Positions 1 through 35,953 of a stretch of 35,953 nucleotides of DNA are shown here, piece after piece (position 1 is the stretch's first letter; each line of letters opens with the position of its first letter). A program made the position numbers and the translations under genes. Location: positions 1 through 35,953 of the forward strand of contig CAJOJB010000043.1 of NCBI GenBank assembly GCA_905234635.1, written 5' to 3'. The notes below the pieces were generated by a model, which did not search any database, had not been told where the DNA came from, and saw only the letters and a list, made by a program, of their open reading frames with translations. The stretch is from an uncultured Eggerthellaceae bacterium (GTDB lineage Bacteria; Actinomycetota; Coriobacteriia; Coriobacteriales; Eggerthellaceae).

Positions 1-1
1 T

Positions 2-355
2 ATTGGCGTTGTGAGTGGACGCGCAACTCACCCCCAGGAAGCGTGCTATGACCGCGACTGGAATCGCCTGCCCTGTACTTATTATGGTCACCCCCGCATG
101 GACGACGATGTGCCCAAACCTGCGCTGCTCGAAAAAGCCATCCTCATTGCCGAGACGCTTGCCGACGGTTTTCCCCATGTGCGTGTTGACCTCTATTTGC
201 CGAGCGACAATACCGTGCGTTTTGGTGAAATGACCTTCACCACAGCCAGTGGCAACAGCAAGTGGGACCCACCTGAATACAATAGTTATTTCGGGAATCT
301 TATTGACCTTACGCAGCTTCCTCGTTGGAAGGAGATGCATGGGGCAGTCGAGTAG
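2..355 (+). CDS. TupA-like ATP-grasp protein, C-terminal part (5' end outside window)
   Basis: Frame is open to the window edge; contains YDRDWNRLP...KPALLEKAILIAETLADGFPHVRVDLYLP...VRFGEMTFTTASG, typical of TupA-like ATP-grasp proteins of polysaccharide loci. Confidence 0.75.
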   Translation: MGVVSGRATHPQEACYDRDWNRLPCTYYGHPRMDDDVPKPALLEKAILIAETLADGFPHVRVDLYLPSDNTVRFGEMTFTTASGNSKWDPPEYNSYFGNLIDLTQLPRWKEMHGAVE

Positions 356-1919
356 GATAGAGCACACCACGCGAAATATCGTGTGGGGCTTTGCTTACCG
401 CTTGGTTGCCTTGTTTGGCCCCTTTGTGGTGCGCAGCATTCTTATCTGGCGCCTAGGGGTTGACTACCTTGGACTCAGTAGTTTTTACGCTTCGCTTTTG
501 CAGGTTCTTAACCTGGCTGAACTGGGCTTTTCTTCCGCTGTAGCCTTTGGTATGTACAGGCCTTTGGCGGAAGGCGACCAAGATCAAGTGGTGCGCTATG
601 TTGCCTATCTTAAACGCGTGTATCGCGTGGTGGGTGCGGTTTTACTTGTTCTTGGTATCTGCATTGCACCCGTGCTGGGGCTTTTGGTAAAGGGGCCTTT
701 GCCGAGCGATGTTAATATTCAGCTCGCCTTTTTCATTTACGTGATCAATACAGCGTTGGGTTATTTTCTGTTCGCGTATAAACAGACCCTGCTCATCGCC
801 CTACAGCGCAAAGACCTTGTCGACAAGATCTATATGCTCGTAACGATTGGTGAGTGCACCCTGCAGTGCATCTTGCTTTTGCTGGCTCCGAATTTTTATA
901 CCTATGCACTTGTGCTGCCGCTTTCAACCTTGGTTGCAAATCTTGTTCTTTCGCGCGTTGCTGACCGCTTGGTGCCGCAGTATGCACTCCCGCAGCCTGG
1001 TAACAGCCAACTGGGAAGTGCCGAGCGTTCAGAAATGCGCAAACGTATTGCGGGACTTCTTATTCAAAAGACGAGCATGGTTACACGCGAATCCTTCGCA
1101 GGGGTGATGGTGACGGCCTTCGTGGGCCTGGCTGCAGTAGCATGCTTTACCAACTACTTTATGGTGGTAGGTGGCGTCCTTGGCTTACTTGCGACTATCT
1201 GCGTGTCCATGACAGCTTCAGTTGGAAATAGCGTGGCACTGGAAAGTCCCGAGAAAAACTTTGATGACCTACGTCTGTTTGTGTTCTTGTATGCACTTCT
1301 TTCCATTGTGTGTTCATCCATTATGTTGGCGCTTTACCAACCGTTTATGGCACTTTGGATGGGGAGTAGTTACGTGCTTCCGTTCGATATTGCCGTGCTT
1401 TTTACCCTCTACTTCTATGTGCGTACCATGGGTGACATGCGCACCGTGTACGTGGACGCGACTGGTATATGGTGGAAGTTGAGGTGGCGCGCTCTTGTTG
1501 AAGCAGTGGCAAATGTGGTGCTTTGCGTGGTGCTTGTGTATTTCTTCGACGTGCGCGGTGCTATAGCAGCCCTGCTTATCAGCCTTTTTGTGTGTAATTT
1601 CCTCTATGGGTCCCATTTGACTTTTGTACATTATTTTGGTCTTGACAAGGCTGGGCGCTACTACCTGGATAGCTTTCTTTACTTGGGGGTGGGCGTGGTG
1701 GTGTGCGCCACAAGCTTTGCGCTTGCTAGCTTGGTACCCGAAGGGGGAGTGATGTTGCTGCTGGCGCGTGGTTTGCTTGCTTTCGCGTGCTCAACCACCT
1801 TGGTTTTTGTTGTTTTTGCACGTACTCAGCGTTTTTCCATGGCGCGAATATTTGTCGAGCAACTCATTGTGCGCGATGGGTTGAATCGGGAGCCAGCATC
1901 CAGCCATAAAGCCAAGTAA
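339..1919 (+). CDS. Polysaccharide biosynthesis / Wzx-type flippase membrane protein
   Basis: Many hydrophobic segments; MGQSSRIEHTTRNIVWGFAYRLVALFGPFVVRSILIWRLGVDYLGLSSFYASLLQVLNLAELGFSSAV is typical of MATE/Wzx flippases. ATG at 339 overlaps the end of the upstream gene. Confidence 0.85.
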   Translation: MGQSSRIEHTTRNIVWGFAYRLVALFGPFVVRSILIWRLGVDYLGLSSFYASLLQVLNLAELGFSSAVAFGMYRPLAEGDQDQVVRYVAYLKRVYRVVGAVLLVLGICIAPVLGLLVKGPLPSDVNIQLAFFIYVINTALGYFLFAYKQTLLIALQRKDLVDKIYMLVTIGECTLQCILLLLAPNFYTYALVLPLSTLVANLVLSRVADRLVPQYALPQPGNSQLGSAERSEMRKRIAGLLIQKTSMVTRESFAGVMVTAFVGLAAVACFTNYFMVVGGVLGLLATICVSMTASVGNSVALESPEKNFDDLRLFVFLYALLSIVCSSIMLALYQPFMALWMGSSYVLPFDIAVLFTLYFYVRTMGDMRTVYVDATGIWWKLRWRALVEAVANVVLCVVLVYFFDVRGAIAALLISLFVCNFLYGSHLTFVHYFGLDKAGRYYLDSFLYLGVGVVVCATSFALASLVPEGGVMLLLARGLLAFACSTTLVFVVFARTQRFSMARIFVEQLIVRDGLNREPASSHKAK

Positions 1920-1954
1920 TCTACTGTTTTTTACCTGATAAAACGCGTTTTTCT

Positions 1955-1987
1955 CTAAGTGATTTCTGTGACTTAGGCACTTTTTTC
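1955..1987 (+). terminator. Candidate rho-independent terminator
   Basis: CTAAGT-N10-ACTTAG followed by GCACTTTTTT. Confidence 0.45.
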
Positions 1988-2081
1988 CTTGTGTGTGTTC
2001 TGCTAATATTGCTCACTAGATGATTGTCTTATAGGCACTTCTTTTGTTGCTGCCATGCCTACTTGGACAAAGGGAGTAAAA

Positions 2082-2864
2082 ATGAACCGTCTTGTTGGCA
2101 TATCTGCTGTTTTGGCTTTGTCCCTCGCTTTGTGTACCGCTTGCTCTGCTGCACCAGATGCGTCGAGCTCGTCGGCTGAAAAACCTGACGCTTCAGCGAG
2201 CGCTGAGCTTGTCGCGAGCGCCAGCGCAGAATCGACTACCCCAAGCGCTCAGGCTGCCCCTGCTGCCAGCAGCGAAGCGGCTCCGGCCGCCAGCAGCGAC
2301 GCCCCCAGCCGCACCAGCAGTGACGCAGCTAGCAGTGACGCTGTTAGCCGCGCCAGCAGCGACGCAGCTAGCAGTGATGGCGGCAGCAGCGACCGCGGCA
2401 GCAGTGACGCCGCTTCCTCCAATGCGGCTTCTTCTGGGCCTGTACTCAGCGGCCCTTCAGGTTTGGCTGAAATGAATGTGTCTATGAAATATATTTCTCT
2501 TGACGAAGTTCAAACTATTGCCGAGTCGGACGATAAGACAAAAGTCATTATTGACCTGCGCAAACCTGCCGATGCTCAGTCTGCCCATATCCAAGGGTCT
2601 ATCTTTGCGCCCATGAATAAGGCGGTCGACAATAACAACTATGCCGACGCCATCGCCGAGCTTACGGGTGCGTTGCATGACGCTGTCGGTAACGAAGTGG
2701 GCGAGGGGAAGGACCTTATCCTCGTTTGCTACCAGGGCAAGAAGTATGCTCAGGCTGCAACCGATATTTTGAATGCGCTCGGGGCCGACATGGACCATGT
2801 CTACACCATGGAAGGTGGCATGAAGGCGTGGACTGAAGCGAACAAGCCCACGGTTTCAAAGTAG
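2082..2864 (+). CDS. Rhodanese-domain lipoprotein with Ala/Ser-rich linker
   Basis: Signal peptide and Cys (LALCTACSAAP), long SSDAASSD linker, C-terminal rhodanese domain with Cys loop VCYQGKKYAQAA. Confidence 0.85.
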   Translation: MNRLVGISAVLALSLALCTACSAAPDASSSSAEKPDASASAELVASASAESTTPSAQAAPAASSEAAPAASSDAPSRTSSDAASSDAVSRASSDAASSDGGSSDRGSSDAASSNAASSGPVLSGPSGLAEMNVSMKYISLDEVQTIAESDDKTKVIIDLRKPADAQSAHIQGSIFAPMNKAVDNNNYADAIAELTGALHDAVGNEVGEGKDLILVCYQGKKYAQAATDILNALGADMDHVYTMEGGMKAWTEANKPTVSK

Positions 2865-2889
2865 CTATCTGTCAATGCTTTTGTGTGCA

Positions 2890-3500
2890 TGACTTTGCAA
2901 GAAGAACATATGCTTACGGTAATCCGCACGTATTTTAGCAGGTGCAGCGAAGCCGACTATGTCGAGGCTCTTTCGCCTGAGCTGTGGAGCTCTTTCGTAT
3001 CTGCTGCTCCTGCCTATGTGCGCGCGGCGCTTGCTGAGTTCTTGCCATACGAAAGCTACCGGCACTTTTTCAATGTGGTGCTTACGCCAGGGATGCCGCA
3101 TGCTCTGCCTCCCGTTGAATCGCTTTATAAAGACTGGGGCGGTCGCCAGGCGGGCTTGCAGCATGGTCAAGGCTTTTATTTGGGAGATTCCGCACGCGAA
3201 GTCACCAGGTTGTGTGCGGCTCTCGAAATAGACATACCTGAAGAGTATGCCGCCATACCCGATCATTTGGTGCTACTGCTTGAGCTCTTTGTGTTTTTGC
3301 GGACCAATGCCAGCGCTGAAGAAACGCGGGCGTTTGCCGCAAGCCATTTTGACTGGCTGGGCACCTATCGCAACTTGCTTGCCAAGCGCGTAGCCGCCGA
3401 CGACGGCGAAGGCTTGAAAGAGGCGGGCATGTTTTATCAGCACTTAGTGGACTATATAGAGAGCATGGTTACAGACGAGCAAACGGCGCGAAGTGCATAG
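2890..3500 (+). CDS. TorD/DmsD-like molybdoenzyme chaperone
   Basis: 205-aa helical ORF immediately upstream of a TAT-signal molybdoenzyme; LPPVESLYKDWG...GFYLGDSAREVTRLCAALEIDIPEEY...DHLVLLLELFVFL pattern. Confidence 0.7.
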
Positions 3501-3533
3501 GTACCGCTTGAGCGAAAGAGGAGGTAAACCTGC

Positions 3534-5669
3534 ATGGGCAGCAATGTGACAAGAAGGGGGTTTTTGCGCACGACCGCAGCAAGTGTTGCGCTTGCAAGCG
3601 CGGGTGCGGCGGGCCTCAGCGGAAGGTCCTGGCGAGCTAAAGCGTACGGCCAGCTTATGTAATGGCTGCACGAATAAATGTGGTCTTTGGATTAATACCA
3701 AGGACGGCGAGTTTGCCACGCTTGACGGCAACCCCGACAACGCGGAATCTGCGGGTACGCTTTGTGCGCGCGGTCATGGTTTTGCTCAGATGACTTATTC
3801 GGCAGACCGCCTAACCCAGCCTATGAAACGCATGGAAAACGGCGATTTCGAGCCTATCAGCTGGGAAAATGCGTACGCAGAAATAAGCGAAAAGCTTACT
3901 ATGATTATTGCCGAGAACGGGCCAGAGTCCTTCGCGTTCATTCGTGATGGACGTCCAGCCATCGACTGGTATGCCCCTCGTTTTGTGGCGGCGCTTGGTT
4001 CTGCCAATCTGTATACGCACGGTGCATCGTGTAACCTTTCTTCGCAAAGCGCGTATCGTGCTACCATCGGTGGAGGTTTTTCAGCCGACATTGCCAACTC
4101 TAAGATGGTTATGTTCATCGGGCGCAGCTATGCAGACGGCATCACACCAAGTGCGGTAAAGGCGGTTGCGGACCTGTCCGAAAGTGGCAGCTGCAAGATT
4201 GTTATGGTCGATCCGCGCTACAACAACACCTGCAACTTCGCCGACCAATGGGTTCCCATTAAGCCAGGCACCGACCTCGCGCTTGTACTTGCCATGAGCC
4301 ACGTGCTTATAAGCGAAGAACTCTACGACAAGGACTTCGTGCGCGACCACGTACTGGGCTTCTATGCTTTTAAGAAGGAAATTGAGCAATTTCCTCCTGA
4401 GTGGGCGAGCGAAATATGTGGCGTGCCCGCTGAAACCATTGCTACCCTTGCTCATGAAATGGCTGAAGCGGCTCCTGCTGCTGTTATCGAGCCATCTTGG
4501 CGTGCTGCATTCGGCTGCGCTCACCAGAACTCGTTTATGACGGGTCGCGCGGTTGCGGCATTTAACGCCCTGTTGGGTAACTATGGCAAGGAAGGCGGCG
4601 CTCTGCTTTCGTCATCTCCAAGCTTAGGTGAACTTCCTGCCGATAAATTCCCGAATCCGCCTGCGGCCCAAGTGGGGCGTGTTGGTAATGCTGAATACCC
4701 GCTGGCGGCACCTGGCATGGGCACCTGTTTAGCAGCGCTTCAAGCAGCTCTTGATGGCAAGATGAAGGCTATGTTCTTCTATCAGAGCAATGCTGCCAAG
4801 GGCTACGCCAACCCCAAGGTATGGGAAGAGGGTCTGGCCAACTGCGAACTTGTAGTCGACATTGACGTGCAAATGTCCGAAACAGCTCTTTTGGCTGATT
4901 ACGTTTTGCCCGAATGCAGCTACCTCGAGCGTATGGAAGTAGTGACCCCTCACGGTGGGAAGCACAACACACTTACCCTGCGCGACAAGGCTATCGAGAT
5001 AATTCATCCCGAAACGAAGCCTGTGAGCCAAATCTTCACAGAACTGTCTGCAGCTTTGGGTATTGGGCAGTACTTTGATTTCACTATTGAAGATCTTGTG
5101 GAAGCCCAGCTGGCCAGTGTGGGTGCAAGTCTGGACGAAATACGCGAAAAGGGTGTTATCGAACTTCCTTCAACCTTTGAATACGGTACGCCAAAGACCT
5201 TCGCAACGCCTTCGGGCAAAGTTGAATTCTTTAGTGTGACCGTCGGACGCGCAGGCTTAAGCCCCGTGATTACCTGGCAGGATCGCAAGGTGCACCCTGA
5301 AGAAGGGGAGTTCTACTTCGTGGGTGGCAAGCAGGCTGTACATAGCCACACCATGACCACAAGCCCTATAACCTAGGTCGTTTGTGGATGAATGCTTCCG
5401 ACTGCGCGAACCTGGGCATTGCCGAGGGTGACACCGTCGAAATCTCATCTTCCGAATATACCGACACGACCGAAGTTCATGTGACTGAGCGTATTATGCC
5501 AGGTGTGGTCTTTATGCCTACGCACTATGGCACGTCGACACCTTATTACACAGAAGGCTATAACTATGGCATCTGCGTGCCTAATTTCCAGCCCTTCGAT
5601 ATGGAACCCGGCACGGGCGCAACCATGAGCCAGGAGTTCACGGTTTCGATTAAGAAAGTAGGTGCATAG
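3534..5669 (+). CDS. Molybdopterin-dependent oxidoreductase catalytic subunit (PsrA/PhsA-like), reading frame broken twice
   Basis: TAT signal MGSNVTRRGFLRTTAASVALASAGAAG in frame 3; body with LCNGCTNKCGLW...LCARGHG and GASCNLSSQSAY in frame 1 (to 5376); C-terminus NLGRLWMNASDCANLGIAEGDTVEISS back in frame 3. Confidence 0.85.
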
Positions 5670-5672
5670 GCT

Positions 5673-6212
5673 ATGGCTCGCTATGGAATGCTTATTAATA
5701 CGAAACGATGTGTGGGCTGTTATGCCTGCCGCGTGGCGTGCCAAAACAAGAACAGCCTTGCTCCCAAAGAAGGCTTCATTCACTTCGAGCAGCTTGAGAC
5801 GGGCACGTTCCCCGAGGTTCGCTACGAAGCAATTCCTATGCAGTGCATGCATTGCGAAGACGCTCCCTGCCAGCATGTATGTCCCACGGGGGCAACCTAT
5901 ACCAACGCGGACGGCGTGGTACTGGTTGGAGCGGAAAAGTGCATAGGCTGCAAGTATTGCATGGTGGCCTGCCCCTATAGCGTGCGCATGGTTGAGCATG
6001 AAACGGGTATCGTGGAAAAGTGCCGTTTCTGCTGGAGCGACGAGATGGGCGAGCCTAACAATCCGTCCTGCGTGGCAACCTGTATTGCCCATGCGCGCAT
6101 CTTCGGCGATTTGGACGATCCCGAGTCGGACGTTGCTCAGGCTATTGCCGAACTAGATGCACAGCCCATTGCGGGTGACTTGACCAAGACAAAGATTTTC
6201 TACGTGAGGTGA
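5673..6212 (+). CDS. 4Fe-4S dicluster electron transfer subunit (DmsB/PsrB/NrfC-like)
   Basis: Several CxxCxxCxxxC motifs: CVGCYACRVAC, CMHCEDAPCQHVCP, CIGCKYCMVACP. Confidence 0.93.
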   Translation: MARYGMLINTKRCVGCYACRVACQNKNSLAPKEGFIHFEQLETGTFPEVRYEAIPMQCMHCEDAPCQHVCPTGATYTNADGVVLVGAEKCIGCKYCMVACPYSVRMVEHETGIVEKCRFCWSDEMGEPNNPSCVATCIAHARIFGDLDDPESDVAQAIAELDAQPIAGDLTKTKIFYVR

Positions 6213-7084
6213 TGGCGATGATTTGGGGACCAATGATTGCGATTTACCTGTTCTTGGCGGGTGCCGGTGCAGGTGCTTTCCTAACCGCTTCTTTGATTAG
6301 TTACAAGTATCCTACGGCGCACAAGATGCGCAAGTGGGGGCGCATTATCGTGCCTGTGCTTTTGGGTATAGGTTTGCTCATGCTTATGCTCGACGCTGAA
6401 GCGGGCCTGAAGAACCCCTTGCGTTTCTTCGGCCTAATCAATAATCCTGCGTCCGTGATGACCATCGGTGTATACATCATCTGCGTGTTCATGCCAATTT
6501 CTTTGATTGTGGCAGCACTTGAGCTATTCAACAAAAGTGTTCCGCGCGCCCTTGATATTGCAGGCGACATTGGCGCTGTGTGTTTAGCGGGCTATACGGG
6601 CTTTTTGCTGGGCGATTCGCTGGGTGTTCCTCTGTGGCACAACTCGGTCCTGCCAGCCCTGTTCATTATTTCGGCGCTCACGTCGGGAATGGCCATGGTG
6701 GCGCTTATCGGGATTTTTACCGAGGCAGAAGAGTATGAAAAGATGACGCTTCTTCGCCCCATTCACATGGTGCTTGCCGTGCTCGAGCTGCTCCTCATTA
6801 TTGCCATGCTTGTTATTGCTTCGGGCAAAGGGGCTGCTGGCGCAGAATCGGTTGCCATGATTACTACGGGTTCGTTGGCCATTCCATTTTGGCTGGGTAT
6901 TGTTACCATTGGGCTTCTTATGCCCTTGGTTATCGATGCGCTGGCTGCTCGCAAACCAAAGGTGGAAAAGGCACATACTGGCGTGGCCATAGACGAAGCT
7001 GTTGCTCAGTCGGGCGTGGTCGTTGGTGGTTTCATGCTGCGTTTTGTTGTGGTTATGGCGGGCGTGACTATGATACTGTTCTAG
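6209..7084 (+). CDS. NrfD/PsrC-type membrane anchor subunit
   Basis: GTG start; ~8 hydrophobic segments; MIWGPMIAIYLFLAGAGAGAFLTASL typical of the NrfD/PsrC family; overlaps the FeS subunit gene. Confidence 0.88.
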   Translation: MMAMIWGPMIAIYLFLAGAGAGAFLTASLISYKYPTAHKMRKWGRIIVPVLLGIGLLMLMLDAEAGLKNPLRFFGLINNPASVMTIGVYIICVFMPISLIVAALELFNKSVPRALDIAGDIGAVCLAGYTGFLLGDSLGVPLWHNSVLPALFIISALTSGMAMVALIGIFTEAEEYEKMTLLRPIHMVLAVLELLLIIAMLVIASGKGAAGAESVAMITTGSLAIPFWLGIVTIGLLMPLVIDALAARKPKVEKAHTGVAIDEAVAQSGVVVGGFMLRFVVVMAGVTMILF

Positions 7085-7212
7085 ATTGACCGAAAGGTTA
7101 CTCTTGGTAATAATTGTACAGATTTTGAATGGAATGATACCTGGGGAGGGATGAAAACGTATCCGTTCTAAAGTTAGTGGATTATAGGTTTACAAGAAAG
7201 GAAGGGACCTAT

Positions 7213-8325
7213 ATGAAGAAGATGAAATATCTAATTGCAATCATTTCGGTGTTTGCACTGGCCGCTTTGGCTGGCTGCGCTGGTGGTGGCACGGCTGCTT
7301 CCGCAAGCGCCTCCGCTGACGCTGCTGCAAGCGCTTCTGCTTCCGCAGATGCTGATGCTTCCGCAGATGCTGATGCTTCCGCAGATGCTGATGCTTCCGC
7401 AGATGCTGATGCTTCCGCAAGCGCCTCCGCTGACGCTGCCGCAAGCGCTTCTGCTGAGGATGGCAACGTTAAGGTCATCAACGCCGTAATGGACTACTGG
7501 GACAACTTCCCGGCCGAAGGTAACAACCAGCTTTCTGCTGACAAGATCTTCGAGAAGATGGATGCTGGCGAGGACATCTACCTGCTCGACATCCGTTCTC
7601 CTGAAGACTATGCCGAAGGTCACCTGAAGGGTGCCGTGAACATTCCTTATGGCCAGCTGGGTGCTAACCTGGAAGCTATTCCTGATGACAAAGACATCTG
7701 GATCAACTGCTACTCAGGTCAGACTTCTTCTCAGGCAACCGTTCTGCTGACTGTTGCTGGCAAGAAGGCTCACAACATCCTGAATGGTTGGAACCGTGGC
7801 ATTTCCAAGGCTGAAGGTTACGAGAACTACATCGACACCGAAGAAGCTAAGTTCGAAGGCACCTATGAGGTTGATGCTGACATCAAGGCTGCTATCGAAC
7901 AATACTTCGCAAGCGATGACAAGCCCTTCAACGTCGAACCTGCCGATTTGAAGGCTGCTATCGACGGCGGCACGGCCGACCAGTACACCATCGTGTCTGT
8001 GCGCTCTGCTGCTGACTTCGCTGGTGAAGGCGATGCCAGCAAGTCTGCCCAGGGCCACATCCCCGGTGCCATGAACATTCCGTTTGGCAAGGGCATGAAC
8101 ACCTCCTTTGCCCAGATCCCCGACACCAAGCAGGTTATCGTGTACTGCTACTCGGGCCAGACCGCTTCCCAGGTTATCGCTTCCCTGCGCCTTCTGGGTT
8201 ATGACGCCTGGAACCTCAACAGCGGCATGGGCAAGGCTCCTGAGGGCGAATCCGAGGGCTCTGGTTGGTTGAGCGTCGAGGGCGCTGCTGACATGCTCGA
8301 AGCTGACGTTGCAAAAGCTGCTTAA
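7213..8325 (+). CDS. Tandem rhodanese-domain lipoprotein
   Basis: Lipobox LAALAGCAGG; ASADAD low-complexity linker; two rhodanese domains with Cys loops NCYSGQTSSQ and YCYSGQTASQ. Confidence 0.9.
   Translation: MKKMKYLIAIISVFALAALAGCAGGGTAASASASADAAASASASADADASADADASADADASADADASASASADAAASASAEDGNVKVINAVMDYWDNFPAEGNNQLSADKIFEKMDAGEDIYLLDIRSPEDYAEGHLKGAVNIPYGQLGANLEAIPDDKDIWINCYSGQTSSQATVLLTVAGKKAHNILNGWNRGISKAEGYENYIDTEEAKFEGTYEVDADIKAAIEQYFASDDKPFNVEPADLKAAIDGGTADQYTIVSVRSAADFAGEGDASKSAQGHIPGAMNIPFGKGMNTSFAQIPDTKQVIVYCYSGQTASQVIASLRLLGYDAWNLNSGMGKAPEGESEGSGWLSVEGAADMLEADVAKAA
7345..7416 (+). repeat. 4 x 18-bp tandem repeat (GCAGATGCTGATGCTTCC)
   Basis: Four identical consecutive units read directly; encode ADADAS in the lipoprotein linker. 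Confidence 0.95.
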
Positions 8326-8348
8326 ATCTTAAGCTACCCTCCCAATGG

Positions 8349-8383
8349 AAAGACTCGGGCTTAGTTCCGGGTCTTTCTTTTTG
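8349..8383 (+). terminator. Rho-independent terminator
   Basis: AAAGACTCGG-loop-CCGGGTCTTTCTTTTT. Confidence 0.8.
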
Positions 8384-8451
8384 AACGTTTAGTGCTGCAA
8401 GAAACCGTCCTGTGAGTGTACAATACTGCGCCATCTCAAGCTTCATTTATA

Positions 8452-9636
8452 ATGCCTTCCATGAAACGTTTACCTCTTACATTGTGTCTGTGCATGTTTT
8501 GCGTAGGTATTCTTCTTACGTCTTGCGCAGCCGAGTCCCTTGAAAAGATCCAGGACAACTTGGGTTTTCTTGAGGCAGAAGACGGCGAACTGGTCTTGCT
8601 TCTTAATACTGAGATTGATCTGACCACCGTACGCGCAAGCACCCATGATGTCATGGTGGAGGAAGCGCAGGAGCAGCTTCGTTCTTTCCATAAGCTTATT
8701 GATTCCCACCATGCCTACACTGACGCGGATGGGCAAACCGTTATAAATATGAAATACCTTAACGACCACTTTGGTGAAGGACCCGTAGAAGTTGACGATG
8801 TCTTACTTGGGTGTTTGGAAGAGGCCATCGACATGGCTGAGCTTACGCAGGGTTATTTCAATCCCACAGTTGGTTTGCTCGCGGATGTCTATGAGGGGCG
8901 CTTTGAACATGTAGGAAAAGTGCAGGAAAGCCCCACGCCAGCAGCAATAGAGGCGGCACGCGCAACGGTAGTGCCCTATGCGCAGTTGCGCGACCACATT
9001 GTCATAGACTGGAATGCACACACGGTTGACTTGCGACCCTATAAGGGCCAGGCATTTCGCGTGAGTCTTGGGGGTATTGGGAAGGGTTATGCACTTTCTC
9101 AATTGGGTTTTTCGCATGACACCTCGTATTTAGTGAGTGCAGGGGCTTCAAGTATGCGTGCTCATGTGGCACCCGACGAAGAGGGTGTTAGCTGGACGAT
9201 AGGTTCTCATGTGCCTGATTCCACCGATATCCTGTTTGCTTTTCGTCTTGATGACGGCTCTGTTTCTACTTCGGGCGATGACGAAAACTACTATCTGCTT
9301 GAAGATGGCACGCGTGTGCATCATATTCTTAATCCCTTTACGGGCGCGAGCGAAAACTATTGGCGCAATGTGGTGCTTGTAGGGGACGACGCAGGTGTAC
9401 TTGATGCCCTTTCAACGGCACTTTTTAATCTTGAAGATGAACAAGTTATTAAGGAACTGATAAGCGCTGTCGAGCAAAGCTATGATATGACTATCGACTA
9501 TTGTTTCGTAGCCGAAGAAGAAGCAGGCACCTTCGAGCTGCGCGGGAGCCAAGGCTTTTTCGACCGCCTTCTGCCAGAATACGTAAGCGACAAGTTAAAC
9601 CCACGCATGTATATCATGGACGAAGAAGGCGAATGA
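8452..9636 (+). CDS. apbE: ApbE-family FAD:protein FMN transferase, lipoprotein
   Basis: Lipobox LLTSC; LGGIGKGYA, SAGASS, VSTSGDDENY...HHILNPFTGA match ApbE motifs. Alternative start at 8461. Confidence 0.9.
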   Translation: MPSMKRLPLTLCLCMFCVGILLTSCAAESLEKIQDNLGFLEAEDGELVLLLNTEIDLTTVRASTHDVMVEEAQEQLRSFHKLIDSHHAYTDADGQTVINMKYLNDHFGEGPVEVDDVLLGCLEEAIDMAELTQGYFNPTVGLLADVYEGRFEHVGKVQESPTPAAIEAARATVVPYAQLRDHIVIDWNAHTVDLRPYKGQAFRVSLGGIGKGYALSQLGFSHDTSYLVSAGASSMRAHVAPDEEGVSWTIGSHVPDSTDILFAFRLDDGSVSTSGDDENYYLLEDGTRVHHILNPFTGASENYWRNVVLVGDDAGVLDALSTALFNLEDEQVIKELISAVEQSYDMTIDYCFVAEEEAGTFELRGSQGFFDRLLPEYVSDKLNPRMYIMDEEGE

Positions 9637-9663
9637 GACATGAATGAAGAAGGGGAATAAAAC

Positions 9664-10869
9664 ATGGCCGTACATGTTATTAATGAAGCAAATCGCTGTC
9701 TCCAGTGCAAAAAGCCCAGCTGTGTTGAGGGCTGCCCCGTGCATACGCCCATTCCTTTGATTATTGAAGAGTTTAAACAGCATAAGCTCATGGAAGCGGG
9801 GGCACAGTTGTTTGCAAACAATCCGCTTTCGCTCGTGTGTGCCATTGTGTGCGACCATGAAGCCCAGTGTTCGGGGCATTGTGTCCTGGCGAAAAAGGAC
9901 GCACCCATTTCCTTCTTTAGTATTGAGCGTTTTATTTCCGATGCATTCCTTGACCGCATGCGTCCGTGCGTGGCTCAGCGCAAGGGGAAAAAAGCGGCGG
10001 TCATTGGAGCGGGGCCTTCTGGTATGACGGTTGCCCTGGTGTTGGCCCAGGCTGGCTATGACATTACTGTGTTCGACGATAATAGCCATGTGGGCGGCAT
10101 GCTTTATTATGGCATTCCTGAATTCCGTCTTTCGAAGAGCGTGTTGGCACGCTACCGCAAGGTTATGGATGCGTTTGGCATTCAATTCCGTCCGAATACC
10201 GTGCTTGGTGAAGCCTTGAACATAGAAGACTTGTTCCGCGACGGCTACGAGGCCATTTTTGTGGGTACGGGTGTGTGGCGCCCTAAGAACCTGGGAATTG
10301 AAGGTGAAAGCCTGGCCAATGTGCATTTTGGTATTTCGTATTTGGCCAACCCCGACGCCTATGCGCTGGGAGAAAAGGTGGCCATTATCGGCATGGGCAA
10401 TGTGGCTATGGACGTGGCGCGTACGGCTTTGCGGCATGGAGCCTTGGAAGTTACTTTATATGGGCGGTCCAAGCGCGTGGCAGCCAGTGAAAATGAAGTG
10501 GCCTATGCCAAGTTGGACGGGGCCGAGTTTGTGCATGGTATGGCAATCGAAAAGGTATTGCCAGAAGGCCCCGTGTTCAAGGTGGCTATCTTTGACGAAG
10601 ACGACAACGTGGTGGGTTACGAAGAAGATCCTGTTTGTATTCAGGCAGACTCAACCATTTTAGCGGTGAGCCAGGGACCGAAAAATAAGCTCATAAATTC
10701 GTCGCGATGCCTGGAAGGCGACAATCGTGGGTTGTTGGTTACCGACGAAAACTGCATGACTACCTGCGCAGGCGTGTTTGCGGCAGGGGACGTAGTGCAC
10801 GGGTCGAATGCTGCGGTGGATGAAGCAAAGCGAGCTGCTGCAGCCATGATTAAGTTCATGGAACGCTAG
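9664..10869 (+). CDS. GltD-like FAD/NAD(P)-dependent oxidoreductase with N-terminal FeS domain
   Basis: CLQCKKPSCVEGCPVHTPIP; GAGPSGMTVALVLAQAGYDITVFD; GMGNVAMDVARTALR; AAGDVVHGSNAAVDEAKRAAAAM. Confidence 0.9.
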   Translation: MAVHVINEANRCLQCKKPSCVEGCPVHTPIPLIIEEFKQHKLMEAGAQLFANNPLSLVCAIVCDHEAQCSGHCVLAKKDAPISFFSIERFISDAFLDRMRPCVAQRKGKKAAVIGAGPSGMTVALVLAQAGYDITVFDDNSHVGGMLYYGIPEFRLSKSVLARYRKVMDAFGIQFRPNTVLGEALNIEDLFRDGYEAIFVGTGVWRPKNLGIEGESLANVHFGISYLANPDAYALGEKVAIIGMGNVAMDVARTALRHGALEVTLYGRSKRVAASENEVAYAKLDGAEFVHGMAIEKVLPEGPVFKVAIFDEDDNVVGYEEDPVCIQADSTILAVSQGPKNKLINSSRCLEGDNRGLLVTDENCMTTCAGVFAAGDVVHGSNAAVDEAKRAAAAMIKFMER

Positions 10870-10888
10870 GGAACGGCCCGCCCCGCTA

Positions 10889-11010
10889 GGGGACGGTACC
10901 CCTGTCCCAAACGCTAGGGGACGGTACCTCTGTCCCATAGGGGACGGTACCTCTGTCCCATAGGGGACGGTACCCCTGTCCCAAACGCTAGGGGACGGTA
11001 CCCCTGTCCC
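10889..11010. repeat. Five-copy array of a 20-bp palindrome-like unit GGGGACGGTACCYCTGTCCC
   Basis: Units at 10889-10908, 10917-10936, 10940-10959, 10963-10982, 10991-11010; linkers AAACGCTA or ATA; a degenerate copy lies around 10864-10883. Confidence 0.95.
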
Positions 11011-11099
11011 ACATTTATACCTTGGGTAGAGCGCCGTCGTTGCGTCGCGCACTGTTGTTCCTCAGGTTGCTTGACAACACACGCTTAACTCATTACACT

Positions 11100-11117
11100 A
11101 ACATATGAGCATATGTT
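11100..11117. promoter_or_regulatory. Putative ArsR/SmtB-family operator
   Basis: Perfect inverted repeat AACATATG-AG-CATATGTT immediately upstream of the regulator. Confidence 0.7.
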
Positions 11118-11134
11118 CAGATGTTAGGAGAACT

Positions 11135-11467
11135 ATGAGCAAGCATAATCACGAGCAGACAACGGACTTCGCCGACCTGCTGGTACCCGACGAGGAAATG
11201 CTTTACGACCTGGCGGACCTGTTTAAGGTTTTTGCCGACACCACCCGCATCAAGATTCTCTATTCGCTTATGGAACAGGAACTGCCTGTCGCGGCTATTT
11301 CGGAAGCGGTGGGGGTTTCCCAAAGCGCCGTGTCGCACCAACTGCGTAGCCTCAAACAGGCACACTTGGTGAAATTCCGCAAAGAAGGAAAGCAGATCAT
11401 TTACTCCCTTTCTGACGACCACGTCTACACCATGCTCAGCCAAGGTCTTACCCATATCTGTGAATAG
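11135..11467 (+). CDS. ArsR/SmtB-family metal-responsive repressor
   Basis: VFADTTRIKILYSLMEQELPVAAISEAVGVSQSAVSHQLRSLKQAHLVKFRKEGKQIIYSLSDDHVYTMLSQGLTHICE. AGGAG upstream of ATG 11135; the longer ORF start at 11105 lies in the operator. Confidence 0.9.
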   Translation: MSKHNHEQTTDFADLLVPDEEMLYDLADLFKVFADTTRIKILYSLMEQELPVAAISEAVGVSQSAVSHQLRSLKQAHLVKFRKEGKQIIYSLSDDHVYTMLSQGLTHICE

Positions 11468-11510
11468 CGTGGCTCTTTGCCACTGTTTAAGCCAAAAGGA
11501 GATGAAAACC

Positions 11511-11729
11511 ATGCGTAAGGCGATGAAACTCGAAGGTGAAATCTGCGCGAATTGTGCGGCCAAGGTTCAGGCGGCGGTAGAAAAGCTACCTGGCGTAAAC
11601 GAAGCAAGCGTGAATGCCATGACCTACAAGTTCACGCTCGATGCCGAAGACGATGCTTTTGATGCTGCCCTCGAGCAGTCCATCAAGATCTTTGCTGATA
11701 TTGAACCAGATTGCGAGGTTGTGGCATAA
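11511..11729 (+). CDS. Stand-alone heavy-metal-associated (HMA) domain protein
   Basis: MRKAMKLEGEICANCAAKVQAAVEKLPGVNEASVNAMTYKF; CxxC metal motif; AGGAG 9 nt upstream. Confidence 0.88.
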   Translation: MRKAMKLEGEICANCAAKVQAAVEKLPGVNEASVNAMTYKFTLDAEDDAFDAALEQSIKIFADIEPDCEVVA

Positions 11730-11909
11730 AGGGTTATAGGTCCATTTCGCCGAGCGCTTCCGCTGTTCGGCGAAACCATTCACTGGATGGTTTCGCCTCA
11801 TGCGCTCTTGCTTGACGCTCGTTCATTTAGTTAAGTGCAATTTTCGGCAACAGCGAAAATTGCGGTATTTGAACTCACGACATCGGCTCAACGGACCTAT
11901 AACCCTTTA
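11727..11909. repeat. MITE-like / multi-hairpin element with 17-bp terminal inverted repeats
   Basis: TAAAGGGTTATAGGTCC (11727-11743) and GGACCTATAACCCTTTA (11893-11909), perfect inverted repeats; internal hairpins GGCGAAACCAT/ATGGTTTCGCC and GCAATTTTCG/CGAAAATTGC. Confidence 0.85.
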
Positions 11910-11923
11910 GGTTCATCTGGATT

Positions 11924-13822
11924 ATGAACAAGAAGCAAAAAAAGAAACGAAATCGCATTTTGGTGGCGCTTGCCATTTTTTTGGTTTTCGAAGCCATGGA
12001 ACTAGCTGGTGTCTTTGATGCCTTGCCTGGTGGCTTGTGGCTTGAATTCGGCGCCTTCCTTATTCCGTATCTTATTGCGGGCTACGACGTGCTTGCTAAA
12101 GCCTGGCACGGCATTACGCACAAGCAGCCCTTCGACGAAAACCTGCTTATGAGCATTGCGACCATCGGTGCTTTTGCGCTGGTATTTTTCCCCGAAGCGG
12201 AACCGCATATGGCCGAAGGCGCAGCGGTTATGCTGTTTTACCAGGTAGGGGAGTTGTTTGAAAGCTATGCTGTGGGCAAGACGCGCCGCAGTATTGCAGA
12301 CATGATGGATATTGCGCCCGACTTCGCCACTATTGAAGAAGGCGGGCAGTTGGCACAGGTAGACCCTGCAAGCGTGGCGGTGGGAAGTGCCATAGTGGTC
12401 AAGCCAGGGGAGCGCGTGCCCCTCGATGGGGTTGTTGTGCAAGGTTCAAGCCAGCTAGACACTTCGGCTCTGACGGGTGAGTCCGTGCCCCGCGTGGTGG
12501 AAGTGGGTGCGCAAGTAGCCAGTGGTTGCGTGAATATGACCGGCGTACTAAACATACGAACGACTAAGGCCTATGGCGAATCTACCGTTCAGCGCATTTT
12601 GGACCTGGTTGAAAATGCGAGCGAAAAGAAGGCCCGCACCGAAAACTTCATCACCCGCTTTGCGCGCTACTACACTCCCATTGTGGTGGGTTTGGCAGTT
12701 CTTATTGCTGTCGTAAGCCCTTTGTTGTTGGGGCAGAGCTGGTCAAGCAGCGTTCAGGCAGCCCTTGTCTTTTTGGTGGTAAGTTGCCCCTGCGCCCTGG
12801 TTATCAGCGTGCCCTTGTCTTTCTTTGGGGGCATAGGCGCGGCAAGCCGCAAGGGCATTTTAGTAAAGGGATCGAGCTATCTGGAATCGCTTGCCCAGGT
12901 GGACACGATTGCCTTCGACAAAACGGGCACCCTCACAAGCGGAAGCTTCAATGTGGTGGCCGTGCATCCTGAATCGGGCGTGGACGCTAACACTTTGCTG
13001 TCTTATGCGGCCCACGCTGAAAACTTTTCAGGCCATCCCATTGCTGCTTCAGTGCGCGCTGCCTATGCGGGCGAAATTGATTCTGACCTTATTGACGACG
13101 TGCAAGAAGTTGGCGGGGAAGGTGTGCGGGCGCGCGTGGACGGGCACAATGTGCTCGTGGGTAACGACAAACTCATGCGGGGTGCCGGTATAGCGGCGGA
13201 CTCGTGTTCTGTTGTGGGGACCATGCTTCACGTGGCGCTTGATGATAGCTATATGGGGCATATTGTTATTGCTGACGTTTTGAAGGACGACGCAGTTGAG
13301 ACAATTTCCTCTTTGCGTTCGGCGGGAGTGAAGCGCATTGTCATGCTCACGGGCGACCGCAAAGAAGTGGCGGCTGCGGTGGCCAATGAACTAGGCTTAG
13401 ATGAATACCATGCCCAGTGTTTGCCCGCCGACAAAGTTGCCCATGTCGAAGGCTTGCTTACTCAGGCGGGTGATCGCGGAAAGGTGGCCTTTGTGGGCGA
13501 CGGCATTAACGACGCCCCGGTGCTTATGCGTGCCGATGTGGGCATTGCTATGGGTGCTCTTGGGTCCGACGCCGCCATTGAAGCCGCCGACGTGGTGCTT
13601 ATGGACGACAAACCCGCCAACATCGCCAAAGCCATCGGTATTGCGCGCAAAACTATGCACATCGTTCGTCAAAACATCGTCTTTGCTATAGGCGTAAAGG
13701 TGCTCATCATGATTCTGGCCCTGCCGTTTATTGGTATTGCTAATATGTGGCTGGCCGTTTTTGGTGACGTGGGTGTAGCGTGCCTTGCTATTCTCAATGC
13801 CATGCGTACCCTTCGCGTATAG
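11924..13822 (+). CDS. P1B-type heavy-metal translocating ATPase (Zn/Cd/Pb type) lacking an N-terminal HMA domain
   Basis: VSCPCALVISVPLSFFGGIGAASRKGILVKG; FDKTGTLTSG; VAFVGDGINDAPVLMRADVGIAMG. Confidence 0.95.
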   Translation: MNKKQKKKRNRILVALAIFLVFEAMELAGVFDALPGGLWLEFGAFLIPYLIAGYDVLAKAWHGITHKQPFDENLLMSIATIGAFALVFFPEAEPHMAEGAAVMLFYQVGELFESYAVGKTRRSIADMMDIAPDFATIEEGGQLAQVDPASVAVGSAIVVKPGERVPLDGVVVQGSSQLDTSALTGESVPRVVEVGAQVASGCVNMTGVLNIRTTKAYGESTVQRILDLVENASEKKARTENFITRFARYYTPIVVGLAVLIAVVSPLLLGQSWSSSVQAALVFLVVSCPCALVISVPLSFFGGIGAASRKGILVKGSSYLESLAQVDTIAFDKTGTLTSGSFNVVAVHPESGVDANTLLSYAAHAENFSGHPIAASVRAAYAGEIDSDLIDDVQEVGGEGVRARVDGHNVLVGNDKLMRGAGIAADSCSVVGTMLHVALDDSYMGHIVIADVLKDDAVETISSLRSAGVKRIVMLTGDRKEVAAAVANELGLDEYHAQCLPADKVAHVEGLLTQAGDRGKVAFVGDGINDAPVLMRADVGIAMGALGSDAAIEAADVVLMDDKPANIAKAIGIARKTMHIVRQNIVFAIGVKVLIMILALPFIGIANMWLAVFGDVGVACLAILNAMRTLRV

Positions 13823-13830
13823 TGGTAATT

Positions 13831-13895
13831 TGGGAAATTGGGGTCGGAGGATTTTGTCCCAAAAATGGGAAAAATCCTCCGACCCCATTTTCCCA
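13831..13895. repeat. ~65-bp long palindromic repeat
   Basis: TGGGAAATTGGGGTCGGAGGATTTT pairs with AAAATCCTCCGACCCCATTTTCCCA around an inner TCCCAAAAATGGGA hairpin. Confidence 0.92.
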
Positions 13896-13946
13896 AAAAA
13901 CGCTGCTTGTGCTATTGTTTTCCAGTTACCAATGAAGGAGTAATAC

Positions 13947-14546
13947 ATGAACATTGTTTGTCTTGACCTTGAAGGCGTGCTTGTCCCAGAAATCTGGATT
14001 GAGTTCGCCGAAGCCGTGGGTATCCCCGAACTGAAGCGCACCACGCGCGACGAACCCGACTACGACAAACTTATGGCTTGGCGCCTGGATATCTTGCGTG
14101 AAAACAATTTGGGCCTGAAAGAAATTCAGGACACTATTGCCACCATCGATCCTCTGCCTGGTGCGAAGGAATTCCTCGACATCTTGCGCTCAGAAACCCA
14201 GGTCATCATCGTTTCCGACACCTTCACTCAGTTTGCGCAGCCGCTTATGAAAAAGCTGGGCTGGCCCACGCTGTTCTGCAACGAACTAGAGGTTGGCGAA
14301 AATGGCGAAATCATCGGCTGGCTTATGCGCTGCTGCAATAGTAAATACACCACGGTTAAGGCACTGCATCAGGCTTGTTTCGAAACCATCGCTGCGGGCG
14401 ACAGCTTCAACGACCTGGAAATGATCCGCGCAGGCAAGGAGGGCTTCCTGTTCCGCACTACCGACGCTATCAAGGCTGCGAACCCCGACCTGCAAGCCTT
14501 CGAAGAATACGACGACCTTTTGGCTGCCATACGCGCGGCACTTTAG
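13947..14546 (+). CDS. thrH: HAD-family phosphoserine phosphatase/homoserine phosphotransferase ThrH-like
   Basis: MNIVCLDLEGVLVPEIWIEFAEAVGIPELKRTTRDEPDYDKLM...IIVSDTFTQFAQPLMKKLGWPTLFCNELEV; GDSFNDLEMI. Confidence 0.88.
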   Translation: MNIVCLDLEGVLVPEIWIEFAEAVGIPELKRTTRDEPDYDKLMAWRLDILRENNLGLKEIQDTIATIDPLPGAKEFLDILRSETQVIIVSDTFTQFAQPLMKKLGWPTLFCNELEVGENGEIIGWLMRCCNSKYTTVKALHQACFETIAAGDSFNDLEMIRAGKEGFLFRTTDAIKAANPDLQAFEEYDDLLAAIRAAL

Positions 14547-14570
14547 ACCCCGAAAAGAAGCGTACGCCCT

Positions 14571-15968
14571 ATGGAACAGCTCGACTTACAGGCTCTTCTG
14601 AAAAAATCGTACGAGATTTGCGACGCCCTTACGCGCGCCAACGTGGGAAATGTGGCCACAGAAAAGCGCCAGCTTCGGATTATGCTGCGCAACGAACTGG
14701 CCTTGTTTGGCGCCTACATTACTAACAGCGATAAGACCATTACCGAAGAAGAAGCGGAATTCATTCGTACCACGCTCGATTTTCCGGTAAATGCCCAGAT
14801 TATCGAAGATATTCACAACAAGCGCGGCATGGCCGAAAAGGACCCCGAAGGCTATCCGCCGTCGCTGAAGTATGCCATGCTATCCGACGCGGGCAACAAG
14901 CTAGATCCCGACCCCTTCAGGGGCCAGGCGTCCATGTACTTCTACGACACGTTCAAGCTGTTCGGCCAGCATGTGCTTGCACTGTATGCGCCTGCAGCCC
15001 CCGAATCCGAAGTGCAGCGCTACACCGAATACCTGCAGCGCATGGAAGACGCACTCAATGAATACTGCGTGTGGCGTCCTGTTACGCAGCGTTCCTATAA
15101 GGTGGCCGAGCTGACACTTCAGACGCAGTCGGTTGAAGAACGCGAGGCAGAACTGGAAGAATTGCTAGAAGAATTGTCTTCGCTTGTGGGCTTGGAAGGT
15201 GTAAAACACCAGGTCAACATTATGGTGAATTTAATCAAGGTCCAGCAAATGCGTGACGACTTGGAAATGAAATCAACCGATATTTCCAAGCACATGGCAT
15301 TCTTGGGTAACCCCGGCACGGGTAAAACGACCGTAGCGCGCCTGCTTGCCGATATCTATCGGTGCATGGGCGTGCTGCGCAAGGGTCAGCTCGTTGAAGT
15401 CGACCGTTCGGGTTTGGTGCGTGGTTATGTGGGCCAGACCGCTGCACGTACGGCTGAAGTTATCGACGAAGCCATGGGCGGCCTGCTTTTCGTCGACGAA
15501 GCGTACGCACTCACCGTGAAGAAAGGCGACAACGACTTTGGCCAGGAATCGGTGGACACCCTGCTCAAGGCCATGGAAGATCATCGCGACGACTTCGTGG
15601 TCATAGTGGCGGGTTACACCAACCTTATGGAACAGTTCTTGGATTCTAATCCGGGCCTGCGTTCGCGCTTTGCCAACCTTATCTATTTCGACGACTATAC
15701 GGCCGAAGAGCTTTACGAAATTTTGCTTCAAAACCTAGAAAAGCGTGAATACCACCTAACCACCGAGGCGGCAGTCGAAGCGCGTGAACTCATTAAGAAG
15801 CGCGTGGCAAATAAGCCCGAAAACTTTGCCAATGCCCGTGACGTGCGCAACTTCTTAGAACGTGCTATTGCCAATCACGCCCTGCGTGTTGCGCCCCTGA
15901 AGGACGCACCGGGTAACAAGGAGCTTCTGAGCACTATCGAGCTTGTCGACCTCGAAGACTGGGAATAA
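14571..15968 (+). CDS. CbxX/CfqX-type (SpoVK-like) AAA ATPase
   Basis: LVGLEGVKHQVNIMVNLIKV; Walker A FLGNPGTGKTTVARLLA; Walker B GLLFVDEAYAL; SRFANLIYFDDY. Confidence 0.9.
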   Translation: MEQLDLQALLKKSYEICDALTRANVGNVATEKRQLRIMLRNELALFGAYITNSDKTITEEEAEFIRTTLDFPVNAQIIEDIHNKRGMAEKDPEGYPPSLKYAMLSDAGNKLDPDPFRGQASMYFYDTFKLFGQHVLALYAPAAPESEVQRYTEYLQRMEDALNEYCVWRPVTQRSYKVAELTLQTQSVEEREAELEELLEELSSLVGLEGVKHQVNIMVNLIKVQQMRDDLEMKSTDISKHMAFLGNPGTGKTTVARLLADIYRCMGVLRKGQLVEVDRSGLVRGYVGQTAARTAEVIDEAMGGLLFVDEAYALTVKKGDNDFGQESVDTLLKAMEDHRDDFVVIVAGYTNLMEQFLDSNPGLRSRFANLIYFDDYTAEELYEILLQNLEKREYHLTTEAAVEARELIKKRVANKPENFANARDVRNFLERAIANHALRVAPLKDAPGNKELLSTIELVDLEDWE

Positions 15969-15998
15969 CCCTTCGTCCCATTTCCCAAGTTGTAAAAA

Positions 15999-17936
15999 CT
16001 AAAGGCTGCGGGTGAGGTAGAGCCCGTTGTCGGTAAAATCCAGATTGCGGTAGTAATTACGCGTACCGACTGCACTTATAACGTTCATTTTTTCATAACC
16101 CGCTTCACGAGCAATTTTGCAAGCCCGTTCGACCAGTGCGCGGCCAAGCCCTTGGTGTTGCGCGCCCGTCGTGGGGGCGTGAAGACGCGCGGCAGCACCG
16201 TAAACGTGGACTTCGCGAATCATGGCTTCCGTAGGTCTAACAGGAAGTGTTTCTGCATGGGCTTGCATCCAGTCTGCGTGGGGGAGGGACAAGCGCAAGA
16301 AGCCAGCAATACGGTTTTCTACGGCTGCATCCGGTTCGGCGGGAGCAACCCATTGCAAGAAGACTTCGCGGGTATTAGATGTGTCGTAGCTTTCCTCAAT
16401 CATTTCAAGTTTGTCGGCGCTGGTTTCGGAAGTGGCAATTTCGCGCATACGAATTTCTTGAACAGGCGACGCCCCTTCGGCAACCAGTGTTTCAACGCGC
16501 TGCTCCACCATTTGGCGGAGGTTGGGTTTTTTGTTGCCAGCCGCAATGTCATCGCTTGAAAGCGTGTGAGCAGGTGTAATAAGCACGTCGGCTGCAAGCA
16601 GGTCAACCAGTGTGTCTTCGGTGTAAGGCTGCCAGCTGCCGCTTTCGAAGAGCTTCACCAGCCCCGTGTCTTCAATGAGCACGCAGGGATAGAGCTTCAC
16701 TTCGTCGGGCGCGATGGCGGCATCGTGCACGAAGTTTTGGTAGTCGTCCTTGTCGCCTTCAGGGGTGACACCAGGCAGGTTTGCCATGAAGTGCGCATGG
16801 CTTTTGAAACCGAAGGCACGCGCCAGTTCAAAGGCTTCACGAACGCGCGCGAGCGGGGTGGGGCGCTGGCACGTTGCGGCAACCGTTTCATTGAGTGTTT
16901 GCACACCCATTTGGAGTTTCGTACAGCCTAAGTCGCGCAGCAGTCTTAAGCTTTCAGGCGTAATAGAATCGGGGCGCGTTTCGACCACCAGGCCCACCAC
17001 GCGATGGGCGGCATCTTCATTGGCAAGCTGCACTTCGTGTAGCTGGTCGAGGTTTCCTCCCTGAAGTGTTTCCAGGCTTTCCCAGGGTGAACCTGGGCCA
17101 TAGAGAGCATTGACTGCTTCGTTGTAGGTAGCGCTTCCATCCTTTATGCGCTGCTGCCATGCCTGTGTTTGCGCCACAAGCGTTTCTTCTTCGTACGTAA
17201 TACCCGCATTGGCATACATCGCAGCCCGCTTATGGGAATTTAGGGACGGAGGATTTTTCCCATTTGGGAATTTGGGGTCGGAGGATTTTTCCCAAAAATG
17301 GGAATTTGGGGACGGAGGATTTTTCCCATTTTTCCCAGAAGCGAATACATCTCCGACGCCGCCAGTGCTTTCACCTGCATCGTTCAGTGCGCGGAATAGT
17401 TCGCTTACAAACCACATTTGGTAGGCAGCCGAATAGTCCGTAAAACTACCACCCAGAATAATGAGTTCGACTTTGTCGGTTGCGTGGCCCATGGCCTCCA
17501 GCGCAGTTAACCTACTTGCCACTTGCAGGTAGGAGTCGAAGTAATTGCGTTCCGCCCGCTGGCATGCAGGTTCGGCATGGAGGTAGCTCTTGGGCATGCG
17601 CACGTCGTTGGGACAATAGATGCAGTTGCCCGCGCAGGCGTGCGGCTTAGTAATAACGGTAATGGTGGCCACCCCCGATGCCGTGCGACGCGGTTTCATC
17701 TGAATAGCGGCCAGCAAGGCGCGTTCTTCTTCACCCGACAAATTCCAGCTTTCCCATAACGCAGGATCGTCCTGCTTCACCTGAAGGTAGTAAGGCGCCA
17801 GTTGCTTCTTAGCGAAATGTTTTACCGGCTCCCGGAAGCGCTTGTTGTGCACCGCGATAATGCGGTCAACTTTGCGTGCGCTTAAGGTGCCCGCGTCTTT
17901 CAGTTCGGCAATTATGTCAGCCATCAATTCTTGCAT
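15999..17936 (-). CDS. Elp3-family radical SAM / GNAT tRNA uridine-34 modification enzyme
   Basis: Radical SAM CAGNCIYCPNDVRMPKSYLHAEPACQRAERN; C-terminal GNAT QHQGLGRALVERACKIAREAGYEKMNVISAVGTRNYYRNLDF; interrupted in frame by repeats. Confidence 0.92.
   Translation of the reverse strand: MQELMADIIAELKDAGTLSARKVDRIIAVHNKRFREPVKHFAKKQLAPYYLQVKQDDPALWESWNLSGEEERALLAAIQMKPRRTASGVATITVITKPHACAGNCIYCPNDVRMPKSYLHAEPACQRAERNYFDSYLQVASRLTALEAMGHATDKVELIILGGSFTDYSAAYQMWFVSELFRALNDAGESTGGVGDVFASGKNGKNPPSPNSHFWEKSSDPKFPNGKNPPSLNSHKRAAMYANAGITYEEETLVAQTQAWQQRIKDGSATYNEAVNALYGPGSPWESLETLQGGNLDQLHEVQLANEDAAHRVVGLVVETRPDSITPESLRLLRDLGCTKLQMGVQTLNETVAATCQRPTPLARVREAFELARAFGFKSHAHFMANLPGVTPEGDKDDYQNFVHDAAIAPDEVKLYPCVLIEDTGLVKLFESGSWQPYTEDTLVDLLAADVLITPAHTLSSDDIAAGNKKPNLRQMVEQRVETLVAEGASPVQEIRMREIATSETSADKLEMIEESYDTSNTREVFLQWVAPAEPDAAVENRIAGFLRLSLPHADWMQAHAETLPVRPTEAMIREVHVYGAAARLHAPTTGAQHQGLGRALVERACKIAREAGYEKMNVISAVGTRNYYRNLDFTDNGLYLTRSL
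17233..17337. repeat. Three tandem copies of the TGGGAATTTGGGGWCGGAGGATTTTTCCCA repeat inside elp3
   Basis: Read directly; 105 nt from the first TGGGAA to the last TTTCCCA; related to the palindrome at 13831-13895. Confidence 0.95.
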
Positions 17937-18014
17937 AGTAAAAGTATAGCCGCGCGGCCCTTACAGCTTGTTGTCAATTACGGGCTTTCGCAGGTATTCA
18001 GGTACAATTTTCAC

Positions 18015-18845
18015 ATGGACAGAATTACTGCTGAAATATTGTGCAAGATTACCGACGACTTTTATGCCGCGCAGGCGCAGTCCTTTTCTGCGACCCGCCA
18101 AGCCCCCTGGGAAGGCTGGGAGCGCGTGCTGGACGAAGTTGGCTTGCACCCTGCAACGGCTGCTTCGCTCGAGCAGGGCTTGTTCCGCAATGCGGCCGTT
18201 CCCTTTACCGCCCTTGATGTGGGCGCGGGCAACCTGCGCTTCTTCAAATACTTGCGCGAGCAGCTTCCCGCTGAATGGCAGTTGGACCTTTATGCGGTCG
18301 ACAATTGCGAAGCCATGCTGCCCGACGAAGAAGCGCTTGCCAACGAAATGCCCTACGTGCGTTTTGAAAAGGTGGATGTGCTCCAGCGCCTCATTCATGG
18401 GGCCGACCTGGCGGAAGCCATCGAAGCTCCTGCATGCAGTTTGGTGACCAGCTTTGGTCTTATGCACCACGTGCCTGGCGTGGCGTTACGTGCAGACCTA
18501 CTTGACGCCCTTGTGCGGATGACGGCCCCTGGTGGTTATGTGGCAGTTAGTTTTTGGCAGTTCATGCAAAATGGAGACCTAGCGGCCAAGGCCCTGGAAA
18601 CTCACGCACGTATACTGCCCATGCTGCAACTTAACCCCACCATGCTCGATTCTGGCGACTTTCTGCTTGGTTGGCAGGACGAAGCGCCTGGTCCTGGCAC
18701 CATTCGTTATTGCCATAGCTTCACGTCCGAAGAAGTGGGCGTGCTGGCGGTACAGGTAAAAACGCAGGCGGAGGTCGTGGCGCGTTTCGAAGCCGACGGC
18801 CGCACGGGCGACTTGAACCAGTATCTTATTTTAAAGAGGCTCTAG
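18015..18845 (+). CDS. Class I SAM-dependent methyltransferase with Trm9/ALKBH8-like motifs
   Basis: N-terminus SFSATRQAPWEGWERVLDE; motif I LDVGAGNLRFFKYL; TSFGLMHHVPGVALRADLLDAL; APGGYVAVSFWQF; C-terminal TIRYCHSFTSEEV. Confidence 0.8.
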   Translation: MDRITAEILCKITDDFYAAQAQSFSATRQAPWEGWERVLDEVGLHPATAASLEQGLFRNAAVPFTALDVGAGNLRFFKYLREQLPAEWQLDLYAVDNCEAMLPDEEALANEMPYVRFEKVDVLQRLIHGADLAEAIEAPACSLVTSFGLMHHVPGVALRADLLDALVRMTAPGGYVAVSFWQFMQNGDLAAKALETHARILPMLQLNPTMLDSGDFLLGWQDEAPGPGTIRYCHSFTSEEVGVLAVQVKTQAEVVARFEADGRTGDLNQYLILKRL

Positions 18846-19952
18846 CTTCCGGGCCGATAGCCGAATGTTGGTCGGTTGCAGACCTTGCATTTTGTATCCT
18901 CGGGCGTTTGCGGAACAAAAGGATGCCCGCATTTTTCGCACAGTTTTACACTGATGGGGAAGACCTTGTAAGCTGGGCTTTCGTTGGTTTTCAGTTCGTC
19001 CCATCCGCCTAGGTTTTCATTGGGACAACTTACGTAGCACAGCCCGCACTGTGTGCATTTACTTGCGTTATGGACAAGCACTTGCCCCTCGAAGCGAGGC
19101 TCCGTTTCACTTTTTTTGCCAGGGGCTTCATCGGCAACTTCGTCGGAACTATTGTCTTCTAGGTCGGTGTAGCCTGGTATGTGGAGCTCGAGGGCCTTAT
19201 GTGGACACATCTTGGTGCAAATTTCGCAAGCTTGGCAATTGCCATCTTCAATAAGGCTTGGCCATGTAACTTGTGCGGGCGTGCCAGCCTCTTTCAGGGC
19301 GGTAGCACGACATGGTTGGGTTCTTTACGCCTTCCAGGGCCGTTTCGGCACCTGCTGCCACGCTGTTTGCGACACGTTTGGCCGCCATGCGCTTGTCAAT
19401 ACCCGAGCTGCGCATCTTGTCGGGCTGGTCGTGCATGAAGACACCCTTGGCAAAACCTTCCTTGCCCAAGAAGCGGCGCAAAGTCTGAATGAGCTCTTTA
19501 ACTTCGGCAACCATTTCTTCATGGGGGCAGCTCTTACAAGCTTCTGCCTTCAGTACCACGCCTGAAGAAAGGGCGGCTGCGGCACACAGGTCCCAGGGTA
19601 CGGTGGCCAAACAGACGCAGGGCACGTCGCAGCTTTCTTGCGCGCGTTCGCAGGCAAACGAAACGGGAGCGCTTCCTTCCAGGACGAGATTGCGAATGCC
19701 TTCAAAGCTTGTTGCGCTTTGGTTGATAGCAGCGGTGGGGCAGGCGGTTACGCAAAGATTGCAATTAATGCAGCCCGTCCAGTTGGCCTTGCCAGAATGA
19801 AGCACGATGTCTTGTGGACAGGTGTCGGTACAAGCCGTGCAGGGCGTTTTGCGCTGAATAGTGTTCAGGCAAATTGAATTAATGCGAAAGGGGTGCCGTT
19901 CATGGCTCCAGTAACCATAGGCATATAAAGCTATGTCGTCGGCAAGGGCCAT
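18842..19952 (-). CDS. Multi-cluster 4Fe-4S ferredoxin-like protein, split by one apparent frameshift
   Basis: N-terminal ORF 19248-19952 (CTACTDTCPQ, CINCNLCVTACPTAAI) and C-terminal ORF 18842-19210 (CTQCGLCYVSCPNE, CEKCGHP...CKVCNRP); the missing segment ATALKEAGTPAQVTWPSLIEDGNCQACEICTKMCPHKALELH is readable across the gap in one frame. Confidence 0.8.
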
Positions 19953-20003
19953 GCGTTCGTTCCCTCCTTATTATTCATTGTAGCATTAGCGTATACGGAT
20001 ACC

Positions 20004-20351
20004 TTAGCCGCCAAGCAAGAAGCGCTTGTAGTTTGCGCCCCAGTCGGCCATGGATTCCAGGACAGGTGCAAGGCTACGACCAAGGTCGGTCAAGCTGTAT
20101 TCCACACGCGGGGGCACTTCGGCATAGACTTCGCGGTGAATAAGCCCATTGGCTTCCATATCGCGCAGATGGCTGGTAAGGACTTTCTGCGAAATGCCGC
20201 CGATGGCACGCTGGAGTTCACCGAATCGTTTGGTGCCAGGGAGCAGGTCGCGCACGATGAGTACCTGCCACTTGTTGCCCATGAGCGAAAGCGTTGCTTC
20301 GATATTGTCTTCAGGCAGAGCGCGGAGTTTCTTTTGTTCTACGATAGCCAT
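20004..20351 (-). CDS. HxlR-family transcriptional regulator
   Basis: LSLMGNKWQVLIVRDLLPGTKRFGELQRAIGGISQKVLTSHLRDMEANGLIHREVYAEVPPRVEYSLTDLG. Confidence 0.93.
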   Translation of the reverse strand: MAIVEQKKLRALPEDNIEATLSLMGNKWQVLIVRDLLPGTKRFGELQRAIGGISQKVLTSHLRDMEANGLIHREVYAEVPPRVEYSLTDLGRSLAPVLESMADWGANYKRFLLGG

Positions 20352-20498
20352 ATCTACCCATTTCTTCGGTTACTAACTTTTAGTAAGTATACGCCCCTTA
20401 TGCCATAATGAAAAGCGATACAAACGATAGCCTGAATGCTCGCTAGCGTCCTTGTGGGTGCGGTGAAGCGAAGGACAAAGGTATAAGATTGGGGAGCT

Positions 20499-21407
20499 AT
20501 GTCAATTGATGCTCTAGAACAACGGCTTGCTGAAGTGCTCGAAGCGGACCAAATCCTGCGCAACGAACCAATGTCGCGCCACACTACCTTCAAGGTGGGC
20601 GGTCCAGCGGACTTGTTTGTTGCTCCAAGAACCGTCGATGAAATCAGTGCCTGCGTGGCGGCCGCCCAAGAAGCGGGCATCCCTTGGCGCGTGTTGGGCG
20701 CGGGTTCCAATGTGCTCGTTGCCGACGAAGGCGTGCGTGGCCTGGTTATTCATTTGGGCAAGAATTATTCCAGCATTGCGATTAACGGTACCTTTATCTA
20801 TGCCCAGGCGGGTGCTACCAACGAAGAAGTGGCTATGAAGGCCCTAGACAAAGGTTTGCGTGGCTACGAATTTGCAAGCGGTATTCCCGGTAGCATTGGC
20901 GGAGCGGCTATCATGAACGCGGGTGCCTACGACGGTGAATTCAAGGACGTGTGCGAAAACATTATTTGCCTAACGCCCGAAGGTGAAGTGCTTGAAATTG
21001 GCGTGGATGATGCCGACCTCGGCTATCGCCATTCGCTCATGATGGATAAAGGCTACGTGGTGCTCGAGGCTATTCTCGGCTTGCAACCAGGCGACACAGC
21101 CAAGATTGCTGCCAAGATTGAAGAACTCACGCGCCGCCGTGCCGAAAAGCAGCCGCTTGAAATGGGCAGCGCTGGGTCTACCTTTAAGCGCCCGGAAGGT
21201 TACTACGCGGGTCAGCTTATCGAAGAGGCGGGCATGCGTGGGCACCGCGTGGGGGACGCCATGGTGTCTGAAAAGCATTGCGGCTTCGTGGTGAACGCGG
21301 GCAACGCGACCGCCGCCGACGTCCTTGCGGTTATCCACGATGTGCAAGAAGCTGTCCTTGCTAACTCTGGCGTCCAGCTTGAACCCGAAGTAAGAATTTG
21401 GAGCTAG
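20499..21407 (+). CDS. murB: UDP-N-acetylenolpyruvoylglucosamine reductase
   Basis: TTFKVGGPADLFVAP; LGAGSNVLVADEGVRGLVIHLG; GIPGSIGGAAIMNAGAYDGEF; AGSTFKRPEGYYAGQLIEEAGMRGHRVGDAMVSEKHCGFVVN. Confidence 0.96.
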   Translation: MSIDALEQRLAEVLEADQILRNEPMSRHTTFKVGGPADLFVAPRTVDEISACVAAAQEAGIPWRVLGAGSNVLVADEGVRGLVIHLGKNYSSIAINGTFIYAQAGATNEEVAMKALDKGLRGYEFASGIPGSIGGAAIMNAGAYDGEFKDVCENIICLTPEGEVLEIGVDDADLGYRHSLMMDKGYVVLEAILGLQPGDTAKIAAKIEELTRRRAEKQPLEMGSAGSTFKRPEGYYAGQLIEEAGMRGHRVGDAMVSEKHCGFVVNAGNATAADVLAVIHDVQEAVLANSGVQLEPEVRIWS

Positions 21408-21412
21408 GGGAC

Positions 21413-21601
21413 TTCCTTATACCTCCTAAACAACAAAATCGCGTCTTAACACCAAGCTAAGTGCGCAAATGAAGCGCGCAATAACTGGGTCCGATTTCAC
21501 CTCATCCCTCCACACTCGACCCAGTAATTAAACTAGCGCGCTTCTTAACTGCGCACTTCCATTGGCTAACGCTCCAATAGTTGTTTAAGAGGCGTAAGGA
21601 A
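21413..21601. repeat. Left copy of a large palindromic element (165-bp core 21425-21589 plus 12-nt hairpin arms)
   Basis: Core is the reverse complement of 23639-23803 with 4 mismatches; flanking arms TTCCTTATACCT/AGGCGTAAGGAA complementary at 10 of 12. Confidence 0.95.
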
Positions 21602-21663
21602 TTCCTATTATTCGCTCATATCAAAACGCGTTGTGCTGACAAGAATTGCGGTAGAATAGCAAC

Positions 21664-21771
21664 GTCAGTCTAACCGAATAACGTGTGTGTCTGTGCGCTG
21701 GGTCCTGAGGACACCTGCGCATCGGCGCATGTTCACGCATCGCGATGGTTAGGCTGACACCCGTGGGTGTC
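21664..21771 (+). ncRNA. Candidate structured 5' leader RNA
   Basis: 12-bp closing stem GTCAGTCTAACC (21664-21675) / GGTTAGGCTGAC (21747-21758, one G-U), inner hairpin GGTCCTGAGGAC flanked by GCGC/GCGC, and overlapping perfect hairpin GACACCCGTGGGTGTC (21756-21771). Confidence 0.45.
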
Positions 21772-21823
21772 CTCTGTCTACCGTTGAGCGACACCCTTTA
21801 GCTAAACAGAAGGGATCGTGAAC

Positions 21824-22369
21824 ATGGCAGGCGAAAAGAAAAGCAAGAAGAATCTAATCATTGGCATTATCGCCGCATTACTTATTTTCGGCGCGATTGG
21901 AAGTTGCACTGGCGGTAGCAAATCTTCATCGAGCTCTTCTGAAGAAGAATCTTCTAGCAGTGTAACAACGGAGCAGTCTGCAAGTAATGCCAAGCAAGAG
22001 GAGAGAGTTGCTAGTAGCGAATTAGCTGAAGCTTCTGAATCTGAAGTCTCAGTCATTAAACTCGTTTCAAGCGAGATGGGTGAATATGGTCAGGAAATGG
22101 TTTGGAATGCTGGGACGGAATCTGAAGAGAAGAAAATTGTTTTCTATGTTCCAAGTGGTAGCTATACAGCAAAGAATGTTGGCACTAATACAACTCAAAT
22201 GGGTGTTGAAGAAGGTGTACAAGTAAATGAAGACGGCTGGGAAGAACCCGCAAACATAGGTGACATTCTCGTTCTTAAACCAGGGGATTCTGGCGACCTG
22301 AGTGTACCCGATGGCTGGTTCATTGAGCTTACTGATTCTGCCCAAATTGAGCTTACCCCGAAAGCATAG
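21824..22369 (+). CDS. Small putative lipoprotein with Ser/Glu-rich linker
   Basis: KNLIIGIIAALLIFGAIGSCTGGSKSSSSSSEEESSSS; conserved-looking C-terminal domain of unknown function. Confidence 0.7.
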   Translation: MAGEKKSKKNLIIGIIAALLIFGAIGSCTGGSKSSSSSSEEESSSSVTTEQSASNAKQEERVASSELAEASESEVSVIKLVSSEMGEYGQEMVWNAGTESEEKKIVFYVPSGSYTAKNVGTNTTQMGVEEGVQVNEDGWEEPANIGDILVLKPGDSGDLSVPDGWFIELTDSAQIELTPKA

Positions 22370-22371
22370 CA

Positions 22372-22584
22372 ATGGATAAAGAACTGTCTCCAATTGTTAC
22401 CTATTCCGTTGTATGCAGCATCATTGGTGCTTTGATTGGAATTGTGGTCTTGTTTGTATATGGCATTGCTCATTGGCCACTTATTGTTCGAGTTATCTTC
22501 GTAGTTGGCGTTATTGTTATTGGTTTTCTGATTGGCTTTCTTATTGGTGATGTCGCTAGGCGCAGACAGAAGAATGTTGAATAA
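22372..22584 (+). CDS. Small two-TM membrane protein
   Basis: 70 aa, two hydrophobic helices, starts 3 nt after the upstream stop. Confidence 0.6.
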   Translation: MDKELSPIVTYSVVCSIIGALIGIVVLFVYGIAHWPLIVRVIFVVGVIVIGFLIGFLIGDVARRRQKNVE

Positions 22585-22600
22585 GCGATAGGAGTTTATT

Positions 22601-22798
22601 GTGGGCCTTTCATTTCGCAAGTCAAAGAAGATTGCTCCTGGTGTGCGTGTTACGGTTAGCAAAAGTGGTGTAAGTGTCTCGGCCGGGAACAAAATTGCTG
22701 GTGTATCGAAGAGCTCCAGTGGTAGGACCACAAAACGCGTAACTATTCCTGGAACAGGAATTACTTGGCGTAAGAGTAAATCTAAGAAAAAGAAGTGA
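22601..22798 (+). CDS. DUF4236-like protein
   Basis: GTG start; MGLSFRKSKKIAPGVRVTVSKSGVSVSAGNKIAGVSKSSSGRTTKRVTIPGTGITWRK matches the DUF4236 pattern. Confidence 0.8.
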   Translation: MGLSFRKSKKIAPGVRVTVSKSGVSVSAGNKIAGVSKSSSGRTTKRVTIPGTGITWRKSKSKKKK

Positions 22799-23484
22799 AT
22801 AGAGAAAAGCTTTACAACATATTTGAAGGTGAGGGAGGGCAGGCTCTTCAATATGGACGCATAATGTCTGTCTTGATTGTTGTTTCCCTCCTGCCACTTT
22901 GCCTCAAAGAACCACCGAGCTGGCTTCTTGTCATCGAATGGGCTTGTGTTGCAATTTTTATTGTTGATTATCTCGCAAGATGGGTAACGGCAGATTTTAA
23001 GCTACAGCGCGGTGCATTGTCTTTTTTAATATATCCGTTTACGCTCATGGCTATAATCGACCTTGTTTCGATACTTCCGGCATTTATCGCTCTTAATCCT
23101 GCTTTCAGGACATTGCGTATACTTCGATTGCTTCGCGTATTACGTGCATTCAAGTTAGTTCGCTATAGCAAGGGAGCGAATGCGATTATCCATGCTTTCG
23201 TTAAGCAGAAGAGTGCTCTTAGCGTTGTTGTTGTTTTAGCACTTGGCTATGTGCTTTTATCAGCCTTGATCATTTTTAATGTTGAGCCTGATACATTCCC
23301 AAGCTTCTTTGAGGCAGTGTATTGGGCCGTGGTTTCATTAACGACTGTTGGCTATGGAGATTTATACCCAAGTACAGAAATAGGTCGCTTTGTTGCAATG
23401 GTGTCTGCATTTGTTGGTATAGCGATAGTGGCGTTGCCAGCTGGAATTATTACTGCTGGGCTCCTTGAAGAAATCTCTGATTAG
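22795..23484 (+). CDS. Voltage-gated-like potassium/ion channel
   Basis: S4-like FRTLRILRLLRVLRAFKLVRYSKG; selectivity filter SLTTVGYGDLYP; six-TM pattern; GTGA overlap with the upstream gene. Confidence 0.9.
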   Translation: MNREKLYNIFEGEGGQALQYGRIMSVLIVVSLLPLCLKEPPSWLLVIEWACVAIFIVDYLARWVTADFKLQRGALSFLIYPFTLMAIIDLVSILPAFIALNPAFRTLRILRLLRVLRAFKLVRYSKGANAIIHAFVKQKSALSVVVVLALGYVLLSALIIFNVEPDTFPSFFEAVYWAVVSLTTVGYGDLYPSTEIGRFVAMVSAFVGIAIVALPAGIITAGLLEEISD

Positions 23485-23513
23485 ATGCTCCAAAAATATA
23501 GTATTATTGGAAC

Positions 23514-23565
23514 TGCAAAAGCGCCCGAAAGGTATGTATTTTACCTCCTCCGGCGCTTTAGCATT
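23514..23565 (+). terminator. Candidate terminator hairpin
   Basis: AAAGCGCC...GGCGCTTT inverted repeat downstream of the channel gene. Confidence 0.5.
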
Positions 23566-23625
23566 TCTGAGCACTATTCCCTGTATATATTTCTTGTCGT
23601 CTGTCTATGCTCTGGAAGCAGTTTT

Positions 23626-23816
23626 GGCTCCTTGTTGCCTTAAACAACTATTGGAGCGTTAGCCAATGGAAGTGCGCTGTTAAGAAGCGCGCTAGTTTAA
23701 TTACTGGGTCGAGTGTGGAGGGATGAGGTGAAACCGGACCCAGTTATTGCGCGCTTCTTTTGCGCACTTAGCTTGGCGTTAAGACGCGATTTTGTTGTTT
23801 AGGGCAACAAGGAGCC
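23626..23816. repeat. Right copy of the palindromic element (core 23639-23803 plus perfect 13-bp hairpin arms)
   Basis: Arms GGCTCCTTGTTGC (23626-23638) and GCAACAAGGAGCC (23804-23816); core inverted relative to 21425-21589. Confidence 0.95.
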
Positions 23817-23818
23817 TC

Positions 23819-24346
23819 TTAGTTCAAGAGGTCAGCTAGTTCGGTGATGGATGTGACTTCAGTGAAGGGGCTCTCTTCTGGGTCCAGGAAGCCGTTAGTT
23901 ACCAGGTCGTGCAGCGCTGCCACAAAGTGGTCGTAGCAGCCGTTGATATTCACGATAAACACGGGCTCATGTATGAACCCAAGTTTCTTTTGCGAAAGCA
24001 CTTCGGTTATTTCTTCAAAGGACCCAATGCCGCCAGGCAGCATGATGAAGGCATCGGCTTCGCCATAGAGCAGGGCTTTGCGTTCTGCCATGGTTTCAAC
24101 AATGGTCGCGTTTTCAAGGCGCACGTTCAGCTGCTCCCGTTCGACCAGAAAGCGGGGGATAATGCCATGGACGGAACCGCCATGTTCAAGCACGGCGTCG
24201 GAAAGCGCTCCCATCATGCCTATGCCTCCACCGCCATACACGAGCGTGTGACCAGCCTGAGCCATCCAAATTCCCAAATCGATTGCAGATTGCTTAAAAG
24301 CGGGATCATTGCCTTCGTTAACACCGCAATACACCGTAATGTTCAT
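23819..24346 (-). CDS. LOG-family protein (TIGR00730-type Rossmann fold)
   Basis: MNITVYCGVNEGNDPAF...LVYGGGGIGMMGALSDAVLEHGGSVHGIIP; MLPGGIGSFEEITEVLS. Confidence 0.9.
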   Translation of the reverse strand: MNITVYCGVNEGNDPAFKQSAIDLGIWMAQAGHTLVYGGGGIGMMGALSDAVLEHGGSVHGIIPRFLVEREQLNVRLENATIVETMAERKALLYGEADAFIMLPGGIGSFEEITEVLSQKKLGFIHEPVFIVNINGCYDHFVAALHDLVTNGFLDPEESPFTEVTSITELADLLN

Positions 24347-24401
24347 ACGAGCCACCTTATGTGCAAGTTGTTGTTCTGAATGACTACAGTATAGCGCTTG
24401 A

Positions 24402-26283
24402 CTACACTGCAAGACCAAAGTCGAAGCTGCGAAGGGCGCGGAAGCGTTCATTGCTCTGCGCCAGTTCGGCGGGCGTGCCGTCCATTTCGATGGAGCCATC
24501 TTCTATAAAGATTACGCGGTCAAAGCGCTCGATGTCCTGAAGGTGGTGGGTAATCATAACCAGAGTTTTGTTAGCTGCAATTTTGAAGAGCGTATCGAGC
24601 AGCGCCGCTTCGGTGATAGGGTCGAGGCCAACCGTTGGTTCGTCGAGCAAGATGCAGCCCACGCGGGAAAGCAGCACGCGCGCCAAGGCAATGCGATGAC
24701 GTTCGCCGCCCGAGAAGCGCATGCCAGCTTCGTCGACCATGGTGTCCAGGTCCTTGGGAAGTCGCTTAACCATGTCGGTGAGTTCAACCGCATCGATTGC
24801 TGCCCAGATTTCTTCGTCGGTGGCGTCTTCGCGGCCAAGGCGCAGGTTGTCGCGCAGCGTACGATTAAACAGGTAGGCATTTTGCTGCACCACGCCAATA
24901 TATTCGTGCACGTGGCCCGCGAGTTGGCCCACTTCGGTACCGTCTATGCGAATACTGCCGGCGCTGCATTCCAGGTCGCCACGAATAAGGGACGCAAGGG
25001 TGGACTTGCCTGAACCAGAGCGTCCTAAAATGGCAACTTTCTCACCAGGGGCAATGGAAAGTGAAAGTTTATTGAGCACCTTGCGTTCGCCAAGATGTGC
25101 AAAGCTTACCTTTTCAATATCGATGCCTACTGGCTTGCCCTCCTGGGCAAGTGCGGTGACACCTTCGGCTACAGAAAGCGGTACCTGTACCTCTTCGGCA
25201 GGGGTAGTTTCAGCCTGGTTCATAAGGTCGTTGATGCTGAAGCGAACGGCGGATACGGCGCCCATAGCTTTGGTGTCCACCCCGAGGGCTTCGTCGCTGA
25301 CGCGCGGGTAGGTATTAAGGCGCACGACCGAATCGCGATAGCTATTAGGGCATGAAGGCTTCGATAAGAGGGAAGAAGCCAAGTACAAAGGCGGCAATCC
25401 AGTCGGCACGGGGGAGACCGCTTCCACCAAAGTGATGGCCCGCCCATACAAATACGATGACAGCACCAAGGGTGAGCAGCGCCATGGACGCGAGATCGTT
25501 TTTGCGATAGTACGAATTAAGTGCCGCTGCTTGCTTATGCCGTACTTCGCTTTCCTGCTTGGCTTGTTCGATGTAGTCCTTACCACGTCCAGCAAAGACC
25601 CAGTCGGTTGAACCTAAAAGGTTGTCGGTCAGGTTGGCATAGAGTTCGTTCTTGCGTGCTTTTTCGCATTCGATGCGCGCCGCATTAAACTGCACCGAAA
25701 GCATGGGAAGAATAACAGCAACAATAAGCAGGACCACGAGAATAGCCAGGCCAAAGAGCAGGTCGAATATGCCAAAGAACAGGGCGACAACCAGCAGCAG
25801 AACCCAGCCAATAACGATGGGGAAGATGGTGCGCAAATACAGGTTTTGAAGGTGCCCGATGTCTTCGGCTATCAGGCCCAGGAAGTCGCCAAGGCGGTGC
25901 GTGCTCTTGAGCTTCATGGCCTGGGATTCAAGGGCGCCATATAAACGCAGGCGCAGGTCGCTAGTCATGCGGAAGACCCAGTCGTGAGAAACGAGGCGTT
26001 CGATATAGCGCAGGATGGGCTTGCCCAGACCAAAGACTTGCACGAAAGCCACGGGTGTGAGCACCACAAAGATGCCGCCATCGAGGCGTTCAGCACAGCG
26101 GCTAATCAGATAGCCCGACGTGAACATGAGCAGGGCGGCAAAGGCAAACATGGCCACACCAAGGACCAATGCCTGAAGCAGTTCCTTGCGATACATGTTG
26201 AAGTAGGGTCGTACCCATACATCGTTTTCAGGGAGCAGGCCAAAGAGTGTCTTCGGGGAAAAGCTGCCTTTTGGTTCACTCAT
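24402..26283 (-). CDS. cydC: CydC-like ABC transporter, split by one apparent frameshift
   Basis: TM half ORF 25345-26283 ending ...FPLIEAFMP*, ATPase half in another frame continuing NSYRDSVVRLNTYPRVSDEALG...GRSGSGKSTLASLIRGDL...FSGGERHRIALARVLL; follows cydD. Confidence 0.85.
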
Positions 26284-28004
26284 GACACATCACCCCCGTT
26301 CATGGCACGGGCAAGATCTACTAGCTTGCCCTGGGCGGCCAACAAGTCTTCGAGGCTTCCTTGTTCAACAATATGCCCGCCTTCCAGAACCAAAATGTGG
26401 TCCATAGCAGAAAGCCAGTGGAGGCGATGGGTGGCAAAAAAGACCAGCTTGCCTTCCATGAGGGGAAGCATGCGTTCTTTAAGTTCGAATTCAGTTTCAA
26501 TGTCGAGATGGGCCGTGGGTTCGTCAAAGAGAAGTATCTTGCGGGCAGGATCGAGCAAGGCGCGTGCAAAAGCAATGCGTTGCGCCTGGCCGCCAGAAAG
26601 CCCGCGGCCACCTTCGCCGATGATGGTATCTAATCCTTCGGGGAGTTCGGCAACCAGCTCATCCAAGCCGCAAACATCAACTGCTTGGGCAACAGTGGCT
26701 TCGTCTGCGTCGGGCGAATAGAAGCGGATGTTGTCGCGCAAGCTGGCATGGAAGATGTAAGGGTCCTGCGGGATGTAGAGCAACTGCCGCTGCCAGCTTT
26801 CCTGTTGCAGGCTTTGTGTTTGAACACCGTTAACTTCAATGCTGCCGCCGCTTGCCTGCGCGAAGCCGCCGAGCAGGTTAACCAGAGTTGATTTACCCGA
26901 GCCACTCGTGCCAACAATGCCAACTTTGGTAAAGCCTTGAGCGCTGAAGTTAATCTGCTCAAGTGCGCCGTCGTCTGTGCGGGCGTAGCTATAGTCCATA
27001 TCTTTAAAAGTGATGCGAGCCTTTTCGTCCCACGGCGCAATTTCAATTTCTTCATGCACTTCTTGTTTGGATGCAATCATGCGTGTGATATTAACGAGGG
27101 CATTTTTGCCGTCCAGGGACTCATGGAAGTCGCCCGCGAATTCACGAATGGGTTTGAAGAATTCAGGCGAAAGGACCAGCACCATAAGCGCAGGAAAGAG
27201 CACGATTGAGCCGCTAATCAGGCGAAAGCCCAGCATAATTGACACTGCTGCCACGCCTAAGGTGGCAAGAAGGTCGAGTACGGCACCTGAAAGCGTGGCC
27301 GTTTTCAGCGTATTAATAGTGGCAGTGCGGAAGTCTTCGCTCACCTTAAAAATGCGTTTTCCGTAGCTCTTGGACTGCCCAAAGACTGCAAGCGTTTCAA
27401 TGCCGCGCAGGGTATCGATAAAGTGATTTGAAAGGGAATTGTAGGTTTCATATTGTGCAGCAGCGCGTGCGCTTGCCTGGCGCCCGAGCATAATCATATA
27501 AAAGATGATGACGGGGTAAAACACCAGAAGGATAACGGCAGAAATCCAGTCAAGTCGCAGAGCCGCAATAAATACCGGCAGGGGAATAGCAACCACGCCA
27601 ATAATCTTGGGAAGGATAAGGGCAAGATAGGTTTCAACAAGGTCGACGCCTTCAAGGGCCGCCTGCGAAACAGCCGCAGTTCCATGAATGTTGACCAGAT
27701 TCGTTTTAGATCCGAATGCGCCTTCGAGCAATTCCTCACGCAGTTCGCTTGAGCGTTCGTGGGCAAAGCGGGCAAGGAAGTTGTCACGAATAAACAGGAG
27801 CAGCTGTCTGCCGAAGAAGCAAGCGGCAAAAATAGCTATGAGCATGAACTGGTCGGGTAGGGCGCCGCCCTCCCACAGGTTGGTAATGGCACGTGCCAGG
27901 CAGTAAGCTTGAGCAATGACACAGGCAGCTTCGGCAAGCGAAAAAAGGAGCAGAAGCCCCATGACCTTCCCCACTTTTGGTAGGGCGAATAAAGATCGAT
28001 CCAT
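26280..28004 (-). CDS. cydD: CydD-like ABC transporter
   Basis: TM domain plus GTSGSGKSTLVNLLGGFA, LSGGQAQRIAFARALLDPARKILLFDEPTAHLD; overlaps cydC start. Confidence 0.85.
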   Translation of the reverse strand: MDRSLFALPKVGKVMGLLLLFSLAEAACVIAQAYCLARAITNLWEGGALPDQFMLIAIFAACFFGRQLLLFIRDNFLARFAHERSSELREELLEGAFGSKTNLVNIHGTAAVSQAALEGVDLVETYLALILPKIIGVVAIPLPVFIAALRLDWISAVILLVFYPVIIFYMIMLGRQASARAAAQYETYNSLSNHFIDTLRGIETLAVFGQSKSYGKRIFKVSEDFRTATINTLKTATLSGAVLDLLATLGVAAVSIMLGFRLISGSIVLFPALMVLVLSPEFFKPIREFAGDFHESLDGKNALVNITRMIASKQEVHEEIEIAPWDEKARITFKDMDYSYARTDDGALEQINFSAQGFTKVGIVGTSGSGKSTLVNLLGGFAQASGGSIEVNGVQTQSLQQESWQRQLLYIPQDPYIFHASLRDNIRFYSPDADEATVAQAVDVCGLDELVAELPEGLDTIIGEGGRGLSGGQAQRIAFARALLDPARKILLFDEPTAHLDIETEFELKERMLPLMEGKLVFFATHRLHWLSAMDHILVLEGGHIVEQGSLEDLLAAQGKLVDLARAMNGGDVS

Positions 28005-28120
28005 CAATGCAAAAGCTCGTTTCGTTTGCTAATTACTGTCCAGTGAATTGTAAAAGAGCTCATATATGGCTTGTAAATCGCGCCCTTCATCTCACATTAC
28101 CTACTTGAAAGCACGGTAAC

Positions 28121-28143
28121 GCTACAGCGGGGGGTGTAGCACC
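28121..28143. other. GC-rich hairpin between upp and cydD
   Basis: GCGGGGG-gtgtagca-CCCCCGC; no U-tract on either side. Confidence 0.6.
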
Positions 28144-28186
28144 CCCGCGATGATTCGACATATTGTAAGAACCCAAGCTCTAGGTA

Positions 28187-28816
28187 CTACTTGGTGCCAA
28201 AAATGCGGTCACCCGCGTCGCCCAAGCCGGGCACGATATAGGCAGCTTCGTTAAGCTTTTCGTCGATAGCTGCGACATAGATATCGATGTCGGGATGTGC
28301 TTCCTGAACAGCCGCAACACCTTCAGGAGCAGCCACCAAATTCATAAGGCGAATCTTTGTGCAGCCACGTTTCTTCAGACTCGAAATGGCGTCGGCGGCG
28401 CTTCCGCCCGTAGCCAGCATGGGGTCGACCACGATAATCTCGGAGTTTTCAACGCCTTCGGGCATTTTGTAGTAATACTCAACGGGCTTGTGGGTTTCTT
28501 CGTCGCGGTACAAGCCAACATGGCCAACGTGGGCAAAGGGCATCAGTTCCAGCAGCCCGTCAACCATGCCAATACCAGCGCGCAAAATAGGTACGATGGT
28601 GAAGAAGTTTTCTTCCAACATAGGGAAGGTGCCTTCGCAAATGGGAGTTTCGATTTTTACCTGCTTGGTCGAAAAGTTTCGAGTCACTTCATAACCCATA
28701 AGCAGGGAAATTTCTTTCAGGAGCAGACGAAATTCCTGGGCCCTGGTGTCCTTCCTGCGCATGCGTGCAAGCTTGTCTGAAATGAGTGGATGATCTAAAA
28801 CGTGTACTTCAGCCAT
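28187..28816 (-). CDS. upp: Uracil phosphoribosyltransferase
   Basis: [79 protein letters not shown]. Confidence 0.96.
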
Positions 28817-28968
28817 AATGTTCGCCTTTCGTCTTGGAATTGCTCATGACTCCATTATAATCATCCAAAGAAAATCTTACGCCGCACGAAGACGAAAACA
28901 TTCTCTATTCGCAGTATCCCTGAACTTCGGAAGGTTTAAGGCATTTGTTCATCCGAAGGGGGATATAC

Positions 28969-30330
28969 ATGGCTTCAATTAATGATGTGCCAACCATGGG
29001 TGGCCAGGACGCTCCAGGTGCTGTTTATGATGCGCGCGAACTGGGCATTCCTAAGATGACCATCTTTGGTTTCCAGCATATGTTCGCGATGTTTGGTGCG
29101 ACTATTCTGGTACCAATTCTAACCGGCCTTTCAGTTTCTGCCACCTTGCTGTTTGCGGGCCTAGGTACTCTGCTTTTCCACTTCCTTACCAAGCGCAAAG
29201 TTCCTGCCTTCCTGGGTTCGTCCTTTGCGTTTTTGGCGGGCTATTTTGCCATCGCACCTAATGGGGAACCCGAATTGCTTCCCTACGCCTGCCTCGGCGT
29301 GGCATTTGCGGGTTTGCTGTATCTGCTGCTTTCGCTCCTCTTTAAAATTTTCGGTGCGAACCGCGTTATGCGTTTTTTCCCTCCCGTGGTTACTGGCCCC
29401 ATCGTTATTGCCATTGGTCTTATCCTGGCACCTTCGGCTATTAATAATTGCTCGACGAATTGGCTCGTGGCCATTATTGCTGTTGCCACCATTATCGTGT
29501 GCAACATCTGGGGCAAGGGCATGATCAAGATTATCCCTATCCTTATGGGCGTCATCGTTTCCTACTTTGCCGCCTTGTTGCTGGGTGAAGTTGACCTTTC
29601 TGGCGTGGCTACAGCTGCCTGGGTTGGCATGCCAATCGACTGGAATCGCACGGTATTTGGTCTTGCTGGTGGCATGGACTCTGGCTTGGCACTTACGGCC
29701 ATTATTACCATTATGCCTATCGCCTTGGCTTCGATGATTGAACACATCGGCGACATTTCCGCTATTAGTTCTACCACCAACCGTAACTTCATCGCCGAAC
29801 CTGGTTTGCACCGCACGCTTTTGGGCGACGGCCTGGCAACCATCGCGGCGTCTTTGTTTGGTGCTCCTGCCAACACGACCTATGGCGAAAACACGGGCGT
29901 GCTGGCGTTGACCAAGGTGTTCGACCCCCGCGTAGTTGAGTTGGCGGCTTGCTTTGCCATTCTGTTCAGCTTCTGCCCGAAGTTTGCGGCGCTTATTGGT
30001 TCCATGCCTGCCAGCGTAGTGGGCGGCGTATCCATTATTTTGTACGGCATGATTTCTGGCGTGGGCGTGCGCAACCTTATCGAAAACCAGGTTGACTTCG
30101 AAAAGAGCCGCAATGTAATTATCGCGGCTGTCATCCTGGGCTTGGCTATTGGTATTGCCTACAGCAGCTCAGGTGCTCTGGTTATTCCTGTGGGCGAAAC
30201 GGCGATTTCTCTGACTGGTTTGGCCGTGGGTGCGCTTATAGGCATTTTGCTTAACGCGTGGCTACCGGGGATGGACGAATACGTGGTTGAAAATACCGCG
30301 CCCAACTCATCCGAAGGATGGCCTTTATAG
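28969..30330 (+). CDS. uraA: Uracil/xanthine permease (NCS2 family, UraA-like)
   Basis: FGFQHMFAMFGATILVPILTGLSVSATLLFAGLGTLLFH; divergent from upp; NTTYGENTGVLALTKVFDPRV. Confidence 0.93.
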   Translation: MASINDVPTMGGQDAPGAVYDARELGIPKMTIFGFQHMFAMFGATILVPILTGLSVSATLLFAGLGTLLFHFLTKRKVPAFLGSSFAFLAGYFAIAPNGEPELLPYACLGVAFAGLLYLLLSLLFKIFGANRVMRFFPPVVTGPIVIAIGLILAPSAINNCSTNWLVAIIAVATIIVCNIWGKGMIKIIPILMGVIVSYFAALLLGEVDLSGVATAAWVGMPIDWNRTVFGLAGGMDSGLALTAIITIMPIALASMIEHIGDISAISSTTNRNFIAEPGLHRTLLGDGLATIAASLFGAPANTTYGENTGVLALTKVFDPRVVELAACFAILFSFCPKFAALIGSMPASVVGGVSIILYGMISGVGVRNLIENQVDFEKSRNVIIAAVILGLAIGIAYSSSGALVIPVGETAISLTGLAVGALIGILLNAWLPGMDEYVVENTAPNSSEGWPL

Positions 30331-30334
30331 TTCC

Positions 30335-30352
30335 GTCTGCCTGTCGGCAGAC
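30335..30352. other. Perfect 7-bp stem hairpin downstream of uraA
   Basis: GTCTGCC-TGTC-GGCAGAC. Confidence 0.6.
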
Positions 30353-30372
30353 AGAATGAATCGATGCTGCGT

Positions 30373-30468
30373 AACGATTATGCGCCCCATCTTGCCCCTT
30401 GTTTTGCTTCTCGTGTAGCGAAGTACACTTCGGCGCAAAGGCGGGGCAATCTAAGGCGTATAATCGTT
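30373..30468. repeat. 96-bp imperfect palindromic multi-hairpin element
   Basis: AACGATTATGCGCC / GGCGTATAATCGTT (1 mismatch), inner TTGCCCC/GGGGCAA, apex CGAAGT-AC-ACTTCG. Confidence 0.8.
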
Positions 30469-30510
30469 CCTCGCTGACTTTTAGAAAACCTATGGCATAA
30501 GGATTAATCG

Positions 30511-31179
30511 TTGGATTTTAATGCAATGGCGGAATACTTGCCCCTGTACGTGCAGGCCTTTTGGCTCACGCTGCGTATTGGCGTGGTAGGCATTCTGGGC
30601 TCGATTCTTATTGGGCTTATTGTTGCCATGGTAGTGCACTTTAAAGTGCCGGTGCTCAAGCAAATTGCAGGCGCCTATGTGGAACTGTTCCGCAATACGC
30701 CGCTTCTTATCCAACTCTTCTTTATGTACTTTGCCCTCCCACGTATTGGGGTGCCCATTACGGCTGAAGCCTGCGGCATGCTGGGGCTTGCTCTGCTCGG
30801 TGGTGCCTACATGGCCGAAAGCTTCCGCAGTGGTTTGGAAGCAGTCGAGACTATTCAGTTCGAAAGTGCGCTTGCCCTTGGCATGACGCGCGCCCAGCTT
30901 ATGCGCCATGTGGTTTTGCCGCAAGCGGTTACGCTTTCCATTCAGTCCTTTGTGGCAAACATTATCTTCCTGTTGAAAGAAACGAGCGTCTTTTCCGCTA
31001 TCAGCCTGATGGACTTGATGTTTGTGGCCAAAGACCTTATCGGTCTCTACTACAAAACGACCGAATGCCTGGTGCTGTTGGTTATTTTCTATCTCATCAT
31101 GATTCTGCCCGTATCCATTCTGGGCACCTATATCGAAAGGAGGTTGCGCCATGGATCTTTTGGGCCTGCTGGGGCTTGA
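30511..31179 (+). CDS. Amino-acid ABC transporter permease (HisMQ/GlnP family)
   Basis: VAMVVHFKVPVLKQIAGAYVELFRNTPLLIQLFFMYFALP; ALALGMTRAQLMRHVVLPQAVTLSIQ; TTG start with AAGGA upstream. Confidence 0.92.
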   Translation: MDFNAMAEYLPLYVQAFWLTLRIGVVGILGSILIGLIVAMVVHFKVPVLKQIAGAYVELFRNTPLLIQLFFMYFALPRIGVPITAEACGMLGLALLGGAYMAESFRSGLEAVETIQFESALALGMTRAQLMRHVVLPQAVTLSIQSFVANIIFLLKETSVFSAISLMDLMFVAKDLIGLYYKTTECLVLLVIFYLIMILPVSILGTYIERRLRHGSFGPAGA

Positions 31180-31837
31180 TGTTTTGTTCAAAGGAACCAA
31201 TGCGCTGCGCCTCCTGGGTGGCCTGTGGGTGGCGGTGCGCATTAGCCTGATTTCGGTTGCTTTCAGCATTGTGGGCGGCCTGCTGTTCGGCATTTTTATG
31301 ACCTGGAAAAATCCGGTAGCCAAGATTATTTCGCGCCTCTACCTAGAAATCGTGCGCATTATGCCGCAGCTGGTGCTGCTCTTCATCGTGTTCTTTGGTG
31401 GCACCCGCGCGCTGGGCTTAAACATCGATGCCGAACTTGCAGCCGTTATTGTTTTTAGCTTCTGGGGTATTGGTGAAATGGGTGACTTGGTACGTGGCGC
31501 GCTCGAAAGTATTCCCAAGCATCAGTACGAAGCGGCCGAAGCGCTGGGCCTCAACCGCGCGCAAATGTATAGGCACGTGGTCATTCCGCTGGCGGTGCGC
31601 AGGCTTATTCCTATGTCCATTAATTTGGTCACGCGCATGATTAAAACGACCAGCCTTATTATGATGATAGGTGTGGTCGAAGTCATGAAGGTCGGTCAGC
31701 AGATAATCGAAGCAAACCGTATGACCAGCCCCAACGCGGTGTTTGGAATTTACGGCATTATTTTCTTGTTATACTTTTTGGCGTGTTGGCCCATTTCTAA
31801 GCTGGGCGAGCATTTGGAAAGGCGGTGGGCAGCGTAA
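31151..31837 (+). CDS. Amino-acid ABC transporter permease (second subunit)
   Basis: LYLEIVRIMPQLVLLFIVFFG; ALGLNRAQMYRHVVIPLAVRRLIP; overlaps the first permease. Confidence 0.92.
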   Translation: MDLLGLLGLDVLFKGTNALRLLGGLWVAVRISLISVAFSIVGGLLFGIFMTWKNPVAKIISRLYLEIVRIMPQLVLLFIVFFGGTRALGLNIDAELAAVIVFSFWGIGEMGDLVRGALESIPKHQYEAAEALGLNRAQMYRHVVIPLAVRRLIPMSINLVTRMIKTTSLIMMIGVVEVMKVGQQIIEANRMTSPNAVFGIYGIIFLLYFLACWPISKLGEHLERRWAA

Positions 31838-32581
31838 ATGGCCGAAGGCGAACTGCACATTGAACACTTGCATAAGGCGTACGGCGACCATGTCGTGCTT
31901 GACGACATCAACCTGGTGGTTCAGCCGGGCGAAGTGGTCGTGGTAATTGGGCCTTCGGGCTGTGGTAAGTCCACGATGCTGCGCTGCATTAACGGCCTTG
32001 AGCAAATTCAGGGCGGGCGCATTCTGCTCGACGGGGAAGTGGTGGACGGAACTTCTAAGGACATTGCGTCCCTGCGTGCCAAGTTGGGCATGGTGTTCCA
32101 AAGCTACGAATTGTTCCCCCATAAAACCGTGCTTGAAAACGTTACCCTGGCGCCTATCGTGGTGCAAAAGCGCCCCAAGGAAGAAGTCGAAGCTGAAGCC
32201 ATGGCTTTGCTTGAACGTGTTGGCCTGGCCGAACGTGCCAAGGACTTCCCGCGTCAGCTTTCGGGTGGTCAGAAGCAGCGCGTGGCTATTGCGCGTGCGC
32301 TTGCCATGAAGCCCGAAATCCTTCTGCTCGACGAAATTACGGCTGCCCTCGACCCCGAAATGGTCCACGAAGTGCTCGACGTTATCCTGGGTCTTGTACG
32401 TGAAGGCAAGACTATGATTATCGTTACGCACGAAATGAGCTTTGCGCGCGCCGTGGCCGACCGCATTATCTTTATCGATGAAGGTGCCATTGTGGAAGAG
32501 GCTGCGCCCGCGGACTTCTTCGATCATCCCGCCACCGAGCGCGCCCAGAAATTCCTGCGCACCTTCGAATACGAAAAGTAA
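31838..32581 (+). CDS. Polar amino-acid ABC transporter ATP-binding protein (GlnQ-like)
   Basis: VVVIGPSGCGKSTMLRCINGLEQ; LSGGQKQRVAIARALAMKPEILLLDEITAALDPEMVHEVL. Confidence 0.95.
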   Translation: MAEGELHIEHLHKAYGDHVVLDDINLVVQPGEVVVVIGPSGCGKSTMLRCINGLEQIQGGRILLDGEVVDGTSKDIASLRAKLGMVFQSYELFPHKTVLENVTLAPIVVQKRPKEEVEAEAMALLERVGLAERAKDFPRQLSGGQKQRVAIARALAMKPEILLLDEITAALDPEMVHEVLDVILGLVREGKTMIIVTHEMSFARAVADRIIFIDEGAIVEEAAPADFFDHPATERAQKFLRTFEYEK

Positions 32582-32636
32582 TTTATTTTGCTAGTTAAAT
32601 CTCGCTGACACTCCGACAACCTAGTACAGCGTAAAG

Positions 32637-33608
32637 CTAAGCAGCAAGATAGTATTTACATTCGGCTGTACCATGCCGCAGAACAATATGGTGCAGTCTT
32701 TTCATGCCTTGCGCAGCAAGATATTTTCTTGGTATGCAGAGCTTCTTGGCTAGAGCGGGGTTGGCTTCGGCAAATTCGCTAAATGCAATAGTGGTATCGT
32801 AGACAAAGTTATAGTAGTCGTCTTTTGCACCTTCGATGCCTGCCCATATACGGCCCTGAAGCAACCTTTCAATAACAAGCAAGGCATAAAGCGGCTTAGT
32901 AGGGTCTTTTTTTTCGAATCCATATATACCCTTAGGAACAATCGGAGCCTGTGGACGAACAATAAAAGGTTCGAAATGTGCACATGCATTTCGAATAAGG
33001 GCGATATAACGCGCCCAATTACGCAAACAGCGATTGTTTACCGAAAAAGAATCCGATACGCACTGCACTACTTCTTTTGAGCGAACATTATTAAGCAGGC
33101 GAGAGACAGCTCCTAATGTTGCGTATTCAAGGCTAACCCAAGTGCTTGCTGGCACGCTAGATGTATTTGTCCGCCATTTCTTTTGTCGTTCTAATTCGCG
33201 TTGAATTGAGAAAAGTCCTTGTTTATGTTCCCTTTTGTGTTTAAAGTTTTCTGGATTATATAGCCCATTGTCCCCATGTACTGCTTGAATGCCATAAGCA
33301 AAACGAGTTTTTACTTGATGTTCAATAAGGCCTATTTCATTGAGAATGAGATTTGACATTTCCCTTTCTAGGGTAATAAGGAGTTCAAGCTCGGAGATGC
33401 TGTGGCCACCACGAATACGTGTTTTCCTTAAAAATAAAAGATAGGGAACAATATGCTGGTATCCAATACTGATAAACAGCCGGTATGCAACATCCTTATC
33501 GTCGTTATATATTTTCCAATGCTTAATTAAACTGAGGAAATCGAAAAATAAGACCGGGGAATTGCCACTTCTTTGAGAGGTGCCCCCGGTACTGTCGCTA
33601 GCAATCAT
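32637..33608 (-). CDS. Abi-family protein (Abi_2/AbiD-F-like, RNxxAH motif)
   Basis: GNSPVLFFDFLSLIKHWKIYNDDKDVAYRLFISIGYQHIVPYL; NRCLRNWARYIALIRNACAHFEPFIVRPQAP; GGAAG upstream of ATG. Confidence 0.8.
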   Translation of the reverse strand: MIASDSTGGTSQRSGNSPVLFFDFLSLIKHWKIYNDDKDVAYRLFISIGYQHIVPYLLFLRKTRIRGGHSISELELLITLEREMSNLILNEIGLIEHQVKTRFAYGIQAVHGDNGLYNPENFKHKREHKQGLFSIQRELERQKKWRTNTSSVPASTWVSLEYATLGAVSRLLNNVRSKEVVQCVSDSFSVNNRCLRNWARYIALIRNACAHFEPFIVRPQAPIVPKGIYGFEKKDPTKPLYALLVIERLLQGRIWAGIEGAKDDYYNFVYDTTIAFSEFAEANPALAKKLCIPRKYLAAQGMKRLHHIVLRHGTAECKYYLAA

Positions 33609-34051
33609 AGCACATCTTCCACTTCTGTCAATAGGTGTTTACCTGGTATTTTAGTACATATATTCGCTATTTTAGTATTCGTGTATGAATCTCTGTAATA
33701 TCATCATACAAATGTTTGTTTCCTGCCTAAGTGGTGCCGCTGTGCCATCAGAAAATAATATATGCATTTCTAACTCTGATGAAGCATGTTCCTGTGTTAA
33801 AGAATACTTGGTGCCAGCAGGGAGACTTATACCAGCTATTGTCGAAGTAAACAGAGTAACTGAAGAAGGTTTTCAAGGGCACAGCCAGTAGATGCAGGGA
33901 CGCACACGGCAACCGTATTATGCTATCTCATTCGACACGATGGAACCATGTATGACGAGGGTATTCAATATAGAGCTAGATACAGAGGTCATACGGTAAG
34001 CTTCTCGTATATAATGGTGCGCGTTACTTTATTACGATAGAGGAGTGCAGT

Positions 34052-34903
34052 ATGTTTAAGAAACTCATGGTCATGGTGGCCGCGGTGGTGCTAGCCCTTG
34101 GTGCACTAGCTGGTTGCGGTGGCGGAAACCAGGGTGGTGCAGCAGGCGGCAGTGGCGGAGCTATCTTTCGTACGCTTGATGAAATTAAGGAAAGCGGCAC
34201 GCTGGTCGTGGGTGCATTCAGCGACAAGAATCCCTTTGGCTATGTTGACGAAAACGGCAACTATGCTGGTTACGATATCGAACTGGCAGAGCGCCTGGCC
34301 CAAGACCTGGGTGTAGAAATCGAATACGTATCCACCGAAGCGGCCAACCGCGTGGAATACCTGGAAACCAGCAAGGTGGATATTATCCTAGCAAACTTCA
34401 CCGTAACGCCTGAACGTGCGGAAGCGGTTGACTTTGCTTCGCCTTATATGAATGTAGCTTTGGGCGTGGTCAGCCACGACGACAATGTGATTACCAATCT
34501 TTCCCAGATTGGTGCCGACGACGAAGTTATTGTTATTACGGGCACGACCGCAGAAACCTATCTGACGGAAAACAACCCTGAAATCAAACTGCAGAAGTAC
34601 GACACCTATGCTTCTGCCAAGACTGCTTTTGAAAACAAGAACGGCGTTGCCTGGGCAAACGACAACACGGAAGTTATCGCTTTTGCCAACGAGGGGAGTG
34701 GCTACACCGTAGGTATTGAAGAGCTGGGCAGCTTGGACACTATCGCGCCGGCTGTTTCCAAGGGCAACACTACGCTGCTCGAGTGGGTGAACGAAGACAT
34801 GCATAAGCTGGGTCAGGAGAAATTCTTCCATGCGGCTTATGAAAAAACGCTGCTTGACGTGTACGGTGCCGACTACGAAGACACCCTCGTCGTCGAACCG
34901 TAA
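34052..34903 (+). CDS. Amino-acid ABC transporter substrate-binding lipoprotein
   Basis: Lipobox LGALAGCGGG; ESGTLVVGAFSDKNPFGYVDENGNYAGYDIELAERLAQDLG; TATAAT at 34010-34015 suggests its own promoter. Confidence 0.95.
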   Translation: MFKKLMVMVAAVVLALGALAGCGGGNQGGAAGGSGGAIFRTLDEIKESGTLVVGAFSDKNPFGYVDENGNYAGYDIELAERLAQDLGVEIEYVSTEAANRVEYLETSKVDIILANFTVTPERAEAVDFASPYMNVALGVVSHDDNVITNLSQIGADDEVIVITGTTAETYLTENNPEIKLQKYDTYASAKTAFENKNGVAWANDNTEVIAFANEGSGYTVGIEELGSLDTIAPAVSKGNTTLLEWVNEDMHKLGQEKFFHAAYEKTLLDVYGADYEDTLVVEP

Positions 34904-34916
34904 GCTTGAGGAACGC

Positions 34917-34948
34917 AAGCCCCTACGTATGGTGGGGCTTGTTTTTTG
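34917..34948 (+). terminator. Rho-independent terminator
   Basis: AAGCCCC-loop-GGGGCTTGTTTTTT. Confidence 0.85.
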
Positions 34949-34990
34949 CTTTTCCTTATATATAATAGTAATATATTAGAAAGCTTAAGC

Positions 34991-35452
34991 ATGGGTTCAA
35001 ACGTTTCCATATATTTGAGTGAGAAGGCATTGCGTGCCTTGGACCATGCCGTCGAACTGCAAGCTACACAAGATCGGGCAGAAGGTCTTACTGGCAGAAA
35101 AGTAGCGAACCGTTCGCAGGTAATTGAGCAGCTTATTGAAAATGCTTTGGTTGAAAGTGGAGCATTGCCACAAAAAGAAATTGAGTATTACGTTGTCAAG
35201 CTCGCAAAAGAATACGGTGCTGCAAAAGTGTCATTATTCGGCTCTTATGCGCGCGGAGATGCCGACGCTTCTTCCGATGTCGATATTTTGCTTGATAAAG
35301 GCGAGATAAAAGGTCTTCGGGTCTTAGACTTTCAGGAAGAACTTTCCAAAAAGCTTGGCCGCAAAGTGGACGTGGTAACAACAGCAGGGGCTTCCGAGCG
35401 CTTCCTGTCTCAAATAGCAAAAGACGAAGTGGTGCTTTATGAAGCAGGATGA
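34991..35452 (+). CDS. MNT-type nucleotidyltransferase antitoxin with N-terminal RHH-like domain
   Basis: N-terminus SNVSIYLSEKALRALDHAVEL...NRSQVIEQLIENAL (RHH-like); C-terminus VSLFGSYARGDADASSDVDILLDKG (nucleotidyltransferase motif). Confidence 0.82.
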   Translation: MGSNVSIYLSEKALRALDHAVELQATQDRAEGLTGRKVANRSQVIEQLIENALVESGALPQKEIEYYVVKLAKEYGAAKVSLFGSYARGDADASSDVDILLDKGEIKGLRVLDFQEELSKKLGRKVDVVTTAGASERFLSQIAKDEVVLYEAG

Positions 35453-35789
35453 GCGCGATATTGAACAGCTTCATCTTATGTTGCGATATTGCGAGCGCCT
35501 TGCTGTAGCTAAGGTGCGTTTCGGCGATTCGTTCGAAGCTTTTTCATCTGACATTCCTTTTCAAGATAGTTGTAGCCTGTGTCTTATCCAGATTGGTGAA
35601 GCGGTCAAACGTCTGTCGGAAGATTTTCGTAACGCTCATCCCGAAATAGATTGGTCACGCATTTACGGCATGCGCTGTCACCTAGTGCACGGCTACGAAA
35701 TGTTTGATGCCGAAATAGTTTGGGATGCTATTCAGACCTATATCCCGCCCCTTCAGGCCTTTTGCGAAGAGCGAATTGGGAATGAATAA
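35439..35789 (+). CDS. HEPN (DUF86/HepT-like) toxin
   Basis: FQDSCSLCLIQIGEAVKRLSEDFRNAHPEIDWSRIYGMRCHLVHGYEMFDAEIVWDAI; overlaps the MNT gene by 14 nt. Confidence 0.88.
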   Translation: MKQDERDIEQLHLMLRYCERLAVAKVRFGDSFEAFSSDIPFQDSCSLCLIQIGEAVKRLSEDFRNAHPEIDWSRIYGMRCHLVHGYEMFDAEIVWDAIQTYIPPLQAFCEERIGNE

Positions 35790-35815
35790 TATAGATACCT
35801 AGATTGATATGTAAC

Positions 35816-35953
35816 TCAGTTTTTTATTCGTAGCGGATAAAAAACCGCTTCATGAGCATGGTTATATATTTCCATTGCTGAATCGAAAATCTCTGGATTA
35901 ATAACGCGAATTCTATTTAAAGAACCAGTTAAAACAAAAGCTATAATTGACGG
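35816..35953 (-). CDS. C-terminus of an ORF running off the window
   Basis: Open minus-strand frame from the edge: PSIIAFVLTGSLNRIRVINPEIFDSAMEIYNHAHEAVFYPLRIKN*. Confidence 0.3.
   Translation of the reverse strand, partial: PSIIAFVLTGSLNRIRVINPEIFDSAMEIYNHAHEAVFYPLRIKN

Follow-up and report, generated by a model that had tools for sequence, protein, structure and literature searches.

The window analysed here is a stretch of 35,953 nt from an uncultured bacterium of the family Eggerthellaceae, and it belongs to a MAG (G000) whose assembly comprises 1.71 Mb in 132 contigs and is 81% complete. Between murB and a LOG-type gene of this window lie four genes, which are real open reading frames, co-directional and arranged in one tight operon behind a leader, as had been claimed in the original prediction. 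Pfam families were assigned to orf3 and orf4 (DUF4236 and Ion_trans; Table 1), and neither the lipoprotein orf1 nor the membrane protein orf2 matched any Pfam family above its cut-off. The GC content of the cassette is 44%, vs 56% for murB. The predicted absence of a recombinase or transposase was confirmed for the cassette genes, none of which matched such a family in Pfam; no dedicated recombinase was noticed among the window ORFs either, part of which were scanned. A PADLOC search gave no convincing match of the cassette to a defence system. The leader in front of orf1 (21640-21817) carries further inverted repeats, GTCAGTCTAACC...GGTTAGGCTGAC and GACACCCGTGGGTGTC, and had no Rfam match.

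Table 1. Features of the murB-LOG region and copies of the F2 repeat; positions refer to the window unless a locus is named.
Feature	Position	Strand	Basis or remark
murB, resident left neighbour	20499..21407	+	ORF; same place in G002, 97% aa identity
Block without G002 counterpart: L copy, leader, four genes, kch terminator	21408..23592		Right edge accurate to ~20 bp
L outer stem, left arm GGACTTCCTTATACCTCCT	21409..21427		Paired flank
F1 copy L, dispersed nested hairpin repeat	21428..21586	+	Absent from G002 junction
L outer stem, right arm AAGAGGCGTAAGGAATTCC	21587..21605		Paired flank
orf1, predicted lipoprotein	21818..22369	+	ORF
orf2, small membrane protein	22372..22584	+	ORF
orf3, DUF4236 protein	22601..22798	+	Pfam, E 6e-19
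orf4, Kv-type ion channel (kch)	22795..23484	+	Pfam Ion_trans, E 6e-29
R outer stem, left arm GGCTCCTTGTTGCC	23626..23639		Arm also in G002
F1 copy R, resident	23642..23800	-	G002: same place and same stem, cassette-free
R outer stem, right arm GGGCAACAAGGAGCC	23802..23816		Paired flank
LOG-type gene, resident right neighbour, pointing inwards	23819..24346	-	Stop codon few bases from R stem
F2 copies	L023:1275-1460; L031:1245-1420; L035:1635-1845; right flanks of L018/L019		

The four genes are enclosed by two inverted elements, L on the left and R on the right, both of which belong to a dispersed family designated F1. In a repeat search of the window, L (21425-21589) and R (23639-23803) were recovered as inverted arms of 165 nt that are 98% complementary and separated by a spacer of 2049 nt, a pair far above every other inverted pair in the window. 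When the boundary was taken from other F1 copies (AAACAAC...GTTGTTT, 159 positions), L and R differed by 4 mismatches, so that the claimed reverse-complement pair of 165 bp with 4 mismatches was borne out. Individually, L and R are long imperfect hairpins nested in a further inverted repeat that is specific to each copy. Folded with their flanks, they reached -80 to -103 kcal/mol, and the pairing continued beyond the 165 bp into sequence in which L and R diverge. The outer stem of L starts 2 bases after the murB stop codon, and that of R ends 2 bases before the LOG stop codon.

The distribution of F1 was determined by blastn and with a covariance model. By blastn, F1 was detected at 8 places in G000 and, in its congeners G001 and G002, at 8 and 13, respectively, which supplied the dispersed copies that the original prediction had proposed to look for in the host genome and its relatives, and at none in the other 58 genomes of the same search. 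A covariance model built from 18 copies was searched in 140 genomes of the family Eggerthellaceae and gave 12 copies in G000, 18 in G002, 8 in G001, 2 each in G004 and G005, and 1-2 in five genomes from four other genera (10 of the 140 genomes positive overall), these counts including a few cases in which the palindrome matched itself on the other strand. No relevant match was obtained against the covariance models of Rfam 15, and none in plasmid or phage records with one F1 copy as the query against each. Four matches to a 17-base loop motif in viral contigs were not scored by the covariance model and were taken as chance. For genome-wide detection of palindromes, an arm-alignment scan worked and folding energy did not.

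The whole F1 element is an imperfect palindrome, whose apical loop, TTCACC(A/T)CATCCC, is nearly invariant among the copies while the stems covary; subtype A ends with the AAACAAC...GTTGTTT boundary given above. Clean empty sites were found in G002 for the F1 copies on contigs C40 and C7 of G000, which speaks for mobility or turnover of F1. With dispersed short non-coding copies, empty-site polymorphism and terminal inverted repeats, F1 shows the features of MITEs and other small repeats, and it is a new family of small interspersed palindromic repeats, a known kind of element. Among the copies for which both neighbours were callable, 14 lay between convergent, 11 between tandem and 1 between divergent genes, the tandem ones being divided into 6 sense and 5 antisense; these calls were automatic and misassigned L and R, which by hand are tandem (murB, orf1) and convergent (channel gene, LOG), respectively. 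F1 thus sits at the 3' ends of genes, and a role as a bidirectional terminator or transcript end is plausible. An integron attC cassette was rejected for F1, the copies being inverted and dispersed and not in arrays.

No mobilising transposase or target duplication was established for the F1 copies, and no F1 halves flanking a transposase were present among the F1 matches. Y1 transposases are present in five of six congeners and absent from the F1-rich G002, which argues against them as F1 mobilisers. On C7 of G000, the T-run CTTTTC occurs on both sides of F1, which is compatible with a target duplication or with two terminators.

Cassette-free murB-LOG junctions, which the original prediction had proposed to seek in relatives, were found in two congeners, the sister species G002 and G004. 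In G002 the junction consists of murB, 205 bp, an F1 copy with the stem of R, and LOG, both L and the cassette being absent; the gap between murB and LOG of G004 is ~100 bp and contains neither F1 nor cassette, all genomes compared here being MAGs or drafts, whose assemblies break at palindromes. Alignment with G002 placed the return of resident sequence at ~23592. Since the novel DNA therefore ends ~45 bp before R, R is not the border of the inserted block, and since G002 carries R in the same stem and lacks the cassette, R was resident before the genes came. The core occurs as dispersed single copies, one of the findings that would have spoken against a mobile unit, and the cassette is probably not ancestral at this junction. 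No close homologue of the channel gene was found in G001, G002, G004 or G005. Taken together, we infer that this lineage gained the low-GC cassette next to an R that was already resident, and that two losses are not the explanation.

The near-identity of L and R had been taken as a sign of recent spread or gene conversion. Spread of the element stood up to the comparison of genomes, and the near-identity as something special did not: R of G000 and R of G002 agree at 155 of 159 positions, exactly as L and R do. The resemblance of L to R does not exceed that of R to its G002 orthologue, so the identity of L and R reflects the uniformity of the subtype and not a recent paired event. The genes around the junction differ by ~13% at the DNA level between G000 and G002, and against this divergence the 155/159 of R indicates that the F1 subtype is either constrained or homogenised. 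The inverted layout of the pair is also weak evidence, because the orientation of the core is unstable between species at other loci; at two pairs of orthologous loci (L004/L019, G000 vs G002; L023/L024, G002 vs G001), the flanks match and the core between them is turned round.

These results bear directly on the composite mobile unit that had been proposed. Like a composite transposon, the cassette has two near-identical inverted elements around accessory genes, but it has no transposase and its right-hand copy was in place before the genes arrived. A composite transposon is unlikely: the 165-bp copies are too short for a transposase gene, the cassette matched no transposase or recombinase family, and the border at R pre-existed. 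The idea of a unit bounded by L and R is not supported by the same G002 junction, in which R stands without L or cassette, nor by the homology that resumes before R is reached. What lies at this locus is probably an operon acquired next to a dispersed hairpin repeat that was already resident, and the block was most likely not moved by L and R. In the order of events proposed, R would already have occupied the spacer between murB and LOG when this lineage and G002 separated, and the low-GC block of four genes would have been gained later in this lineage between murB and R, either together with a second F1 copy (L) or close to one. L may have arrived with the cassette.

An invertible segment, in which recombination of L with R would flip the operon as an on/off switch, was also considered. 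Inverted repeats of 165 bp lie 2 kb apart here, and such repeats could support RecA-dependent inversion. However, there is no recombinase in the cassette, the pair is present in only one of the three F1-rich genomes, and the repeats enclose the promoter side as well as the four genes, so that the whole operon would turn without being separated from its promoter. We regard this switch as extremely improbable.

The relatives of the cassette genes outside this locus were also inspected. In 52 public genomes, orf1 adjoined kch in one (L074), and neither orf2 nor orf3 was convincingly found beside kch. Lipoprotein and channel relatives were mostly apart from each other, and those checked were not near F1; one relative of the orf1 lipoprotein (L257, G133:C156) adjoins two tyrosine-recombinase-like genes.

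A different relation between F1 and the foreign genes would be capture, in which an incoming F1 recombines with a resident F1, the foreign genes enter and a second inverted copy is left. It would account for a resident and an extra F1 around foreign genes here, and a possible further cassette bounded by the same core, of the kind that the original prediction had suggested looking for, was found. The 8.2-kb contig C101 of G001 (L123, 1-8182) carries at either end the same 141 bp in inverted orientation, made up of F1 and flank; a length of exactly 141 resembles an assembler k-mer and so implies that a repeat node adjoins each end of the contig. By inspection, its genes encode HsdR, two HsdS-like proteins, a RhuM-like protein and HsdM, that is, a type I restriction locus. 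bioY adjoins F1 in G001 and also in G002, where coaX follows and no restriction genes are present; as coaX is missing from G001, the far side of the contig could not be placed. The arrangement of a cassette between F1 copies may therefore occur twice, here and in C101. On contig C107 of G000 (L013, 1740-2935), a DUF4143-type ATPase gene and half an F1 adjoin each other between trxB and tilS, a position that in G002 holds an intact F1; named by inspection, this gene is apparently without its N-terminal part. C101 and C107 hint that F1 sites attract gene gain. On the other hand, no unit of L, genes and R was found at other loci, resident sequence resumes 45 bp before R and not at R, and no F1 was found beside the closest relatives of orf4 and orf1. 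In addition, F1 pairs this close also arise by chance: two of 12 randomly placed copies fell within 2.25 kb in 16% of simulations (P ~0.16), and within 8.5 kb in 20-59%. Capture is thus unlikely, and acquisition beside a resident repeat is preferred.

The outer stems, the most unusual trait of F1, were analysed across its copies. Complementary flanks outside the core were present in 33 of 34 F1 copies, with a median local score of 21.5 vs 8 for flank pairs taken between copies, a control whose upper tail is high because some copies share arms. Arms are common to different loci at L018, L020 and L156, and others are completely different. In the outer stem of eight copies of one subtype, 13 of 23 pairs had changed on both sides, none of 500 shuffles reached the covariation score, and the signal was lost on a one-base slide; in the core, 97% of cells were paired, with 34 double changes (again 0 of 500 shuffles) and inner stems that mostly change without G-U intermediates. 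Related copies inherit changes together, so that these counts do not represent independent events. A further F1-like nested hairpin lies in the nrdD-nrdG spacer of G000 (L130:6190-6370) and of G004 (L159), with the same apical loop in G000; its inner element is common to both genomes, and its outer arms have diverged and yet are paired in each. A conserved cis element of nrdD-nrdG was rejected for this hairpin, because an F1-like match was obtained only in G000 and G004 and in none of 14 other genomes of the family with a close nrdG.

The origin of the arms was approached through copies with an informative flank. At one F1 relative (G149; L150, G149:C45, 1420-1710), perfect arms of ~80 bp surround the element, one of which includes the last ~33 bases and the stop codon of the adjoining 4Fe-4S protein gene, the other being its inverted copy. 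The coding 3' end inside this arm points to copying of flanking sequence. It was conceivable that terminators were there first and received F1 in their loops, their stems becoming the outer arms, and most copies do lie within stems beside stop codons. However, the empty sites of C40 and C7 in G002 lack the arms, and the C7 insert directly follows the T-run of a resident terminator that is intact in both species. The coding sequence in the G149 arm and the sharing of arms by different loci also do not fit insertion into terminators. We consider such insertion very unlikely in general, and as the origin of the arms it is contradicted by the two empty sites and the G149 coding arm.

Template switching during replication is a known source of hairpins and also preserves them (PMC8794818), and it is known to homogenise the arms of inverted repeats and invert their spacers (PMC8604942). 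These effects together match the arm turnover, the double changes and the inversion of the core. Judged from this pattern, stems that are paired and nevertheless differ are most likely the product of template switching at the hairpins. F1 forms one nested hairpin in which the apical loop and the inner stems are conserved and the outer stem is copy-specific. In the mechanism proposed, template switching during replication would re-copy one arm from the other, keep the stems paired and at times flip the core. A wider proposal, that F1 is a hairpin seed which at any landing site copies the adjoining DNA, coding sequence included, in inverted form, grows its own stems and flips its core by template switching, and is also an entry site for foreign blocks such as the channel operon and the type I restriction system that leave inverted F1 borders, is rather doubtful as a whole.

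Selection on RNA could also keep the stems paired. F1 would then be a 3'-end structure, either a terminator or a stability element, with a protein-binding apical loop. The nearly invariant loop amid covarying stems and the location at gene 3' ends favour such a role, but the copies have no orientation bias relative to transcription and cores are inverted in place (an imperfect palindrome could, however, function in either direction), a T-run after the stem is lacking in many copies, stems of 46-80 bp exceed the needs of termination, and there was no Rfam match. Selected RNA is a serious possibility, one that falls short of probable. Template switching is retained as the likeliest source of the pairing.

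F1 resembles several known elements. The ERIC, NEMIS and BIME repeats of Proteobacteria are comparable by description, with no relation claimed, having a core of ~126 bp, an imperfect palindrome, intergenic positions and mosaics of palindromic units. BOX, RUP and SPRITE of pneumococcus (PMC3049150; reviewed in PMC10969869) are, like F1, shorter than 250 bp, non-coding and dispersed in intergenic 3' regions; they also form long hairpins with extensive RNA structure, are limited to a narrow group, and occur in clusters with repeats of other families or as insertions next to them, and SPRITE resembles an over-long terminator. Unlike these, F1 has another sequence and another host, and its outer stem is hypervariable yet paired, extends to ~80 bp of perfect pairing and once includes coding sequence. 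No published named repeat closer to F1 than the pneumococcal ones was found in the literature searched. The quasipalindrome hairpins of template switching (PMC8794818, PMC8604942) share with F1 the homogenisation of arms, double compensatory changes and spacer inversion. In contrast to them, the hairpins here are seeded by a dispersed repeat and have long arms at many loci, where the mechanism is deduced from the pattern.

Other repeats were observed in the window and in the relatives. A second dispersed family, F2, of ~140 bp contains several conserved hairpins (CGCGACCGCTTCCGCTGTTC...CACTGGATTGTTT...GTGCAATTTTTGGCAACAGC...ACTCACGACATCGCTTT); it is also nested in copy-specific paired arms, often adjoins F1 and gave dozens of matches in G002. 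A third palindromic repeat (TTTGGGAATTTGGGGTCGGAGGATTTTTCCCA and its complement) occurs in the window at 13828-13898 and 17230-17333 and on contig C83 of G000 at ~9390-9460, where it fills a spacer in which G002 has F1. At 10859-11011 of the window, near-tandem copies of TAGGGGACGGTACCCCTGTCCCA lie between two genes.

The attractive reading of this locus as a mobile cassette without a transposase is thus corrected as probably wrong, and an inverted pair of dispersed repeats can mimic such a cassette. F1 itself offers dozens of natural cases, within genomes and between congeners, in which the arms differ and yet pair and the cores invert in place. Comparison of strains thereby offers a direct test, in bacteria, of the role proposed for template switching in the formation and upkeep of hairpins.
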